Assembly (NCBI RefSeq): GCF_002563775.1
Contig: NZ_PDJO01000001.1
Span: forward strand, 186,001 to 250,000
DNA: 64,000 bases
Source of the DNA: Thioclava sp. ES.031
GTDB taxonomy: Bacteria > Pseudomonadota > Alphaproteobacteria > Rhodobacterales > Rhodobacteraceae
Direction of reading: 5' to 3'
Below are positions 1-64,000 of the stretch, one piece after another; the first letter of the stretch is position 1; each line of letters starts with the position of its first letter. The notes beneath the pieces are model-generated. The model did no database searches. It saw only the letters and a list, made by a program, of their open reading frames with translations, and was not told the origin of the DNA. The position numbers were made by a program, and so were the translations under genes.

Positions 1-14
1 CTGGCCGACTACCG

Positions 15-2228
15 CTAAGCGGGCTGGTCGATCGCGGGTGGGCGCGCATCTGCGGGGCGGTCCGACAGGATGCGTTCGGTAATCTCACGCTTTTTCAGAG
101 GCTTGGTCAGGTAGTGGTCGATCCCGGCGGCGAGGATGCCCTCGCTGTCGCCCTCCATCGCATGGGCGGTGAGCGCGCAGATCGGCACATGCGCGGAGCC
201 TTCCGCGGCCCGGATTTCGCGCGCTGCCTCGCGCCCGTCCATGCCGGGCATCGAGATGTCCATGAAGATCAGATCGGGCTGGAAACTACGCCACAGCGCG
301 ACCGCCTCGTGGCCGTTATTGGCGAAGCGCAGATCGATATCGAGATCCTTCACCATCTTGGAAAAGACCAGCTGATTGGTGCGGTTATCCTCGGCGGCGA
401 GGACGCGCATCGCGCGCCGCTCGGTCAGGTCTGGTGGCGGGCCGGGCGGCGGCGGATCAGGCGTGGCATCGGCCGCCCGCGACAGGTCCTGCAATGCGCG
501 GAACAATTCCGAGCGCAGCACCGGTTTTTGCAGACAGCCGGTGATACCGTCGCCCATCGCGGCCTTCGCCGCCTCCGGGTCGGAACTGAGAAGCAGGATC
601 GGCACGTCACCGCCATCCGCCCGCAGCCTCTGCGCGAGCGCCACCCCGTCGAGTGCGGGCATTTGGTGATCGGTCAGGATCACGTCGAAGGCGCTGCCAT
701 CCTCGATCACCTGCAACGCCTCCTCGCCGGAGCGGCAAAGCGTCACCTCCAGCCCGTAGGTCTGCAATTGCCGTTCCAGAATGACGCGATTGACCAGAAG
801 ATCGTCGACCACCAGCGCCGCGCGCAGCGTGATTGGCGGGGAGGGGGCGTCGATCGGTTCGACTGGTTCGGCGCGGGGCAGCACCAGTTTGAGGCCGAAA
901 CACGAGCCTTCGCCGGGCGCGCTGTCCACCCAGACCTCGCCGCCCATCAGCTCCACCAGTTGGCGGGTGATCGCGAGGCCAAGCCCGGTGCCTTCGAATT
1001 TGCGATTACTCTCGGCCTCGACCTGATTGAACTCGCCGAAGACGTGATCGAGCAGTTCGGGCGCGATGCCGATGCCGGTGTCTTCGACCGTGATATGCAG
1101 CTCGTAATGACCGGCCTCGCGTTCGACCCCCACGACGCGGGCAAGGACGTGACCGGCATCGGTGAACTTCACCGCATTGCCCAGAAGGTTGGTCAGAATC
1201 TGCCGCATCCGCCCGGGATCGGCCTCGAACCGGGTGGGCAGAAACAGGTCGTAATCCACCAGCAGCTTCACCTCGCGGTCCTTGGCGGAGGGCTGCAACA
1301 GCACCATGACCTCGTGCAGGCAGCGTTCGAGATCGAAGGGTTCGGGGTAAAGCCGCATCCGCTCCGCCTCGATCTTCGAGTAATCCAGCACGTCGTTGAT
1401 GATGGTCAGAAGCGCCTCGCCCGAAGACCGGATGGTCTCGGCGAACAGGCGCTGTTCCTCGGTCAGATCGGTCTCGGCCAGCAGGTCGGCCATGCCCACG
1501 ACGCCGTTCATCGGGGTGCGGATCTCGTGGCTCATATTGGCGAGGAAGGCGGATTTCGCGCGGTTCGCCGCCTCCGCCCGGTCGCGGGCCTCTCGCAGTT
1601 CGACCTCGCGCGCGACGGCGCTGGTGATATCCTGCGCGAAGGTGACCAGATCGCCCTGCGCGCCCCATGTGTCGTTGAGCCGGAACCAGCGGCCATCCTG
1701 CGTGCGTAGCTCCATTGGGGGGATTTCGGTGCGGCGGATGCGTTCGCACATCTTGAAATGCCAATCGAGCGGATCGCGCCCCTGCAGGTCGAAGAAGCCG
1801 CTTTCTGCCGCGATGCGCGTCACCTCGTCATAGGAAACGCCGAGGCCGATCGCGATTTCCCCTTCGAAAAAGCCCAGAAACAGTTGGTTGGCGGCGACGA
1901 GGCGCAGGTCGCTGTCGAAGACCGCGAAGCCGTCCGAGATCGAATTGACCGCATGCCAGAGCCGCGCCTGCGCGATCTGGGCGAGCGAATTGGCCCGTTC
2001 GAGATCGTTGCGCACGCGGCTGTTTTCGCCCAGCAAGGTTTCGCGTTCGCTCAGCGCACGGGCGAGGCCCTCGCGCTGCTCCACCACCTGATCGGAGAGC
2101 ATGCGCGCGTGCTGGGCCAGCTTCTGGTTGGCGGCGAACAGCTCCTGGCGCTTCTGCTCCAACAGCTTTTCCGCCGCGAGTCGCCCGCGGCGTTCCTGTG
2201 CCAGTTTCTCTGCGATCGCCTTGTGCAT
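15..2228 (-). CDS. Hybrid sensor histidine kinase with two receiver domains
   Basis: A 737-residue protein. Residues 1-90 are a charged heptad-rich coiled coil and about 90-205 a PAS-like sensor region. The HisKA box has the phospho-accepting His at 234 in the motif [11 protein letters not shown]. The HATPase_c domain shows N (LLGNAVKFT), G1 (DTGIGIA) and G2 (GTGLGLAI) boxes. Two receiver domains follow, with aspartates in ILTDHQMP and [12 protein letters not shown] and conserved lysines in LQKPV and LTKPL. I see no transmembrane segment or signal peptide, so sensing is probably cytosolic. No Hpt domain is present, so phosphate must pass to a separate protein. No clear Shine-Dalgarno precedes the ATG, so the start is the least certain part. 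The input signal is unknown. Confidence 0.9.
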
Positions 2229-2305
2229 GGACGCGGCAATGCCCCCCGTATGGTCCGGGAGGCAGAGTTGCAGTGCTGCGTGAAAGGCGGGTTAACCGCG
2301 ATGAG

Positions 2306-2348
2306 GGGCGGGCGGGAAAATCCTTAAATTGCTATGGATTGCCCGCCC
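2306..2348. other. Long GC-rich inverted repeat behind the thiolase gene
   Basis: Arms GGGCGGGC (2306-2313) and GCCCGCCC (2341-2348) enclose an inner AATCC/GGATT pair. It lies between the thiolase stop and the kinase start, both on the minus strand. It may act as a transcript 3' end, but no T-run follows, so a terminator function is uncertain. Confidence 0.35.
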
Positions 2349-2371
2349 GCTTGACCTTCAAAGGTCGAGTC

Positions 2372-3547
2372 TCAGAGACGCTCGATCGACAGCGCGATGC
2401 CTTGGCCGCCACCGATGCACATGGTGACGAGGCCGTGCTTGCCGCCGGTGCGCTCCAGCGCGTGCAGCGCCTTCACGATCAGGATCGCGCCGGTGGCGCC
2501 GACCGGGTGGCCGAGCGCGATCGCGCCGCCATCGGGGTTCACCTTCGACGCATCCAGACCCAGCTCGCGCGAGACGGCCAGCGCCTGCGAGGCGAAGGCT
2601 TCGTTGCTCTCGATCCAGTCGAAATCGGAGGCCTGCATGCCGGTCTTTTCCAGCAGCGCGCGCACGGCGGGGATCGGGCCGAGGCCCATCACTTCGGGGC
2701 GCACGCCCGCGATGGCGTAGCCGGTGATCTTGGCGCGCGGGGTCAGGCCTGCTTCTTTCGCGGCCTCTTCGCGGGCCAGAACCAGCGCCGCCGCACCGTC
2801 ATTGATGCCCGAGGCGTTGCCCGCCGTGACCGAGCCGTCCTTCTGGAAGACCGGCTTGAGCGAGCCAAGCTTCTCGAGGCTCGTCTGTTTCGGGTGCTCG
2901 TCGGTGTCGAAGACGGTCGTGCCCTTGCGCGTGGTGATCTCGACGGGGGCGATCTCTTCCTTGAAGTGCCCCTCGGAGATGGCCTTGGCCGCGCGCTCCT
3001 GGCTTTCCATCGCGAAGGCGTCCTGCTCTTCGCGCGAGATCGAACACTCGGCGGCCACGTTCTCGGCGGTCACGCCCATATGGCCGGTGCCGAAGGGGCA
3101 CGACAGCGCGCCGGTCATCATGTCGAGCATCTTCGCGTCGCCCATCTTCTGACCGAAGCGGGCAGCGGGCAGGATATAGGGCGATTTGCTCATCACCTCG
3201 GCGCCGCCGGCCAGCGCGAAATCGGCATCGCCCATCATCAGCATCTGCGCTGCCGAGATGACCGCCTGCACGCCGGAGCCGCAAAGACGGTTCACGTTCA
3301 TCGCGGGCGTGCCGACCGGGACGCCTGCATTCACCGCCGCCACGCGGCTGAGATACATGTCGCGCGGTTCGGTGTTGATGATATGGCCGAAGACCACCTG
3401 ACCGATCTTGTCCGCCGACACGCCCGCCCGCGAGATCGCCTCTTTCGAGACATGGGTGGCGAGGTCGATCGGCGCGAAGCCGGACAGCGTGCCGCCGAAC
3501 GTGCCGATAGGCGTGCGGGTGCCGGAGAGAATGACGATACCGGTCAT
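2372..3547 (-). CDS. Acetyl-CoA C-acyltransferase (thiolase)
   Basis: 391 residues, full length for a thiolase. The nucleophilic Cys89 lies in NRLCGSG, the active-site His in ALGHPVGATG and the second Cys in TMCIGGGQG. Thiolases condense two acetyl-CoA or cleave 3-ketoacyl-CoA. This type (PhaA/BktB/AtoB-like) can serve polyhydroxyalkanoate synthesis or beta-oxidation, and the sequence does not decide which. No phaB or phaC is adjacent. A GGAGG lies 6 bases before the ATG. The gene is divergent from the metallo-hydrolase at 3711, with a dyad in the 163-bp spacer. A second thiolase of the FadA type is at 25276-26487. Confidence 0.92.
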   Translation of the reverse strand: MTGIVILSGTRTPIGTFGGTLSGFAPIDLATHVSKEAISRAGVSADKIGQVVFGHIINTEPRDMYLSRVAAVNAGVPVGTPAMNVNRLCGSGVQAVISAAQMLMMGDADFALAGGAEVMSKSPYILPAARFGQKMGDAKMLDMMTGALSCPFGTGHMGVTAENVAAECSISREEQDAFAMESQERAAKAISEGHFKEEIAPVEITTRKGTTVFDTDEHPKQTSLEKLGSLKPVFQKDGSVTAGNASGINDGAAALVLAREEAAKEAGLTPRAKITGYAIAGVRPEVMGLGPIPAVRALLEKTGMQASDFDWIESNEAFASQALAVSRELGLDASKVNPDGGAIALGHPVGATGAILIVKALHALERTGGKHGLVTMCIGGGQGIALSIERL

Positions 3548-3621
3548 GGGTAGCCTCCAATGTTTGGGTCGGCGAGAGGGTAGCGAATGGGCTGACCCCG
3601 CGCCAGCAGGGCCAAGCGGTT

Positions 3622-3636
3622 ATGACGAGACGTCAT
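3622..3636. promoter_or_regulatory. Dyad in the divergent thiolase/metallo-hydrolase promoter region
   Basis: ATGACG-AGA-CGTCAT has perfect 6-bp arms and a 3-bp spacer. It is 75 bp upstream of the thiolase start and 75 bp upstream of the hydrolase start, almost exactly midway. The position suits an operator shared by both genes. The binding regulator is unknown. Confidence 0.4.
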
Positions 3637-3710
3637 TTGGCCGGGCGGTGGGTTGAAACTCTCGGCCAAGGGGACACATTCTAGAAAACGAATATGACTA
3701 GGAGGCCGAC

Positions 3711-4583
3711 ATGACTGCCAACCCGATCGTCAAAGGGTTCTGGGATAAACCCACCGGAAGCTGGCAATACGTCTTTCACGACCCCGATACGATGAAGGGG
3801 GCCGTGGTCGATCCGGTCTGGGATTACGACCATCAGGCGGGCGCCACGACGCTGGGCAACGCCGAGAAAATTCTTGATTACGTCAAGGCCGAGGGGATCG
3901 ACGTGGAGTGGGTGCTCGATACGCATCCCCATGCCGACCACTTTTCCTCCGCCGTGTGGCTGGCTGAGAAACTGGGCGCCAAGCGCGGCATCGGCGAGCG
4001 CGTGCGCAAGGTGCAAAGCCTCTGGGCCGAGATCTACAACACGCCCGAGCTGCCGCAGGACGGGCGGCAATGGGATCACCTGTTCGCCGAGGGCGAGACG
4101 TTCAGGATCGGTAATCTCGACGTGAAGGTGATGCTGTCGACCGGGCATACGCTGGCCTCGATCACCTATGTCGTGGGCGATGCGGCCTTCGTGCATGATA
4201 CGCTGATGCAGCCCGAAAGCGGTACGAGCCGGGCGGATTTCCCAGGCGGATCTGCGGCCGAGCTGTGGGATTCGATCCGGGCGATCCTCGATCTGCCCGC
4301 CGAGACGCGGCTGTTCATCGGGCACGACTATCCGGGCGAGGGCAAGGAGCCGCAGACCGGCGCGACCGTCGCCGATCACCGCAAGCACAACAAGCACGTC
4401 AAGGACGGCATCACCCGCGAGGAGTACATCAAGACCCGCGAAGCGCGTGATGCGACCCTGCCGCTGCCCAAGCTGATGCTGGCCGCGTTGCAGGTGAATA
4501 TCCGCGGCGGGCGCAAGCCCGAGGCCGAGGCGGACGGGCGGTCTTACCTGAAAATCCCGCTCGACTATTTCGAGCCGCGGTAA
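3711..4583 (+). CDS. MBL-fold metallo-hydrolase (persulfide dioxygenase/Blh-like)
   Basis: 290 residues with the metallo-beta-lactamase motif THPHADH (His72, His74, Asp76, His77). Later metal ligands are in STGHTLAS and the downstream FIGHDYPG. The overall pattern resembles the Blh/ETHE1 group of mononuclear-iron persulfide dioxygenases rather than glyoxalase II, which would predict sulfide or glutathione-persulfide detoxification. That substrate is inferred from similarity only. No rhodanese, sulfide:quinone reductase or BigR-type regulator gene is adjacent. A strong AGGAGG is 6 bases before the ATG. Confidence 0.85.
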   Translation: MTANPIVKGFWDKPTGSWQYVFHDPDTMKGAVVDPVWDYDHQAGATTLGNAEKILDYVKAEGIDVEWVLDTHPHADHFSSAVWLAEKLGAKRGIGERVRKVQSLWAEIYNTPELPQDGRQWDHLFAEGETFRIGNLDVKVMLSTGHTLASITYVVGDAAFVHDTLMQPESGTSRADFPGGSAAELWDSIRAILDLPAETRLFIGHDYPGEGKEPQTGATVADHRKHNKHVKDGITREEYIKTREARDATLPLPKLMLAALQVNIRGGRKPEAEADGRSYLKIPLDYFEPR

Positions 4584-4586
4584 CGC

Positions 4587-5321
4587 TCAGCCGCGCGGCA
4601 GTTCGGCCCGGCCCTCGGGCGTCAGAAGCCACGCGTCGCGGCCTTCTATGACTGCGGTCGAGAGCGGGTGGCCATAGCCCGCACCGGAATCGAGATTGAG
4701 GCGGTTACCGTAATGGGTGGCCGCCTTGATATTTGTATGGCCGTGCACGATCAGCGCCCCGTGGTCGCGGCTGTCGGTCAGGAAGGGTTTGCGAATCCAC
4801 AGGAGGTCATCCTCCACCTGATCCTCCATCGCCACGCCGGGCCGGATACCCGCATGGACGAAGATCGCCTCGCCGCGCGGGAAATAGGCGGGCTGTCCCG
4901 CGAGCCAGTCGCGATGGGCCTGCGGGATCGCGGATAGTTCCTTCGCGACCTCGTCGAGCGGGCGGGAGAAAGCGTTCTCGATGCCGTAGCTTTCCAGCGT
5001 CGCCTCGCCGCCCACGCGTGGATTGAGATAGGAGACCTCCGCGCTCAGGATCGGGTCTTCGGTATAGGGATCGTCGAGAAAGCCGAGGAACATCCGGTCG
5101 TGATTGCCACGCAGCACGATCCAGTTCTCGCCGCTTTGCTGGCCTTTCATCAGGTAATCGATCACCCCGGCAGAGTCCGGTCCGCGATCGACCAGATCGC
5201 CGACATGCACGATCGGGGCCTCGGTCTCGCCGCATGCCGCGCGATCCGCTGCGATCAGCTCATGCGCGCGCTTGAGCTTGTCGAGATGTCCGTGAATGTC
5301 GCCGATCGCATAGGTGCGCAT
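4587..5321 (-). CDS. Metallophosphoesterase, Ser/Thr protein phosphatase family
   Basis: About 244 residues with the calcineurin-like metal-binding series GDIHGH (Asp8, His10), GDLVDRGPDS, RGNHD, and a later HAG and HGH. This is the PPP/bacteriophage-lambda-phosphatase type; relatives act on phosphoproteins or diadenosine tetraphosphate. I chose the start at 5321 because GGAAGG sits 8 bases before this ATG. The in-frame ATG 15 bases further upstream would place that Shine-Dalgarno inside the gene. It converges on the metallo-hydrolase with only 3 bases between stop codons, and its 5' end directly follows the serA terminator. Confidence 0.85.
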   Translation of the reverse strand: MRTYAIGDIHGHLDKLKRAHELIAADRAACGETEAPIVHVGDLVDRGPDSAGVIDYLMKGQQSGENWIVLRGNHDRMFLGFLDDPYTEDPILSAEVSYLNPRVGGEATLESYGIENAFSRPLDEVAKELSAIPQAHRDWLAGQPAYFPRGEAIFVHAGIRPGVAMEDQVEDDLLWIRKPFLTDSRDHGALIVHGHTNIKAATHYGNRLNLDSGAGYGHPLSTAVIEGRDAWLLTPEGRAELPRG

Positions 5322-5337
5322 GCCTGTCCCTTCCAAT

Positions 5338-5367
5338 GAAAAGGCCCCCCGCGCGCGGCGGAGGGCC
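5338..5367 (-). terminator. Intrinsic terminator of serA
   Basis: Read on the minus strand, a 10-bp stem GGCCCTCCGC / GCGGGGGGCC (one G-T pair) with loop CGCGC is followed by TTTT. It starts 22 bases after the serA stop codon. Confidence 0.75.
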
Positions 5368-5389
5368 CGGATTCAACCGTTCAGCTAGA

Positions 5390-6985
5390 TCAGCCGAGAA
5401 CGAATTCCAGCGGTTTGACCTGCTTGAAGCCACCCGAGGTTTTCAGCGCGTCGACCACGTCCTGACCGACGGCCTCGTCGACATAGGCGATGGCGATCGC
5501 CTCGCCGCCCTGCTTCGAACGACCCAAGGTGAAGTTCGCGAGGTTCACGCCCTTCTGGCCGAGGATCGTGCCGAGTTTGCCGATGATGCCGGGCACGTCG
5601 TCGTTGGTGGTGTAGAGCATGTGCTCGCCCACTTCGGCGTCTATGTTGATGCCTTTGATCTGGATGAAGCGCGGCTTGCCATCCGAGAACACGGTGCCCG
5701 CGATCGAGCGTTCCTTGCTCTCCGAGACGACGGTGACCTTGATGTAGCCTTCGAAGATACCGGTCTGGTCCTGCGAGGTGGTCGAGATCTGGATGCCGCG
5801 CTCTTTTGCGATGACCGGGGCGGAGACCATGTTCACGTCCGGCTGGCTGGCTTTCAGGATGCCCGAAACCACGGCGGCGTCGAGCGCCTTGAGGTTCATC
5901 TCGGACGCCACACCGTCGAAGGTGATGTTGATCGCCTTGATCGCATCTTCGGTCATCTGACCGATGAAGCCGCCGAGGTGCTGCGCGAGACGGACCCACG
6001 GGCCCATGACTTTCGCCTCTTCGGCGGTCATCGAGGGCATGTTGAGCGCGTTCTCGACAGCGCCGTCCAGCAGGTAGTTCGACATCTGCTCTGCGACTTG
6101 CAGGGCGACGTTTTCCTGCGCTTCGGTGGTCGAGGCGCCGAGGTGCGGCGTGCAGACCACGTTCGGCAGGCCGAACAGGACGTTATCGGTCGCCGGTTCC
6201 TCGGCGAAGACGTCGAAGGCCGCGCCCGCGACATGGCCGGACTTGATGAGATCGGCCAGCGCCTGCTCGTCGACCAGACCGCCACGCGCACAGTTGATGA
6301 TGCGCACACCGGGCTTGGTTTTCTGCAGGTTCTCCTTCGAGAGGATGTTGCGGGTCGAATCCGTCAGCGGCACGTGCAGCGTGATGAAATCGGCGCGACG
6401 CAGCAGCTCGTCCAGCTCGACCTTCTCGACGCCCATGTTGGCCGCCTTCTCTTCGCTCAGGAAGGGGTCATAGGCCACGACCTTCATCTTCAGGCCACGC
6501 GCACGGTCGCAGACGATACCACCGATATTGCCCGCACCGATCACGCCGAGCGTCTTGGCGGTCAGTTCGACCCCCATGAATTTCGACTTTTCCCATTTGC
6601 CGGCCTGCGTCGAGGCATCGGCTTCGGGGATCTGGCGCGCAACGGCGAACATCATCGCGATGGCGTGCTCGGCGGTGGTGATCATGTTGCCGAAGGGCGT
6701 GTTCATCACGATCACGCCTTTCTTGCTCGAGGCTTCCTTGTCGACATTGTCGGTGCCGATACCGGCGCGGCCGACGACTTTCAGGTTGGTCGCGCTTTCG
6801 AGCAGTTTCGCCGTGACCTTGGTGGCCGAGCGGATGGCGAGACCGTCATACTTGCCGATCACCTCAGCGAGCTTTTCCTTGTCCTTGCCGAGCGAGGGTT
6901 CGAAATCGACCTCGATGCCACGGTCGCGGAAGATCTGGACGGCGGTTTCCGAGAGCTTGTCGGAGACGAGAACCTTGGGGGCCAT
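5390..6985 (-). CDS. serA: D-3-phosphoglycerate dehydrogenase
   Basis: 531 residues, the long form of PGDH. It oxidises 3-phosphoglycerate to 3-phosphohydroxypyruvate with NAD, the first step of serine synthesis. The N-terminal substrate domain is followed by the NAD-binding loop GVIGAGNIGG (about residues 147-156). The catalytic Arg/Glu/His set includes the His of CTPHLGAST. An intervening domain and a C-terminal ACT domain (about 455-525, GIIGKLGTILGQKGVN) follow, the usual site of serine regulation or oligomerisation. AAGGAG precedes the ATG by 8 bases. It lies 70 bp behind serC on the same strand, probably co-transcribed. Confidence 0.97.
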   Translation of the reverse strand: MAPKVLVSDKLSETAVQIFRDRGIEVDFEPSLGKDKEKLAEVIGKYDGLAIRSATKVTAKLLESATNLKVVGRAGIGTDNVDKEASSKKGVIVMNTPFGNMITTAEHAIAMMFAVARQIPEADASTQAGKWEKSKFMGVELTAKTLGVIGAGNIGGIVCDRARGLKMKVVAYDPFLSEEKAANMGVEKVELDELLRRADFITLHVPLTDSTRNILSKENLQKTKPGVRIINCARGGLVDEQALADLIKSGHVAGAAFDVFAEEPATDNVLFGLPNVVCTPHLGASTTEAQENVALQVAEQMSNYLLDGAVENALNMPSMTAEEAKVMGPWVRLAQHLGGFIGQMTEDAIKAINITFDGVASEMNLKALDAAVVSGILKASQPDVNMVSAPVIAKERGIQISTTSQDQTGIFEGYIKVTVVSESKERSIAGTVFSDGKPRFIQIKGINIDAEVGEHMLYTTNDDVPGIIGKLGTILGQKGVNLANFTLGRSKQGGEAIAIAYVDEAVGQDVVDALKTSGGFKQVKPLEFVLG

Positions 6986-7015
6986 TTTCTGGGCTCCTTG
7001 AATTTTCAGAATATT

Positions 7016-7042
7016 GGGAAAGGACGGGCCCGGAGGCCCGCC
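7016..7042 (-). terminator. Hairpin in the serC-serA spacer (possible attenuator)
   Basis: On the minus strand GGCGGGCC-TCCG-GGCCCGTC (one G-T pair) is followed by a short TTTCCC. It lies 14 bases behind serC and about 40 upstream of the serA ATG, so it could reduce read-through or stabilise the serC message. The T-run is weak. Confidence 0.45.
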
Positions 7043-7055
7043 AATCTGTCACGGA

Positions 7056-8201
<1,146 letters not shown>

Positions 8202-8225
8202 TGCTGGTATCCTTCCAGATATATG

Positions 8226-8300
8226 CCCTTCGTTGGGGAAGGGTGTCCCGCCGCCGCAGATACGCTTGCGCCCGCTCTGGCGCAAGGAGAATTTTTGGTC
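8226..8300 (-). ncRNA. Candidate serC leader RNA (serC motif)
   Basis: The 5' region of serC on the minus strand contains two clean hairpins. The first is CTTGCGCC-AGAGCG-GGCGCAAG (8265-8286, perfect 8-bp stem), preceded by an AAAAATTCT stretch. The second is CCCTTC-CCCAAC-GAAGGG (8226-8243, perfect 6-bp stem), 17 bases before the GGAAGG ribosome site. A conserved 'serC' RNA motif upstream of serC in Alphaproteobacteria is established (Rfam). I could not align this copy to the consensus, so membership is inferred from position and the two-hairpin layout. The ligand or mechanism is unknown. Confidence 0.6.
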
Positions 8301-8360
8301 TAATGCGCCGCATCAGGTCACGGATACGACATTTGAACCGACATTCCCCAAGGAGCGCGC

Positions 8361-9233
8361 ATGTTTACCGCCACGCTGATCGCTGACCCGACAGAGGCCA
8401 ATCTGGATCAAGGCACGCTGGATGCGCTTTGCGGTGCATGGGGCGGCGGCGCGGCGCGTTGGCTCAACCCGAATGTCGCGGCCGAGTTCATGGTGGACCG
8501 CGTGCCGTCGAATCGCTGGGAGGCCTGGGAGGGCCTGCAGGGGCTGGGCGTCGATCTGGTCGTGCAGCCCACCGAGGGGCGACGCAAGCAGATGCTGCTG
8601 GCGGATATGGACTCGACGATGATCCAGCAGGAATGCATCGACGAGCTGGCCGATGTCGCGGGCGTCGGCGAGCGGGTGAAAGAGATCACCGCGCGGGCGA
8701 TGAATGGCGAGCTGGACTTCGAAGGCGCGCTGACCGAGCGGGTGGGGCTGCTGAAGGGGCTGCCCGAGAGCGTGATTTCCGAGGTCATCGAAAAGCGCAT
8801 CAGCTTCATGCCGGGCGGGCACGATCTGGTGGCGACGATGAAGGCCAACGGCGCTTACTGTGCGCTGGTCTCGGGCGGGTTCACGGCGTTCACTGGTTAT
8901 GTGGCGGAGACGCTTGGGTTTGACGAGAACCGCGCGAACCTGCTGCTGGTCGAGGAAGGCAAGCTGACGGGCGTGCCCTCGCAGCCGATCCTTGGGCGTG
9001 AAGCCAAAGTTCAGGCTTTGCTGGAAATTTCGGAAAAGCTGAAGCTGGACCATGCGCAGGTTATGGCCGTGGGTGACGGGGCGAACGATCTGGGGATGCT
9101 GAAGCTCGCCGGTGCGGGCGTGGCGCTGCATGCCAAACCCTCGGTCGCGGCGGAATGCGACATCCGGATCAACTTCGGCGATCTGAGCGCTCTGCTCTAC
9201 ATTCAGGGCTACGCGGTGGAAGACTTCGCCTGA
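8361..9233 (+). CDS. serB: Phosphoserine phosphatase
   Basis: 290 residues. The HAD-superfamily phosphatase removes phosphate from phosphoserine, the last step of serine synthesis. Motif I is ADMDSTMIQQE with the nucleophile Asp82 and Asp84; motif II lies in ALVSGGFTAF and motif III/IV in VGDGANDLGML. An N-terminal region of about 75 residues resembles the ACT-like domain of SerB. AAGGAG is 6 bases before the ATG. It is divergent from serC and its 3' end overlaps the convergent nagA by 25 bases. Confidence 0.96.
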   Translation: MFTATLIADPTEANLDQGTLDALCGAWGGGAARWLNPNVAAEFMVDRVPSNRWEAWEGLQGLGVDLVVQPTEGRRKQMLLADMDSTMIQQECIDELADVAGVGERVKEITARAMNGELDFEGALTERVGLLKGLPESVISEVIEKRISFMPGGHDLVATMKANGAYCALVSGGFTAFTGYVAETLGFDENRANLLLVEEGKLTGVPSQPILGREAKVQALLEISEKLKLDHAQVMAVGDGANDLGMLKLAGAGVALHAKPSVAAECDIRINFGDLSALLYIQGYAVEDFA

Positions 9234-10351
9234 CCGCCCTGCCAGACCTCAGTCAGGCGCCAGTCATCATCGAAATGCACCAGATCCCCGGCGAAGCCCG
9301 GCGCGATCCGGCCCACCGGCGCACCGATTGCCTCTGCCGGGATACGGCTGGCCATCGCGAGCGCCTGTTCCGGTGACACGCCGACCGTCTCGATCATGAA
9401 GCGCACGGCCTGCGGCAGCGACAGATCGGCCCCGGCAAGCGTGCCATCCTCCAGCCGCAGAGCCCCGTCGCGCCGCTGGATGCGGCGACCGGCGAGATCG
9501 AATTCCATCAGATCGGACCCGGCGCAGGCCATCGCGTCGGAGACGAGGAAGACCTCGCCCTGCCGTTTCGCCGCCAGCGCCAGCCGGATCGTCTCGGGAT
9601 GCACATGGATGCCATCCGCGATCAGACCCGCGGAGACCGGTTGCGACAGCGCCGCGCCGACAAGGCCCGGCTCGCGCGAGCCCAGCTGGCTCATCGCGTT
9701 GAAGAGATGCGTGACCATCCGCGCGCCCGCCGCGATGGCCTCCTGAGCCTCCGAGAAGCTGCACTCCGAATGGCCGAGGCTGACGACGATCCCGGCCTCG
9801 GACAGCCGCGCGATCTGCTCGGGCGTCGCATTGGCAGGCGAGAGCGTCAGGAGCAGCGCGGGCAACCCGGTCTTCGCCTCGAGCAGCGTCTCGATGTCTT
9901 CCTCGTCCAGCGGGCGGATGCAGCCGGGCGGATGGCAGCCGGGGCGCTTGGGGTCGAGATGCGGGCCCTCCAGATGCAACCCGCCGAATCCCGGAACGCG
10001 CGTGACGGCGGCGATGCCCGCGGCCAGCACCGTCTGGGTCGCGGCGCGTGTATCGGTGATCAGCGTCGGCAGGATCGTGGTCGCGCCGAGAGCGGTATGC
10101 GCGGCGCAGATGGTGGAGATCGTCTCGAGCGTCGCGTGCCCGTCGAGCATCACGCCGCCCCCGCCATTCACCTGCAGATCGACGAGACCGGGCGCGAGCG
10201 TGCCGCCCGGAAACTCGACCACCTCGCCCTCAGGCATCTCCGCGATCGGGCAGAGCACCGAAATTCGACCCTGTTCCAGCACAATCGCATGGTTTTCATG
10301 GAAGGCTGTGCCGTCGAAAACACGCGCGCCCGTCAGGATCAGCTTGTCCAA
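9209..10351 (-). CDS. nagA: N-acetylglucosamine-6-phosphate deacetylase
   Basis: 380 residues, the usual NagA length. It deacetylates GlcNAc-6-phosphate to glucosamine-6-phosphate. Metal and substrate motifs seen are HLEGPHLDP, the SLGHSECSF region, HLFNAMSQ and the catalytic Asp of LVSDAMACAG. The proposed start is TTG at 10351, which has GGAGGA 6 bases upstream and gives the expected N-terminus LILTGARVFDG; no in-frame ATG fits. It overlaps the end of the kinase gene by 13 bases, pointing to translational coupling. nagB is not in the window. Confidence 0.92.
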   Translation of the reverse strand: MDKLILTGARVFDGTAFHENHAIVLEQGRISVLCPIAEMPEGEVVEFPGGTLAPGLVDLQVNGGGGVMLDGHATLETISTICAAHTALGATTILPTLITDTRAATQTVLAAGIAAVTRVPGFGGLHLEGPHLDPKRPGCHPPGCIRPLDEEDIETLLEAKTGLPALLLTLSPANATPEQIARLSEAGIVVSLGHSECSFSEAQEAIAAGARMVTHLFNAMSQLGSREPGLVGAALSQPVSAGLIADGIHVHPETIRLALAAKRQGEVFLVSDAMACAGSDLMEFDLAGRRIQRRDGALRLEDGTLAGADLSLPQAVRFMIETVGVSPEQALAMASRIPAEAIGAPVGRIAPGFAGDLVHFDDDWRLTEVWQGGQAKSSTA

Positions 10352-11160
10352 AACGCATCCTCCATCGCCAATGCCAGGGCGCCGTCCAGCGCGTTGCCTT
10401 TCGCGGCCCGTTGCGGCCAGTCGTCGAGCGCAAGACCCTCTCCTAGCCCGCCGAGCCAGGTCACCGGAAGCGGTTCTTCGGGCTGCAACAGCGCGATCGC
10501 CGCGCGAATCTCGGCCTGCGCCGCATCGCGCACGGCGACGGCGGCGGGGTCGGTCGATTGAAGGATGCGCGGCGCAAACCGCGCCCAATCGGCAGGGGTC
10601 GCGTCGAGGCTGAAAGCGATCAGCCCGTTGCGCCCATCCATCTCTTCGAGCAGCTCGCGCAGGAGCGGCGTCACCGCGCAGAACCCGTCGAGCGCACGTC
10701 CGGCCCGCATCCCGAGCGCCCGACCTATCCACGCGCCCGAGCCCTCATCGCCCAGCCGCAAACCCCAGCCACCGATCGCGTGCTGCTGACCGTCCAGCTG
10801 CCGCGCGAAAAACGAACCAGTGCCGATGGCCGCGACGATCCCGTCCTCGGGCCCCAGTGCACCGCGCACCGAGGTCGTTACGTCCTGCACCACGCGGGCC
10901 GGAAACGGCAGCTCGGCGGCCAAGGCCTCTGCGGCCGGCGCATGGTTCGCCCCCGCCAGCCCGAGCACCGCGCGAATCTCGCGCGCGTCGATAGTGCCCA
11001 TCGCGGTTTCGATGGCGGTGAAGATGTGATGACGCGCCTCGTCATAGTCCGAGGCGATGTTCGCAGGGCCGGAGTCGCCACGCCCGATGACACGGCCAGA
11101 ACCGTCGGCAAAAACCGCCCGGCACCCGCTGCCTCCGCCATCGACCGCAATGAAATGCAT
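10339..11160 (-). CDS. N-acetylglucosamine kinase, BadF/BadG ATPase family
   Basis: 273 residues of the ASKHA fold. The phosphate-1 loop is VDGGGSGCRA at the N-terminus, followed by LGLAGAN, IGTGSFFA and GDEGSGAWIGR (adenosine/phosphate-2 region). It would phosphorylate GlcNAc (possibly a muramyl sugar) to feed NagA, with which it is translationally coupled. No amino-sugar transporter is adjacent, so the pair may salvage cell-wall sugars or use an unlinked importer. GGAGG lies 5 bases before the ATG. Confidence 0.85.
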   Translation of the reverse strand: MHFIAVDGGGSGCRAVFADGSGRVIGRGDSGPANIASDYDEARHHIFTAIETAMGTIDAREIRAVLGLAGANHAPAAEALAAELPFPARVVQDVTTSVRGALGPEDGIVAAIGTGSFFARQLDGQQHAIGGWGLRLGDEGSGAWIGRALGMRAGRALDGFCAVTPLLRELLEEMDGRNGLIAFSLDATPADWARFAPRILQSTDPAAVAVRDAAQAEIRAAIALLQPEEPLPVTWLGGLGEGLALDDWPQRAAKGNALDGALALAMEDAFWTS

Positions 11161-11294
11161 CCCCGCCTCCGTTTTGTGCGTAACAGTGCCAAATAGCGGC
11201 CCCGAGAGAAAGCGCGTAACGAAATCCGCGCGCGAAACGACTTGGGGAAAGATCGCATCGCCTCTATCACTGGGGCGTGACCCACGGGAGAGCT

Positions 11295-13409
11295 ATGCGC
11301 AAACCTCTGATATTCCTTGGCCTGACCGCTTTGGCGGTGATCGCGGCCTTTCTGGTGGCCGATCCCGACCCCGAGCGGCTGCGCGCGCTGCGCGACAGCC
11401 TCGCCGCGTGGCGCGAGGCGCATCCGCTGGCGCTGCCCATCGGGTTCTTCGTCACTTACGTCGTGGTGACGGCGCTGTCGCTGCCCTTCGCGGTCTGGCT
11501 GACGCTGCTGGGTGCGGCGCTTTTGGGGTTCTGGCAGGGGCTGGTGCTTATCTCGTTCGCGTCCTCCATCGGGGCGCTGCTGGCCTTTCTCGTCGCGCGC
11601 TACCTGATGCGCGACTGGGTGCGCGGACGGCTTGGCCCGCGGCTGGCGAAGATCGAGAAAGGGGCGGCGCGCGACGGCGAGTTCTATCTTTTCTCGCTGC
11701 GGCTGATCCCGGTCGTGCCGTTCTTCGTCATCAACCTCGCCTTTGGGCTGACCCGGATGAAGGCCTGGAAATTCTACGCGGTCTCGCAGCTCGGCATGCT
11801 GCCCGGCACGGCCGTCTATGTCGCGGCGGGCGCGCAACTGGGCGATCTGAACAGCCTGTCGGGGATCGTCTCGCCGGGGCTGCTCGGAGCCTTCGCGGCG
11901 CTGGCGGTGTTTCCCTGGGTGGCGCGCGCGGCGCTGCGGGTCTGGGCACGCAAGCGTGCCTATCGCGGCTATGAACGCCCGGCCAAGTTCGACCGCAACC
12001 TCATCGTGATCGGGGCCGGGGCTGCGGGGCTGGTGGCCTCCTATGTCGCGGCGCAGGCGAAGGCGAAGGTGACGCTGGTGCAGGAAGGCCCGATGGGCGG
12101 CGATTGCCTGAATTTCGGCTGCGTGCCGTCGAAGGCGCTGATCGCCTCGGCTCGGGCTGCGGGCGTGGCGCGCGGCTCCGAGGCGCTGGGCGTGCGCGCG
12201 GATGTCTCGGTCGATTGGCCCGTGGTCACGCAGCGGATCTCCGAGGTGATCGCGCAGATCGCGCCGAATGATTCCGTGGAGCGCTATGAGGGTCTCGGCG
12301 TCGAGGTGATCGAGGGCCATGCGCGGCTGGAAGACCCGTGGACGGTGCGTGTAGGCGATGAGCGCCTGACCGCGCGCGGAGTGGTGCTTGCGACCGGCGC
12401 GGCGCCCGTGATCCCGCCGATCGAGGGGATCGGATCGGTCGAGCCCCTGACCTCGGACACGTTGTGGGAGACGCTCGCCGCGATGCCTGCGCCGCCCGAG
12501 AGGATGGTGATCCTCGGCGGCGGTCCGATCGGCTGCGAAATCGCGCAGGCGCTGGCGCGGCTGGGCGCGGGCGTCACCGTGGTCGAGGCGGCGGAGCGGC
12601 TGTTGATCCGTGAGGATGTCGAAGCCTCGGACGCCATCGCTGAGGCGTTGCGCGCCGATGGGGTCGACCTGAAGCTCGGCGCGAAGGCGATCCGTTTCGG
12701 ACACGATGACAGCAAATGGCTGGAGCTGGAGGACGGCTCGAAGATCGAATTCGACACGCTTCTGGTGGCGGTCGGGCGCAAGGCGCGGCTCGAAGGTTTC
12801 GGGCTGGAGGAGCTGGGCATTCCGGCGAACAAGGTGATCGAGACGAACGACTACCTCGAAACCCTCATGCCCAATATCTACGCCGCAGGCGATGCGGCGG
12901 GGCCGTTGCAACTGACCAATGCGGCGGGGCATCAGGGCTGGATCGCGGCGGCCAATGCGCTGGCCTCCCCATTCTGGCGGTTCAAGGCCCATGCCGCGCC
13001 GATCCCGCATGCGGTCTTCACCTCGCCCGAACTGGCGCGGGTGGGGATGACAGCTGCGGAAGCCGAGGCCGAGGGCGTGCATCACGAGGTCACGACCTAT
13101 CCGCTGGGCGATCTCGACCGCGCGCTGGCCGAAGGGGCGGGGCAAGGCTTCGTGCGCATCGTCACCGCGAAAGGCTCCGACAAGATTCTTGGCGCGACGG
13201 TCTGCGGGGCGCATGCGGCCGAGGTGCTGGCGGAATTCGCGCTGGCGATGCGGCACGGGTTGGGCTTGGGCAAGATCCTCTCGACGCCGCATATCTATCC
13301 CAGCTGGTCCGAAGCCGCGAAGAACGCCGCCGGGCGTTGGCGTCAGGCCCATGTGAACCCGCGCACGCTGCGGATCGCCGAGCGCTTCATGACCTGGAGG
13401 CGCGGATGA
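11295..13409 (+). CDS. TVP38/TMEM64 membrane domain fused to a MerA-like FAD disulfide oxidoreductase
   Basis: 704 residues from the ATG at 11295, which has GGGAGAG just upstream. Residues 1-220 form a VTT/DedA-superfamily membrane domain, with re-entrant-loop motifs around SLRLIPVVPFF and GMLPGTAVYVAAG. Residues 235-700 are a pyridine-nucleotide disulfide oxidoreductase: FAD loop IGAGAAG (about 241), redox-active Cys271-x4-Cys276 in GGDCLNFGCVPSK, NAD loop LGGGPIGCE, and AAGDAAG. The C-terminal motif is IYPSWSEAA in place of the usual HxHPT. It has no N-terminal heavy-metal domain and no C-terminal Cys pair, so it is not a classical mercuric reductase. The substrate is unknown; it is probably a membrane-anchored reductase acting with the genes behind it. 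Confidence 0.9.
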   Translation: MRKPLIFLGLTALAVIAAFLVADPDPERLRALRDSLAAWREAHPLALPIGFFVTYVVVTALSLPFAVWLTLLGAALLGFWQGLVLISFASSIGALLAFLVARYLMRDWVRGRLGPRLAKIEKGAARDGEFYLFSLRLIPVVPFFVINLAFGLTRMKAWKFYAVSQLGMLPGTAVYVAAGAQLGDLNSLSGIVSPGLLGAFAALAVFPWVARAALRVWARKRAYRGYERPAKFDRNLIVIGAGAAGLVASYVAAQAKAKVTLVQEGPMGGDCLNFGCVPSKALIASARAAGVARGSEALGVRADVSVDWPVVTQRISEVIAQIAPNDSVERYEGLGVEVIEGHARLEDPWTVRVGDERLTARGVVLATGAAPVIPPIEGIGSVEPLTSDTLWETLAAMPAPPERMVILGGGPIGCEIAQALARLGAGVTVVEAAERLLIREDVEASDAIAEALRADGVDLKLGAKAIRFGHDDSKWLELEDGSKIEFDTLLVAVGRKARLEGFGLEELGIPANKVIETNDYLETLMPNIYAAGDAAGPLQLTNAAGHQGWIAAANALASPFWRFKAHAAPIPHAVFTSPELARVGMTAAEAEAEGVHHEVTTYPLGDLDRALAEGAGQGFVRIVTAKGSDKILGATVCGAHAAEVLAEFALAMRHGLGLGKILSTPHIYPSWSEAAKNAAGRWRQAHVNPRTLRIAERFMTWRRG

Positions 13410-14011
13410 TCGACGCTGCTCTCCTGCCGCTGCAACGTGCCATGATGCAGCCCCCCGCCGAGGCGCTGGCCGCGCGCGGTATCCGCGCCGATCAGGTGAC
13501 GGTGGCGGGCTTCGCGCTGGGCCTTCTGGCGATCCCGGCGCTGGCGTTCCACGCCTATTGGCTGGCGCTGGCGCTGATCCTTATCAACCGGATCGCGGAC
13601 GGGCTCGACGGGGCCATCGCGCGGATCAAGGGACCGACCGATCGCGGGGCGTTCCTCGATATTGCGCTGGATTTTCTGTTCTACGCGCTGATCCCGGTGG
13701 GCTTCGCGCTTGCCGATCCCGCGCGCAACGCGCTGGCCGCGACCATCCTGATCGCGGCCTTCGTCGGCACCGGGTCGAGCTTCCTCGCCTTCGCCTCCAT
13801 CGCCGCCAAGCGCGGGATGAGCACCGATGCCTATCCGACCAAGGGCATCTACTACCTCGGCGGGCTGACCGAAGGGGCCGAGACGATCCTGTTCTTCTCG
13901 GCGATCTGCCTGTTTCCGCAGGCCTTCCCGATCCTCGCAGACCTCTTCGCCGCCGCCTGTTTCGTGACCACCGTGACCCGCTGGCTGATGGGCTGGCGGG
14001 CGTTTTCCTGA
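13406..14011 (+). CDS. CDP-alcohol phosphatidyltransferase family membrane protein (YnjF-like)
   Basis: 201 residues. The family signature is seen as DGLDGAIAR followed, after a spacer of 7 instead of 8 residues, by GAFLDIALD. All aspartates that bind the two metals are present. About five hydrophobic segments follow. The family joins CDP-diacylglycerol or another CDP-alcohol to an acceptor alcohol. The start overlaps the stop of the fusion oxidoreductase (ATGA), so the two are translationally coupled. E. coli ynjF, next to ynjBCD, belongs to the same family. Lipid product unknown. Confidence 0.85.
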   Translation: MIDAALLPLQRAMMQPPAEALAARGIRADQVTVAGFALGLLAIPALAFHAYWLALALILINRIADGLDGAIARIKGPTDRGAFLDIALDFLFYALIPVGFALADPARNALAATILIAAFVGTGSSFLAFASIAAKRGMSTDAYPTKGIYYLGGLTEGAETILFFSAICLFPQAFPILADLFAAACFVTTVTRWLMGWRAFS

Positions 14012-14022
14012 ACGGAGAGAGT

Positions 14023-15222
14023 ATGAGAAACCTCCTTGCCGCCCCGGTTCTTGCCGCGAGTTTCGCGCTGCCGCTCGCATCCCCCGCCTTCGCCGATTGG
14101 GCGCAGACCGAGGCCGAGGCGAAGGGCCAGACGGTCTATTTCAACGCCTGGGGCGGCGATCCGCGCACCAATGCGTTCATCGATTGGGTGTCCGACCAGA
14201 TGCAGGAGAAATACGGCGTCACGGTCGAGCAGGTGAAGCTGTCCGACACCGCCGAGGCGGTCTCGCGCGTGCAGGCCGAGAAGGCGGCAGGCAAGGATGA
14301 GGGCGGTGCGGTGGACCTCATCTGGATCAACGGGCCGAACTTTCTGGCGATGAAAGAGGCGGGCTTGCTGCATGGGCCGTTCGTTTCCGATCTGCCCAAT
14401 GCGAAATATCTCGACCTGTCGGAAGGCTCGGCGGCCACGACCGATTTCACGGTGCCGACCGAGGGCTATGAGAGCCCGTGGCGGCTTGCGAAATTCGCCT
14501 TCGCCTATGATGCGGAGCGGGTGAGCGATCCGCCGAAGGATATGGCGGGGCTTCTGGACTGGGCGAAGGCGCATCCGGGTCGCTTCACCCATCCCAACCC
14601 GTCGAATTTCATGGGGGCGAGCTTCCTCAAGCAGGCTTTGGTCGAGCTGGCGCCCGATCCGGCGGCACTGGCGCAGCCCGTGACGGATGAGGCCTATGCC
14701 AAGGAAACTGCGCCGCTCTGGGCGTGGTATGACGCGCTGCGCCCGCTGATGCGGCGTGAAGGCAAATCCTTCCCCGAGAATGAGAGCGTGCAGGCGCAAT
14801 TGTTGGCCGATGGCGAGGTCGATTTCGCGATGTTCTTCGATCCGGCGGCACCGGCTGCGATGATCGAGCAGGGCGTGCTGCCGCCCTCGGTCCGCGTCTG
14901 GGTGCCCGAAGGCGGCACGATCGGGAATATCTCTTACGTCGCGATCCCCTATAACGCGGCGCATCAGGCCGGGGCGGAGCTGGTCGCGAATTTCCTGCTC
15001 GATCCGGCCACGCAGGCGCATATGCAGGATATCCGCGTGCTGGGCAGTTTCTCGGTGCTTGATCCGGCAAAGCTGGATGCCGATGCGAAACAGGCTTTCG
15101 CGGACCTGCCCACGGCGCCTGCGCTGCCGACGCTGGATGATCTCGGGCCGACGCTCCCCGAGCCGCATCCGAGCTGGATGACGAAGCTCACCGAGGACTG
15201 GGCGCAGCGCTACACGAAGTGA
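14023..15222 (+). CDS. ABC transporter substrate-binding protein (YnjB-like)
   Basis: 399 residues. A Sec signal peptide (residues 1-24, ending SPAFA before DWAQ) is followed by a periplasmic binding fold starting VYFNAWGGDPRTN, typical of the YnjB branch of iron/thiamine/spermidine-type binding proteins. The start has GGAGAG 5 bases upstream and lies 11 bases behind the CDP-alcohol transferase. It would deliver the ligand to the fused permease that follows. The substrate of this branch is not established. Confidence 0.9.
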   Translation: MRNLLAAPVLAASFALPLASPAFADWAQTEAEAKGQTVYFNAWGGDPRTNAFIDWVSDQMQEKYGVTVEQVKLSDTAEAVSRVQAEKAAGKDEGGAVDLIWINGPNFLAMKEAGLLHGPFVSDLPNAKYLDLSEGSAATTDFTVPTEGYESPWRLAKFAFAYDAERVSDPPKDMAGLLDWAKAHPGRFTHPNPSNFMGASFLKQALVELAPDPAALAQPVTDEAYAKETAPLWAWYDALRPLMRREGKSFPENESVQAQLLADGEVDFAMFFDPAAPAAMIEQGVLPPSVRVWVPEGGTIGNISYVAIPYNAAHQAGAELVANFLLDPATQAHMQDIRVLGSFSVLDPAKLDADAKQAFADLPTAPALPTLDDLGPTLPEPHPSWMTKLTEDWAQRYTK

Positions 15223-15229
15223 GGGTTTG

Positions 15230-16885
15230 ATGCGGCTCGCCGGGGCGATCCTGACGCTGGTGATCGGCGCGCCGGTGCTGCTCGGCGCGGCGCTGACGCT
15301 GGCCACCGGTTTCGGGTGGCAGCCGGGGCTGGGGCGCGTCGCGCTGGGCTGGGAGGGCTTCACCGAGGCGCTGGCCGCGCCCGGTATCCTCACTTCGCTG
15401 CGGCTGACGCTGGTGACCGGTCTGGGGGCTGCGCTGATGTCGCTCGCGGCCTCGATCCCGCTGGCGCGCTGGCTGGTGACGCGGCAATCGGCGTCGCGCT
15501 GGCTGACGCCGCTGCTGGCGGTGCCCCATGCGGCGCTGGCGATCGGGCTGGCCTTCCTGATCGCGCCCTCGGGTTGGGCGGCGCGGTTGATCTCTCCCTG
15601 GGCAACCGGCTGGGAGCTGCCGCCGCAGATCGTCACTGTGGGCGATCCGTGGGGGCTGTCGCTGATCCTCGGGCTGATGCTGAAAGAGGTGCCGTTCCTG
15701 ACGCTGATGACGCTGGTCGCCGCCGCGCAGCGCCCGGTGGCGGCGCAGATGGCGGCGGGCCGGGCGCTTGGCTATGCGCCGGGCCGCGTCTGGGTGCGGA
15801 TCGTCTGGCCGCAGCTTTACCCAGCGCTGCGGCTGCCGGTGCTGATCGTGCTGGCCTTCTCGCTGTCGGTCGTCGACATGGCGCTGATTCTCGGGCCGTC
15901 GAACCCGCCGACGCTGGCGGTGCGCATCCTGCGGCTCTACGGCGCGCCGGATCCGGCGCAGGCGGTGCCCGCCTCGGCGCTGGCGGTGATCCTGCTGGTC
16001 GTGATGGGGGCGAGTGCGGCGCTTTGGATGGTCGGCGAGCGCGCGGTGGCACGGCTCGGCAAGGCGCTGATCCGCATCGGACAGCGCGGCGCATCGCGGC
16101 GGAACTGGAGCGGTGCTGGCCTGATCGGGGCGGGCGGTACGCTCGCGCTCGGATCGCTCGGCGCGCTGATCCTGTGGAGCCTCGCGAGCTTCTGGCGTTT
16201 TCCAGATGCGCTGCCCGCAGACCTCACCCTCAAACGCTGGGCGAGCGCCGACTGGGCGGGGCCTGCACTGACCAGCCTGACCCTTGCGCTTGTCTCGACC
16301 GCGCTGGCGCTGATCCTCGCGATGCTCTGGCTGGAAAGCGAGGACCGCTCCGGCAAGCGCCTGCCGCTCGGTGCGCTGATCGTCCTGCCGCTTCTGCTGC
16401 CGCAGATCGGGTTTCTGCAGGGGCTGACCACCGGGTTTCTCTGGCTCGGCCTACCGCCGGGAGTGGTTGCCGTGACATGGGCCGAGCTGCTCTTCGTCTT
16501 TCCCTATGTGATGATCGCGCTGGCCGGACCGTGGCGCGCGCTCGACCCGGCGCATTTGGCCAGTGCGGCGAGCCTCGGGGCCGGGCCGACGCGCCGCCTG
16601 CTGCGGATCAAGCTGCCGATGCTGCTCGGCCCGATCTGTGCGGCGGCGGCGATCGGGGTCGCGGTGTCGGTCGCGCAATATCTCGCCGTTCTGCTGCCCG
16701 GGGCGGGGCGCGTGCAGGCGCTGGCGACGGAGGCCGTGGCGCTGGCCTCGGGGGCGGATCGGCGGCTGGCCGCGATCCTTGCGCTGATGCAGGCGGCGCT
16801 GCCATGGGTGGGTTTCGCGCTGGCGCTTGCCGTGCCGGCATGGTGGCATCGCAACCGGCGCGGCTTGCGCGGAGGAGTGGCATGA
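15230..16885 (+). CDS. ABC transporter permease, two fused domains (YnjC-like)
   Basis: 551 residues with about twelve hydrophobic segments in two halves (roughly 1-270 and 290-540). Each half carries a cytoplasmic EAA-type loop: GRALGYAPGRVWVRIVWPQ near residue 185 and SAASLGAGPTRRLLRIKLP near residue 450. A single fused permease replaces the usual pair. ATG at 15230 is preferred over the TTG three bases earlier. It starts 7 bases after the binding-protein stop and overlaps the ATPase gene by 4 bases. Confidence 0.9.
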   Translation: MRLAGAILTLVIGAPVLLGAALTLATGFGWQPGLGRVALGWEGFTEALAAPGILTSLRLTLVTGLGAALMSLAASIPLARWLVTRQSASRWLTPLLAVPHAALAIGLAFLIAPSGWAARLISPWATGWELPPQIVTVGDPWGLSLILGLMLKEVPFLTLMTLVAAAQRPVAAQMAAGRALGYAPGRVWVRIVWPQLYPALRLPVLIVLAFSLSVVDMALILGPSNPPTLAVRILRLYGAPDPAQAVPASALAVILLVVMGASAALWMVGERAVARLGKALIRIGQRGASRRNWSGAGLIGAGGTLALGSLGALILWSLASFWRFPDALPADLTLKRWASADWAGPALTSLTLALVSTALALILAMLWLESEDRSGKRLPLGALIVLPLLLPQIGFLQGLTTGFLWLGLPPGVVAVTWAELLFVFPYVMIALAGPWRALDPAHLASAASLGAGPTRRLLRIKLPMLLGPICAAAAIGVAVSVAQYLAVLLPGAGRVQALATEAVALASGADRRLAAILALMQAALPWVGFALALAVPAWWHRNRRGLRGGVA

Positions 16886-17517
16886 GCCTTGAGTTGATCG
16901 ATCTGAGCCTGACCGCGCCCGGCGCCTCCGCCCCGCTCTTCGTGCCGCTGTCGCTGGTCGTGGCGCCCGGAGAGACGGTTTGCCTGATGGGGCCGTCCGG
17001 GATCGGCAAGTCGAGCCTGCTCGCCCATATCGGGGGCCATCTGCCGCGGGGGTTCACGGCTTCGGGCGATGTGCGGCTCGATGGTGAAAGCGTCACGCAT
17101 CTGCCCGCTGAGAAACGCGGCATCGGGATGCTGTTCCAGCAGGCGCAGCTTTTCCCGCATCTCTCGGTCGGCGACAATCTGGCCTTCGGGCTGTCGGTGC
17201 AGGTGAAGGGCAAGGTGGCCCGGCGCGCGGCGGTGGAGGCCGCGCTGGAACAGGCCGGGCTTGCAGGCATGGCGGATCGCGATCCGGCGACGCTATCGGG
17301 CGGGCAGCGCACCCGCGCGGCGCTGATGCGTACGCTGCTGGCGCGGCCGCGTGCGGTTCTGATCGACGAACCCTTCGCCGCGCTGGATGCGGAGTTGCGG
17401 GCTGAGATTCGCAGCTTCACGCTGCAGCATCTTGAGGCTGAGCGTATCCCCTGCCTGATGGTCAGCCACGATCCGGAAGATGGCGCGGCGGCTGCACGCC
17501 GGATCGCGTTGGGCTGA
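16882..17517 (+). CDS. ABC transporter ATP-binding protein (YnjD-like)
   Basis: 211 residues. Walker A GPSGIGKSS (about residues 37-45), Q-loop in LFQQAQLFPHLS, signature LSGGQRTRA, Walker B AVLIDEPFAALD and switch His in VSHDPED. It powers the importer encoded by the two preceding genes. ATGA overlap with the permease and GGAGGAG 6 bases before the ATG indicate coupled translation. At 211 residues it lacks the regulatory C-terminal extension of larger CUT-type ATPases. Confidence 0.93.
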   Translation: MSLELIDLSLTAPGASAPLFVPLSLVVAPGETVCLMGPSGIGKSSLLAHIGGHLPRGFTASGDVRLDGESVTHLPAEKRGIGMLFQQAQLFPHLSVGDNLAFGLSVQVKGKVARRAAVEAALEQAGLAGMADRDPATLSGGQRTRAALMRTLLARPRAVLIDEPFAALDAELRAEIRSFTLQHLEAERIPCLMVSHDPEDGAAAARRIALG

Positions 17518-17590
17518 ACCCCGCGCAGTCGATTTGCTTCGAGGCCCGGCAGGCTTGCGCGATGAAGGCCCTGAGGCTATCTCCAAGCGC

Positions 17591-18250
17591 ATGATTTCTG
17601 CTGTCGGACACCGCTCGTCGCGTCTTTTGAAGCCCCTCGCCCTCGCGCTGGGGATGACCGGTTTGCTGGCCGCCTGCCAGCCGACCGCCTTCGGCACGGC
17701 GCAGGTCGCGAAGGCCCGCACGACGCTCGCCAATGGCGCGTTGACGGTGGCGGCGCCGAAAGGCTGGTGCGTCGATCCGAAAAGTCTGCGCAATTCCGGC
17801 GCGGGGGGCTTCGCGCTCTTTGGCAATTGTGCGGCGATCTCTGGCAATGCCGACGACGCCCACGCGCCCGAGCCCGCGCTGCTGAGCGTCACGGTCGGGC
17901 CGCCCGCCTTGGAGGACGGCTCCGGCAAGCTGTCGAAGGACCGGCTCACGAAGATCGGCGAGTTCTTCCATTCCGAGATCGGGCGCGCGGCGCTGTCGCG
18001 CTCGGGCGAGGCGGAAGACGTCGCGATCAAGAGTACGGATATCGCGGATGGCGCTTTGCTGTTGCGGGTCGAGGATCGCTCCGGCACGGGCGGGCCGCCG
18101 ATCGCGAAGACCTATCTGCGAGGCGTCACGGCCCTTGGCGGGCGGATCACGGCGCTGTCGGTGATGCCGCTCAAGGAAGGCGAAATGAGCTATGCCCAGC
18201 AGCGCCGTTTGCTGGAGCGGTTCATCGCCGCGATCCGCGCCGCGAATTGA
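17591..18250 (+). CDS. Predicted lipoprotein of unknown function
   Basis: 219 residues. A lipoprotein signal ends at the lipobox LLAAC (about residues 26-30), so the protein should be anchored in the envelope. The mature part has one recognisable feature, a GWCVDP...GNC pair of cysteines that may form a disulfide, and otherwise no family I recognise. It begins 73 bases behind the ABC ATPase on the same strand and may belong to that operon. The upstream in-frame ATG at 17480 would spoil the lipoprotein signal, so 17591 is preferred. Confidence 0.75.
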   Translation: MISAVGHRSSRLLKPLALALGMTGLLAACQPTAFGTAQVAKARTTLANGALTVAAPKGWCVDPKSLRNSGAGGFALFGNCAAISGNADDAHAPEPALLSVTVGPPALEDGSGKLSKDRLTKIGEFFHSEIGRAALSRSGEAEDVAIKSTDIADGALLLRVEDRSGTGGPPIAKTYLRGVTALGGRITALSVMPLKEGEMSYAQQRRLLERFIAAIRAAN

Positions 18251-18401
18251 CGTCTCAAGCCGACGCATCGTCACCTTCCCGGTCGAAACCCGGAACGCAA
18301 TGAGTTCGTGCGGAAATTCCCCCTTTCTCGCAACCCGATGATAAGGAATAACTGCTGTGATGCCGCAGACGGCACCGGCAGGCGTGAAAGAAGGGCAGTA
18401 C

Positions 18402-19175
18402 ATGGCAGGACGGAACGGCGGATCGCTGTTGCAACGGATTGCCGAGCGACGCAGCTTGCGGCGCTGGCGCGATGCGGCGTCCAAGGTCCCTGCATTGGAC
18501 CCCGACGGGCTGCGCGGTCTGCGCGCCCGGGCGCGGGCTCTGCGCAACGAAGTCGATACGGTGCTGCGTGCGACCGAACAGCGGCTGACGGCCTTTCCCA
18601 GCGATAGCTCCCTGCGCAAACCATCGGGTAGCGATTGGGCGTGGCGTCCGCCGCTGTGGCGTGTGAAGGCGCATCCGCATGGCATCGCGGGGGCGCAAAG
18701 CCGCGACAAGCTCGGCGATGACCTCACCCTGTTCCATGACTGCCCGCGCTCCGAGATCACGCTGCGCCAGATCCGCAATACGAAGGGCGAGACGCTCGCC
18801 CCGTTCGGGCTGCGGCTCGATGTGCTGCGGTTCGAAGGGTCGTTCCTGTCGCTGGTGCTCGACCTGCCCGACGCGGCGCTTGGCGGGCTGCAGCTCAACC
18901 ATCTCATCCGGCTGGAGATGCAGCTGGAGTGCGAGCGGGAGCTGGAAGTGTTCTGCCGCCTCAACATCAAGCACGGCCCCAATTCGGAGCAGCTGGTGCG
19001 CGAACTGCCGCATGGCGACGGCGCGCGCTATGTCGAATTCGATCTGGCCTATACCCGGATGAACGAGCGGAGACTGGAAAAGGCGTGGGTCGATCTGATT
19101 TTTGAGAACCCACGGATGAACGAGGTGGTGATCCGCGATCTCACCTTCGCGCGCTACCCGCGCGCCGAACTGTGA
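18402..19175 (+). CDS. Uncharacterised protein, DUF6478-type
   Basis: 257 residues from the ATG at 18402, which has GAAGGG 6 bases upstream; an in-frame start at 18357 is less likely. The N-terminus is basic (QRIAERRSLRRWRDA), followed by a short helix and a region rich in beta-type segments with paired DLTF/DLAYTR stretches. No signal peptide or membrane segment is visible. I assign DUF6478 from memory of the N-terminal pattern in Rhodobacteraceae; no function is known. It is translationally linked with the small gene that follows. Confidence 0.6.
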   Translation: MAGRNGGSLLQRIAERRSLRRWRDAASKVPALDPDGLRGLRARARALRNEVDTVLRATEQRLTAFPSDSSLRKPSGSDWAWRPPLWRVKAHPHGIAGAQSRDKLGDDLTLFHDCPRSEITLRQIRNTKGETLAPFGLRLDVLRFEGSFLSLVLDLPDAALGGLQLNHLIRLEMQLECERELEVFCRLNIKHGPNSEQLVRELPHGDGARYVEFDLAYTRMNERRLEKAWVDLIFENPRMNEVVIRDLTFARYPRAEL

Positions 19176-19186
19176 CGGAGGCGAGG

Positions 19187-19537
19187 ATGCTGGACAGCAC
19201 GCGGATCAAGGCAGGGCGCTGGGAAGCGGTGAGCCATGAGAAAGAGGCGCCCGATCTGGAAGTGCGCCATCAGGGCGAGGTGCTCGAAGGGCTGTCGGTC
19301 AGCGGTGCGCCCGGCGACTGGCGCATCGCGCAGCCGATCCCGGCGGAGTTGCTGAGCGAGGGGGTGCTGACCTTCCTCGTCTGCCGCAAGGCGGATGGCG
19401 AGGTTATCGACCGCTTCTCGCTGGTCGCAGGCGCGCCGCTCGCGGGTGATCTGCGCGCCGAGATCGACCTTCTGCGCGCCGAGCTGGACATGCTGTCGCG
19501 CGCCTTCCGCCAGCATTGCGCCGAGAGCGAAAGCTGA
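19187..19537 (+). CDS. Small uncharacterised protein with C-terminal coiled coil
   Basis: 116 residues. ATG at 19187 has GGAGG 5 bases upstream; a GTG at 19172 overlapping the previous stop is possible. The N-terminal 80 residues look like a compact beta fold (VSHEKEAPDLEVRHQGEVLEG). The last 30 form an amphipathic helix (DLRAEIDLLRAELDMLSRAF) suited to oligomerisation. I do not recognise the family. The tight linkage to the DUF6478-type gene suggests the two products work together. Confidence 0.7.
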   Translation: MLDSTRIKAGRWEAVSHEKEAPDLEVRHQGEVLEGLSVSGAPGDWRIAQPIPAELLSEGVLTFLVCRKADGEVIDRFSLVAGAPLAGDLRAEIDLLRAELDMLSRAFRQHCAESES

Positions 19538-19545
19538 GCATTTCA

Positions 19546-19572
19546 CGCGCGCCCCTCGCGCGCGGGCGCGCG
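19546..19572. terminator. GC-rich hairpin between convergent genes
   Basis: CGCGCGCCC and GGGCGCGCG are perfect 9-bp arms with a 9-base loop, in the 51-bp gap between the convergent genes ending at 19537 and 19589. No T-run follows on either side. The run of alternating G and C could also adopt unusual DNA structure. Confidence 0.45.
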
Positions 19573-19588
19573 CGCGTAGTAAGTAGAC

Positions 19589-21217
19589 CTATTCGTCGAG
19601 CAGCTTGGCGACCGCCCGCAGCTCGAATTTCTGGATCTTGCCGGTCGAGGTTTTCGGCAGTTCCGAGAACACCACGCGCTTGGGCGTCTTGAAGCCTGCG
19701 AGCCGCTCGCGGCAGAACTTGATCAGTTCCTCCTCCGTCGCCTCCTTGCCCTCCTTCAGCTCGACAAAGGCGCAAGGCACCTCGCCCCAGGTCTCGTCCG
19801 GCTTGGCCACGACCGAGGCGAGCGATACCGCCGGATGGGCGCAGATCACGCCCTCCACCTCGACCGAGGAGACGTTCTCGCCGCCCGAGATGATGATGTC
19901 CTTCGCGCGGTCGGTGATCTTGATGTAGCCGTCGGGATGCATGAAGGCGATGTCGCCGGAATGGAACACGCCGCCCTCGAAGGCCTCGCGCGTCGCCTGC
20001 GGGTTCTTGAAATAGCCCTTCATCACCATGTTGCCGCGGAAGACGATCTCGCCCAGATGCTGCGCGTCGCGCGCGACCTCCTTGCCCTGATCGTAGACGG
20101 TGACCTTCTCGAGCATCGGCATCGAGACCCCGGTGCGCGCTTTCAGATCGGCGCGGGCCTCGCCCTTGGTTTCGTCCCAGCTGGGCTTCCATGTGCATTC
20201 CACGGCCGGGCCATAGGTTTCGGTCAGCCCGTAGACCTGCGTGACGTTGAAACCCAGAGGCTCGATCGCGGCCAGCGTCGAGGCGGGCGGCGGGGCACCA
20301 GCGGTGAAGACCTCGACCACGTGATCGAAGGCGCGGCGATGCTCGTCCTTGGCGTTGATGATCGTGTTCAGCACGATCGGCGCGCCGCCGAAATGCGTCA
20401 CACCATGATCGGCAATCGCGTCATAGATATTCTTCGCGGTCACATCGCGGCAGCCGACGACCGTGCCGCCCATCATCGGGATCATCCAGCTATGGGTCCA
20501 CGAGTTGCAATGGAACAGCGGCACGATGGTCAGCAGAACCGGATAGAGCTGCATCCGCCACGAGATCGCATTGGCCTGAGTCGAGAGATAGGCACCCCGG
20601 TGGTGATAGACGACGCCCTTGGGCTTCCCGGTCGTGCCGGAGGTGTAGTTGAGCGCGATGCTCTCCCATTCGTCCTCGGGCATGATCCAGGTGAACATCG
20701 GATCGCCCTCGGCCACCAGCGCCTCGTATTCGAGGTAATGCCCGGTCGGCTCGAACCCGTGCTCGGGGTCGGCCACTTCGACGATCTGCGGCGCGGGGCC
20801 CTTCATCTTCTTCACGGCCTCTTCGGCCACCGGCAGGAAGGCCACGTCGCAGAGCACGATCTTCGCGCCGCCATGTTCGAAGATATAGGCGACGGTATCG
20901 ACATCGAGCCGGGTGTTGATCGCGTTGAGGACCGCGCCACAGGCGGGCACGCCGAAATGCGCCTCGATCTGGGGCAGGGTGTTGGGCAGGATCGTCGCCA
21001 CCACGTCGCCGGGGGTCACGCCGCGCGCCTTGAGGGCGGAGGCCAGCTGACTCACGCGCGCGTGGTAATCAACGTAATTATAAGAGCGGCTGCCATAGAT
21101 GACCGCAGGTCGCTCGGGGAAGACCTCCAGCGCGCGGTTGAGATGCGACAAAGGTGTAAGCGGTGCGTAATTCGCCGCGCATTTCTCCAGACCCGTCTCG
21201 TCGGCAAGCCAGCCCAT
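19589..21217 (-). CDS. Acyl-CoA synthetase (AMP-forming)
   Basis: 542 residues. It activates a carboxylic acid to its CoA ester through an acyl-adenylate. The P-loop-like motif is NYTSGTTGKPKG; VPLFHCNSWTHSW, the YGLTETYGP loop, the hinge region DRAKDIIISGGENVSS and the C-terminal catalytic lysine in STGKIQKFEL are present. The pattern fits the medium-chain / methylmercaptopropionate-CoA ligase (DmdB) branch, but the substrate cannot be read from sequence. GGAGG 5 bases before the ATG at 21217 sets the start; an in-frame ATG at 21316 would overlap the divergent sulfotransferase. Confidence 0.88.
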   Translation of the reverse strand: MGWLADETGLEKCAANYAPLTPLSHLNRALEVFPERPAVIYGSRSYNYVDYHARVSQLASALKARGVTPGDVVATILPNTLPQIEAHFGVPACGAVLNAINTRLDVDTVAYIFEHGGAKIVLCDVAFLPVAEEAVKKMKGPAPQIVEVADPEHGFEPTGHYLEYEALVAEGDPMFTWIMPEDEWESIALNYTSGTTGKPKGVVYHHRGAYLSTQANAISWRMQLYPVLLTIVPLFHCNSWTHSWMIPMMGGTVVGCRDVTAKNIYDAIADHGVTHFGGAPIVLNTIINAKDEHRRAFDHVVEVFTAGAPPPASTLAAIEPLGFNVTQVYGLTETYGPAVECTWKPSWDETKGEARADLKARTGVSMPMLEKVTVYDQGKEVARDAQHLGEIVFRGNMVMKGYFKNPQATREAFEGGVFHSGDIAFMHPDGYIKITDRAKDIIISGGENVSSVEVEGVICAHPAVSLASVVAKPDETWGEVPCAFVELKEGKEATEEELIKFCRERLAGFKTPKRVVFSELPKTSTGKIQKFELRAVAKLLDE

Positions 21218-21314
21218 GAAATCCTCCACGTAAATTGTCCGAGCATCTTCAGGCGGCATCGCGAGAAAGGAAAGAGGATTTGCATCATCTTTCGTCACGG
21301 CTAGTGTCGCGCGC

Positions 21315-21962
21315 ATGATCGTTTCGCATGGCCGCCGCTACATCTTCGTTCATATCCCGAAGACGGGCGGCACGGCGCTGACGCTCGCGCTGGAGAACCG
21401 CGCGATGGCGGATGACCTGCTGATCGGCGATACGCCCAAGGCGCGGCGGCGCAAACGCAGGCTGGAAGGGCGCGAGACCCGGGGGCGGCTTTGGAAGCAT
21501 TCCACGCTGAGCGACGGGCTGGGCCTCTATACCGAAGACGAGGCGCGCGCCTATTTCACCTTCACCCTGGTGCGGAACCCGTGGGACCGGGTCGTGAGCT
21601 ACTACCATTGGTTGCGCGAGCAGCGGATGGCGCATCCCGCCGTGGCGTTAGCAAAGTCGCTCAGCTTTTCGGACTTCCTTAACCATCCGCACACGCAGGC
21701 ATCGCTCGCGGCGGCCCCCTATGGCAGCTACATGCGGATGCCGGACGGGGAGGAGATTTGCGACCTTTATATTCGCCTCGAAGATGTCGAGGCCGATGCC
21801 GCCCCCCTCGCGTCACATCTCGGGTTTTCCGTGACTCCCCTCGCGCGATCCAACATTTCCCAGCGGAAGCGCAACTGGCGCGGGTATTTTTCAGATTTCG
21901 ACGCTGAAGTGGTTTCGAAACTCTGTTCCGAGGACATCGCGCGGTTCGGTTACCGATTCTAA
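21315..21962 (+). CDS. Sulfotransferase family protein
   Basis: 215 residues. The 5'-phosphosulfate-binding loop is FVHIPKTGGTA (about residues 11-21) and the 3'-phosphate-binding motif is LVRNPWDRVVSYY. This is the PAPS-dependent sulfotransferase family 2 type, related to carbohydrate sulfotransferases. The acceptor is unknown; no glycan cluster is adjacent. Cytosolic, with no signal peptide. It is divergent from the acyl-CoA synthetase with a 97-bp spacer. Confidence 0.85.
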   Translation: MIVSHGRRYIFVHIPKTGGTALTLALENRAMADDLLIGDTPKARRRKRRLEGRETRGRLWKHSTLSDGLGLYTEDEARAYFTFTLVRNPWDRVVSYYHWLREQRMAHPAVALAKSLSFSDFLNHPHTQASLAAAPYGSYMRMPDGEEICDLYIRLEDVEADAAPLASHLGFSVTPLARSNISQRKRNWRGYFSDFDAEVVSKLCSEDIARFGYRF

Positions 21963-22191
21963 ATTTTCGCGCAATTGCAATTTGCGACGCAATTTGGGCG
22001 ATTCTCACGGGTCTGTGAGCGCCCCCCTATCCGAAAAGATAGGTCAAACGAGCGAACCCCTATCCAAAAAGATAGGTCAATCACGGGTCCGTGAGCAACT
22101 TACTGTCCGAAAGTATAGGTTTGCCACATTTCGGACACCTTTCGGCCCCGGAAACTCCCTAGGAATCAATTGATCTAGGTAGGACGAAGAA
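21963..22191 (+). promoter_or_regulatory. Array of dyad and direct repeats upstream of the Hint gene
   Basis: Within 230 bp there are two palindromic boxes, CTCACGGGTCTGTGAG (22004-22019) and TCACGGGTCCGTGAG (22081-22095). There are also three copies of a CCTATC-type box with cores at 22031 (CCGAAAAGATAGGT), 22064 (CCAAAAAGATAGGT) and 22107 (CCGAAAGTATAGGT). The first two belong to 24-bp direct repeats with one mismatch and internal CCTATC/GATAGG arms. A 9-bp inverted pair TGTCCGAAA (22104) / TTTCGGACA (22129) and CCTAG-ATCAATTGAT-CTAGG (22158-22179) follow. The layout looks like a multi-operator promoter; the regulator is unknown. Confidence 0.6.
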
Positions 22192-22224
22192 ATGGCCTCG
22201 CCGACTTTCAGAAGGAAGACCGAC

Positions 22225-22893
22225 ATGACCCGCAGTGCAACGACGACTTGGAACGACGATTGCGCCTTTGATTCCGCTCTGGCGGGTGCAACCTCCGGGC
22301 GAGTGCTCGATAATGGGGCTGCTTCGGGTATCGTTGCCGGAACGCGAATCGCGACCGCTATGGGCTGGCGCCCGGTGGAAGCGATTGCGGTTGGCGACAT
22401 GGTCATGACCTTCGACAGTGGCCTGCGTCCCGTCGTGGACGTCAAGCGAACTCAACTCTGGCTCGGTCACGGGCGTTGCCCGGACCATCGCAAGCCGCTC
22501 GCCGTGCCGGTCGGCGCGTTGGGCAACAAAACCCCGATGCTGCTTTTGCCTGAACAGAACATGATGGTGGAAAGCGACATGGCTGAGGCAATTTACGGTG
22601 ACCCCTTCGCCGTAATCCCCGCCTCTGCTCTTGAAGGCTATCGTGGGATCGATCGGATTACACCCCACCGTCCGATCGACGTGATCGTGCTGGAGTTTGA
22701 GGAGGAGGAGATCGTCTACGCGAATGGTTCTGGCATGGTCCATTGCGGTTCGATCAACAGCCACCGGCTCGAAGCACTCTTCGACGATGATGCAGGCCCG
22801 AACTACGAGACGCTGTCGCTTGAAATGGCACGCTCGATCGTTGCAGGGCTCATCGACGAAGATCTGACCGCGCACGCTTACGCGGCAGAGTGA
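22225..22893 (+). CDS. Hint-domain (Hedgehog/intein) protein, single domain
   Basis: 222 residues from the ATG at 22225, which has GGAAG 6 bases upstream; 22192 is an alternative start. The Hint_2-type core runs from about residue 34: GTRIATAMGWRPVEAIAVGDMVMTFD in two blocks, then the VDVKR strand and later LLPEQNMMVESDMAE. The position that carries the nucleophilic Cys in self-processing Hint domains reads SGIVAGT, so that Cys appears to be replaced by Gly. No partner domain flanks the Hint module. Function unknown; the family is common in Rhodobacteraceae. Confidence 0.8.
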   Translation: MTRSATTTWNDDCAFDSALAGATSGRVLDNGAASGIVAGTRIATAMGWRPVEAIAVGDMVMTFDSGLRPVVDVKRTQLWLGHGRCPDHRKPLAVPVGALGNKTPMLLLPEQNMMVESDMAEAIYGDPFAVIPASALEGYRGIDRITPHRPIDVIVLEFEEEEIVYANGSGMVHCGSINSHRLEALFDDDAGPNYETLSLEMARSIVAGLIDEDLTAHAYAAE

Positions 22894-22932
22894 TAGCCCG
22901 GCCTGATTCCCTCCTGATCAACTGACAGGCCG

Positions 22933-22966
22933 AACGCCGCACCTTTACCAAGGTGCGGCGTTTTCC
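22933..22966 (+). terminator. Intrinsic terminator of the Hint gene
   Basis: A perfect 13-bp stem AACGCCGCACCTT / AAGGTGCGGCGTT with loop TACC, followed by TTTTCC, 39 bases after the stop codon. Confidence 0.85.
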
Positions 22967-23018
22967 TTTGCCTTGGAGGAAGGTGAGCGTCTCGGACGTT
23001 GCAGCGCGTCCGGGGCAT

Positions 23019-23051
23019 AGAAAAACGCCGGGGCCTTTCGGTCCCGGCGTT
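23019..23051 (-). terminator. Intrinsic terminator of the GST-fadA-fadB operon
   Basis: On the minus strand AACGCCGGG / CCCGGCGTT form a 9-bp stem extended by an inner CC/GG pair around GAAA, followed by TTTTTC. It lies 24 bases after the fadB stop. Confidence 0.8.
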
Positions 23052-23074
23052 CTGGTTTCTCTGGCGCTGTCGGA

Positions 23075-25264
23075 TCAGGCGGCTTTCGCGGCCTGACCCT
23101 CGCCGTAGCGACCGTAGAAGGTCTCGCCCTTGGCCGCGATGTCGCGCAGCAGGGCCGGGGCCTCGAACCGCGGACCGTATTGCGCGGTGAGCGCCTCGCA
23201 GATCGTGACGGCCTTGCCTGCGCCGAGGATGTCGAGCCACGAGAACGGGCCACCCGACCACGGGGCGAAGCCCCAGCCGAGGATCGCGCCCACGTCACCC
23301 TCGCGGATGTCTTCCAGCACGCCCTGCTCGAAGGCACGGACCGCTTCCAGCACCTGCGCCATCAGCAGGCGATGCTGGACGTGATGCACGTCGGGCTGCT
23401 CGTCGGCGCGCGGGAACTTGGCGTCGAGACCTTCCCAGAGGCCCTGACGTTTGCCCTTCCCGTCATAGTCGTAGAAGCCCGCGTTCGACTTGCGGCCCAT
23501 CCGGCCTTCGTCGGCCATCCAGAACAGCACGTCGTCGACCGCCTCATCGGGATAGGCATCGCCCATCGCCGCCTTGGTGGCCTTCGCGATCTTCACGCCG
23601 AGGTCGATAGAGGTCTCGTCCACCAGCTGCAGCGGCCCCAGCGGCATACCGACCATCGTCGCGGCATGTTCGACCAGCGTCGGGTTCACCCCCTCGGCCA
23701 CCATGCGGATGCCTTCGTTGATGTAAGGGATGATGCAACGGTTGGCGTAGAAGAAGCGCGCATCGTTGACCACGATCGGCGTCTTGCGGATCTGGCGCAC
23801 GAAATCGAGCGCTTTCGCCACGGCCACCGGGCCGGTCCCGGCCCCCTTGATGATCTCCACCAGCATCATCTTGTCGACGGGCGAGAAGAAGTGGATGCCG
23901 ATGAACTGCTCGGGGCGCGCGCTGGCCTTGGCCAGTTCGGTGATCGGCAGGGTCGAGGTGTTGGTCGCGAAGATCGCGTCCTGCGGGATCACGGCTTCGG
24001 CCTTCTTGGTGACCTCGGCTTTGACGCCCGGATCTTCGAACACCGCTTCCACGATCAGGTCGCAGCCTTCCAGCGCGGCGTAATCCGTGGTCGCGTTGAT
24101 CAGGCCCAGCGTCTTCGCCTTGCCTTCCTCGGTGACCTTCTTGCGCGAGATGCCCTTGTCGAGGATGCCCTCGGAATAGGACTTGCCGCGATCGGCGGCC
24201 TCCTGGCTGTTGTCGATCAGCACGACCTCGATACCGGCTTTGGCCGAGACATAGGCAATGCCTGCGCCCATCATGCCCGCGCCGAGGATGCCAACCTTCT
24301 TCACCTTCTGGTCCGGCACGTCCGGGCGGTTCGCGCCTTTCTCCAGCGCGCCCTTGTTGATGAAGAGCGAGCGGATCATCGAGGTCGACGACGGGTTCAG
24401 CAGAACGTTGGTGAACCAGCGCGCCTCGATCTTGATTGCTTGATCGAAGGGCACGAGCGCGCCTTCATAGACCGCCGACAGAAGCGCCTTGGCCGCCGGA
24501 TAGACGCCCGCGGTCTTGCCATGCACCATCGCGGAAGCCCCGACGAAAGTCATGAAGCCCGCCGGGTGATAGGGCGCGCCGCCGGGCATCTTGAAGCCCT
24601 TCGCGTCCCACGGTTTCACCAGATCGGCGTCTTTGGCGTTCAGTACCCATTCCTTCGCGGCGGCCAGCGGATCCTCGACGACCTCGTCGATCAGGCCCGC
24701 GGCTTTCGCCTTCTTGGGGTCCGAGAGCTTGCCTTCCAGCAGGAAGGGCGCCGCCGCCATCGCGCCGAGCTTGCGCGAGACACGGGTAGTGCCGCCGCCG
24801 CCGGGGAAGATGCCGACCATGATCTCGGGCAGGCCGATCTTGGCCTTCGGATTGTCCGCGACGAAGGTGCGATGCGTCGACAGAGGCAGCTCCAGACCGA
24901 TGCCGAGCGCGGTGCCCGGGATCGCGGTCGCGATCGGCTTGCCGCCCTTGTTGGTCTTCGGGTCCATGCCCGCGCGCTCGATCTTGCGCAGGACATGGTG
25001 CATCTGCATCACGCCGTCGAAGATCGCCTGAGCACCGCCTTCGCGCATCTGCGCAATGACGTTGAGGTCCATGCCGCCCGCGAAATCGGGCTTGCCGGAG
25101 GTGATGACGACCCCCTTCACGGCGTCATCCGCCAGCGCCTTGTCGATGAAGCTGTCGAGAAGCGCGAAGCCCTCCATGCTCATCACGTTCATCGACTTCT
25201 CGGGCACGTCCCAAGTGATGACGGCAACGCCGTCGCTGCCAAGTTCGTATTTGAAATCAGCCAT
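23075..25264 (-). CDS. fadB: Fatty-acid oxidation enzyme: enoyl-CoA hydratase/3-hydroxyacyl-CoA dehydrogenase
   Basis: 729 residues with the full FadB/FadJ layout. The N-terminal crotonase domain has oxyanion-hole motifs near FAGGMDLN and the catalytic Glu region PEIMVGIFPGGGGT. From about residue 310 the NAD-binding 3-hydroxyacyl-CoA dehydrogenase has loop VGILGAGMMGAGIA and catalytic His/Glu in GIHFFSPVDKMMLVEI. Two C-terminal dimerisation domains complete it. It hydrates enoyl-CoA and oxidises the product. GGAGG sits 5 bases before the ATG at 25264. It is the last gene of GST-fadA-fadB, 11 bases behind fadA. Confidence 0.95.
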   Translation of the reverse strand: MADFKYELGSDGVAVITWDVPEKSMNVMSMEGFALLDSFIDKALADDAVKGVVITSGKPDFAGGMDLNVIAQMREGGAQAIFDGVMQMHHVLRKIERAGMDPKTNKGGKPIATAIPGTALGIGLELPLSTHRTFVADNPKAKIGLPEIMVGIFPGGGGTTRVSRKLGAMAAAPFLLEGKLSDPKKAKAAGLIDEVVEDPLAAAKEWVLNAKDADLVKPWDAKGFKMPGGAPYHPAGFMTFVGASAMVHGKTAGVYPAAKALLSAVYEGALVPFDQAIKIEARWFTNVLLNPSSTSMIRSLFINKGALEKGANRPDVPDQKVKKVGILGAGMMGAGIAYVSAKAGIEVVLIDNSQEAADRGKSYSEGILDKGISRKKVTEEGKAKTLGLINATTDYAALEGCDLIVEAVFEDPGVKAEVTKKAEAVIPQDAIFATNTSTLPITELAKASARPEQFIGIHFFSPVDKMMLVEIIKGAGTGPVAVAKALDFVRQIRKTPIVVNDARFFYANRCIIPYINEGIRMVAEGVNPTLVEHAATMVGMPLGPLQLVDETSIDLGVKIAKATKAAMGDAYPDEAVDDVLFWMADEGRMGRKSNAGFYDYDGKGKRQGLWEGLDAKFPRADEQPDVHHVQHRLLMAQVLEAVRAFEQGVLEDIREGDVGAILGWGFAPWSGGPFSWLDILGAGKAVTICEALTAQYGPRFEAPALLRDIAAKGETFYGRYGEGQAAKAA

Positions 25265-25275
25265 TTGTTCCTCCC

Positions 25276-26487
25276 TCACACGCGCTCGATGATGGTCGCG
25301 GCGCCCATGCCGGACGCGACGCAAAGCGTGGCCAGACCGGTATTCAGGTCGCGGCGTTCCAGCTCGTCCAGCAGCGTGCCGATGATGATCGCGCCGGTGG
25401 CGCCGAGCGGGTGGCCAAGCGCGATCGCGCCGCCATTGACGTTGACCTTGTCGGCATCGACCTGGAAGGCCTGCATGAAGCGCAGCACGACCGCGGCAAA
25501 CGCCTCGTTCACCTCGAAGAGGTCGATGTCGGAGATCGACATGCCCGAATCCGCAAGGATCTTCTCGGTCACCGGAACCGGGCCGGTCAGCATGATCGTC
25601 GGATCGGTGCCGATCTTCGCGGTGGCGCGGATGCGCGCGCGCGGCTTCAGGCCATGCGCCTCACCGAATTCCTTGTTGCCGATCAGCACGGCGGCGGCAC
25701 CGTCAACGATACCCGAGGAGTTGCCCGCGTGGTGGACGTGGTTGATGTGATCGAGATGCGGGTATTTCAGCATCGCGACCTTGTCGAAGCCCGGCATCAC
25801 CTCACCCATATCCTTGAAGGAAGGCTTGAGGCCGCCGAGGCTTTCCATCGTGGTGCCCGCCCGCGGGAATTCGTCGTGGTCGAGGATGGTCAGACCGTTC
25901 TGGTCCTTCACCGGCACGATGGATTTCGCGAAACGGTTTTCCTTGATCGCCTCGGCCGCGCGGCGCTGCGATTCCACGCCGAGCGCGTCGACGTCTTCGC
26001 GGCTAAAGCCGTATTCGGTGGCGATGATATCGGCCGAGATGCCCTGCGGGACGAAATAGGTCTTCATCGCTAGCGACGGGTCCACGGCGATCGCCGCGCC
26101 GTCCGAGCCCATCGCGACGCGGCCCATCATTTCGACGCCGCCTGCGATATAGCCCATGCCCGCGCCGCCGCGCACCTGGTTCGCGGCGAGGTTCACCGCT
26201 TCCATGCCGGACGCGCAGAAGCGGTTGATCGACAGGCCGGGGATGCGCTCGTCGAGATCCGACAGAAGCACCGCCGAGCGTGCAAGGCAGCCGCCCTGCT
26301 CCATCACCTGGGTCGCGTTGCCCCAGATCACGTCCTCGACCGCGTGGCCTTCGAGGTTGTTACGCTCGGCCACCGCGTTCAGCAGCCGCGCCGACAGCGC
26401 GACCGAGCTGACCTCGTGCAACGAGCCGTCCTTGCGGCCCTTGCCCCGCGGGGTGCGGGCTGCGTCATAGATATAGGCTTCCGTCAT
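25276..26487 (-). CDS. fadA: Acetyl-CoA C-acyltransferase (3-ketoacyl-CoA thiolase)
   Basis: 403 residues. Nucleophile Cys91 in SINRFCASG, His in ALGHPLGATG and the C-terminal Cys in LCVASGMG. It performs the thiolytic cleavage of beta-oxidation and pairs with the adjacent FadB to form the trifunctional complex. AGGAGG precedes the ATG by 5 bases. It follows the GST gene by 9 bases on the same strand. It differs in sequence from the thiolase at 2372-3547, so the two are not recent duplicates. Confidence 0.95.
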   Translation of the reverse strand: MTEAYIYDAARTPRGKGRKDGSLHEVSSVALSARLLNAVAERNNLEGHAVEDVIWGNATQVMEQGGCLARSAVLLSDLDERIPGLSINRFCASGMEAVNLAANQVRGGAGMGYIAGGVEMMGRVAMGSDGAAIAVDPSLAMKTYFVPQGISADIIATEYGFSREDVDALGVESQRRAAEAIKENRFAKSIVPVKDQNGLTILDHDEFPRAGTTMESLGGLKPSFKDMGEVMPGFDKVAMLKYPHLDHINHVHHAGNSSGIVDGAAAVLIGNKEFGEAHGLKPRARIRATAKIGTDPTIMLTGPVPVTEKILADSGMSISDIDLFEVNEAFAAVVLRFMQAFQVDADKVNVNGGAIALGHPLGATGAIIIGTLLDELERRDLNTGLATLCVASGMGAATIIERV

Positions 26488-26496
26488 GGTTCCTCC

Positions 26497-27123
26497 TCAC
26501 GCCCGGTCGGAAGGATTGCCGGGCATCAAATCATAGGGGTGTTTCCAACCGGGCAGGGCGGCGATGCCGTCCAGCCAACGGTCGATATTGGGGAATTCCT
26601 TGCGGTCGAACCCGAAGGGCTCGGGGTAGTAGAGGTAGCCGCAGCAGGCGAAATCGGCCAAGCTGGGCTGGTCGCCGACGACCCAGTCGCGGCCGTCCAT
26701 ATGCCGCTCGAGCGTCTTGATCGCGGTCAGCACGCGGCCCTTGAGCCAGGCGATCGCCTCTTGCGGGCGCTTCTCTTCGGGCAGGAAGTTCATCAGGAAG
26801 CGCAGCGAGCCCTGCTGGCCCGACCCTTTTTGCGCGTCCCAGAACAGCCAGCGCATCATTTCGTTGCGATCCTCGGCGAGGAATTTGCCGGTCTGCTCCG
26901 CGATATGAAGCTGGATGACGCAGGACTGCGACAGCGTCAGGTCGCCCTCTTTGAAGACGGGCGCCTCGGCCATTTCGTTCAGCGCCTGATATTCGGCGCT
27001 GCGCGCCTCGCCGTTGAAGAAATCGACATAGACAGGCTCCCAGTCGTAGCCCGCCAGTTCCATCGTCAGCGCCGCCTTATAGGCGTTGCCAGACTCACCG
27101 AAGCAATAAAGTTGTGCCGCCAT
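26497..27123 (-). CDS. Glutathione S-transferase family protein
   Basis: 208 residues. An N-terminal thioredoxin-like domain (LYCFGESGNAYKAALTMEL, then the cis-Pro EAPVF and the glutathione-binding SQSCVIQLHIAE) and an all-helical C-terminal domain ending near GDQPSLADFACCGYL. It is the first gene of an operon with fadA and fadB, so it may detoxify or glutathionylate reactive acyl intermediates; that role is inferred from context only. A GGGAGGA ribosome site lies 10 bases upstream, and a putative MerR operator is centred about 50 bp upstream of the ATG. Confidence 0.88.
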   Translation of the reverse strand: MAAQLYCFGESGNAYKAALTMELAGYDWEPVYVDFFNGEARSAEYQALNEMAEAPVFKEGDLTLSQSCVIQLHIAEQTGKFLAEDRNEMMRWLFWDAQKGSGQQGSLRFLMNFLPEEKRPQEAIAWLKGRVLTAIKTLERHMDGRDWVVGDQPSLADFACCGYLYYPEPFGFDRKEFPNIDRWLDGIAALPGWKHPYDLMPGNPSDRA

Positions 27124-27166
27124 TCGCTGCGGTCCTCCCTGATCACGGGGCCAATCTGACCCCTAA

Positions 27167-27181
27167 GTGACGCGAACGTAA
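27167..27181 (-). promoter_or_regulatory. Putative MerR-type operator in front of GST-fadA-fadB
   Basis: On the minus strand the sequence is TTACGTTCGCGTCAC. The identical 15-mer occurs at 31002-31016 beside the two MerR genes. It is 44 bases upstream of the GST start, a normal position for a promoter-spacer operator. The remaining part of the 194-bp gap (27182-27317) shows only a tandem GTGAACGGA pair and no gene. Confidence 0.55.
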
Positions 27182-27317
27182 GCCCCTCATGAGCGTTTCG
27201 CCGCAACGTCATTCCAGCACGACGTTGCGTTCAACGCGAGGGAGAGGGCGGCGTTCCGTCGCGAGAGGTGAACGGACGTGAACGGAAAGCGCGGAAAAAG
27301 CGAGCGGCGCGGTGCGG

Positions 27318-27854
27318 TTAGCGCAGGGCTTCCATCGTGCCTTTGGGAAACTCGATGCCTTCGAAATCGGGATAGACCTTGCGCAGAACCGCGATCTGCG
27401 CGGGGCTGTCGATGCGCACGAGATACCATTCCTCGCCGTCTTGCAGCGCCAACGTGGTATTGGTCGTGCGCACCTTGCCCATATCGGGCACCTCCATCAC
27501 CGTCGAGGTCGGGATCTGCGCATAGGCCCGGCCCGAAGAGGTCTCTCCGGTCTTCATCGCGGCGATGTTCATCTCGAAATCGTCGATCGTCACCGAGGCC
27601 ATCGCGTCGTTGATCTGCTTGCGCATGATGTCTTCGAGCTGCTCTTTCGGGACGCCCGTCTGATCCGCGATCGCCTGCATCATCTTCGGCGGCACCGTGT
27701 CGAAGAAGACCGAGTAATCCTTCTCGTCCACCGCCTTGGTGAAGCCCGCAACCTCCTGCGTGACCGCGTTGCGGTCGGCGGAGTCGAACGCGAGCGCAGG
27801 CAGGGCCGAGAGGGCAAGGGACGCGACAGCGAAAACGAGAGACAGGCGGGTCAT
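27318..27854 (-). CDS. Exported protein of unknown function
   Basis: 178 residues. A Sec signal peptide (residues 1-22, SALPALA before FDSADR) precedes a mature domain of about 155 residues with an alternation of helix (AVTQEVAGFTKAVDEKDYS) and strands, broadly like a cystatin/NTF2-sized fold. I do not recognise the family. AAGGA lies 5 bases before the ATG at 27854. It follows the small ribbon-helix-helix-like gene by 16 bases on the same strand, and the two are probably co-transcribed. Confidence 0.75.
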   Translation of the reverse strand: MTRLSLVFAVASLALSALPALAFDSADRNAVTQEVAGFTKAVDEKDYSVFFDTVPPKMMQAIADQTGVPKEQLEDIMRKQINDAMASVTIDDFEMNIAAMKTGETSSGRAYAQIPTSTVMEVPDMGKVRTTNTTLALQDGEEWYLVRIDSPAQIAVLRKVYPDFEGIEFPKGTMEALR

Positions 27855-27870
27855 GGATGTCCTTTCGAAA

Positions 27871-28083
27871 TCAGGCTTTGCGCTCGCCAAGCTCGGCTTT
27901 GAACAGCCGCAGGCGGTGGTTGAGATTTTCCTCGTGGGTGACGGAGTTGAAATGCTCGAACAGGAAGGTCAGCGCCTCGTCGGGCGTGATCTCCGCCTCC
28001 TGCGCGAACCGGTTGAGTCTGCGATAGGCGTCATTGGTCATGGCGACGGGAAAGCGACGGGTCAGGCGCAGGCGTTTGGGCAT
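27871..28083 (-). CDS. Small ribbon-helix-helix-like protein
   Basis: 70 residues. A short basic strand (RLRLTRRFPVAMT) is followed by two helices (DAYRRLNRFAQEAE and PDEALTFLFEHF), the order and spacing of a ribbon-helix-helix DNA-binding fold. GGAG is 5 bases before the ATG. It lies directly upstream of the exported-protein gene. It could regulate its own operon, or be a non-DNA-binding relative. The 115-bp stretch between it and 28199 shows no gene. Confidence 0.6.
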   Translation of the reverse strand: MPKRLRLTRRFPVAMTNDAYRRLNRFAQEAEITPDEALTFLFEHFNSVTHEENLNHRLRLFKAELGERKA

Positions 28084-28198
28084 TCAGGCTCCGGGGCAAT
28101 GTAGCGCGGGAAGGCGCGTCAGGTTGCGTGCAGCTTAGGAAGAAACCTGCGCGCTGGCCAGACCGCCGGTGCTTTGGCTCCGAGCCTCAAGGCCGCCC

Positions 28199-28558
28199 CT
28201 AGAGGTCGTCCCAATCGCTCAGCCCGAGCTTGTTCTTGCGGTGGATCTGCCACAGCGCCATCAGCGCACCGAAGGCGAGCGCCGAGATCACCAGCGTCAC
28301 CAGATGAGGCGCGAAGGACATGCCTTCGGTCGCGCTCAGCAGGTGGTCCACCAGAAGCTGCGCCACCGCGAACCCGGCTGCGAAGATCAGCAGGTTCTGC
28401 TTCCAGTCGAGATAGGGAATCGGGCGCGGCTCGAAGCCCAGCCAATGCAGCACCCGCGCACCCATTGGCGGCCGGGTCGAGCGGAACACGCCCCGCGCCC
28501 GCAGCTCTGCGAGAGCGGCGTCGTAACGGCGGTTGGTTTCTGCATTGTCGAGATACAT
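28199..28558 (-). CDS. Small membrane protein, DUF6404-like
   Basis: 119 residues. An N-terminal helical region (NRRYDAALAELRARGV) leads to the motif RPPMGARVLHWLGFEPRPIPY, then two hydrophobic segments (NLLIFAAGFAVAQLLVDHLL and LVTLVISALAFGALMALW) and a charged tail. The pattern resembles DUF6404, which has no known function. The start at 28558 gives a compact protein, but its ribosome site is weak; an in-frame start at 28624 is possible. Confidence 0.6.
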   Translation of the reverse strand: MYLDNAETNRRYDAALAELRARGVFRSTRPPMGARVLHWLGFEPRPIPYLDWKQNLLIFAAGFAVAQLLVDHLLSATEGMSFAPHLVTLVISALAFGALMALWQIHRKNKLGLSDWDDL

Positions 28559-28676
28559 GACGGCGGGACTCGGTGGGAATCGTCTCTGGTTGGAGACTCC
28601 GAGGGTAGACCCGCGCGGCCGCAAAACAATTGCCCGGCCCTACACTTCGCCTGACATGGCGGTGATTGAAAATTGA

Positions 28677-28706
28677 AACGGCGGGCCGGGGCCCGCCGTT
28701 CATTTT
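28677..28706. terminator. Strong hairpin terminator behind the acyl-CoA dehydrogenase
   Basis: AACGGCGGGCC / GGCCCGCCGTT, perfect 11-bp arms with a 2-base loop. The plus side is followed by CATTTTTT and the minus side by TCAATTTTC. It lies 26 bases after the dehydrogenase stop (minus strand). Confidence 0.75.
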
Positions 28707-28725
28707 TTCGTTGGAACCAGTCGCC

Positions 28726-30501
28726 TTAGAACTGATCGTCGGCGAGCGCCATGACCGGGTCCGCGCCGGTCTCGATCCGCGCGAGGTGCATCGCGCAGGC
28801 CGGAAGCTGGCGCGCCATGTAGTAGCGGCCCGTGGCGATCTTGCCCTCGTAGAAGGTGGTGTCCGACGCCCCGTTGTCGAGCGCGGTGAAGGCGGCTTTC
28901 GCCATCCGCGTCCACATCAGGCCGAGGCAGACATGACCCATCAGATGCATGAAGTCATAGCTGCCCGAGAGCGCTGCGTTCGGGTTCTTCATGCCGTTTT
29001 GCATGAAGAACATGCCCGCCGTCTGAAGCTGCTTGGAGGCATTCTTCAGCGCGTCGGTGAAGGGCTTCATCCGCTCGTCATCGTCATGCGATTTGCACTC
29101 GGCTTTGACCATCTCGAAGAAGGCCATGACGTGCTTGCCGCCGTCCTGAGCGAGCTTGCGGCCCACCAGGTCGAGCGCCTGAATGCCGTTCGCGCCTTCG
29201 TAGATCATCGCGATGCGCGCGTCGCGCACATGCTGCGACATCGGCCAGTCCTCGGTATAGCCGTGGCCACCGAAGACCTGCTGCGCGGAGACGGCGGTCT
29301 CGAAGCCCTTGTCGGTCAGGAAGCCCTTGATGACCGGGGTCATCAGCGAGATCAGACCTTCGGCCTCGGCGTCGTCGAGTGCATGGGAGCGGTCGATCAG
29401 ATGCGCGCCCCAGAAGGTGAAGGCGCGCGCGCCCTCGACGAAGCTCTTCTGATCCATCAGCATCCGGCGCACGTCCGGGTGCACGATGATCGGATCGGCG
29501 GCTTTCTCGGGTGCTTTGACACCGGTCACGTCGCGACCCTGCGTGCGGTCCTTCGCGTAAGCCACGGCTTCCTGATAGGCGGCCTCGGCCACGGCATAGC
29601 CTTGCAGGCCCACGCCGAGACGCGCTTCGTTCATCATCGTGAACATCGCGCGCATCCCCTTGTGGAGATCGCCCAGCAGCCAGCCCTTCGCGCCGTCATA
29701 GTTCATGACGCAGGTCGCGTTGCCGTGGATGCCCATCTTCTCTTCGAGCTTGCCGACCGAGAGCGAGTTGCGCTCGCCGAGGCTACCGTCCTCGTTGACG
29801 AGGAATTTCGGCACGATGAAGAGCGACACGCCCTTGGTGCCTTCGCCACCGCCCGGCGCTTTCGCCAGCACGAGGTGAATCACGTTATCCGACAGGTCGT
29901 GATCGCCCGCCGAGATGAAGATCTTCGTGCCGGTGATCGCGTAGGAACCATCGTCCTGCGGCTCGGCCTTGGTGCGCATCAGACCCAGATCGGTGCCGCA
30001 ATGGGGCTCCGTCAGGTTCATCGTGCCGGTCCAGTCGCAGGTGACCATCTTCGGCAGATAGGTCTGCTTCTGCTCGTCCGTGCCATGGGTGTGGATCGCC
30101 GAATAGGCGCCGTGGGTCAGGCCCTGATACATGTTGAAGGCCATGTTGGCCGAGACGAACATCTCGCCCACCGCGCAGTTGAGCAGATAGGGCATACCCT
30201 GACCGCCGAACTCGGGATCGCAATCGAGCGCGGTCCAGCCGCCCTCTTTCATCGCCTCGAACGCCTTGTCGAACCCTTTGGGCGTGCGGACCACGCCGTT
30301 TTCGAGCACGCAGCCTTCCTTGTCGCCCACCTCGTTCAGCGGGGCCAGCACCTCGGACGAGACCTTGCCTGCGGCATCCAGAACGGCCTCGGTGAAGTCG
30401 GGGTCCATTTCCTCGTAACCCGGCACATCCGAATTCGAGACCTTGAGCAGCTCATGCAGCACAAACTGCATGTCCTTGGTGTTGGCGATAAAGCTCGACA
30501 T
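28726..30501 (-). CDS. Acyl-CoA dehydrogenase, long form (DmdC-like)
   Basis: 591 residues, longer than classical acyl-CoA dehydrogenases because of a C-terminal extension. FAD/substrate motifs seen: [44 protein letters not shown] and the probable catalytic Glu in [18 protein letters not shown]. The size and motifs match the family that includes DmdC (3-methylmercaptopropionyl-CoA dehydrogenase) and related enzymes; the actual acyl substrate is open. GGGAG precedes the ATG by 8 bases. It follows a MerR regulator by 29 bases on the same strand, so regulator and enzyme likely share a transcript. Confidence 0.9.
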
Positions 30502-30530
30502 GGTTCGCTCCCTTTAGTCGTCTTCGCGGA

Positions 30531-30926
30531 TCAGGCCGCGTCGTCGTGGCGCGCCTTCTCCAGTTCCTTCTCCGCCCACTCGATCTGACCGGCCAGTTCG
30601 TCGATCGCCTGACCCAGTTCCTCGCGTTGGCGCGTCATTTCCTCCAGACGTTGCTGCGCGAGCTTGATCGTCTCGTTCAGCTGCGTCTTCTGCTTGTCGC
30701 CCATCTCGTAGAGGTCCAGCAGCTGGCGGATATCCTCCAGCGAGAACCCGAAACGCTTGCCGCGCAGGATCAGTTTCAGCCGGGCGCGATCGCGTCGCGT
30801 AAACAGCCGCTTCTGTCCCTCGCGAATGGGAAACAGCAACTCCTTGCTTTCGTAGAACCGCAGGGTGCGCGGGGTCACCTCGAAGGCGTCGCACATCTCG
30901 CGGATCGTCATTACTGTGTCGGTCAT
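30531..30926 (-). CDS. MerR family transcriptional regulator
   Basis: 131 residues from the ATG at 30926. The N-terminal winged helix-turn-helix is TIREMCDAFEVTPRTLRFYE and the wing continues RLFTRRDRARLKLILRGKRFGFSLEDIRQLLDLY. A C-terminal coiled coil of about 45 residues provides dimerisation. There is no cysteine cluster, so it is not a metal or redox MerR. It is co-directional with the acyl-CoA dehydrogenase 29 bp downstream and probably controls it. It is a paralogue of the product at 31166-31534. Confidence 0.9.
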   Translation of the reverse strand: MTDTVMTIREMCDAFEVTPRTLRFYESKELLFPIREGQKRLFTRRDRARLKLILRGKRFGFSLEDIRQLLDLYEMGDKQKTQLNETIKLAQQRLEEMTRQREELGQAIDELAGQIEWAEKELEKARHDDAA

Positions 30927-31001
30927 ACTCTCTGCCTCGCGTTTCCTTTGCGTAATGCGACGCGGCAAATCGTCTGCCCGCAGCCACATTACAAGACTTC
31001 T

Positions 31002-31053
31002 TTACGTTCGCGTCACCGTAACGTGGCGTCACGAATCCAATGACGTAATGTCA
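31002..31053. promoter_or_regulatory. Cluster of MerR-like operator sites
   Basis: TTACGTTCGCGTCAC (31002-31016) is identical to the site before the GST-fadA-fadB operon. TAACGTGGCGTCAC (31019-31032) is a second copy with a one-base-shorter spacer, and TGACGTAATGTCA (31041-31053) is a third, looser dyad. All lie 76-127 bp upstream of the MerR gene at 30926. Confidence 0.55.
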
Positions 31054-31060
31054 GGGAATT

Positions 31061-31076
31061 TTTACCGTACGGTAAA
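31061..31076. promoter_or_regulatory. Perfect 16-bp palindrome between the two MerR genes
   Basis: TTTACCGTACGGTAAA is its own reverse complement. It lies 135 bp upstream of one MerR start and 90 bp behind the stop of the other. A palindrome of this length is unlikely by chance in a 240-bp gap and fits a dimeric regulator. Confidence 0.55.
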
Positions 31077-31165
31077 GCAAGTTTCTTTCCTCGAAACCCG
31101 CCATAATCGTCAAGCTTACAAGGCGCTCTTACGTCCCCGCTGACGTTAAGGAATGCATTTCAGGC

Positions 31166-31534
31166 TCAAGAATCAAGAGTGTCCTGAACCTGATCACGCA
31201 ATTGTCGTAGGTCGTCGATCGCCGCGTCCAGTTCTTCACGTTGTCGCGTGAGGACGTCAAGCTGCCGGTCGGCCAGTTCGACCCAGACGCGGTTCTGCTC
31301 TTCCGTGCCTTGCTGATCGTAGATCATCAGCCACTGGCGCAGTTCCTCGAGCGAGAAGCCAAATCGACGCCCGCGCAGGATCAGGGTCATCCGCGCAACT
31401 TCGCGCGGGCCGTAATAGCGTGAGCGGCCTTCCTTCTGGGGATTGAGAAGCTCGATATACTCGTAATAGCGCAGCGTGCGCGGGGTCACGTCGAACCGCT
31501 CGCACATCTCCTTGAAGGACAATAAGTCTGACAT
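31166..31534 (-). CDS. MerR family transcriptional regulator (paralogue)
   Basis: 122 residues. Helix-turn-helix LSFKEMCERFDVTPRTLRYYE and wing region RYYGPREVARMTLILRGRRFGFSLEELRQWL, with a C-terminal coiled coil. It lacks metal-binding cysteines. It is similar throughout to the regulator at 30531-30926, indicating tandem duplication and divergence. GGGAGG precedes the ATG by 8 bases. The 239-bp gap downstream carries the operator-like sites. Confidence 0.9.
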   Translation of the reverse strand: MSDLLSFKEMCERFDVTPRTLRYYEYIELLNPQKEGRSRYYGPREVARMTLILRGRRFGFSLEELRQWLMIYDQQGTEEQNRVWVELADRQLDVLTRQREELDAAIDDLRQLRDQVQDTLDS

Positions 31535-31621
31535 CTATTCGGCCTCCCGATCCGGGCGAGAAGCTAGCGCGCCGGGCTGCGGGCTGCAAGCTATGCCGCC
31601 CCCGGCCCGGCGGGCAGCAGC

Positions 31622-32314
31622 TCAGATTTCGATCGCTTTGAGTATCTCGGGTTCGATCACATCCACGCCGGGCAAGCCGTCGATGAGCGGTTGGGCCGAT
31701 TGCTCCAGCGCATCGAAAGTCTTGTAGTGGCAGGGGATGACGGTCTTGAAGTTGAAATACTTCTTCGACGCCCAGGCCGCGCGCTTCATGTCCATCGTGA
31801 AATGGCCGCCCGCGGCGAGGATGCCGATATCGGGATTGTGCAGTTCGCCCATCCATTCCATGTCGGCCATGATGTCGGTGTCGCCGGTGACATAGATCGT
31901 GTGACCCTCGGCTTCGATCATGAAGCCCGCGGGCTGGCCTGCATAGACCGGGTCGCCGCCCTTGTAGTCGATCGAGGCCGAATGGGTCGCGTTCACCATC
32001 GTGACCTTCGCGCCGCCCAGATCGACTGTGCCGCCCTTGCCGAAGCCGACGGTTTCGGCACCGTCGGCGCCAAGGATGATCGACAATTCGTGAATGCAGT
32101 AGATCGGAATGCCCAGTTCCTTCGCGATCGGCACCGCATCGGAGGCGTGATCGCCATGGCCATGGGTCAGCAGCAGATGCGTCGCGCCTTCGATCGCTTC
32201 GCTGCGCTTGTCGTCCGGAAAGACCGGCGAGCCGGTCAGGAACGGGTCGAGCAGGATCACGGCATCGCCGGTTTCGATGCGGAAGCCGGAATGGCCGAGC
32301 CAAATGACTTTCAT
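31622..32314 (-). CDS. UlaG-like metal-dependent hydrolase (UPF0173)
   Basis: 230 residues of the metallo-beta-lactamase fold. The N-terminal signature is KVIWLGHSGFRIE and the metal motif THGHGDH (His51, His53, Asp55, His56), with further ligands in NATHSAS, VTGDTDI and CHYKTF. Members of this group are poorly characterised relatives of the L-ascorbate-6-phosphate lactonase UlaG; no ascorbate genes are nearby. It is divergent from gatC with a 180-bp spacer that shows no other gene. Confidence 0.85.
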   Translation of the reverse strand: MKVIWLGHSGFRIETGDAVILLDPFLTGSPVFPDDKRSEAIEGATHLLLTHGHGDHASDAVPIAKELGIPIYCIHELSIILGADGAETVGFGKGGTVDLGGAKVTMVNATHSASIDYKGGDPVYAGQPAGFMIEAEGHTIYVTGDTDIMADMEWMGELHNPDIGILAAGGHFTMDMKRAAWASKKYFNFKTVIPCHYKTFDALEQSAQPLIDGLPGVDVIEPEILKAIEI

Positions 32315-32494
32315 ATGGGTTTCCTCCGTTAGGCACTTCGATTGTGACAGGGTGACGTATCAGCACTGTGCAGGTTCCAAGATTAGCGCGCAAATTCGCG
32401 TGTGACAGGGCAGGGGCCCGCTGATGCGGGGCGCGGCGCTTGAAAGCCCCAGTGGCTCGGGCTAAACCGCCTTCCAAGACAAGCGGAGAAGCAC

Positions 32495-32782
32495 ATGTCC
32501 ATTGATATCGACACCGCCCGCAAAGTGGCGCATCTGGCCCGGATCCGGGTGCCCGAAGACCATCTGCCCGAGCTCGCACAGGAGCTGTCGAGCATCCTGA
32601 CCTTTATGGAGCAGCTGGGCGAGGTCGACGTCGAGGGCGTCGAGCCGATGACCTCCGTGACGCCGATGCGCCTCAAGCGCCGCGTCGACGAGGTGACCGA
32701 TGGCGGTTATCCCGAGAAAATCCTCAAGAACGCCCCCGATGCCCGTGAGGGCTTCTTTGCCGTGCCGAAGGTGGTCGAATGA
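32495..32782 (+). CDS. gatC: Asp-tRNA(Asn)/Glu-tRNA(Gln) amidotransferase subunit C
   Basis: 95 residues, standard GatC. It starts [16 protein letters not shown], continues with [22 protein letters not shown] and ends FFAVPKVVE. It stabilises GatA in the GatCAB complex that converts mischarged Glu-tRNA(Gln) (and Asp-tRNA(Asn)) to the amide form. GGAG precedes the ATG by 6 bases. It overlaps gatA by 4 bases; gatB is not in the window. Confidence 0.96.
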
Positions 32783-34257
32783 GCCTGAACAAACTGACGA
32801 TTGCCGACGCGCGCGACGCGCTGAAGAAGGGCGATGTGACCGCGGTCGAACTGACCGAGTCCTGCCTGAGCGAGATCGAGGGCGCAGGCGCGCTGAACGC
32901 TTACGTGCACAAGACCCCCGAGATCGCGCTGGAGCAGGCCAAGGCCGCCGATGCGCGCATCAAGTCGGGCGACGCGCCCGCGATGTGCGGTATCCCGCTG
33001 GGCATCAAGGATCTTTTCGCGACCAAGGGTGTGGCGACGCAGGCCGCGTCGAACATTCTCGACGGGTTCAAGCCGGAATACGAATCCACCGTCACGCAGA
33101 ACCTCTGGGATGCGGGCGCGGTCATGCTCGGCAAGCTGTCGATGGACGAATTCGCGATGGGCTCGTCGAACGAGACCGCCTGCTATGGTCCCGCCGTGAA
33201 CCCGTGGAAGATCGACGATCGGCAACTGACGCCGGGCGGCTCCTCGGGCGGGTCGGCCGCGGCTGTCGCCGCCGATCTGTGCCTTGCCGCGACCGGCACC
33301 GATACCGGCGGCTCGATCCGCCAGCCCGCCGCCTTCACCGGCATCGTCGGCATCAAGCCGACCTATGGCCGGGTCTCGCGCTGGGGCGTGGTGGCCTTCG
33401 CCTCCTCGCTCGACCAGGCGGGCCCGATGACCAAATCGGTGCGCGACGCGGCGATCATGCTGGGCACGATGTGCTCGCACGATCCGAAGGATTCGACCTC
33501 CGCCGATATTCCGGTCCCGGATTTCGAGGCGGCGCTGACCGGTGACATTCGCGGCAAGAAGATCGGTATCCCGAAGGAATACCGCATCGAGGGCATGCCC
33601 GCCGAGATCCAGAAGCTCTGGGACGACGGCATCGCGATGATGAAAGACGCGGGCGCCGAGATCGTCGATATCTCGCTGCCGCACACGAAATACGCGCTGC
33701 CCGCCTATTACGTCGTGGCCCCGGCCGAGGCGTCCTCCAACCTCGCGCGCTATGATGGCGTGCGTTATGGCCACCGCGCGAAGCTGGCGGCGGGCGAGGG
33801 CATCGTCGACATGTACGAGAAGACCCGCGCCGAAGGCTTCGGCCCCGAGGTCCAGCGTCGCGTGATGATCGGCACCTATGTGCTCTCGGCAGGTTTCTAC
33901 GACGCCTATTACAACCGCGCCCGCAAGGTCCGCGCGTTGATCAAGCGCGACTTCGAGCAGGTCTTCGCACAGGGCATCGACTCGATCCTGACGCCCGCCA
34001 CCCCGTCGGCCGCTTTCGGGCTGGGCGAGATGGACGGCGCCGATCCGGTCGAGATGTATATGCAGGATGTGTTCACCGTGACGGTGAACCTTGCGGGCCT
34101 TCCCGGCGTTTCGGTGCCGTGCGGGCTGGACAGCAAGGGCCTTCCGCTGGGGCTGCAACTCATCGGGCGGCCCTGGGAAGAGGGCGATCTGCTGAATCAC
34201 GCCCATGTCCTCGAACAGGCCGCAGGCTTCTCGGCCAAACCGGAGAAATGGTGGTAA
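32779..34257 (+). CDS. gatA: Asp-tRNA(Asn)/Glu-tRNA(Gln) amidotransferase subunit A
   Basis: 492 residues. Amidase-signature enzyme that releases ammonia from glutamine for the transamidation. The catalytic Lys is in [10 protein letters not shown], the cis-Ser in [14 protein letters not shown] and the nucleophilic Ser in [13 protein letters not shown]. Its start overlaps the gatC stop and its end is followed after 1 base by the lipoprotein gene. Confidence 0.97.
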
Positions 34258-34258
34258 C

Positions 34259-34993
34259 ATGAAACAGGCACTCGCGATCCTCGGCGGCGTTCTGGCCCTC
34301 TCGGGCTGTATCTCTTCGATCCCCGACAGTGGCCCCGAGGCCCGTCGCGAGGCCGAACTACGCGGCCAGCCCATCGTGCCGCCCTCGGCGCAGAGCGTTC
34401 TGCCGACCAATGATGGCTCGACGAACCCCGACGCGCCCGGCGCACCGCTGAACGCGACCGGTACCGCGATGCCCGGCACGACCAATGCGCTATCTGCGCC
34501 GACGATCGACGCAGGCGGCACCATCGGCGACGACCCGTCGACCTCTGCCTCCAGCTCGAATGGCGGCGACAATAGCGGCGCTGCGATCGGGGCCGATGCG
34601 ATGGCCGCGCTGCAGGAGACCGATGCGTCGAACAGCACCGCCGGATCGAGCACCACGGCCAGCTCGCCGGGCTTCGACACCACCGCGTCGAGCAGCCTTG
34701 CCACCGCGCCGGTCACGCAGAACACGATCAGCAATCAGGACAGCTCGGGTCCGAACCTTGCCGCCTATGCGCTGTCGGTGTCGAACCGGCCCGGCGAGTC
34801 GGTCTATAAGCGCTCGGGCATCAAGTTGACCTCGACGAGCAAGGCGTGCGCGAAATACGTCTCTGCCGATCAGGCGCAGCGCGCCTTCCTCTCGGCAGGC
34901 GGTCCGCAGAAAGACCGGCTGAACCTCGATCCCGATGGTGATGGGTTCGCCTGCGGTTGGGATCCGACGCCGTTCCAGCAAGCGCGTCAGTGA
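34259..34993 (+). CDS. Lipoprotein with C-terminal Excalibur-type calcium-binding motif
   Basis: 244 residues. The lipoprotein signal ends LALSGC (about residue 17). A long Ser/Thr/Ala-rich low-complexity linker (residues 40-165) follows, then a C-terminal domain ending in DPDGDGFACGWDPTPF. This matches the Excalibur signature DxDxDGxxC, a calcium-binding motif of extracellular proteins; a second Cys (CAKYVSA) may pair with it. Likely envelope-anchored, with the linker crossing the periplasm. It overlaps the amidase gene that follows, which suggests a role in cell-wall turnover. Confidence 0.75.
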   Translation: MKQALAILGGVLALSGCISSIPDSGPEARREAELRGQPIVPPSAQSVLPTNDGSTNPDAPGAPLNATGTAMPGTTNALSAPTIDAGGTIGDDPSTSASSSNGGDNSGAAIGADAMAALQETDASNSTAGSSTTASSPGFDTTASSSLATAPVTQNTISNQDSSGPNLAAYALSVSNRPGESVYKRSGIKLTSTSKACAKYVSADQAQRAFLSAGGPQKDRLNLDPDGDGFACGWDPTPFQQARQ

Positions 34994-35679
34994 GCGCCGA
35001 CTGGCCCTCGCCCAATTACGGCCCGCGCCGCGATGGGGCGGTGCCGGAGCTTATCATCATCCATTACACCGCGATGTGGTCCTGCAAGGCCGCGCGCACG
35101 CGCCTGTGCCTGCCCGAGGCGGAGGTCTCCGCGCATTGGCTGATCGGGCGTGACGGTTCGGTCGAGCAGCTCGTCCCCGAGGAGATGCGCGCCTGGCATG
35201 CGGGCTTGGGAAGCTGGCAGGGTCTGGGCGATGTGAATTCGCGCTCCATCGGGATCGAGTTGGATAACGAGGGCGACCGTCCGTTTCCCGAGCCGCTGAT
35301 GGCCGCGCTGGAAGAGCTGCTGCCGCAGATCATGCGCCGCTGGGTAATCGCGCCGGAAAACGTCATCGGCCATTCGGATTTCGCGCCCGAGCGCAAGATC
35401 GACCCGGGGCCGCGCTTCGATTGGCAAAGGCTCGCGCGGCAGGGCTTGGCGATCTGGCCTGAGCGGAGTGCAGCTGCGCCCGCGGTGGACGCCGAGAGCT
35501 TCCTCGCGCTGGCCTCCAGCCTCGGCTACCCCGAAGCGCCGCTTGCGACGATCCTACCCGCCTTCCGCCTGCGCTTTCGCCCGCGCCATGAGGGGCCGCT
35601 CGATGCGGTCGACATGGCGCTGGTCGCCGATCTGGCGATGCGCTTCGGCGCGGATGGCGGGGCGTGGCGTTCCAGCTGA
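34990..35679 (+). CDS. N-acetylmuramoyl-L-alanine amidase (AmpD/Amidase_2)
   Basis: 229 residues from a GTG at 34990 that overlaps the lipoprotein stop; an in-frame ATG at 34957 is an alternative. Zinc ligands and catalytic residues of the amidase_2 fold are seen in IIIHYTAM, SAHWLIGRDG, SIGIELDN and GHSDFAPERKIDPG. It cuts between muramic acid and the peptide stem. No signal peptide is visible, so it is probably a cytosolic AmpD-type recycling enzyme. A C-terminal 60-residue helical region resembles a peptidoglycan-binding module in shape only. Confidence 0.85.
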   Translation: MSADWPSPNYGPRRDGAVPELIIIHYTAMWSCKAARTRLCLPEAEVSAHWLIGRDGSVEQLVPEEMRAWHAGLGSWQGLGDVNSRSIGIELDNEGDRPFPEPLMAALEELLPQIMRRWVIAPENVIGHSDFAPERKIDPGPRFDWQRLARQGLAIWPERSAAAPAVDAESFLALASSLGYPEAPLATILPAFRLRFRPRHEGPLDAVDMALVADLAMRFGADGGAWRSS

Positions 35680-35688
35680 GGGCGAGGA

Positions 35689-35745
35689 GGGGGCTCTGCC
35701 CCCGCTCGCGATGCGAGCCCCCCGGGATATTTCTTCCAAGCCGAA
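35689..35745 (+). repeat. Dispersed 3'-end repeat, copy A
   Basis: GGGGGCTCTGCCCCC hairpin, then a second stem (GCTCGCGATGCGAGC) and the tail CCCCGGGATATTT...CCAAGCCGAA. It begins 9 bases after the amidase stop in the sense orientation. Copies B (42288) and C (49291, minus strand) share both ends of the element. Probably a REP-like transcription end. Confidence 0.75.
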
Positions 35746-35752
35746 AAGGTGA

Positions 35753-37834
<2,082 letters not shown>

Positions 37835-37993
37835 TCAGAGCGAAAGCGCCACCGTTTCGCAGGGTTCACCAACCTGCGGGATTTTCTCCCATTGTTACCC
37901 TCGTATTGTCGCCGCGAAGTCTAAATTGCGCCCGATTTCGTGCCGATAAGCGGGAAATAAGAAACAGAAATTACAAGCCGAAGGGTGTTTGGG

Positions 37994-38899
37994 ATGGATC
38001 GCCTGACTGAAATGGAAGCCTTTGCCACCGTCGTGGATCAAGGGGGCTTCACCGATGCAGCCAAGAAGATGGGCATCTCCAAATCGGCTGTGTCGAAACA
38101 CGTCTCGGCGTTGGAGGCGCGCCTCGGCGCACGCCTTCTGAATCGCACCACCCGTCGCGTTTCGCCGACGGAAATCGGGCTGGCCTATTACGACCGCGCG
38201 CGCCGTGTTCTCAACGATGCGGGCGAGGCCGACGCGCTGGTCACGTCGATGCAGACGGCGCCCTCGGGGCTCCTGCGCATCTCGGTCGCCACCGATTTCG
38301 GTGTGAATCTTCTCTCGCCTGTTCTGGGCGAATTCCTGCAGGAATTTCCCGAAATCACCGTGAATATGGTGCTCAATAACCGCTACGTGGAACTCATCTC
38401 CGAAGGGTTCGACATGGCGATCCGCGTCGGCGAGCTGGAGGATTCGAGCCTGCGCGCGCGCAAGCTGACCGAGACCTCGCGCCGGATGATCGCCTCGCCG
38501 GATTACTTCGAGAAATTCGGTCGCCCCGAGCGGATCGACGATCTCAACGACCACAAGCTGCTGCATTATTCCAACCAGTCGGCGGGCAATGTCTGGAAGC
38601 TGACCGCGCCTTCGGGCGAGCGGCGTCAGGTCCGCTCCGCGGGCTGGCTGACGGTCAATGACGGCCAGTCGCTGCTGCATGCCGCGACGGCCGGTCTGGG
38701 GATCGCTTACCTGCCCTCATTCCTTTACGCCGATGCGATGCGCGAAGGTCTGGTGGAAGAGGCGATGCCCGATCTGCCGATGGAGACGCTGGGCATCTAC
38801 GCGATCTATCCGCCGGGCCGTTTCACCCAGCCGAAAGTGCGCGCCTTCATAGATTTCCTCGCCAAGACCTTCGCCGAGAAGGGCCCCGACAACTGGTGA
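37994..38899 (+). CDS. LysR family transcriptional regulator
   Basis: 301 residues. N-terminal winged helix-turn-helix (MEAFATVVDQGGFTDAAKK, KSAVSKHVSALEARLGARLL) and a C-terminal type-2 periplasmic-binding effector domain from about residue 90. It is divergent from fadH, so control of fadH is possible but not shown. The group resembles the CrgA/DsdC-like LysR proteins that repress their neighbours. The effector is unknown. Confidence 0.93.
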   Translation: MDRLTEMEAFATVVDQGGFTDAAKKMGISKSAVSKHVSALEARLGARLLNRTTRRVSPTEIGLAYYDRARRVLNDAGEADALVTSMQTAPSGLLRISVATDFGVNLLSPVLGEFLQEFPEITVNMVLNNRYVELISEGFDMAIRVGELEDSSLRARKLTETSRRMIASPDYFEKFGRPERIDDLNDHKLLHYSNQSAGNVWKLTAPSGERRQVRSAGWLTVNDGQSLLHAATAGLGIAYLPSFLYADAMREGLVEEAMPDLPMETLGIYAIYPPGRFTQPKVRAFIDFLAKTFAEKGPDNW

Positions 38900-38941
38900 G
38901 ACCGAACTCCCTCCAGCGCCGGGCCATTCCGCCGGCTGGCG

Positions 38942-39910
38942 CTAACTCCGGGTCGAGGTGAGAACCGCTTCGACCCGTCTGTTTTTCTCGCGCCCCTCTT
39001 TGGTCAGGTTGCTCGCGCGCGGGGCGAGGAAGCCCGCCCCCTCGGCGCTGACCTGCGACGCCGCCACCCCGTAATCGCCGATCAGCTTCTGCCGTGCCGA
39101 TTGCGCGCGTTTCTTCGACAGCGCGATATTGGCCGCGAGCGAGCCCACCGCATCGGTATGGCCCACCAGCATCAGCTGAAAATCGGGATTGGCCTTGAGG
39201 AACTCGGCCAGCGCCTGCAGCGAGGCGAAATCGCCCGAACCGAGCGCGGAGGCCCCGGACGGAAAGTCGAGATCGTCGAGCGCGACCGACCCCTGCGCCT
39301 CCAGCGTCTGCGCAAGCGCGGAGGGGGCGACGGCGGGCGCATCGGCGCGCGGCAGAATCGGCGCGGTTTGCGGCGGGGCGAGCGGATCGTCGGGCTGGGC
39401 GGGCGTGACGTCCTGCACCCGCATCTCGGTCACCTGAATGAAGCCCGACTCGGAGGACCGCGACACGGTGATCGCGAAATAATCGGCCCCCTTGCGCGCC
39501 GCGATATAGCGGAAGTCGCCCAGATCGACATGCATCGCGGGCTCCGACAGCAGGTCGAGCGCGTAGCGGAAATCGAACCCGCCGCAGGCTTGCGTGTCGC
39601 ATTCATAGAGAATGTCGTAGCCCGCCTGTTCGAGCTGATCGCGCAGGGGTGCGAGGATTTGCAGCGTCGTGTTCTGATTGGCCCGCAGCTGATAGGCGGT
39701 GTCGGAGCGCGCGCCCTCGAGATCGCGGGTGTCGAGCTGACCGTCCTGCCACGGCCCGACCGCCAACTGGTAGCTGGTGGCGGGGCTTGTTTCCTGCGCG
39801 GATTGGGTGGCGCCAGCGGGCAGTTGCAGATCCGCCGATGCGGCCAGCGCCGCGTGGGACAGGGGGACGGCCAGCAGAGCGGCCAGAAGAAGGGTCGCCC
39901 GGCGGGTCAT
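38942..39910 (-). CDS. OmpA family protein
   Basis: 322 residues. A signal peptide (residues 1-23, HAALAA) is followed by a DUF4892-like N-terminal domain with a probable disulfide (CDTQACGGFDF) and a Pro/Ala-rich linker. The C-terminal OmpA/MotB peptidoglycan-binding domain shows LVGHTDAVGSLAANIALSKKR in two blocks and ends NRRVEAVL. Likely a periplasmic or outer-membrane protein that binds the cell wall. Its ATG overlaps the stop of the acetyltransferase gene (ATGA), in the order cinA-GNAT-OmpA. Confidence 0.85.
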   Translation of the reverse strand: MTRRATLLLAALLAVPLSHAALAASADLQLPAGATQSAQETSPATSYQLAVGPWQDGQLDTRDLEGARSDTAYQLRANQNTTLQILAPLRDQLEQAGYDILYECDTQACGGFDFRYALDLLSEPAMHVDLGDFRYIAARKGADYFAITVSRSSESGFIQVTEMRVQDVTPAQPDDPLAPPQTAPILPRADAPAVAPSALAQTLEAQGSVALDDLDFPSGASALGSGDFASLQALAEFLKANPDFQLMLVGHTDAVGSLAANIALSKKRAQSARQKLIGDYGVAASQVSAEGAGFLAPRASNLTKEGREKNRRVEAVLTSTRS

Positions 39911-40620
39911 GCCACCTCCGGCGCGCGGCGATAGTGATATTGCGCGCGCACTTCCATGCCGAAGCTTTCCGCGAGCGTGTTCGAGGCGTCATTGGCGAGC
40001 GTCGTGATCATCTCGAACCGCTCCGCCCCGGCCTCGGCGGCCCAGCGAGCGCCCTCATGGATCATCTCGCGCGCGAGGCTCATCCGGCGGTATTTTGGCG
40101 CGACGGCGAGCGCGTGGAGCATCGCCGCCCCCTCGTAGAGACCGATATAGGCAACGCCTGCGGCCCGGTCTTCCTTGCGGCCGAGAACGCAGGTTTTCGG
40201 CACCTCGGCGCGATCCATGATCGCTTGGCGCTCGGGTCCGACATCAAGCTCGGTCCAGAGGTCGCGGGCGATCTGCAGCGGCGGCCAGTGGGCGAAAGCA
40301 GTCACGGGCGGCACCTCGCCCTGCATCGCGGCGATCGGAGCCGACCAGATCCGCACCGGGTCATAGGATTCGTAGCCGCGCGCCTCCAGGACCGCATCCA
40401 ACGCCTCGTCGCCCGCGCGGATCATGAAGCGCGGACCCTGGCCCAAGGCGCGATGCGTAGCTTCGGCGGCCGGAATGTCGGCCTGCTCGAGCGGCACTTC
40501 GAGCGTCGCGCAGCTGACGCGCGACCCGCCGCCCTGACCGTCGCGGATCAGAAACCCGCCCGCGCGGCGATATTCGGCTGCGGGCCAGGTCGCGTCGATG
40601 ATCGCGTAAGCGTCGATCAT
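39907..40620 (-). CDS. GNAT family N-acetyltransferase
   Basis: 237 residues. The acetyl-CoA-binding core lies in the C-terminal half, with LHALAVAPKYRRMSLAREMIHEG showing the V-x-P-x-x-R/Q-x-x-G/S-x-A/G motif in a relaxed form. The N-terminal part starts IIDATWPAAEYRRAG. The acceptor is not predictable. Both ends overlap neighbours by 4 bases (cinA upstream, OmpA gene downstream), so it is embedded in one operon. Confidence 0.85.
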   Translation of the reverse strand: MIDAYAIIDATWPAAEYRRAGGFLIRDGQGGGSRVSCATLEVPLEQADIPAAEATHRALGQGPRFMIRAGDEALDAVLEARGYESYDPVRIWSAPIAAMQGEVPPVTAFAHWPPLQIARDLWTELDVGPERQAIMDRAEVPKTCVLGRKEDRAAGVAYIGLYEGAAMLHALAVAPKYRRMSLAREMIHEGARWAAEAGAERFEMITTLANDASNTLAESFGMEVRAQYHYRRAPEVA

Positions 40621-41345
40621 GTGCCCTCCGGGAAGGCGGTTTTCAGATCGGCGAAGCCCGCGTCGACCTGAACGGGATCGGTGCCGCGCAGCACAAGATT
40701 GGTGCCGTAACGGCCCTCCTGCACGAAGGGGTAGGAGCCGATCGAGAGGTCTGGGTAGCGGCCTGCCAGCGCGCGCAGATCGTCGGCCACCGAGGATTCC
40801 GCGCGCAGCACCTGAAGGCTGCGCGAGAGCATCGGCGCGCCGCCGGTGAGCTTCGGCAAAAGCCCTTCGACCATCGCCTGAAAGATGTTCGGCACGCCCG
40901 CCATCACATGGACATTGCCTAGCGAGAAGCCCGGCGCGGCGGAGATCGGGTTCTCGATCAAAACCGCCCCGTCGGGGATCCGCGCCATGCGCAGCCGCGC
41001 GGAGGTGAACTCGGTGTCGCGCGCGGCATAATGCGCGGCGAGGATCGCCTTGGCATCCTCGCGCACGTCGAGCTTCGCGCCCATCGCCTCCGCCACCGCA
41101 TCGGCGGTGATGTCGTCATGGGTCGGGCCGATTCCGCCGCTCGTAAAAAGGTGATCATGGGCTGCCGAGAGCTCCCGCACCGCGGCCACGATCACGTCAT
41201 TGTCGTCCGGCACCACGCGGATTTCGCGGCAGGTGATTCCGCGCTCGACCAGCTGTCCGGCCAGATAATGCGCGTTTCCCTCGCGGGTGCGCCCCGAGAG
41301 GATTTCATCGCCGATGATCAGGATCGCTGCGGTGGGATTTGGCAT
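40617..41345 (-). CDS. cinA: Competence/damage-inducible protein A, MoaB-like domain
   Basis: 242 residues, only the molybdopterin-binding-like N-terminal domain of CinA (COG1058); the C-terminal NMN-deamidase domain is absent. Motifs: ILIIGDEILSGRTREGNAH, TSGGIGPTHDDITADAVAEA and HVMAGVPNIFQAM. The family has ADP-ribose pyrophosphatase activity in some members. AAAGGAG is 8 bases upstream of the ATG at 41345. First gene of an operon with the acetyltransferase and OmpA-like genes. Confidence 0.88.
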   Translation of the reverse strand: MPNPTAAILIIGDEILSGRTREGNAHYLAGQLVERGITCREIRVVPDDNDVIVAAVRELSAAHDHLFTSGGIGPTHDDITADAVAEAMGAKLDVREDAKAILAAHYAARDTEFTSARLRMARIPDGAVLIENPISAAPGFSLGNVHVMAGVPNIFQAMVEGLLPKLTGGAPMLSRSLQVLRAESSVADDLRALAGRYPDLSIGSYPFVQEGRYGTNLVLRGTDPVQVDAGFADLKTAFPEGT

Positions 41346-41462
41346 CTGTGAGGCTCCTTTCGACTTGGTATAGGGCGCGGAACGGGGCGCGAAAAGCCCG
41401 GGCACTGGCCAAGCCCCGCTTTTGTGACTATCTAAAGGCCGAAACCCTTAAGGAGCAGACCG

Positions 41463-42272
41463 TTGGACGATACTCAGGGCCGCACCACGAAGGACGGAAT
41501 CCGGATCTACGATCAGAGCGATTTTGCGGGAATGCGCGCCTCCTCGCAGGTGACGGCGCAAATTCTCGACGAAGTCGCCGATCTGGTGGAGCCGGGGGTC
41601 ACGACCGCAGCACTCGACGCCTTCATCGAACGCCGCGTGGGGGAGCTGGGCGCCACCTCGGCGACCATCGGGTATCGGGGCTATCAGCACGCGAGCTGCA
41701 TCTCGGTGAACCATGTCGTCTGCCACGGCATCCCGGGCGACAAGAAGCTGAAGGACGGCGATATCATCAATATCGACGTGACCGTGATCCTCGACGGCTG
41801 GTTCGGGGACAGCTCGCGCATGTATGTCGCGGGCAATCTGAGCCGCAAGGCCGAGCGTCTGATTCAGGTCACCCATGACTCGCTCATGGTCGGCATCGAG
41901 CAGGTGAAGCCCGGCAACACCTTTGGCGATATCGGCCACGCGATCCAGAAATTCGTCGAAAGCAACCGCATGTCGGTGGTGCGCGACTTCTGCGGCCACG
42001 GTGTGGGCAAGGTCTTCCACGCGCCGCCGAACGTGCTGCATTACGGGCGCGCGGGCACCGGCGCGATGCTGGAAGAGGGCATGATCTTCACGATCGAACC
42101 GATGGTGAATCTGGGCCGCCCCGAGACCAAGGTTCTGGCCGATGATTGGACCGCCGTGACGCGGGACAAATCGCTGTCGGCGCAGTTCGAGCATTCGGTC
42201 GGCGTGACCGCCGATGGCTGCGAGATCTTCACCACCTCACCGGCTGGGCGCTTCCACCCGACCTGGCGCTGA
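41463..42272 (+). CDS. map: Type I methionine aminopeptidase
   Basis: 269 residues. It removes the initiator methionine from nascent proteins. Metal ligands are seen as Asp in INIDVTVILDG, His in CGHGVGKVFH and Glu in FTIEPMV and SAQFEHSVGV. The start codon is TTG at 41463, supported by AAGGAG 7 bases upstream and by no in-frame ATG in the expected region. The first 20 residues before the catalytic domain are slightly longer than E. coli Map. Confidence 0.95.
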   Translation: MDDTQGRTTKDGIRIYDQSDFAGMRASSQVTAQILDEVADLVEPGVTTAALDAFIERRVGELGATSATIGYRGYQHASCISVNHVVCHGIPGDKKLKDGDIINIDVTVILDGWFGDSSRMYVAGNLSRKAERLIQVTHDSLMVGIEQVKPGNTFGDIGHAIQKFVESNRMSVVRDFCGHGVGKVFHAPPNVLHYGRAGTGAMLEEGMIFTIEPMVNLGRPETKVLADDWTAVTRDKSLSAQFEHSVGVTADGCEIFTTSPAGRFHPTWR

Positions 42273-42287
42273 GGTTCAGGGGTCGGT

Positions 42288-42345
42288 GGGGGCTCTGCCC
42301 CCGCTGGCTGCGCCAGCCCCCCCGGGATACTTTCGCCAAGCCGAA
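42288..42345 (+). repeat. Dispersed 3'-end repeat, copy B
   Basis: GGGGGCTCTGCCCCC, then GCTGGCTGCGCCAGC as a second stem and the tail CCCCGGGATACTTTC...CCAAGCCGAA. It begins 15 bases after the map stop in the sense orientation, in the gap between map and the convergent HAD gene. Both ends match copy A. Confidence 0.75.
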
Positions 42346-42347
42346 GG

Positions 42348-43016
42348 TCAGGGATCGAGGCCGATGAGTCGCGGCACCTGGGCCATGTCGGTGAACAATT
42401 CCGCCCCTTCCGCCGCGAGCTTCGGATTGGCGCCTTTCGGCGAATAGCCGAGGCAGCGCATGCCTGCGTTTTTCGCCGCGCGCGCGCCCGTGGCGCTATC
42501 CTCGATCACCACGCAGGCGGTCGGATCGGCGCCCAAATGGCGCGCGGCATGGATGTAGAGATCGGGCTTCGGCTTGGGCAGTCCCATGTCCTGCCCTGAG
42601 AACAGCAGCCCCTCCAGCCGCGTGCGGATATCCGGGTGCTGCCCGAGCGTCGCCTCCATCTTCGCCTGGCGTCCGTTCGAGCCGACCGCGAAGGGAATTC
42701 CCTCCGCATCGAGCCGGGCGAGAAGGCGCGGGATGCCGGGCATCAGCTCGGTCCCCTCGCGCAGCCGGGCGTAGAGCCCTTCGTAATAGCTGTCGACCCA
42801 GCCCTCGGGCAGATCGGCCCCATGCGCGCGGCCCCATTGATAGACATTCTCGATGGTGGAGCCGATGAAGGCGTCTTCCAGTTCGGAGATCGTCTTGTGC
42901 ACGCCGTAGCGGGCGAATTCTTCCTGGATCAGGTCTAAGGTCGCGGGCTCGCTGTCGACGAGCACCCCGTCGCAATCGAACAGGACGGCATGGGGGATCT
43001 TCGGGTGGTGCGTCAT
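42348..43016 (-). CDS. HAD-IA family hydrolase (phosphoglycolate-phosphatase-like)
   Basis: 222 residues. HAD motif I is LFDCDGVLVDSEP (Asp nucleophile about residue 14), motif II VGSNGRQ, motif III near GLPKPKPDL and motif IV VIEDSATG. The cap domain is the small helical type of beta-phosphoglucomutase and phosphoglycolate phosphatase. The substrate is open. Its start overlaps the rsmD stop (ATGA), making it the third gene of a three-gene operon. Confidence 0.88.
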   Translation of the reverse strand: MTHHPKIPHAVLFDCDGVLVDSEPATLDLIQEEFARYGVHKTISELEDAFIGSTIENVYQWGRAHGADLPEGWVDSYYEGLYARLREGTELMPGIPRLLARLDAEGIPFAVGSNGRQAKMEATLGQHPDIRTRLEGLLFSGQDMGLPKPKPDLYIHAARHLGADPTACVVIEDSATGARAAKNAGMRCLGYSPKGANPKLAAEGAELFTDMAQVPRLIGLDP

Positions 43017-43576
43017 TCAGACATCCGGGCAAGGGTTACGAGCGTGTCGCCATAGCGGCGCTGGTCGAGCTGTTCGAGGCGCGCGGGAAGGATCGGCGGG
43101 GTGTTCTCTTCCCAAACGATCATCGCGCCCGGAGCGATCCATCCATTCTCGAGACAGGAGGCGAGGGCGCGTTCGCCCAGCCCCATCCCATAGGGCGGAT
43201 CGAGGAAGATCAGATCATAGCCGGGGCCGCGATTTGGACCCATATTGGTCGCATCGCGCCGCCAGACATCGGTCACGCCCATCGCGCGCATCGCCTCGAT
43301 ATTGCGGCGCAGAAGCGCGCGGGCGGCAGTGCCGTCATCGACGAAAGCCACGCGGGCCGCGCCGCGCGACAGCGCCTCCAGCCCCAGCGCGCCGGTGCCT
43401 GCGAAGAGATCGAGCACCCGCGCCTCGGGCACCGGATTGCCATGCCCGCCATTGGTCAGCAGGTTGAAGATCGACTCGCGCACGCGGTCGGTCGTGGGGC
43501 GCAGATGCGCGTCCATCTCGCCCGCACCCACATCCGCCAGTTTCAGCCCGCGTTTCGCCCCACCGATAATTCTCAT
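43013..43576 (-). CDS. rsmD: 16S rRNA (guanine(966)-N2)-methyltransferase
   Basis: 187 residues. SAM-binding motif VLDLFAGTGALGLEALSRG and catalytic LDPPYGMG. N-terminal start MRIIGGAKRGLKL and RPTTDRVRESIFN are diagnostic of RsmD. It methylates G966 in the 30S decoding region. It overlaps the genes on both sides by 4 bases. Confidence 0.95.
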   Translation of the reverse strand: MRIIGGAKRGLKLADVGAGEMDAHLRPTTDRVRESIFNLLTNGGHGNPVPEARVLDLFAGTGALGLEALSRGAARVAFVDDGTAARALLRRNIEAMRAMGVTDVWRRDATNMGPNRGPGYDLIFLDPPYGMGLGERALASCLENGWIAPGAMIVWEENTPPILPARLEQLDQRRYGDTLVTLARMSE

Positions 43577-44772
43577 TTCATCAGGGCTTTCAGCTCTGCC
43601 GTGGTCTCGACCGTTTCGGGCGTCACGGGCTTGCCCGCTTCGATCAGGCGCTTGCCGACCATATAGGCGCGCGCGTCGTTGATCGCGTCCACCGCGATCA
43701 GACGGCCTGCGCGGAAATACCAGAAGCTGCTGCCGTCATCGCGGCGGCTGACGACTTGGTCGTAGCCCGCATTGAGCCCGGCGATTTGCAGCTTCGCGTC
43801 GAACTGATCGGACCAGAACCACGGTTTCGGCGTATAGGCGCGCTCCGCGCCCAGCATGTTCGCGGCGACCAATTCGCCCATGTCGATGGCGTTGCCGACG
43901 GATTCGAGGCGGATACGTCCCTCGGCACCGGGGAAGGAGGCGCAATCGCCCGCCGCCCAGATATGGGGCGCGGAGGTGCGGCCCTGCGCGTCGGCGGCGA
44001 TGCCGTTTTCGCAATGGATGCCGGCTTCGCGGGCGACCTCTTCGTCGGGGGTGATGCCGATGCCGACGATCGCGAAATCGGCGGGCAATTCGTGCCCGTC
44101 CTCGAGGATTGCGCCGGTGACGGTCTCCTCGCCGGTCAATCGCGTCAGACCGACGCCTTCGAGGATTTCGACGCCGCGCTCGCGATGCAGCGTGCGGATC
44201 GCGTCTGCGGTTTCCTTGCAGGCGACGCGGCCGAGGATGCGCGGGGCGGCCTCGACGAGCGTGACCTCGAGGCCGAGCTTGCGCGCGACCGCTGCCGCCT
44301 CCAGCCCGATATAGCCGCCGCCGACCACCACGAGCCGTTTGCCGGGGGTGAAATGGGGCTGCATCCGGTCGACATCCGCGAGGTTGCGCACGGTGAAGAC
44401 ATTGCCCAGATCGCCGCCGATCGCCGCAGGCAGCCGACGCGGCGTGGCCCCGGTGCACAGCGCCAGTTCGACATAATCGAGCGTCTCGCCATCCGACAGG
44501 GTGACCGTCTGCGCTTCGGTATCGATCGCGGTGACGGAGGTGCCGAGCCGCAGCGTGATGTCGTTCTCCTGCCACCAGTCGGGGGCGCGCAGCGTCAGCC
44601 GCTCCAGCTCCATCTCGCCCAGCAGATAGGCCTTCGACAGGGGCGGGCGCTGGTAGGGCTGAATGGGCTCCGCGCCGATCACGGTGATCGCACCGTCATA
44701 TTTCAGCGCCCGCAGTTTCGCGGCCATCGAGGCTGCGGCCTGTCCCGCGCCGACGATCACTATTCCACCCAT
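43573..44772 (-). CDS. FAD-dependent ferredoxin/rubredoxin reductase-like oxidoreductase
   Basis: 399 residues. FAD loop IVIVGAGQAAASMA, NAD loop VVVGGGYIGLEAAA, AAGDCASFPG and the conserved QPYQRPPLSKAYL. This is the class of NAD-ferredoxin reductases of cytochrome P450 and dioxygenase systems; a C-terminal domain of about 80 residues follows. No ferredoxin, P450 or dioxygenase gene is adjacent, so the partner is elsewhere. The start at 44772 has GGAG 6 bases upstream; a GTG at 44784 is the alternative. First gene of the operon with rsmD and the HAD hydrolase. Confidence 0.88.
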   Translation of the reverse strand: MGGIVIVGAGQAAASMAAKLRALKYDGAITVIGAEPIQPYQRPPLSKAYLLGEMELERLTLRAPDWWQENDITLRLGTSVTAIDTEAQTVTLSDGETLDYVELALCTGATPRRLPAAIGGDLGNVFTVRNLADVDRMQPHFTPGKRLVVVGGGYIGLEAAAVARKLGLEVTLVEAAPRILGRVACKETADAIRTLHRERGVEILEGVGLTRLTGEETVTGAILEDGHELPADFAIVGIGITPDEEVAREAGIHCENGIAADAQGRTSAPHIWAAGDCASFPGAEGRIRLESVGNAIDMGELVAANMLGAERAYTPKPWFWSDQFDAKLQIAGLNAGYDQVVSRRDDGSSFWYFRAGRLIAVDAINDARAYMVGKRLIEAGKPVTPETVETTAELKALMK

Positions 44773-44854
44773 GACTTTCTCCACTGGCCCGGCTCGCGCT
44801 TGACCCTATATCGACGGGCGGAACAAGTGCAACGCGAACAAATCGGAGCTTTCT

Positions 44855-45343
44855 ATGACCTTAACGACCGGCGACGTTCTTCCTGGCGCGACTTTCCTCG
44901 CGATGGGCGACGAGGGGCCGCAACCCGTTAGTCTTGGTGACAAAATGAAGGGCCGCAAGATCGTGATCTTCGCGGTTCCGGGCGCTTTTACCGGCGTCTG
45001 CACCACCGCACATGTGCCCAGCTTCATCCGCACCAAGGACCAATTCGCCGAGAAGGGCGTGGACGAGATCGTCTGCATCTCCGTCAATGACCCCTTCGTG
45101 ATGAAGTCCTGGGGCGAAGAGACCGGCGCGAACGAGGCGGGGCTGACCATGCTGGCCGACCCGGAAGCCGCGTTCACGCAGGCGATCGAGATGGATTTCA
45201 CCGCGCCGCCCGCAGGCCTCATCAACCGCTCGAAGCGCTATGCGATGCTGGTCGAGGATGGCGTGGTCAAGCTGCTGCATGTCGAGGATAGCCCCGGCAC
45301 CTGCGAAGCCTCGGCGGGCGAAGGGCTTCTCGCGGCAATCTGA
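44855..45343 (+). CDS. Peroxiredoxin (Prx5/AhpE-like)
   Basis: 162 residues. The peroxidatic Cys49 lies in VPGAFTGVCTTAHVPSF, the Prx5-type signature; Arg and Thr of the catalytic set are present. A second Cys (CEASAGEG) at the C-terminus may be the resolving residue. It reduces peroxides with glutathione or thioredoxin/glutaredoxin. No fused glutaredoxin domain. Convergent with the pterin dehydratase gene. Confidence 0.93.
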   Translation: MTLTTGDVLPGATFLAMGDEGPQPVSLGDKMKGRKIVIFAVPGAFTGVCTTAHVPSFIRTKDQFAEKGVDEIVCISVNDPFVMKSWGEETGANEAGLTMLADPEAAFTQAIEMDFTAPPAGLINRSKRYAMLVEDGVVKLLHVEDSPGTCEASAGEGLLAAI

Positions 45344-45367
45344 CGCGAGCCCTTACCGGAACATGAA

Positions 45368-45396
45368 AACGCCCGGCCAAGGAGCCGGGCGTTTTT
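45368..45396. terminator. Bidirectional terminator between the peroxiredoxin and pterin dehydratase genes
   Basis: AACGCCCGGC / GCCGGGCGTT is a perfect 10-bp stem with a 6-base loop. The plus strand ends in TTTTTC and the minus strand in TTTTC. Confidence 0.85.
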
Positions 45397-45399
45397 CGT

Positions 45400-45771
45400 T
45401 TAGTCTTCGTCTTTTTCGACCGGTTCGGTCAGACGCATCACCGGGCGCCCGATATCGCGGTCGACCTCGGCCACGCCCTCGGCCAGCGAATCCAACGCGC
45501 CGGCCAATTCGATATCGAGGACGCTGATGCCGCCGCAATCATGGGTCGTCAGCGTGATTTCGAGCTTGTTGTAGACATTGCGCCAGTCGGGATGGTGATC
45601 CATCTTCTCGGCGCAAAGCGCGGCTTGGCTCATGAACCCCCAAGCGGCGGAGAAATCTTTGAACAGAAGCCGCTTGATCAGGGCATCCTGCCCATCGGCC
45701 GCGCGCCATCCGGTATCTTCAAGCGCATTGAGCAGCGCCTTGCGTTCCTCGGGTTCGAGCTTCGATGTCAT
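45400..45771 (-). CDS. phhB: 4a-hydroxytetrahydrobiopterin dehydratase
   Basis: 123 residues. The diagnostic motif is MDHHPDWRNVYNKLEITLTT in one block, with HDCGG following. It regenerates the pterin cofactor of aromatic amino-acid hydroxylases (or acts in molybdopterin metabolism in bacteria without phhA). No phhA gene is nearby. The N-terminus (KLEPEERKALLNALEDTGW) is normal length. Confidence 0.92.
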   Translation of the reverse strand: MTSKLEPEERKALLNALEDTGWRAADGQDALIKRLLFKDFSAAWGFMSQAALCAEKMDHHPDWRNVYNKLEITLTTHDCGGISVLDIELAGALDSLAEGVAEVDRDIGRPVMRLTEPVEKDED

Positions 45772-45828
45772 CGCTTACTCCCTGATGCGTTAAGCTGGCC
45801 CGCAGCCTTGCAGCAGCGGGCCGCCAGT

Positions 45829-46710
45829 TCAAGCGGCGCCGCTTTCGCGGGTCACGCTGCGGGTCTCGATCTTCGGCACCTGCACCACTTCGAGCGTCCG
45901 CGTGGGGAAGGGGATGCCGATGCCGTTCGCGTCGAACTCCACCTTGATCTTGCGGGTATATTCCGCCTGAAGTCCCCAGAAATCTTCCGTCTTGGCCCAG
46001 ACCCGGAAGGTGAAATCGACCGAGCTGTCACCCAGTTGCTTTACCCGGATCACGGGCGCGGGCTCTTGCAGGGCGCGCGGGTCGGAGAGCGAGATATTCT
46101 CCAGCACTTCCTGCGTCTTCTTCAGGTCCGCGTCATAGGCGACGCCGATGGTCAGATCCATCATCCGCGTCGGATTTGCGGAGAAATTGGTGATCGCGCT
46201 CGACCAGATGTCGCTGTTGGGCACGATGATCTGGATGCCGTCATAGGTGGTCAGCATCGTGTAGAAGAGCTGGATCTCGGTCACCGTGCCGCTTTCCGAG
46301 CCTGCCGCGATGAAATCGCCTTGGCGGAACGGGCGGAACAGGATGATCATCACGCCCGCGGCAAGGTTCGACAGCGTGCCCTGCAGCGCAAGACCGATAG
46401 CCAGACCGGCGGCACCGACAAGGGCGGCCAGCGAGGTCGTCTGAATGCCGAAGCGGTTGAGGATGAAGATCACCCCGATCGCGAGGATCAGGTATTTCAC
46501 CATATTGCCGAGGAAGCCGAAGAGCGTGTCGTCCAGCCGTTTGTAGCGCTGCGACAGCGCCACGATGCGCCGTTTGGCCCAGGCCGAGATCGCCATCGCG
46601 ACCAGCAGGATCACCAGCGCAGCCACCACATTCACCGCAACCATGATGGCCGCATCGATCCGATCCTGCGTCAGCCACGCGCTGACATCGGTCAGGTCAT
46701 TCAAATTCAT
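45829..46710 (-). CDS. Small-conductance mechanosensitive channel, MscS family
   Basis: 293 residues. Three transmembrane segments in the first 120 residues (about 18-40, 62-82, 90-115). The pore-lining TM3 is Gly/Ala-rich (GAAGLAIGLALQGTLSNLAAG), followed by the beta domain with ILFRPFRQGDFI and the alpha/beta C-terminal domain. It opens on membrane tension to release osmolytes. Standard MscS size. It is 41 bases behind the FemAB-like gene on the same strand. Confidence 0.93.
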   Translation of the reverse strand: MNLNDLTDVSAWLTQDRIDAAIMVAVNVVAALVILLVAMAISAWAKRRIVALSQRYKRLDDTLFGFLGNMVKYLILAIGVIFILNRFGIQTTSLAALVGAAGLAIGLALQGTLSNLAAGVMIILFRPFRQGDFIAAGSESGTVTEIQLFYTMLTTYDGIQIIVPNSDIWSSAITNFSANPTRMMDLTIGVAYDADLKKTQEVLENISLSDPRALQEPAPVIRVKQLGDSSVDFTFRVWAKTEDFWGLQAEYTRKIKVEFDANGIGIPFPTRTLEVVQVPKIETRSVTRESGAA

Positions 46711-46750
46711 TCATCGCTCCCGCTCATATGTCCTTTAACATCGTTACTTA

Positions 46751-47938
46751 TCACTCCTGCTCGTCGCTTCCACCCGAGGGGGCTCGGAACGGGCCCATTT
46801 CGGTCAGAACCTCGATATCTTGGTCCACGGCGGCGCGTTCGGCTTCCAGATACTCCGCGACCGCGCCGCGCAGACCCTCATGGCCGATCCAATGCGCCGA
46901 ATGGGTGGCCACGGGCAGGTAGCCGCGCGCCAGCTTGTGTTCGCCCTGCGCCCCGGCCTCAACCCGGCTCAGCTTGTGCGCGATCGCGTAATCGACCGCC
47001 TGATGGTAGCAAAGCTCGAAATGCAGGAAGGGGTGATCCTCGATACAGCCCCAGTAGCGCCCGAAGAGCGCATCGCGCCCGATCAGGTTCAGCGCGCCCG
47101 CAATCGGGCGGTCTCCATTCATCGCGAGCACCAGAAGCACGTCCTCGCGCATCTCGTGCAGAAGATCGAAGAAGGCACGGCTCAGGTAGGGGTGGCCCCA
47201 TTTTCGCGCGCCGGTGTCCTGATAGAACTGCCAGAACGCGTCCCAATGCTCGGGCCGGATAGCGTCGCCGGTCAGCTGCACGATCTCGCCACCGAAAGCC
47301 TGCGCCCGCTGGCGTTCCTTGCGCAGCGTCTTGCGCTTGCGCGAACTCAGATCGCCAAGGAACTGCTCGAAGCTCTCGTAATCGTCGTTGAACCAATGGA
47401 ACTGCTGCCCGAGCCGCGGCAACCAGCCCGCCTCGGCGGCAAGCGCCGCCTCGTCCTCGGTGCAGAATGTCATATGGACCGAAGATACCCCGGCCCCTTC
47501 GGCGATCTGCGCCATCCCGGCCAGCAGCGCGCGACCCCCGGCCTCTTCCAGCCCCGGCAGAACCAGCAGACGCCGCCCGGCCACGGGGGTGAAGGGCACC
47601 GCGCATTGCAGCTTGGGGTAATAGCGCCCGCCCGCGCGCTCGAACGCATCGGCCCAGCCGTGATCGAAGACATATTCGCCCTGACTGTGCGATTTCACGT
47701 AGAGCGGCGCGACCCCGATCACCCGATCGCCCATCCGCGCCACCAGATGTCGCGCATCCCATCCCGTCCCCGGCCCGACCGAGCCGGAGGCCTCCAAGGC
47801 GTACAGAAACCGATGCGTGGTGAACGGGTCGAACGCCCGCTCCCCATCCCCGATTTCGGGGCAGGCGCAGGCGTTCCAGTCTTCTTCACTTATTTCGGAA
47901 ATATCCGAATAAAGCGTGATTTCAACGCTTTGATCCAT
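46751..47938 (-). CDS. FemAB-like (DUF482) acyl-transferase family protein
   Basis: 395 residues. Family features: N-terminal FLYALEASGSVGPGTGW, PLYVKSHSQGEYVFDHGWADAF and the C-terminal YWGCIEDHPFLHFELCYHQA with GAQGEHKLARGYLP. It is a double GNAT-fold protein related to FemX/FemA peptidyl-transferases; many Proteobacteria carry it without known function. Cytosolic. It probably forms an operon with the mechanosensitive channel gene. Confidence 0.85.
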   Translation of the reverse strand: MDQSVEITLYSDISEISEEDWNACACPEIGDGERAFDPFTTHRFLYALEASGSVGPGTGWDARHLVARMGDRVIGVAPLYVKSHSQGEYVFDHGWADAFERAGGRYYPKLQCAVPFTPVAGRRLLVLPGLEEAGGRALLAGMAQIAEGAGVSSVHMTFCTEDEAALAAEAGWLPRLGQQFHWFNDDYESFEQFLGDLSSRKRKTLRKERQRAQAFGGEIVQLTGDAIRPEHWDAFWQFYQDTGARKWGHPYLSRAFFDLLHEMREDVLLVLAMNGDRPIAGALNLIGRDALFGRYWGCIEDHPFLHFELCYHQAVDYAIAHKLSRVEAGAQGEHKLARGYLPVATHSAHWIGHEGLRGAVAEYLEAERAAVDQDIEVLTEMGPFRAPSGGSDEQE

Positions 47939-47995
47939 TTGATCCCGGGTGGTTAGGCCATCCTTTGCCTGAATCTGTGCCCTGAGCGCGCGGCG

Positions 47996-48763
47996 TCAAG
48001 TCGGAAGCGCCGAGAGGTAGCCCTCGAAGGTCACGTTATCGGCCACCCGACGCGCCAGCGCCTCCTCGTCGACCGAGCGGATCGTCCAGCACAGAACCGG
48101 CACGCCGAGCGATTTCAGCTCGGTCACCCGCAGCGCATTCAGGTCCTTCGCCTCATGCGAGATGAAGGCCGCGCCGACACGCTCGAAATCGGGGATATGA
48201 CGCAGCTCGTCGCCGCGGGCTGCGGGCAGCAGCGCCCAGTCATTGGGCTGATAGGCCGAGGTCGTCAGCCCGACCGGAACGCCCGGGGCCAGGTCGCCGA
48301 ATGCCGCCACCGCATGCGGATTGAAGGACATCACCGCAACCGGGCCTTCATAGTCGCGCAGCAACAGCGCCGTCGCCTCTTCCAGCGGGCCGATCTGCTG
48401 GCCGAGCGCGCCGTCCTGATCCTTGATCTCGACCAGAAGCGGCACCTGACCGTCCACGATCTTGAGCACTTCGGCGAGGGTCGGAATGCCCTCCTGCGTG
48501 CCGCTCAGATGGATCGCGCCAAGCTCTGCCGACGTGCGCTGGCGCACCGGGCCGCGCTCTGCGGTCAGCCGGTCCAGCGCGTAGTCGTGAAACACCATCG
48601 GCACGCCATCGGCCGAGAGTTGCACGTCGATTTCGATACCGTAGCCCGCCGCGATGGCCGCGCGGATTGCGCCACGGCTGTTTTCGGGACGGCCGAGCGT
48701 GTAGTCGTGCAGCGCCCTATGCGCGATCGGAAGCCGGAGAAAATCAGGATGCAATGCCATCAC
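47996..48763 (-). CDS. Glycerophosphodiester phosphodiesterase
   Basis: 255 residues. GDPD motif IAHRALHDYTLGRPENSRGA carries the first catalytic His, then GIEIDVQLSADGVPMVFHDYAL carries the metal-binding Glu-x-Asp and second His (two blocks). It splits glycerophosphodiesters to glycerol-3-phosphate and an alcohol. No signal peptide, so cytosolic (UgpQ-like). Its start overlaps the RidA stop by 4 bases. Confidence 0.9.
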   Translation of the reverse strand: MMALHPDFLRLPIAHRALHDYTLGRPENSRGAIRAAIAAGYGIEIDVQLSADGVPMVFHDYALDRLTAERGPVRQRTSAELGAIHLSGTQEGIPTLAEVLKIVDGQVPLLVEIKDQDGALGQQIGPLEEATALLLRDYEGPVAVMSFNPHAVAAFGDLAPGVPVGLTTSAYQPNDWALLPAARGDELRHIPDFERVGAAFISHEAKDLNALRVTELKSLGVPVLCWTIRSVDEEALARRVADNVTFEGYLSALPT

Positions 48764-49215
48764 GCGACCTCGAAAATCGCCTCGATTTCGACCGCGACGC
48801 CCATCGGCAGCGAAGCCGCCGAGACCGCCGAACGCGCGTGACGCCCCGCATCGCCGAAGACCTCGACCATCAGGTCCGAACAGCCGTTCACGACCTTGGG
48901 CTGATCGGTGAAGTCAGGGGTCGAATTCACGAAACCCACAAGCTTCACCACGCGGAGCTTGTCGAGATCGCCAATGGCCGCTTTCGCCTGCGCGATCAGC
49001 GCCAGGCCGCAGAACCGCGCCGCCATCGCGCCCTCTTCGACATCCATCCCGTCGCCGAGCTTGCCGCGGATCAGCCCCTCGGGCCCGTTCGAGATCTGTC
49101 CCGAGACGAACAGCTGGTTGCCGGTGCGCACGAAGGGCATGTAATTCGCCGCCGGTGCCGGGGCATCGGGAAGGTGAATTCCCAGCTCTTCGAGACGTGC
49201 TTCGATCTTGGCCAT
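48760..49215 (-). CDS. RidA/YjgF family protein (2-iminobutanoate deaminase-like)
   Basis: 151 residues from ATG at 49215, with GGAGGG 4 bases upstream. RidA trimers hydrolyse reactive imines from PLP enzymes. The pattern NYMPFVRTGNQLFVSGQISNG and the C-terminal region with PMGVAVEIEAIFEVA match the long YjgF subgroup. In this subgroup the catalytic Arg is not always kept, and I cannot assign its place with certainty. It sits 127 bp behind smc. Confidence 0.88.
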   Translation of the reverse strand: MAKIEARLEELGIHLPDAPAPAANYMPFVRTGNQLFVSGQISNGPEGLIRGKLGDGMDVEEGAMAARFCGLALIAQAKAAIGDLDKLRVVKLVGFVNSTPDFTDQPKVVNGCSDLMVEVFGDAGRHARSAVSAASLPMGVAVEIEAIFEVA

Positions 49216-49290
49216 TGCGCCCTCCATGAAATTTCGCGGCGAGGCTAGGCGCGCGCCTGTTTCCCCGCAAGCGGATTCGCGTCTCTTCTT

Positions 49291-49336
49291 CTTGATCGAA
49301 ATATCCCGGGGGCGCGATAGCGCGGGGCGGAGCCCC
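49291..49336 (-). repeat. Dispersed 3'-end repeat, copy C
   Basis: On the minus strand GGGGCTCCGCCCC, then GCGCTATCGCGC and CCCCGGGATATTTCGATCAAG. It begins 6 bases after the smc stop in the sense orientation, before the RidA gene. The head and the CCCCGGGATATTT tail match copies A and B. Confidence 0.7.
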
Positions 49337-49342
49337 TCACCG

Positions 49343-52300
49343 TTATGCCACCAGCGCCTCGGCCTTCTTCAGGTCGACCGAGACCAGCTGGCTCACGCCT
49401 TGTTCTTGCATCGTCACCCCGAACAGCCGGTCCATCCGCGCCATCGTCACCGCGTGGTGGGTGATGATCAGGAAGCGCGTATCGGTGCGCCGCGTCATCT
49501 CGTCGAGCAGGTCGCAGAAGCGCGTCACATTGGCGTCATCGAGCGGCGCGTCGACCTCGTCGAGCACGCAGATCGGCGCGGGGTTGGCCATGAAGACCGC
49601 GAAGATCAGCGCCATCGCGGTCAGCGTCTGCTCGCCGCCCGACAGCAGCGACAGCGTCGACAGCTTCTTGCCCGGCGGCTGGCACATGATCTCGAGACCG
49701 GCCTCCAGCGGGTCGTCGCTTTCGACAAGCTGCAGGTTTGCCGAACCGCCGCCGAAGAGGTGGGTGAACAGCGTGCGGAAATTCTCGTTCACCTGCTCGA
49801 ACGCGGTCAGCAGACGCTCGCGTCCTTCGCGGTTCAGGCCCGAAATCCCGGCGCGCAGCTTGCGGATCGCCTCTTCGAGATCGGATTTCTCCTGCACCAG
49901 CGCGTCATGCTCTTCCTGCACCTCACGGGCGTCTTCCTCGGCGCGCAGGTTCACCGCACCAAGGCTCTCGCGCAGGCGTTTCAGGCGGTTCACTTCCGCG
50001 TCGAGCTTCTCCGCGTCGGGCATCTTCTCGGGGTCGGCATCGAGGCTTTCCAGGAGATCCTGCGGTGACTTCTCGGTCTCCTCGAGGATACGTTCGGCGG
50101 CATAGGCGACGGTTTCGCGGGCCGCATCGACGCGCGCTTCGGCGCGGGCGCGCGCTTCGCGTGCCTCACCGGCGAGACGCTCGGCCTCGCGCTCGGCCAG
50201 CTGTGCCTCGCGCAGGGCGCTTTCCGCACCCGACAGCTTGTCCGATGCCTCGGCCTGACGCGCTTCGGCGGTGGCGATGGCCTCCGACAGCTCGGCGCGT
50301 TTCGCGGCCAGTTCCTCGGGCGCGGCGGAGGCGTCCTTCAGCTCGGCCTCGCTCTCGATCTTGCGGGTTTCCAGCTCGGCGGAGCGTTTCTCGGCGGTCT
50401 CCAAGCGGTGCCGCCAGCCTGAGATTTCCTTGGTAATCTCCTGCCGACGCTTCAGCCGCGCCTCGCCTTCCCGGCGGATTTCGTCATGGGCGGAGCGCTT
50501 GGTCATCATCGTCATGCGCGCCGCTTCGACGGTCATCTTCACCGCCTCGACGTCGCCGCGCGCGGCGTCCAGATCGGGCAGGGAGGATTGCGCATTCTCC
50601 GCTTCGCGCAGTGCCATCCGCGCGCTGCCAGCCTCTTCCTCGTGGCGGGCGACGGCGAGCTGGGCGCTTTCCAACTTGGAACTGGCGATAGAACGATCGG
50701 CCTCGGCCCGGCTGAGCGCGCGGCCTGCTTCGGCCAGACGGCGATCCGCATCGCGGCGCGCCTCGCGGGCGCTGGCATCGGCGCGGGTGGCGTCGGCCAG
50801 CGCGGCGGTCAGCGCTTCATGGGCGGATTTCGCGCCCGAAGCGCGGGCTTCGGCGTCTTCCAGATCGCGTTTCAACTCCACCAGACGGTTGAGCTGTTGC
50901 AAGCGCAGCGCGGCGGCGGTCGGCGCATCCTCGGCGCCGGCGCGATAGCCGTCCCAGCGCCACAGATCGCCCTCGGTCGAGACGAGGCGCTGACCGGGGG
51001 CCAGTTGATCCTGCAGCCGCACGCCCTCGTCGTAATCCTCGACCAGACCGATTTGCGAGATCCGGCGGACCAGCACATCGGGTACATCGACATGAGCCGA
51101 GAGCGGCTCGACACCGACGGGCAAGGGCTGCGGCGCGGGATAGTCGGGCAGAGCTTGCCAGCCGGTCGCGTCATCCTCGCCGACTTCCGGCGCGCGCAGG
51201 TCATCGGCGAGAGCGGCACCCAGCGCCGCCTCGTAGCCGCGATCTACCCGGACGCGATCGAGAATTTGCTGACCGTTGGAGGCTTCGCGCTCGACCAGAC
51301 GCGCGAGCGCCGACACCTCGGCCCGCAAGGCCCCCGCTTCGCCCTCGGCTTCCGAGCGTGCCGCGCGGGCCGCGCTTTCGCGGCCCTGCGCCTCGGCGCG
51401 CGCGTCATCGGCTTGGCCAAGCGCTTCCTCGGCGGCTTCGGCGGCGGCCTGCGCCTGTGTCTGTGCGCCTTCTGCCGCCTCGAATTCCGTATTCGCCTTC
51501 GCAAGCGCCGCAGCGGCGGCCTCGGCGGCCTGCTTGGACTGCGCGGCGGCGGCTTCGGATTTCTCCGCCGTTGCGCGGTTGTCGGTCACGAGGCGCTGCG
51601 ACGACTGGTGACGGGCCGCGAGCCGCGCGACATCCTCGGTCAGCTCCGACAGTTGCGCCTCGCGCTCCTGCAAAATCTGCGCTGCCTCATGGGCGGCATC
51701 GACCGCCGCCGCCAGCTTGTCTTCATGCCCTTCGGAGGCTTTCGCGATTTGCGCCTGCTCCCATTCGAGCCGCCCGATCGTCTCGCCCGCATCGCGGTTG
51801 AGCCCCGCTTCGCGCTCCATGTCATGCACGAGCTGTTCGATCCGGGCCTTCAGCGTTTCGATCCGCGCGATCGCCTGATCTTCCTGATCCGAGAGCGCGT
51901 CGCGCTGCACGGTGAGGCGTTGCAGGATCGCGCCCGCGATGGCCTCTTCCTCGCGCAGCGGCGGCAGCGCGTCTTCCTTGCCCTGCCGGGCCTTCGCCGC
52001 CTCGCGGGAGGCTTTCTCGGCCTGCGCGGCCCCGGCGACTTTCTCGCGATGCGCCTCTTCGGCGGTGGTGCGGGCCAGATCGGCTTCGCGCCAGCGGCGA
52101 TACAGTAGCATCCCCTCGGCGCGGCGCAGCTCTTCGCCGATGGTGCGGTAGCGCGCGGCCTGGCGCGCCTGCCGGGCGAGGGTGGCCAGCTGCGAAGCCA
52201 GTTGCTCGATCACGTCATCGACGCGGGTCAGGTTCTGTTCGGCGCCGTTCAGCTTCAGCTCCGCCTCGTGGCGGCGCTGATAGAGGCCCGAAATCCCGGC

Positions 52301-52801
52301 CGCTTCCTCGAGGATGCGGCGGCGGTTCTTCGGCTTGGCGTTGATCAGTTCGGAAATCTGGCCCTGCCGCACCAGCGCGGGGGAATGCGCGCCGGTCGAG
52401 GCGTCGGCGAACAGCATCTGCACGTCGCGGGCGCGCACGTCCTTGGAGTTCACCTTATAGGCCGAGCCCGCATCGCGGGTGATCCGGCGCACGATCTCCA
52501 GCCCGTCGCTGTCGTTGAACCCCGAGGGCGCGAGCCGCTCGGTATTGTCGATCTGCAGCGCGACTTCCGCGAAATTGCGTGCGCCCCGCGACGAGGCGCC
52601 CGCGAAGATCACGTCTTCCATCCCGCCGCCACGCATCGCCGAGGGGCGGTTCTCGCCCATCACCCAGCGCAGCGCTTCCAGGAGGTTCGACTTGCCGCAG
52701 CCATTGGGCCCGACGACGCCGGTCAGCCCGTCATGGATCACGAGATCCGTGGGGTCCACGAAGCTCTTGAAACCGTTGAGACGAAGCCGAGAGAAGCGCA
52801 A
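49343..52801 (-). CDS. smc: Chromosome segregation protein SMC
   Basis: 1152 residues, full length. Walker A GPNGCGKSNLLEALRW (about residues 32-47), R-loop region, two long coiled-coil arms (about 170-495 and 650-990) separated by a hinge (about 500-640), ABC signature LLSGGEQTLTAMALI and Walker B ICVLDEVDAPLDD. It compacts and aligns sister chromosomes with ScpA/ScpB. No clear Shine-Dalgarno beyond a weak GAGAAG before the ATG. 52802-53042 upstream contains a DnaA-box match and no gene. Confidence 0.97.
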   Translation of the reverse strand: MRFSRLRLNGFKSFVDPTDLVIHDGLTGVVGPNGCGKSNLLEALRWVMGENRPSAMRGGGMEDVIFAGASSRGARNFAEVALQIDNTERLAPSGFNDSDGLEIVRRITRDAGSAYKVNSKDVRARDVQMLFADASTGAHSPALVRQGQISELINAKPKNRRRILEEAAGISGLYQRRHEAELKLNGAEQNLTRVDDVIEQLASQLATLARQARQAARYRTIGEELRRAEGMLLYRRWREADLARTTAEEAHREKVAGAAQAEKASREAAKARQGKEDALPPLREEEAIAGAILQRLTVQRDALSDQEDQAIARIETLKARIEQLVHDMEREAGLNRDAGETIGRLEWEQAQIAKASEGHEDKLAAAVDAAHEAAQILQEREAQLSELTEDVARLAARHQSSQRLVTDNRATAEKSEAAAAQSKQAAEAAAAALAKANTEFEAAEGAQTQAQAAAEAAEEALGQADDARAEAQGRESAARAARSEAEGEAGALRAEVSALARLVEREASNGQQILDRVRVDRGYEAALGAALADDLRAPEVGEDDATGWQALPDYPAPQPLPVGVEPLSAHVDVPDVLVRRISQIGLVEDYDEGVRLQDQLAPGQRLVSTEGDLWRWDGYRAGAEDAPTAAALRLQQLNRLVELKRDLEDAEARASGAKSAHEALTAALADATRADASAREARRDADRRLAEAGRALSRAEADRSIASSKLESAQLAVARHEEEAGSARMALREAENAQSSLPDLDAARGDVEAVKMTVEAARMTMMTKRSAHDEIRREGEARLKRRQEITKEISGWRHRLETAEKRSAELETRKIESEAELKDASAAPEELAAKRAELSEAIATAEARQAEASDKLSGAESALREAQLAEREAERLAGEAREARARAEARVDAARETVAYAAERILEETEKSPQDLLESLDADPEKMPDAEKLDAEVNRLKRLRESLGAVNLRAEEDAREVQEEHDALVQEKSDLEEAIRKLRAGISGLNREGRERLLTAFEQVNENFRTLFTHLFGGGSANLQLVESDDPLEAGLEIMCQPPGKKLSTLSLLSGGEQTLTAMALIFAVFMANPAPICVLDEVDAPLDDANVTRFCDLLDEMTRRTDTRFLIITHHAVTMARMDRLFGVTMQEQGVSQLVSVDLKKAEALVA

Positions 52802-52899
52802 TTGCCGAACTTTCCGAATCTGACCGAGTTCTGAGAAGTGTCCGTAGAGCAGGCCTGCGAGTCAATGGGAAGACACCGCATCTGGCTATGATGGGGCTG

Positions 52900-52908
52900 T
52901 TATCCACA
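52900..52908 (+). promoter_or_regulatory. Consensus DnaA box in the smc/lrgA spacer
   Basis: TTATCCACA matches the strict DnaA-box consensus. A single exact 9-mer is expected about once per 130 kb per strand, so chance is possible. It lies 99 bp upstream of smc and 135 bp upstream of lrgA. Confidence 0.35.
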
Positions 52909-53042
52909 ATATATTGGCGCATTCTCGCGCAGGGTTTCGGGTGGTGCGACGTGCCGGCTGAGACCACCTGGTATGCACCTCGTCTGTCTTTTCCTTTTGC
53001 GCGCGGAGGCTTAGCATCGAAAGCGTCCCAAGGAGCCGTCCG

Positions 53043-53399
53043 ATGATCCCAGCCCTGTCCCTGATCCTCGCCTGCCAACTCGCCGGCGAGATCCTGTCCC
53101 GCGCTATGCAATTGCCGCTTCCCGGCCCGGTTCTGGGGATGATCTTCCTGCTTTTGCTCATGAGCGTCTCGGGCAAGGTGCAGCAGATCGTGCGCCCTAC
53201 GGCCCAGTTCGTCTTGCAACACCTGTCGCTTCTCTTCGTGCCTGCGGGCGTGGGGATCGTCGCCCACCTCGGCGCGCTGCGCGAGCATGGGGTGGGGCTG
53301 GCGGTGGCGCTGGTGATCTCGACCATGCTGGCGATCGTGGTCGGCGCGACGGTCTTCGTCGCGGTGGCGAAGCTGACCCGGAGCAATGTCGATGACTGA
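53043..53399 (+). CDS. lrgA: CidA/LrgA family membrane protein
   Basis: 118 residues with four hydrophobic segments and the family motif LPLPGPVLGMIFLLLLM. LrgA/CidA proteins are holin-like and affect murein hydrolase activity and export of small metabolites. It overlaps lrgB by 14 bases. No LytSR-type regulator is adjacent. Confidence 0.9.
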   Translation: MIPALSLILACQLAGEILSRAMQLPLPGPVLGMIFLLLLMSVSGKVQQIVRPTAQFVLQHLSLLFVPAGVGIVAHLGALREHGVGLAVALVISTMLAIVVGATVFVAVAKLTRSNVDD

Positions 53400-54108
53400 T
53401 CCGTTCAAGCTCTGGTCCTACCTGTCCTCCGAACCGCTGCTGTGGCTGTGGGCGACGCTGATCGCCTATTGGATCGGGGATACGATCTTCAAAAGCGTGA
53501 ACCGCAACCCCTTCGCCAATCCGGTGATGATCGCGGTGGTGATCCTCGGCGCGGTGCTCCTGATGACGGACACGCCCTATCAGCGCTATTTCGACGGGGC
53601 GCAATTCGTGCACTTCATGCTGGGCCCGGCGACGGTCTGTCTGGCCGTGCCGCTGCATGCGAACCTGCCGAAAGTGAAACGCGCCCTGCTGCCGATCGCG
53701 GCGGGGCTGATCGCGGGGTCGGTCACGGCCATCGTCTCGGTTCTGGCGATTGCGAAGGCGATGGGCGCGGGGCCGGGACTGCTCGCCTCGCTCGCGCCGA
53801 AATCGGTGACGGCCCCGGTGGCTATCGGGATTTCGCAAAGCTTGGGCGGGGAGCCTTCGCTGACGGCGGCGCTGGTGATCCTTACCGGCATGATCGGGGC
53901 GATCACGGTGACGCCGATGCTCAACCTGCTGGGTTTTCGCGACTGGAGGGCGCGGGGTTTTGCGGTGGGTGTGGCCGCCCACGGCATCGGCACGGCGCGG
54001 GCTTTTCAGGTGCATGAGACCGCGGGCGCCTTTGCATCCATCGGCATGGGGCTGAACGCGGTGCTGACCGCCTTCCTCGCGCCGGTGGTGCTGAGTTACT
54101 TCGGTTAA
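53386..54108 (+). CDS. lrgB: LrgB family membrane protein
   Basis: 240 residues with about seven membrane segments. Family motifs include GPATVCLAVPLHANLPKVKR, APKSVTAPVAIGISQSLGG and AAHGIGTARAF. It pairs with LrgA as an antiholin-like/transport system. It converges on the TRIC-type gene with 10 bases between the stops. Confidence 0.92.
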   Translation: MSMTDPFKLWSYLSSEPLLWLWATLIAYWIGDTIFKSVNRNPFANPVMIAVVILGAVLLMTDTPYQRYFDGAQFVHFMLGPATVCLAVPLHANLPKVKRALLPIAAGLIAGSVTAIVSVLAIAKAMGAGPGLLASLAPKSVTAPVAIGISQSLGGEPSLTAALVILTGMIGAITVTPMLNLLGFRDWRARGFAVGVAAHGIGTARAFQVHETAGAFASIGMGLNAVLTAFLAPVVLSYFG

Positions 54109-54118
54109 TCGCCTTCCG

Positions 54119-54775
54119 TCAGTATTGGCGCGGCGGGCGCGCCTTGTAGACCGGAAGCTTCCAGCCGAAGCGCAGCGATCCGGCCCGCAGCGCAAAGGTC
54201 ACGCCGCCGCAGATCAACAGCGCGATCAGCGTATCCGCCCCGAGCGCGGTTGCGATTACCGCGCTCATGGCCCCCGCAAACGCGCAGGAGAGATACAGCT
54301 CGCCCTGTTTGAGAACCAGCGGCACCTCGTTGCAGACCACGTCGCGCATCAGCCCGCCGAATGTGCCGGTGGCGATGCCCATGATCAGCACGATCACCGG
54401 GCCATGCTCCAGCCGCATCGTGATCGCGACGCCCGCAGGCACCGCGACCGCCAAGGCGCAGGCGTCGAGCCACAGCAGCGCGCGGTAGCGGCTTTCCAGA
54501 AGATGCGCGGTGAAGAAAACGACCACCGCCGCCCCCGCCGCGATCAGCACATAGGTCGGGTCGCCAACCCAGAAGACCGGGTCGCGGCCCAGAAGCAGAT
54601 CGCGCAGCGTGCCGCCGCCGATAGCGGTCAGCGCGGCAATGAAGATGAAGCCCACGAGATCGAGCTGCTGGCGCGAGGCGACCAGCGCCCCGGTCAGCGC
54701 GAAGACCAGCACCGAGGCATAATCCAGCGCCGCGCCCAAGGGAAACTCCCCCAGCCAGTCGGGCAGGGCGGTCAT
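54119..54775 (-). CDS. Trimeric intracellular cation channel (TRIC/UPF0126) family protein
   Basis: 218 residues with six or seven membrane segments in two repeats, each carrying the glycine-rich GG-x2-RD motif ([13 protein letters not shown] and [14 protein letters not shown]). Bacterial TRIC homologues form cation channels; some UPF0126 members have been linked to amino-acid uptake. The start at 54775 overlaps the rnhA stop (ATGA). Last gene of the ispH-DUF3429-GST-rnhA-TRIC operon. Confidence 0.88.
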
Positions 54776-55236
54776 TTTTGCTTGGCCGGTTTGAAGGGCT
54801 CCATCCCGGCGCGGGCCAACTCGTCGGCGCGCTCGTTCTCGGGGTGGCCCGCATGGCCCTTGATCCATTCCCACGTCACGCGGTGGCGGCGCTGCGCTTC
54901 GTCCAGCCGCTGCCAGAGATCGACGTTCTTCACCGGTTTCTTCGCGGCGGTCTTCCAGCCGTTGCGCTTCCAGCCGTGGATCCAGCCGGTCACGCCGTTC
55001 TTCACGTAAGCGGAGTCGGTGGTGATCGTGATCGCGGTGTCGCGGGTCAGGGTCTCCAGCGCGTTGATCGCGGCCAGAAGCTCCATCCGGTTATTGGTGG
55101 TCTCGGCTTCGCCGCCCTTCAGCTCGCGCTCCTTGACGACGCTGTCGCCGTCCATCGCGCGCATCAAGACGCCCCAGCCGCCGGGGCCGGGATTGCCGCT
55201 GCAGGCGCCATCGGTCCATGCGTAAAGCTCAGGCAT
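54772..55236 (-). CDS. rnhA: Ribonuclease HI
   Basis: 154 residues. Catalytic Asp-Glu-Asp-Asp set in [39 protein letters not shown] and [12 protein letters not shown]. It degrades RNA in RNA-DNA hybrids. ATG at 55236 overlaps the end of the GST gene, and the gene end overlaps the TRIC start. Confidence 0.97.
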
Positions 55237-55834
55237 CGAGACCCACATAGCCGTCGAGTGCTGCGATCCGGTCGAGCCAGCGGCGCAGTGCCGGGAAGGG
55301 CTCGAGATCATAGCCGCCGCGCGTGTCGGCGGTATGGGTGTAGGCGTAAAGGCAGATATCGGCGAGGCTCATCGTGTCGCCCGCGAGCCAATCCGCCTGC
55401 TCCAGCCGCTGCTCCATGATGCCCAGCAGGACGTGGCCGCGCACTTCCAGCGCGTCGAGCGTCTCCTGCGTGCGCTCATGCGCGCGATGCGGATAGCACA
55501 GAATCGCGGCGCGCACGGCGATGACGCCCTCGTGCTGGTTCTGCTCCCAGAACATCCACGACAGCATCTGCGCGCGGGCGAACCGGTCCTCGGGGATAAA
55601 GCGCGAGCCCTCGCCGAGATAGGTCAGGATCGCGTTGGATTCCGCCAGCACGCGCCCGTCATCGAGATGCAGCGCGGGCGCTTTGCCGAAGGGCAGCGCA
55701 CCGCTCTCATGAGCCTCGGCCAAAGCGTCGGTGTTGTATTCCACATCGACCCGGTCGTAGCTCTGACCGAGCAGCGCCATCAGCAGGCGCACCTTGTAGC
55801 TGTTGCCCGAGGAGGGCATCGAATAGAGCTTCAT
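55229..55834 (-). CDS. Glutathione S-transferase family protein
   Basis: 201 residues. Thioredoxin-like N-terminus [20 protein letters not shown] with the GSH-binding ESNAILTYL, and helical C-terminal domain ending [16 protein letters not shown]. It is distinct from the GST at 26497-27123. It lies 5 bp behind the DUF3429 gene and overlaps rnhA by 8 bases. Confidence 0.9.
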
Positions 55835-55839
55835 CTCGT

Positions 55840-56271
55840 TCAGGTCCTCACAAGCGCGATCAGGCAGGCGACGACGACGACGGTCAGGCCGATGCGCAGT
55901 TTGAGCCACCAGCGCGGCGTATGGCCGAATTTCTGGAACAGCCAGTCGAGCGGCAAGAGCGCGAGGAAGCCCAGGATCAGCACGAAATTCACCGGCATCC
56001 CGAGCGCCACGAAGGCGATGAAGAAGATGACCGGAGCGACGGCGAGGAAATAACCGGTCTCCCATTCCGCGCTTGCGGCGAAGCCCCAGAGGCTGCCTGC
56101 CATGAAGCAGAAGATCATCAGACCATAGGCGAGCACCGCCACACGCGGGTCCGCGATGAAGGCGAATTGGCCGGTCTGCACAACTAGCACGCCCCAGAGG
56201 AACGGGATCAGCCCGGCAAGGCCAAGGAGCAAAGCGCCGCCGGGGATTTTCGGGCCGATTTCGCGCATCAC
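55840..56271 (-). CDS. DUF3429 family membrane protein
   Basis: 143 residues with five hydrophobic segments. The N-terminus [17 protein letters not shown] and the central MAGSLWGFA match DUF3429. Function unknown. Its start overlaps the ispH stop by 4 bases (ATGA). Confidence 0.8.
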
Positions 56272-57215
56272 GACGCCTCTCTCAGAACGCGGGGCACCTT
56301 GAATTCGATGTCCTCGCGGGCGGTTTCGATCTGGTCGACGGTCAGGTCATAGCGCTGGCGGAAGGCGTCGATCACCTCGTCGATCAGCACTTCCGGCGCG
56401 CTCGCGCCCGCGGTCACGCCGACCGTCTGCACACCCTCCAGCGCGCGCCAGTCTATATCTGCGGCGCGCTGCACCAGCTGCGAATAGGCGCAGCCCGAGG
56501 CTTTGCCGACCTCGACCAGACGGCGCGAGTTGGACGAGTTCGGCGCGCCGATCACGAGCAGCGCGTCGATCTGATCGGCCATCGCCTTCACCGATGCCTG
56601 ACGGTTGGTGGTGGCGTAGCAGATGTCTTCCTTGGCGGGGCCGACGATCTTCGGGAACCGGTCCTGCAGCGCGGCCACTATCGCCGCCGTGTCATCGACC
56701 GAGAGCGTGGTCTGGGTGATGAAGGCCAGCCGATCGGGATCGCGCGGCGTGATCTTGGCCACGTCCTCGACCGTCTCGACCAGCAGCACCTCGCCATCGG
56801 GCAGCTGCCCCATCGTGCCCAGCACTTCCGGGTGGCCCGCATGGCCGATCATGACCATCTGCAGCCCCTCGTTCGAGTGCCGCTCGGCTTCCTTGTGGAC
56901 CTTGCTCACCAGCGGGCAGGTCGCGTCGACATAGATCATCTCGCGCCGCGACGCCTCGGCGGGCACCGATTTCGGCACGCCATGGGCCGAGAAGATCACC
57001 GGCCGGTCATCGGGGCATTCGTCGAGCTCTTCCACGAAGACCGCGCCTTGGTCGCGCAGGCTGTCGACGACGTATTTGTTATGGACGATCTCGTGGCGCA
57101 CATAGACCGGTGCGCCCCATTTCTCGATCGCCATCTCGACGATCTTGATCGCCCGGTCGACGCCCGCGCAAAAGCCGCGCGGGGCCGCCAGATAAAGGGT
57201 CAGGGAGGGTTTCAT
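56268..57215 (-). CDS. ispH: 4-hydroxy-3-methylbut-2-enyl diphosphate reductase
   Basis: 315 residues. The last step of the MEP isoprenoid pathway, making IPP and DMAPP with a 4Fe-4S cluster. Cluster cysteines are in [25 protein letters not shown] and [20 protein letters not shown] and the C-terminal [11 protein letters not shown] are typical. First gene of the operon that continues to rnhA and the TRIC protein. Confidence 0.97.
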
Positions 57216-57275
57216 CGCGCGCTCCTTTGTTCGGGTTCAGACCTAAAGCCCCGTCCGCCTCGCGTCCAGAGGCGA

Positions 57276-57722
57276 TCAGCTTGCGAGTTTGATCGCTTCC
57301 GCCGTCAGCCATGCCAGCACCGCGTAGCGTCCGGCCTTGGCCACGAAGACCAGCGGAATGAAAAGCCACAGCGACATTCGCAGGATACCGGAAATCAGGC
57401 AGATCAGATCGCCGCCGGGCGCCCAGCTCAGCAGCAGCAGCCCGATCCCCCAGCGCTCGAACCAGCGATGGCCCCGCGCGAGCTGTGCCTCGGTCGCGGG
57501 GAACCATTTGCGGTTCTTCCAGCGGGTCACGCCGAGCCCGATCCCGTAGGTGACGAGCGAGCCGATCGTGTTGCCCACGGCAGCGATGAGGATCATCAGC
57601 CAGATATTCTCGGTGCCGAGCGTCTGCAGCGCGACGAATAGGAGCTCCGACTGGAACGGGATCGGCGTCGCCGCCAGAAGCGCCGAGACGAAGAGGCCGA
57701 GGAGGGAGACGTTTTCGAGCAT
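57276..57722 (-). CDS. YqaA family VTT-domain membrane protein
   Basis: 148 residues with four membrane segments. VTT/DedA-superfamily features: ATPIPFQSELLFVALQ, GNTIGSLVTYGIG and LSWAPGGDLICLISGILRM. ATG at 57722 is chosen because the longer frame starts inside the upstream terminator. It is in the same superfamily as the N-terminal half of the 11295 fusion. Role unknown; other VTT proteins move lipids across membranes. Confidence 0.85.
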   Translation of the reverse strand: MLENVSLLGLFVSALLAATPIPFQSELLFVALQTLGTENIWLMILIAAVGNTIGSLVTYGIGLGVTRWKNRKWFPATEAQLARGHRWFERWGIGLLLLSWAPGGDLICLISGILRMSLWLFIPLVFVAKAGRYAVLAWLTAEAIKLAS

Positions 57723-57736
57723 CAAGCTTTCCGCGA

Positions 57737-57770
57737 AAGACAAAGGGCGCGCAGGTGATCTGCACGCCCC
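57737..57770 (-). terminator. Intrinsic terminator of the NYN-domain gene
   Basis: On the minus strand GGGCGTGCAG / CTGCGCGCCC form a 10-bp stem (one G-T pair) with loop ATCAC, followed by TTTGTCTTT. It lies 37 bases after the stop. Confidence 0.7.
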
Positions 57771-57806
57771 TTCAAGCACGAATTACGGGTCGCGTCAGGT
57801 CCCGGA

Positions 57807-58370
57807 TCAGCTTTCGTCGCCGTTCTCGCCTTCGCGCGGTTCGCGCGGCGGACGCCCGATCACTTCGCGCAGCGCGTCGAGTTCGATGAAATTGTCGGCC
57901 TGACGACGCAGCTCGTCGGCGATCATCGGCGGCTGCGAGCGGATCGTCGAGACGACCGAGACGCGGCAACCCTGACGCTGAAGGCTTTCGATCAGCGGCC
58001 GGAAATCGCCATCGCCGGAGAACAGCACGATATGATCGAGGCGCGGTGCGAGTTCCATCGCATCGACGGCCAGCTCGATGTCCATGTTGCCCTTCACCTT
58101 CCGGCGGCCCATGGAATCCGTGTATTCCTTCGCCGGTTTGGTGACCATCGCGAAGCCGTTGTAGTTCAACCAGTCAACGAGCGGGCGGATCGGCGAATAT
58201 TCTTCACTCTCCAGGAGAGCGGTGTAATAAAAGGCGCGTACAAGTTTGCCGCGACGTTCGAATTCTTGTCTCAACAGCTTGTAATCAATATCAAAACCGA
58301 GCGCCTTGGCGGCCGCATAAAGATTAGATCCGTCTATGAACAGGGCGAGTCGTTCGTCCTTGTAGAACAT
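57807..58370 (-). CDS. NYN-domain (LabA/DUF88) putative ribonuclease
   Basis: 187 residues. The PIN-like acidic residues of the NYN domain are seen in ALFIDGSNLYAAAKALG, KGNMDIELAVDAM and LFSGDGDFRPLI. The family acts on RNA (Nedd4-BP1, YacP nucleases; LabA relatives). ATG at 58370 has AGAGGA 4 bases upstream. It is divergent from folK. Confidence 0.88.
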   Translation of the reverse strand: MFYKDERLALFIDGSNLYAAAKALGFDIDYKLLRQEFERRGKLVRAFYYTALLESEEYSPIRPLVDWLNYNGFAMVTKPAKEYTDSMGRRKVKGNMDIELAVDAMELAPRLDHIVLFSGDGDFRPLIESLQRQGCRVSVVSTIRSQPPMIADELRRQADNFIELDALREVIGRPPREPREGENGDES

Positions 58371-58519
58371 ACAGTCCTCTTGCACAGGTAGGGTGGACCA
58401 ATTCGCGCAGGTGCCGATACGGAAAGAAAACGCGCATCTATTTGTCTTGCACAGGCGCGGGGCCGACCAGATTTAATTAGGACATATCGCATTTCGCGAG
58501 GGAAACGGAATCTGTCTTT

Positions 58520-59080
58520 ATGGACACTAACTATTTGGTCGCTTTCGGAGCGAATCTACCTAGCCAATTCGGTTCTCCTCGCGCCACGCTCTGCGCCGCG
58601 ATCGAGCGGCTTGAGCAATTGGGGTTTTCCTTGATCGCCGCCAGTCGTTTCTGGTCGACACCTGCCGTTCCCGAAGGGTCCGGTCCCGATTTCGTGAATG
58701 CTTGTTGCAAAATGCGAAGCGGTTTGCAACCGCCTGACGCGCTGGCGCAACTTCATGCGGTGGAAGAGGAATTTGGCCGTGTGCGAGAGGGGCGCTGGAG
58801 CGCACGGGTGGTCGATCTCGATCTGATCGCCTGCGAGGATCGGGTTCTGCCGGATCGCGAGGGCTTCCTGCGCTGGAAAAACCTTCCGCCGGAGGCGCAG
58901 CAGCACGAGGCCCCGACCGACCTGATCCTGCCGCATCCGCGCTTGCAGGACAGGGCTTTCGTGCTGATTCCCCTTGCCGAAATTGCACCGCTCTGGCGCC
59001 ACCCGATCACGGGTGACAGCGTGATGGAAATGCTCGCCGCCCTTCCCGAGGCGGAAAAATCCCCGATTTCCCCTCTGTAA
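58520..59080 (+). CDS. folK: 2-amino-4-hydroxy-6-hydroxymethyldihydropteridine diphosphokinase
   Basis: 186 residues. HPPK of folate synthesis: transfers pyrophosphate from ATP to the pterin before DHPS. Motifs: GANLPSQFGSPRATL, FWSTPAVPEGSGPDFVNA, WSARVVDLDLIACED and LPHPRLQDRAFVLIPLAEI. It precedes rpoZ by 98 bp. Confidence 0.95.
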   Translation: MDTNYLVAFGANLPSQFGSPRATLCAAIERLEQLGFSLIAASRFWSTPAVPEGSGPDFVNACCKMRSGLQPPDALAQLHAVEEEFGRVREGRWSARVVDLDLIACEDRVLPDREGFLRWKNLPPEAQQHEAPTDLILPHPRLQDRAFVLIPLAEIAPLWRHPITGDSVMEMLAALPEAEKSPISPL

Positions 59081-59178
59081 CGTGGTCAAAACCCTGCGGA
59101 CGGGCCGGATGGGCGCTTGTGTTTCTGCACTGCAAAGCCTAAGTAGGGCCCTCAATCCGAGTTCTTCTGGAGAGATTC

Positions 59179-59535
59179 ATGGCCCGCGTGACGGTTGAAG
59201 ATTGCGTTGACAAGGTTCCGAACCGCTTCGAGCTGGTAATGCTCGCTTCGCATCGTGCCCGCGAAATCGCTGCTGGCGCTCCCCTCACGGTCGAGCGTGA
59301 CAACGATAAAAACCCCGTCGTCGCTCTGCGCGAAATCGCCGAGGAGACCCAATCGGCCGAGGATCTGCGTGAGCGTCTCATCGAGAGCAACCAGACCCAG
59401 ATCGAGGTCGACGAGCCCGAAGAGGACTCAATGGCGATGCTCATGGGTGGTGAGACCCCCGATCGTGCCGTCGAAGACGACATGAGCGAAGAGCGTATGC
59501 TGCGCGCGCTGATGGACGCGCAGGGGCGCGAGTAA
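59179..59535 (+). CDS. rpoZ: RNA polymerase omega subunit
   Basis: 118 residues. [19 protein letters not shown] and [12 protein letters not shown] are the family signature; the C-terminal acidic tail is typical of Alphaproteobacteria. It assists assembly of beta-prime and forms part of the ppGpp site in many bacteria, which fits its place 27 bp in front of the ppGpp synthetase gene. Confidence 0.97.
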
Positions 59536-59562
59536 TCTACTGATTGGCCGGAACGAGCGCGA

Positions 59563-61695
59563 ATGATCGACGTCGAAGACCTGATCGCGCTCGTCCGCAA
59601 TTATAATCCCAAGACCGATGCGGATCTGATCCGGAAGGCCTATGCCTACGGAAAAGACATGCATGAAGGGCAGTTCCGGCATTCGGGCGAGCCCTATTTT
59701 TCGCATCCCGTCGCGGTGGCGGCGATCCTGACCGAGCAGCGTCTGGACGATGCGACCATCGTCACCGCCCTTCTGCACGACACGATCGAAGACACGCGCT
59801 CGACCTATGGCGAAGTGTCCGAGATGTTCGGCGAGCAGATTGCCGAGCTGGTCGATGGCGTCACCAAGCTGACCAACCTGCAACTTTCGAACGCGGCCTC
59901 GAAACAGGCGGAGAACTTCCGCAAGCTGTTCATGGCGATGTCGAAAGACCTGCGGGTGATCCTCGTGAAACTCGCCGACCGCCTGCACAACATGCGCACG
60001 ATCCGCTCGATGCGGGCCGAGAAACAGGCGCAGAAAGCGCGCGAGACGATGGAGATCTACGCGCCGCTCGCAGGCCGGATGGGTATGCAATGGATGCGCG
60101 AGGAGCTCGAAGACCTCGCCTTCAAGGTGCTCAATCCCGAGGCGCGCACCTCGATCATCCGCCGCTTCGTCAGCCTGCAGAAGGAAACCGGCGATGTGAT
60201 CCCGAAGATCACCGCCGACATCCGCGCGCTGCTCGAAGACGAGGATATCGACGCGGACGTGTTCGGGCGCGCGAAGCGGCCCTATTCGATCTGGCGCAAG
60301 ATGGAGGAGAAGCAGCTCACCTTCTCGCGCCTGTCGGATATCTATGGCTTCCGCGTCATTACCCGCACCGAGATGGACTGCTACCGGGTGCTGGGCCTGA
60401 TCCATCACCGCTGGCGCGCGGTGCCGACCCGGTTCAAGGATTACATCAGCCAGCCGAAGACGAACGGCTACCGCTCGATCCACACCACCGTTTCGGGGCG
60501 CGACGGCAAGCGCGTCGAGGTGCAGATCCGCACCCGGCAGATGCACGAAGTGGCCGAGGCGGGCGTCGCGGCACACTGGTCCTATCGCGATGGCGAGCGG
60601 GCGCAGAACCCCTTCGCGGTCGATCCGGCGAAATGGCTCGCCTCGCTCAGCGAGCGGTTCTCGGACCCCGACGGCGATGGCGATCACGAGGAGTTTCTCG
60701 AGAACGTCAAGCTTGAGATGTATTCCGATCAGGTCTTCTGCTTCACCCCGAAAGGCGATGTGGTGAAGCTGCCCAAGGGCGCGACTCCGATCGATTTCGC
60801 CTATGCGATCCACACGCGGATCGGCAATAGCTGCGTCGGCGCGAAGGTCGACGGGATCCGCGTGCCACTTTGGACCCGGTTGAAGAACGGCCAGTCGGTC
60901 GAGGTGATCACCGCCTCGGGCCAGCGTCCGCAGCTGACCTGGCTCGATATAGTGGCGACCGGGCGCGCCAAGGCCGCGATCCGCAAATCGCTGCGCGAGG
61001 AAGATCGCGACCGCTTCATCAAGCTGGGGCAGGAACTGGCGCGGGTGGCCTTCGAGCATGTCGGCCGCCGCGTGACCGAAAAGGCGCTGCGCACCGCCGG
61101 CAAGGCGCTGGGGATCGGCGATCAGGACGAGGTTCTCGCCCGGCTCGGCTCCGCCGAGCTCGCGGCCTCGGACGTGCTGGACGCGCTTTATCCGGAACTC
61201 GCGCAACGCCGCGAAGGCGCCGAGATCGAGCCGACCCGCGCCGTGCTGGGCCTCGCCGCCGATCAAAGCTTCCGCCGCGCCGATTGCTGCCAGCCGCTGC
61301 CGGGCGAGCGCATCGTCGGCATTACCTATCGCGGCAAGGGCGTGGTGATCCACGCCATCGACTGTCCCGCGCTCGAAGAGTTCGAGGATCAGCCTGAACG
61401 CTGGGTCGATCTGCATTGGAAGACCGGGCAACACCCGCCCGCCTATACCGCGACCCTGAAGGTCACGATCTCGAACGACGCGGGCGTGCTGGGACATATC
61501 TGCACATTGATCGGCCAGCAGAAGGCAAATATTTCGGACCTCAACTTCGTGGAGCGCAAGCCGGACTTCTATTCGGTTCTCGTCGAGGTCGAACTGTGCG
61601 ATGCAGAACATATGCATCGCCTGCTTACCGCCTTGGAGGCGGAGAGCGACGTGGCGCAGGTGGAGCGGATCAGAAACCTGTCGCGCAAACCCTGA
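59563..61695 (+). CDS. Bifunctional (p)ppGpp synthetase/hydrolase (Rel/SpoT)
   Basis: 710 residues. The HD hydrolase domain has intact HSGEPYFSHPVAVAAIL and LLHDTIEDT. The synthetase domain has WRKMEEKQLTFSRLSDIYGFRV (two blocks) and KTNGYRSIHTTV. TGS (VFCFTPKGDVVKLPKGATPIDFAY) and C-terminal ACT domains follow. Because both catalytic sites look complete, it should both make and degrade (p)ppGpp, the usual single RSH of Alphaproteobacteria. It is co-directional with rpoZ and the DUF2062 gene. Confidence 0.95.
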   Translation: MIDVEDLIALVRNYNPKTDADLIRKAYAYGKDMHEGQFRHSGEPYFSHPVAVAAILTEQRLDDATIVTALLHDTIEDTRSTYGEVSEMFGEQIAELVDGVTKLTNLQLSNAASKQAENFRKLFMAMSKDLRVILVKLADRLHNMRTIRSMRAEKQAQKARETMEIYAPLAGRMGMQWMREELEDLAFKVLNPEARTSIIRRFVSLQKETGDVIPKITADIRALLEDEDIDADVFGRAKRPYSIWRKMEEKQLTFSRLSDIYGFRVITRTEMDCYRVLGLIHHRWRAVPTRFKDYISQPKTNGYRSIHTTVSGRDGKRVEVQIRTRQMHEVAEAGVAAHWSYRDGERAQNPFAVDPAKWLASLSERFSDPDGDGDHEEFLENVKLEMYSDQVFCFTPKGDVVKLPKGATPIDFAYAIHTRIGNSCVGAKVDGIRVPLWTRLKNGQSVEVITASGQRPQLTWLDIVATGRAKAAIRKSLREEDRDRFIKLGQELARVAFEHVGRRVTEKALRTAGKALGIGDQDEVLARLGSAELAASDVLDALYPELAQRREGAEIEPTRAVLGLAADQSFRRADCCQPLPGERIVGITYRGKGVVIHAIDCPALEEFEDQPERWVDLHWKTGQHPPAYTATLKVTISNDAGVLGHICTLIGQQKANISDLNFVERKPDFYSVLVEVELCDAEHMHRLLTALEAESDVAQVERIRNLSRKP

Positions 61696-61729
61696 CGCAC
61701 ACGGCGCAGGGTGTAGAAAGGACGGCAGC

Positions 61730-62404
61730 GTGGTCTTCAGACGGCGCGAAAAACGGGGGGTTTGGGCCAACCTGCGCGAGGCGATCTGGCCGCGTTCGGG
61801 CTGGTCCCGGGCTTTTCAATACGTCAAGCACCGCGTCAACCGGTTGCCCGACCGCCCGCACCGGATCGCGCGTGGCGTCTGGGCCGGGGTCCTAGTCTCG
61901 TTCACGCCGCTCTTCGGATTTCACTTCGTCAGTGCCGCGGCCGTGGCCTGGATCATGCGCGGCAATATCCTCGCGGCGATCCTCGCCACGTTCTTCGGCA
62001 ACCCGGTTACCTTCCCGATCATCGCGGTCTTCTCGACGAAGCTGGGCCACAAAATCCTCGGCGACCGGCTCGATCATGGCGGGGAACCGGAAAGCCTGTT
62101 GCAGACCTTTCAGGCCGCGAGCCACGATCTGCTGCATAACTTCTGGGCGATGTTCACCCCCGAGCATGCGGAATGGGGCGGGCTGGAGCGGTTCTTCACC
62201 GATGTCTGGCTGCCCTATCTGATCGGCGGGATCGGTCCGGGCGTGATCGCGGCCACGATCTGCTACTACGTGTCGCTGCCGATCATTACCGCCTATCAGA
62301 ACCGGCGCCGCAGCAAGCTGAAGGCGCGGCTGGAGAAGATGCGGGCGAAGATCAAGCGCGAGGAACGCGCGGCGGCGGGGAAGTCCGAGACTCCCGAAGA
62401 CTGA
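61730..62404 (+). CDS. DUF2062 domain-containing membrane protein
   Basis: 224 residues from GTG at 61730, with AAAGGA 7 bases upstream. The motif PHRIARGVWAGVLVSFTPLFG and two later hydrophobic segments with GNPVTFPII match DUF2062. The C-terminus is a basic helix (RRRSKLKARLEKMRAKIKRE). Function unknown. It follows the Rel/SpoT gene by 34 bp, as in related genomes. Confidence 0.85.
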   Translation: MVFRRREKRGVWANLREAIWPRSGWSRAFQYVKHRVNRLPDRPHRIARGVWAGVLVSFTPLFGFHFVSAAAVAWIMRGNILAAILATFFGNPVTFPIIAVFSTKLGHKILGDRLDHGGEPESLLQTFQAASHDLLHNFWAMFTPEHAEWGGLERFFTDVWLPYLIGGIGPGVIAATICYYVSLPIITAYQNRRRSKLKARLEKMRAKIKREERAAAGKSETPED

Positions 62405-62420
62405 GCCGCAGCCGCTGGCG

Positions 62421-62666
62421 TCAGCTTTGCGCTTCGCCCGCGCCCGCCTCGCTCAGCGCATAGCCGCGCCGTTGCGCCCGGCGACGAAACCGCTCGGCCG
62501 CATGGACCGCTTCGCGCAGGTTGGAAAACCACCGCAGACAGGATGCGCCGGTCTGGCCCTGAAGGCCCCATTCGCGCAGCACGGTATACTCCCCGAACAG
62601 GTTGTCGGAGACTTCCACGCGATAGAACCGTCGCGACGTCGGCGTGTGAAGAAGGAGATTGAGCAT
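62421..62666 (-). CDS. Single WGR-domain mini-protein
   Basis: 81 residues that consist almost entirely of a WGR domain: FYRVEVSDNLFGEYTVLREWG, here LQGQTGASCLRWF and LREAVHAAERFRRRAQRRGY. WGR domains bind nucleic acid or fold against PARP-type catalytic domains, but no partner is fused or adjacent. It converges on the DUF2062 gene with 16 bp between the stops. Stand-alone WGR proteins occur in Rhodobacteraceae plasmid and chromosomal contexts; role unknown. Confidence 0.8.
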   Translation of the reverse strand: MLNLLLHTPTSRRFYRVEVSDNLFGEYTVLREWGLQGQTGASCLRWFSNLREAVHAAERFRRRAQRRGYALSEAGAGEAQS

Positions 62667-62752
62667 GGCAGTGCCCCTGTATCCCGATTTCGTGAAGTGA
62701 ATCAGAGCGGGGCGGTTTTGGCCAGCGAAAAGAGGTTAACGCTGCCGCGGAC

Positions 62753-62782
62753 GGAAAAGGGCCGCCCCCGAAGGACGGCCCT
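62753..62782 (-). terminator. Intrinsic terminator of the acid phosphatase gene
   Basis: On the minus strand AGGGCCGTCC / GGGCGGCCCT is a 10-bp stem (one G-T pair) with loop TTCGG, followed by TTTTCC. It lies 20 bases after the stop. Confidence 0.75.
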
Positions 62783-62802
62783 AAGCCTATGTTTCACATG
62801 GA

Positions 62803-63666
62803 TCAATTCGACGGGGCAGCCGACCACGTTTTGAGCCCGCCGATCTTTTCCTTGCGGCGTTGATCGGAGGATTTCGACCAGTCTCCGCCGAAAGCGGCGG
62901 ATTCCCAGCTGCCATATTCGGGGTTCGGGAACATGATCCAGTCCTTGCCCCAATTGCCTTTCGTTTTCTCGAGGAAAGCATGGCGCGCGTCGACCGAGCC
63001 CTTCGCGCTATCCGAGAAATCGCCCAGATTGTCGCCCATCAGCAGCACGACGCGGTAATCCTTCGCGACGCTCGCGATCCGGTTCTCCTTGGCCGAGCCC
63101 CAGTCGGGCTTTTCCTTCTTCGTCAGAACCGTGTCGACATTGCCGCCCATCGGGAAGCCGAGCTTCTTCATGTTCTCGCGGGTGGCGGGCTCTTCGTCTT
63201 TCGTCCGGTTCGAGATGTAGAAGATTTTCACGCCCTTGCTGTCGGCATATTTCAGGAAATCGAGCGCGCCGGGCATCGCCTTGGTGGTTTCGGATTTGAC
63301 GTAATCCGTCCATTCCTTCGACGAGAACGAGGTGCCGCGCGCAATCAGCGAGGCCTCGTAATTGGAGTTGTCGAGGACGGTTTCATCGAGGTCGGTGATG
63401 ATCGCGACCGGCTTGTCTTGATAGCCCTTGCCTTCCTTGTCGGGCGTCGCGGTCCAGCCCTTGTCGGCCAGCGCCTGATCGAGACGCAGCTTGGCGAGAT
63501 CGAAAAGCCCGCGCGACACGGCGGCATGCTCGACCGATTGCTGCATCCAGAGCGTCGCGTTGAGCAGGTCGTTCTGCTTGGTGGCTTGCGCGCCGTCCGC
63601 GCTGGCAGCGACGGTGCTGAGCGCGAGGGCCGCCGCACTAAGCGCAAGCAAAGGCTTGAAGGTCAT
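62803..63666 (-). CDS. Class C acid phosphatase/5'-nucleotidase, HAD family (P4-like)
   Basis: 287 residues. Signal peptide (residues 1-23, STVAASA before DGAQ). HAD motif I AIITDLDETVLDNSNY (DxDxT type), motif II FYISNRT, motif III/IV LLMGDNLGDFSD. These place it in the 5'-nucleotidase, lipoprotein e(P4) family, which hydrolyses nucleotides such as NMN. The lipobox Cys of e(P4) is absent, so this copy should be soluble in the periplasm. The start at 63666 is 5' of a normal signal; 63747 would add a non-signal N-terminus. Confidence 0.9.
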   Translation of the reverse strand: MTFKPLLALSAAALALSTVAASADGAQATKQNDLLNATLWMQQSVEHAAVSRGLFDLAKLRLDQALADKGWTATPDKEGKGYQDKPVAIITDLDETVLDNSNYEASLIARGTSFSSKEWTDYVKSETTKAMPGALDFLKYADSKGVKIFYISNRTKDEEPATRENMKKLGFPMGGNVDTVLTKKEKPDWGSAKENRIASVAKDYRVVLLMGDNLGDFSDSAKGSVDARHAFLEKTKGNWGKDWIMFPNPEYGSWESAAFGGDWSKSSDQRRKEKIGGLKTWSAAPSN

Positions 63667-63759
63667 ATCTGTCTCCCGGTTGGTCTTGTTCGCAACTCGG
63701 AATTCAAGCGTCGGATGCGGCGTGCGCGCAAGCGACGGCGGGGTCACCTTGCCGTGACT

Positions 63760-64000
63760 TCAGCTCCAGCGGACCTCGCCCAGAAAGATATAGCCTGCGC
63801 CGTAGATCGTCTTGATAAGGCGCGGATTTTTCGGGTCTTCGCCAAGCTTCGTGCGCAACCGCGAGATCCGCACATCCATCGCCCGGTCGAAGCTCTCGCC
63901 TGCCGCGCCGCCCAAGCTTTCCTGCATCTGCGCGCGGGTGATCAGCCGGTTCGGGCTTTCGAGAAACAGCCGCAGCACTTCGCCTTCGGCATGGGAGAAC
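63760..64000 (-). CDS. OmpR-family response regulator, C-terminal part (cut by window edge)
   Basis: About 80 residues visible, open at the 5' end beyond 64000. The winged helix-turn-helix of OmpR/PhoB is clear: VLRLFLESPNRLITRAQMQE, then SFDRAMDVRISRLRTKLGED and the wing LIKTIYGAGYIFLGEV. The receiver domain lies outside the window. It is 93 bp from the acid phosphatase start and transcribed toward it, so regulation of that gene is possible but not shown. Confidence 0.9.
   Translation of the reverse strand, partial: FSHAEGEVLRLFLESPNRLITRAQMQESLGGAAGESFDRAMDVRISRLRTKLGEDPKNPRLIKTIYGAGYIFLGEVRWS

Follow-up and report, generated by a model that had tools for sequence, protein, structure and literature searches.

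A Thioclava operon joining a VTT–flavoprotein fusion, a CDP-alcohol phosphatidyltransferase and a YnjBCD-type importer as a form of the ydjXYZ-ynjABCDEF cluster

The window analysed here, a stretch of 64,000 nucleotides from Thioclava sp. ES.031, holds an operon of five genes (Table 1). Their tight packing, first read from the letters, is exact at every junction (both ATGA overlaps, and gaps of 11 bp and 7 bp), and none of the five ORFs contains an internal stop. Ten further ORFs of the window were put through a family scan; eight belong to no family and probably lie on the wrong strand. A scan for promoters and terminators gave no signal above chance. FNR-type matches occur twice in the window, a number reached by 19 of 100 shuffles and thus within chance; we rejected FNR control of the operon, as the sole in-operon match sits within the ynjF-like gene and no FNR-like box lies upstream.

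Table 1. Genes and sequence features of the operon (window positions)
Feature	Position	Strand	Details
VTT–flavoprotein fusion gene	11295..13409	+	704 aa; VTT (TVP38/DedA) plus disulfide-oxidoreductase-fold flavoprotein
YnjF-type CDP-alcohol phosphatidyltransferase	13406..14011	+	201 aa
YnjB-type periplasmic binding protein	14023..15222	+	399 aa; NF008633 489.9 bits vs cut-off 203
YnjC-type double-length ABC permease	15230..16885	+	551 aa
YnjD-type ABC ATPase	16882..17517	+	211 aa; Walker A, LSGGQ, Walker B
ATGA start/stop overlap, fusion gene to ynjF-like gene	13406..13409	+	
ATGA overlap, permease to ATPase genes	16882..16885	+	
Redox motif Cys271-x4-Cys276 (fusion)	12105..12122	+	
Tyr668 at catalytic-His position of disulfide reductases, then conserved Glu673	13296..13313	+	from alignment and conservation
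YnjF catalytic motif D65-x2-D68-G-x2-A-R-x7-G-x3-D85-x3-D89	13598..13672	+	

In the fusion protein, Pfam places VTT at residues 64–180 (PF09335, 81.6 bits against a gathering score of 33.9), Pyr_redox_2 at 235–548 and Pyr_redox_dim at 570–678, in agreement with the earlier view of a VTT domain and a disulfide oxidoreductase with Cys271-x4-Cys276 on one polypeptide. The architecture itself is already described: the VTT–flavoprotein fusion has been published as the commonest fusion in its DedA class (PMC10127716). The COG0398 DedA–oxidoreductase fusions counted there have the identical Pfam combination, PF09335 + PF07992 + PF02852; the passages concerned give a statistic only, with neither partner genes nor an active-site analysis.

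The new observation here lies in the active site, where, judged by alignment, Tyr668 takes the place of the catalytic histidine, as in MerA. Of 173 sequences, 172 conserve Tyr668; its aligned counterpart is His in two lipoamide dehydrogenases (2eq6, 2eq7) and Tyr in the MerA structure 5x1y. The partner glutamate, Glu673, is retained. A catalytic His–Glu pair is a feature of lipoamide dehydrogenase and glutathione reductase, and a C-terminal Cys pair is one of MerA; the fusion has the former only as Tyr668 and Glu673, and it also misses the cut-off of the lipoamide dehydrogenase model TIGR01350 (344 of 408.8 bits). With MerA it shares the Cys-x4-Cys motif and the tyrosine, but it differs, as the sequence-only reading had recognised, in having no C-terminal Cys pair (the only cysteines besides 271 and 276 are 414 and 637) and no N-terminal metal-binding domain, the VTT domain standing at the N-terminus instead, and it scores below the mercuric reductase cut-off TIGR02053 (357.6 of 454.45 bits). 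A Tyr where His is expected fits a reductase of the soft-metal type; the tyrosine names no substrate.

The second gene product matches Pfam CDP-OH_P_transf (PF01066) with 35.8 bits against a gathering score of 22. Four catalytic aspartates together with AR make up the CDP-alcohol phosphatidyltransferase motif, and the presence here of D65, D68, D85 and D89 with AR, next to the PF01066 match, bears out the proposed identity; the four are invariant in an alignment of 23 sequences. The best matches of the YnjF model (pLDDT 85.8) are PIP synthases (seven chains, E 2.9e-4 to 7.8e-4), with DIPPS and AF2299 ranking behind them and PSS and PgsA weaker. Fold and Asp motif are common to YnjF, the PIP synthases (6wmv, 6h59, 5d92) and AF2299, but the AR-x7-G spacing of YnjF is one residue shorter than that of AF2299, and YnjF falls far below the PIP synthase cut-off NF045883 (35 of 170 bits). 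A predicted role in phosphatidyl transfer is supported by the conserved Asp motif and by the PIP-synthase-like model.

The last three genes make up the complete ABC importer with a fused permease that had been proposed. The binding protein contains Pfam SBP_bac_8 and the ATPase ABC_tran; the permease has no Pfam match, but weak NCBIfam permease matches in both halves and 12 hydrophobic segments in a simple hydropathy scan. Passage of the NF008633 cut-off, with a double-length permease and a short ATPase directly downstream, places the system with YnjBCD, an uncharacterized transport system (COG4134–4136; PMC9207381). The hope that a predicted structure would name the ligand was disappointed: fold comparison of the modelled binding protein (pLDDT 91.5) ends in a near tie between ferric, polyamine, hexose-phosphate, glycoside and glycerophosphocholine binders.

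We surveyed 299 proteobacterial genomes, with p-values that ignore relatedness, and found YnjB in 41. YnjF is present in 39 of these 41 versus 7 of the 258 others (Fisher p 3e-39; 1e-11 collapsed to families), which supports importer and CDP-alcohol transferase as one set. Nine of the 39 have their YnjF elsewhere than in the 20 kb surrounding YnjB, so the coupling goes beyond operon hitch-hiking. Gene order is not random either: permease and ATPase neighbour YnjB in 41/41 loci and YnjF in 30/41, so the arrangement of the operon genes exceeds chance. Among 80 named YnjB loci, which overlap the sampled genomes at least once (L154 and G279), 50 include YnjF and 16 the flavoprotein; contig ends cut several loci, at which absences carry little weight. 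Neither YnjF nor the fusion occurs in four stretches around below-cut-off binding proteins (L079–L082). In seven genomes YnjF stands without YnjB, and none of the sought partner genes was found at 15 YnjF loci outside YnjB stretches (L124–L138). The comparison gives a testable core, an importer and a phosphatidyltransferase kept together even when unlinked.

The sequence-only reading had the E. coli set scattered, which is not the case: in K-12, ydjX-ydjY-ydjZ-ynjA-ynjB-ynjC-ynjD-ynjE run head to tail, with ynjF next on the other strand. In the window, YnjF and a VTT/DedA protein adjoin YnjBCD, and the operon is a form of this conserved ydjXYZ-ynjABCDEF cluster. Both bring VTT/DedA proteins together with homologues of YnjB, YnjC, YnjD and YnjF in a single cluster; in E. 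coli, however, YdjX and YdjZ are unfused VTT proteins, there is no flavoprotein, YdjY, YnjA and YnjE are extra and ynjF is on the opposite strand. YnjA, YnjE and YdjY gave no BLAST match near the window operon (L048; ORFs of ≥80 aa in roughly 7 kb of upstream and 6 kb of downstream sequence). Five surveyed loci come nearest the E. coli type, with lone VTT proteins, YnjA and YnjE added and no flavoprotein. Since such loci do without it, and the fusion lies near YnjB in only 13 of 41 loci, a redox step in flavoprotein form is not obligatory. The open-licence PubMed Central literature yielded no function for ydjXYZ-ynjABCD, YnjBCD or ynjF.

The VTT–flavoprotein is carried by 51 genomes (43 as a fusion, 8 as an abutting pair), a lower bound in that at most three flavoprotein candidates were scored per genome and distant VTT neighbours went uncounted, one such uncounted pair being present in L219. 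It is enriched with YnjB, as expected (22/41 versus 29/258, p 4e-9). All 51 carriers hold either YnjB/YnjF or the arsenosugar genes ArsS/TIGR04283, against a background of 157/299 (p 5e-17), and the wider flavoprotein group, present in 124 genomes, is accompanied by one of the two partner sets in 119 (p 4e-42). A widespread family is now linked to two alternative partner sets, arsenosugar genes being one; within open-licence PubMed Central, no paper treating arsenosugars and TVP38 together was found.

Arsenosugar clusters (ArsS TIGR04167, TIGR04282, TIGR04283, ArsM-like) have the VTT–flavoprotein family in common with some YnjB loci, as well as DUF547, DUF3047, TIGR04282/TIGR04283 and TIGR03169-like genes. 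They differ in ArsS, which is present in 0 of the 41 YnjB genomes versus 77 of 258 others, an exclusion that is mostly between families and may reflect lineage; the window genome (G000) has neither ArsS nor TIGR04283. Of 121 YnjB loci, 8 contain TIGR04283; YnjF is absent from all 8 but present in 80 of the 113 others (p 1e-4). In twenty further stretches, 16 of them picked for TIGR04283 without YnjB, TIGR04283 is joined by TIGR04282 in 12 cases, by flavoprotein relatives in 4 cases and by ArsM-like genes in 3; the eight stretches from the window's own family have TIGR04283 alone or beside ABC genes only; the overlap between the toolkits is therefore only partial.

As a tentative best reading, which we hold to be possible rather than probable, the operon would import a polyol-like compound and conjugate it to a phosphatidyl group, with a MerA-like redox step in addition. 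YnjBCD would import a small polar compound (the direction of transport is itself presumed), and YnjF would transfer this compound or an alcohol derivative onto CDP-diacylglycerol to give a phospholipid-like conjugate, the putative acceptor being polyol- or sugar-phosphate-like. The flavoprotein, drawing on NAD(P)H and on Cys271/Cys276 together with Tyr668, may reduce a soft centre, whether metal, metalloid or thiol adduct, carried by the imported compound or by a by-product, if indeed it acts on the same compound; the VTT domain would serve as its anchor, with a possible part in moving lipid or substrate. What the comparison of sequences shows towards this is the coupling of the genes, the conservation of the catalytic residues, TIGR04283 genes standing in for YnjF at some YnjB loci and a flavoprotein family common to arsenosugar clusters. 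Of the earlier idea that a substrate is reduced at the membrane and tied to a lipid headgroup, the phosphatidyl-transfer half has gained from the Asp motif and the model, while reduction at the membrane stays conjectural. An orphan operon becomes a concrete hunt for a missing lipid or metabolite.

A scarcely less likely alternative is a loose neighbourhood, in which importer and lipid enzyme cooperate and the VTT–flavoprotein is an independent, co-transcribed soft-metal or metalloid resistance gene. The MerA-like tyrosine would suit such a gene, and 29 of the 51 carrier genomes have the fusion or abutting pair without YnjB, while 28 of 41 YnjB loci have no fusion in the fetched stretch, figures that also undo the supposed specific tie to YnjBCD. 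In a tree of the 43 fusions (four rows labelled YnjB come from genomes also carrying TIGR04283), the partner label changes between YnjB and arsenosugar four times, at least two of these forced by well-supported branches. Against independence, the fusion lies within about 10 kb of YnjB in 13 of the 17 YnjB genomes that have it, and the association of the family and its wider group with one of two partner sets is close to complete.

It is improbable that the cluster is instead a sulfur or Fe-S/molybdopterin system, in which YnjBCD would import a sulfur compound, the flavoprotein keep it reduced and, in E. coli and relatives, YnjE and YnjA relay the sulfur. The annotation of ynjE is molybdopterin synthase sulfurtransferase, a table of FNR regulation lists ydjXYZ-ynjABCD as one unit and includes ynjE (PMC3688515), and ynjABCDEFI are grouped with Suf Fe-S assembly genes in an E. 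coli genetic-interaction screen (PMC3930520), which hints at a function other than lipid conjugation. YnjE and YnjA, however, accompany only 5 of 41 YnjB loci, all from one family, the most constant partner, a phosphatidyltransferase, does not fit a sulfur relay, and the window operon has no upstream FNR-like box.

An extension of the importer-fed lipid conjugation favoured above, speculative enough that we give it little credence, would make YnjBCD–YnjF the counterpart of arsenosugar biosynthesis: a soft-element compound linked to a sugar or polyol, or a similar polyol containing a nucleoside, sulfur or selenium, would be imported rather than made by ArsM and ArsS, would meet the same Tyr-type membrane flavoprotein and would be conjugated by YnjF into a phospholipid, as the TIGR04282/TIGR04283 transferases presumably conjugate arsenosugars. 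If true, E. coli would possess in its long-unassigned cluster a lipid pathway that has gone unrecognised.

A selenium system is very unlikely: in two genomes (G173, G212) selD and YnjB are about 8 kb apart, and relatives of the TIGR03169 oxidoreductase, which is found fused to SelD, occur by BLAST in 6/41 and 3/80 YnjB loci (one confirmed by the family model, L199), but SelD is not enriched among YnjB genomes (18/41 versus 86/258, p 0.22; no SelD match in 23/41), and selenium acting through SelD was rejected.

The binding protein has no match in 50,697 phage records; it has matches in 193 plasmid records, 81 of which cover at least 80% of the query.

The window operon is a real, conserved and uncharacterised module, here in a fused variant. 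Its binding protein is YnjB by the curated model (489.9 bits against a cut-off of 203), and the set is completed by the fusion of a VTT membrane domain with a flavoprotein, a YnjF-like CDP-alcohol phosphatidyltransferase, a double-length permease and a short ATPase. A check of ORFs and gaps bore out the five genes and the spacing described in the sequence-only reading. The genome is a single contig of 4.02 Mb. Among named database entries, the binding protein and the fusion have their best-matching relatives in Thioclava and other Rhodobacteraceae. A serC leader RNA (RF00517, 70.7 bits) lies upstream of the operon region, and the window also holds a RelA/SpoT-type gene.

Coordinates and loci of the features discussed
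Feature	Position	Strand
Window in its genome	G000:C1:186001-250000	
serC leader RNA	window 8202-8253	-
VTT-flavoprotein fusion	window 11295-13409	
YnjF-like transferase	window 13406-14011	
YnjB-type binding protein	window 14023-15222	
YnjC-type permease	window 15230-16885	
YnjD-type ATPase	window 16882-17517	
RelA/SpoT-type gene	window 59563-61695	+
VTT-flavoprotein paralogue (genome G244)	L111:8755-11001	
Gene run after YnjBCD (Vreelandella contig)	L199:11472-16087	same as YnjBCD
Radical-SAM-like protein	L171, L172, L173, L175, L176, L178, L191, L192, L198, L204, L208, L210	

The E. coli set is not scattered, as had been claimed: in MG1655, ydjX, ydjY, ydjZ, ynjA, ynjB, ynjC, ynjD and ynjE form an unbroken run on one strand, with ynjF next on the opposite strand. 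One regulon table lists ydjXYZ-ynjABCD as a single unit of the FNR regulon (PMC3688515), and YnjBCD is termed an uncharacterized transport system in PMC9207381. Hints of function come from a weak, possibly indirect effect of BaeR on ynjABCD (PMC2731931) and from a genetic-interaction screen grouping ynjABCDEFI with Suf genes (PMC3930520).

Searched in a sample of 299 proteobacterial genomes, the YnjB model found matches over its cut-off in 41, and a stretch of roughly 20 kb was retrieved around every one of them. Four stretches around below-cut-off matches, in which YnjF and the fusion are both absent, were excluded from the counts. Permease and ATPase homologues adjoin YnjB in 41/41 loci, YnjF is present in 30 and the fusion in 13 (window counted). 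Lone VTT proteins occur in five, all of which also carry YnjA and YnjE and belong to one family, f43, which appears enterobacterial from its similarity to E. coli. Of 80 named YnjB loci from a second collection, 50 hold YnjF and 16 the flavoprotein. In 12 of these 80, a radical-SAM-like protein with CX3CX2C is encoded, mostly directly upstream of YnjB, and YnjF was found in 0/12 of their stretches; the one scanned (L175) scored over the Pfam cut-off for SPASM and just under that for Radical_SAM, and matched no NCBIfam family. At one of the 41 loci of the sample (L043, genome G267), the permease of a YnjB relative is split into two genes and YnjF was not found nearby.

The coupling of importer and lipid enzyme is strong. 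YnjF was found in 46/299 genomes, a well-separated group because no match fell between E 1e-12 and 6e-43. YnjB and YnjF clearly co-occur: 39 genomes carry both genes, two YnjB alone and seven YnjF alone (p 3e-39, which, like the other co-occurrence and exclusion p-values, ignores relatedness). Collapsed to families, the overlap is 13/14 vs 2/60 (p 1e-11), the total of 74 being the largest family label shown. Since YnjF lies beyond the fetched stretch in 9/39 genomes, the pattern argues for a coupling that would be functional and not merely positional.

ArsS is present in 77/299 genomes and in 0/41 YnjB genomes (p 3e-6), an exclusion that may reflect lineage, because the two sets mostly fall in different families. 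TIGR04283, present in 113/299 genomes and in 75/77 with ArsS, is rarer with YnjF (4/46 YnjF genomes vs 109/253 others, p 4e-6). In the family to which the window belongs (23 genomes), YnjF and TIGR04283 complement each other, with YnjF in 14, TIGR04283 in 8, both in none and neither in one. Both YnjB genomes lacking YnjF carry TIGR04283, in one (G086) about 4 kb from YnjB, and the 121 YnjB loci hold YnjF in 80, TIGR04283 in 8 and both in none (p 1e-4).

The proposed link of the flavoprotein to YnjBCD and YnjF stands in part: the 13 loci with the fusion support it, but a fusion or abutting pair also occurs in 29 genomes without YnjB. Flavoprotein matches led to 40 more loci (L084-L123; nine of these lie in genomes with YnjB, and contig ends truncate some), whose families were assigned by identifying representatives. 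By BLAST, these hold DUF547 in 10, ArsS in 9, TIGR04283 in 6, TIGR04282 in 5, an ArsM-like gene in 5 (the one scanned being below family cut-offs) and DUF3047 in 4. The same searches of the 41 and 80 YnjB loci gave TIGR04282 and TIGR04283 in 3/41 and 5/80, TIGR03169-like proteins in 6/41 and 3/80, and DUF3047-like proteins in 2/41 and 1/80, with DUF547 in 6/41; the overlap in gene kit is thus real but confined to a minority of YnjB loci. Downstream of YnjBCD, one Vreelandella contig encodes TIGR04283, TIGR04282, the VTT-flavoprotein and a TIGR03169 oxidoreductase. All 51 VTT-flavoprotein genomes carry YnjB/YnjF or ArsS/TIGR04283 (background 157/299, p 5e-17), as do 119/124 genomes of the wider flavoprotein group. 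The flavoprotein is a redox partner common to the YnjB module and the arsenosugar clusters. In a tree of 43 fusions, where four rows labelled YnjB come from genomes also carrying TIGR04283, the two kinds of genome do not form separate groups: there are four label changes, at least two forced by well-supported branches. Partner label is nonetheless strongly clustered.

VTT-flavoprotein is described as the commonest fusion among COG0398 DedA proteins in PMC10127716. New in this analysis is Tyr668 at the catalytic-His position, where the aligned lipoamide dehydrogenases 2eq6 and 2eq7 carry His and MerA 5x1y likewise carries Tyr; the Glu of the catalytic pair is retained. This Tyr is found in the window protein, 12/12 YnjB-linked, 39/40 other-locus and 120/120 database relatives. 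The sole exception, L111, is a paralogue that has also lost both redox cysteines and is probably not catalytic in the usual manner. Unlike MerA, the window protein has no C-terminal Cys pair, as the earlier reading held. It scores under both the MerA and lipoamide-dehydrogenase cut-offs and should therefore be given neither label, although its mode of action may resemble that of a soft-metal reductase.

The mechanism of the module is a working model. The structure of the binding protein was predicted with confidence (pLDDT 91.5), but its matches spread over many ligand classes and single out none of them. Foldseek placed at the top a ferric-binding protein, Salmonella STM0429 (ligand 2-aminoethylphosphonate), hexose-phosphate AfuA and PotD-type proteins, while VIA-align 2 ranked glycoside binders first, with glycerophosphocholine (UgpB) and sulfoquinovosyl-glycerol binders about 1.5 Z units or less behind. 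W43, W101, W153, N103 and N106 are invariant across both alignments, as is E150 across the first but not the second, which suggests a retained pocket without pointing to its ligand. The predicted YnjF structure (pLDDT 85.8) resembles in fold PIP synthases first, then DIPPS and AF2299.
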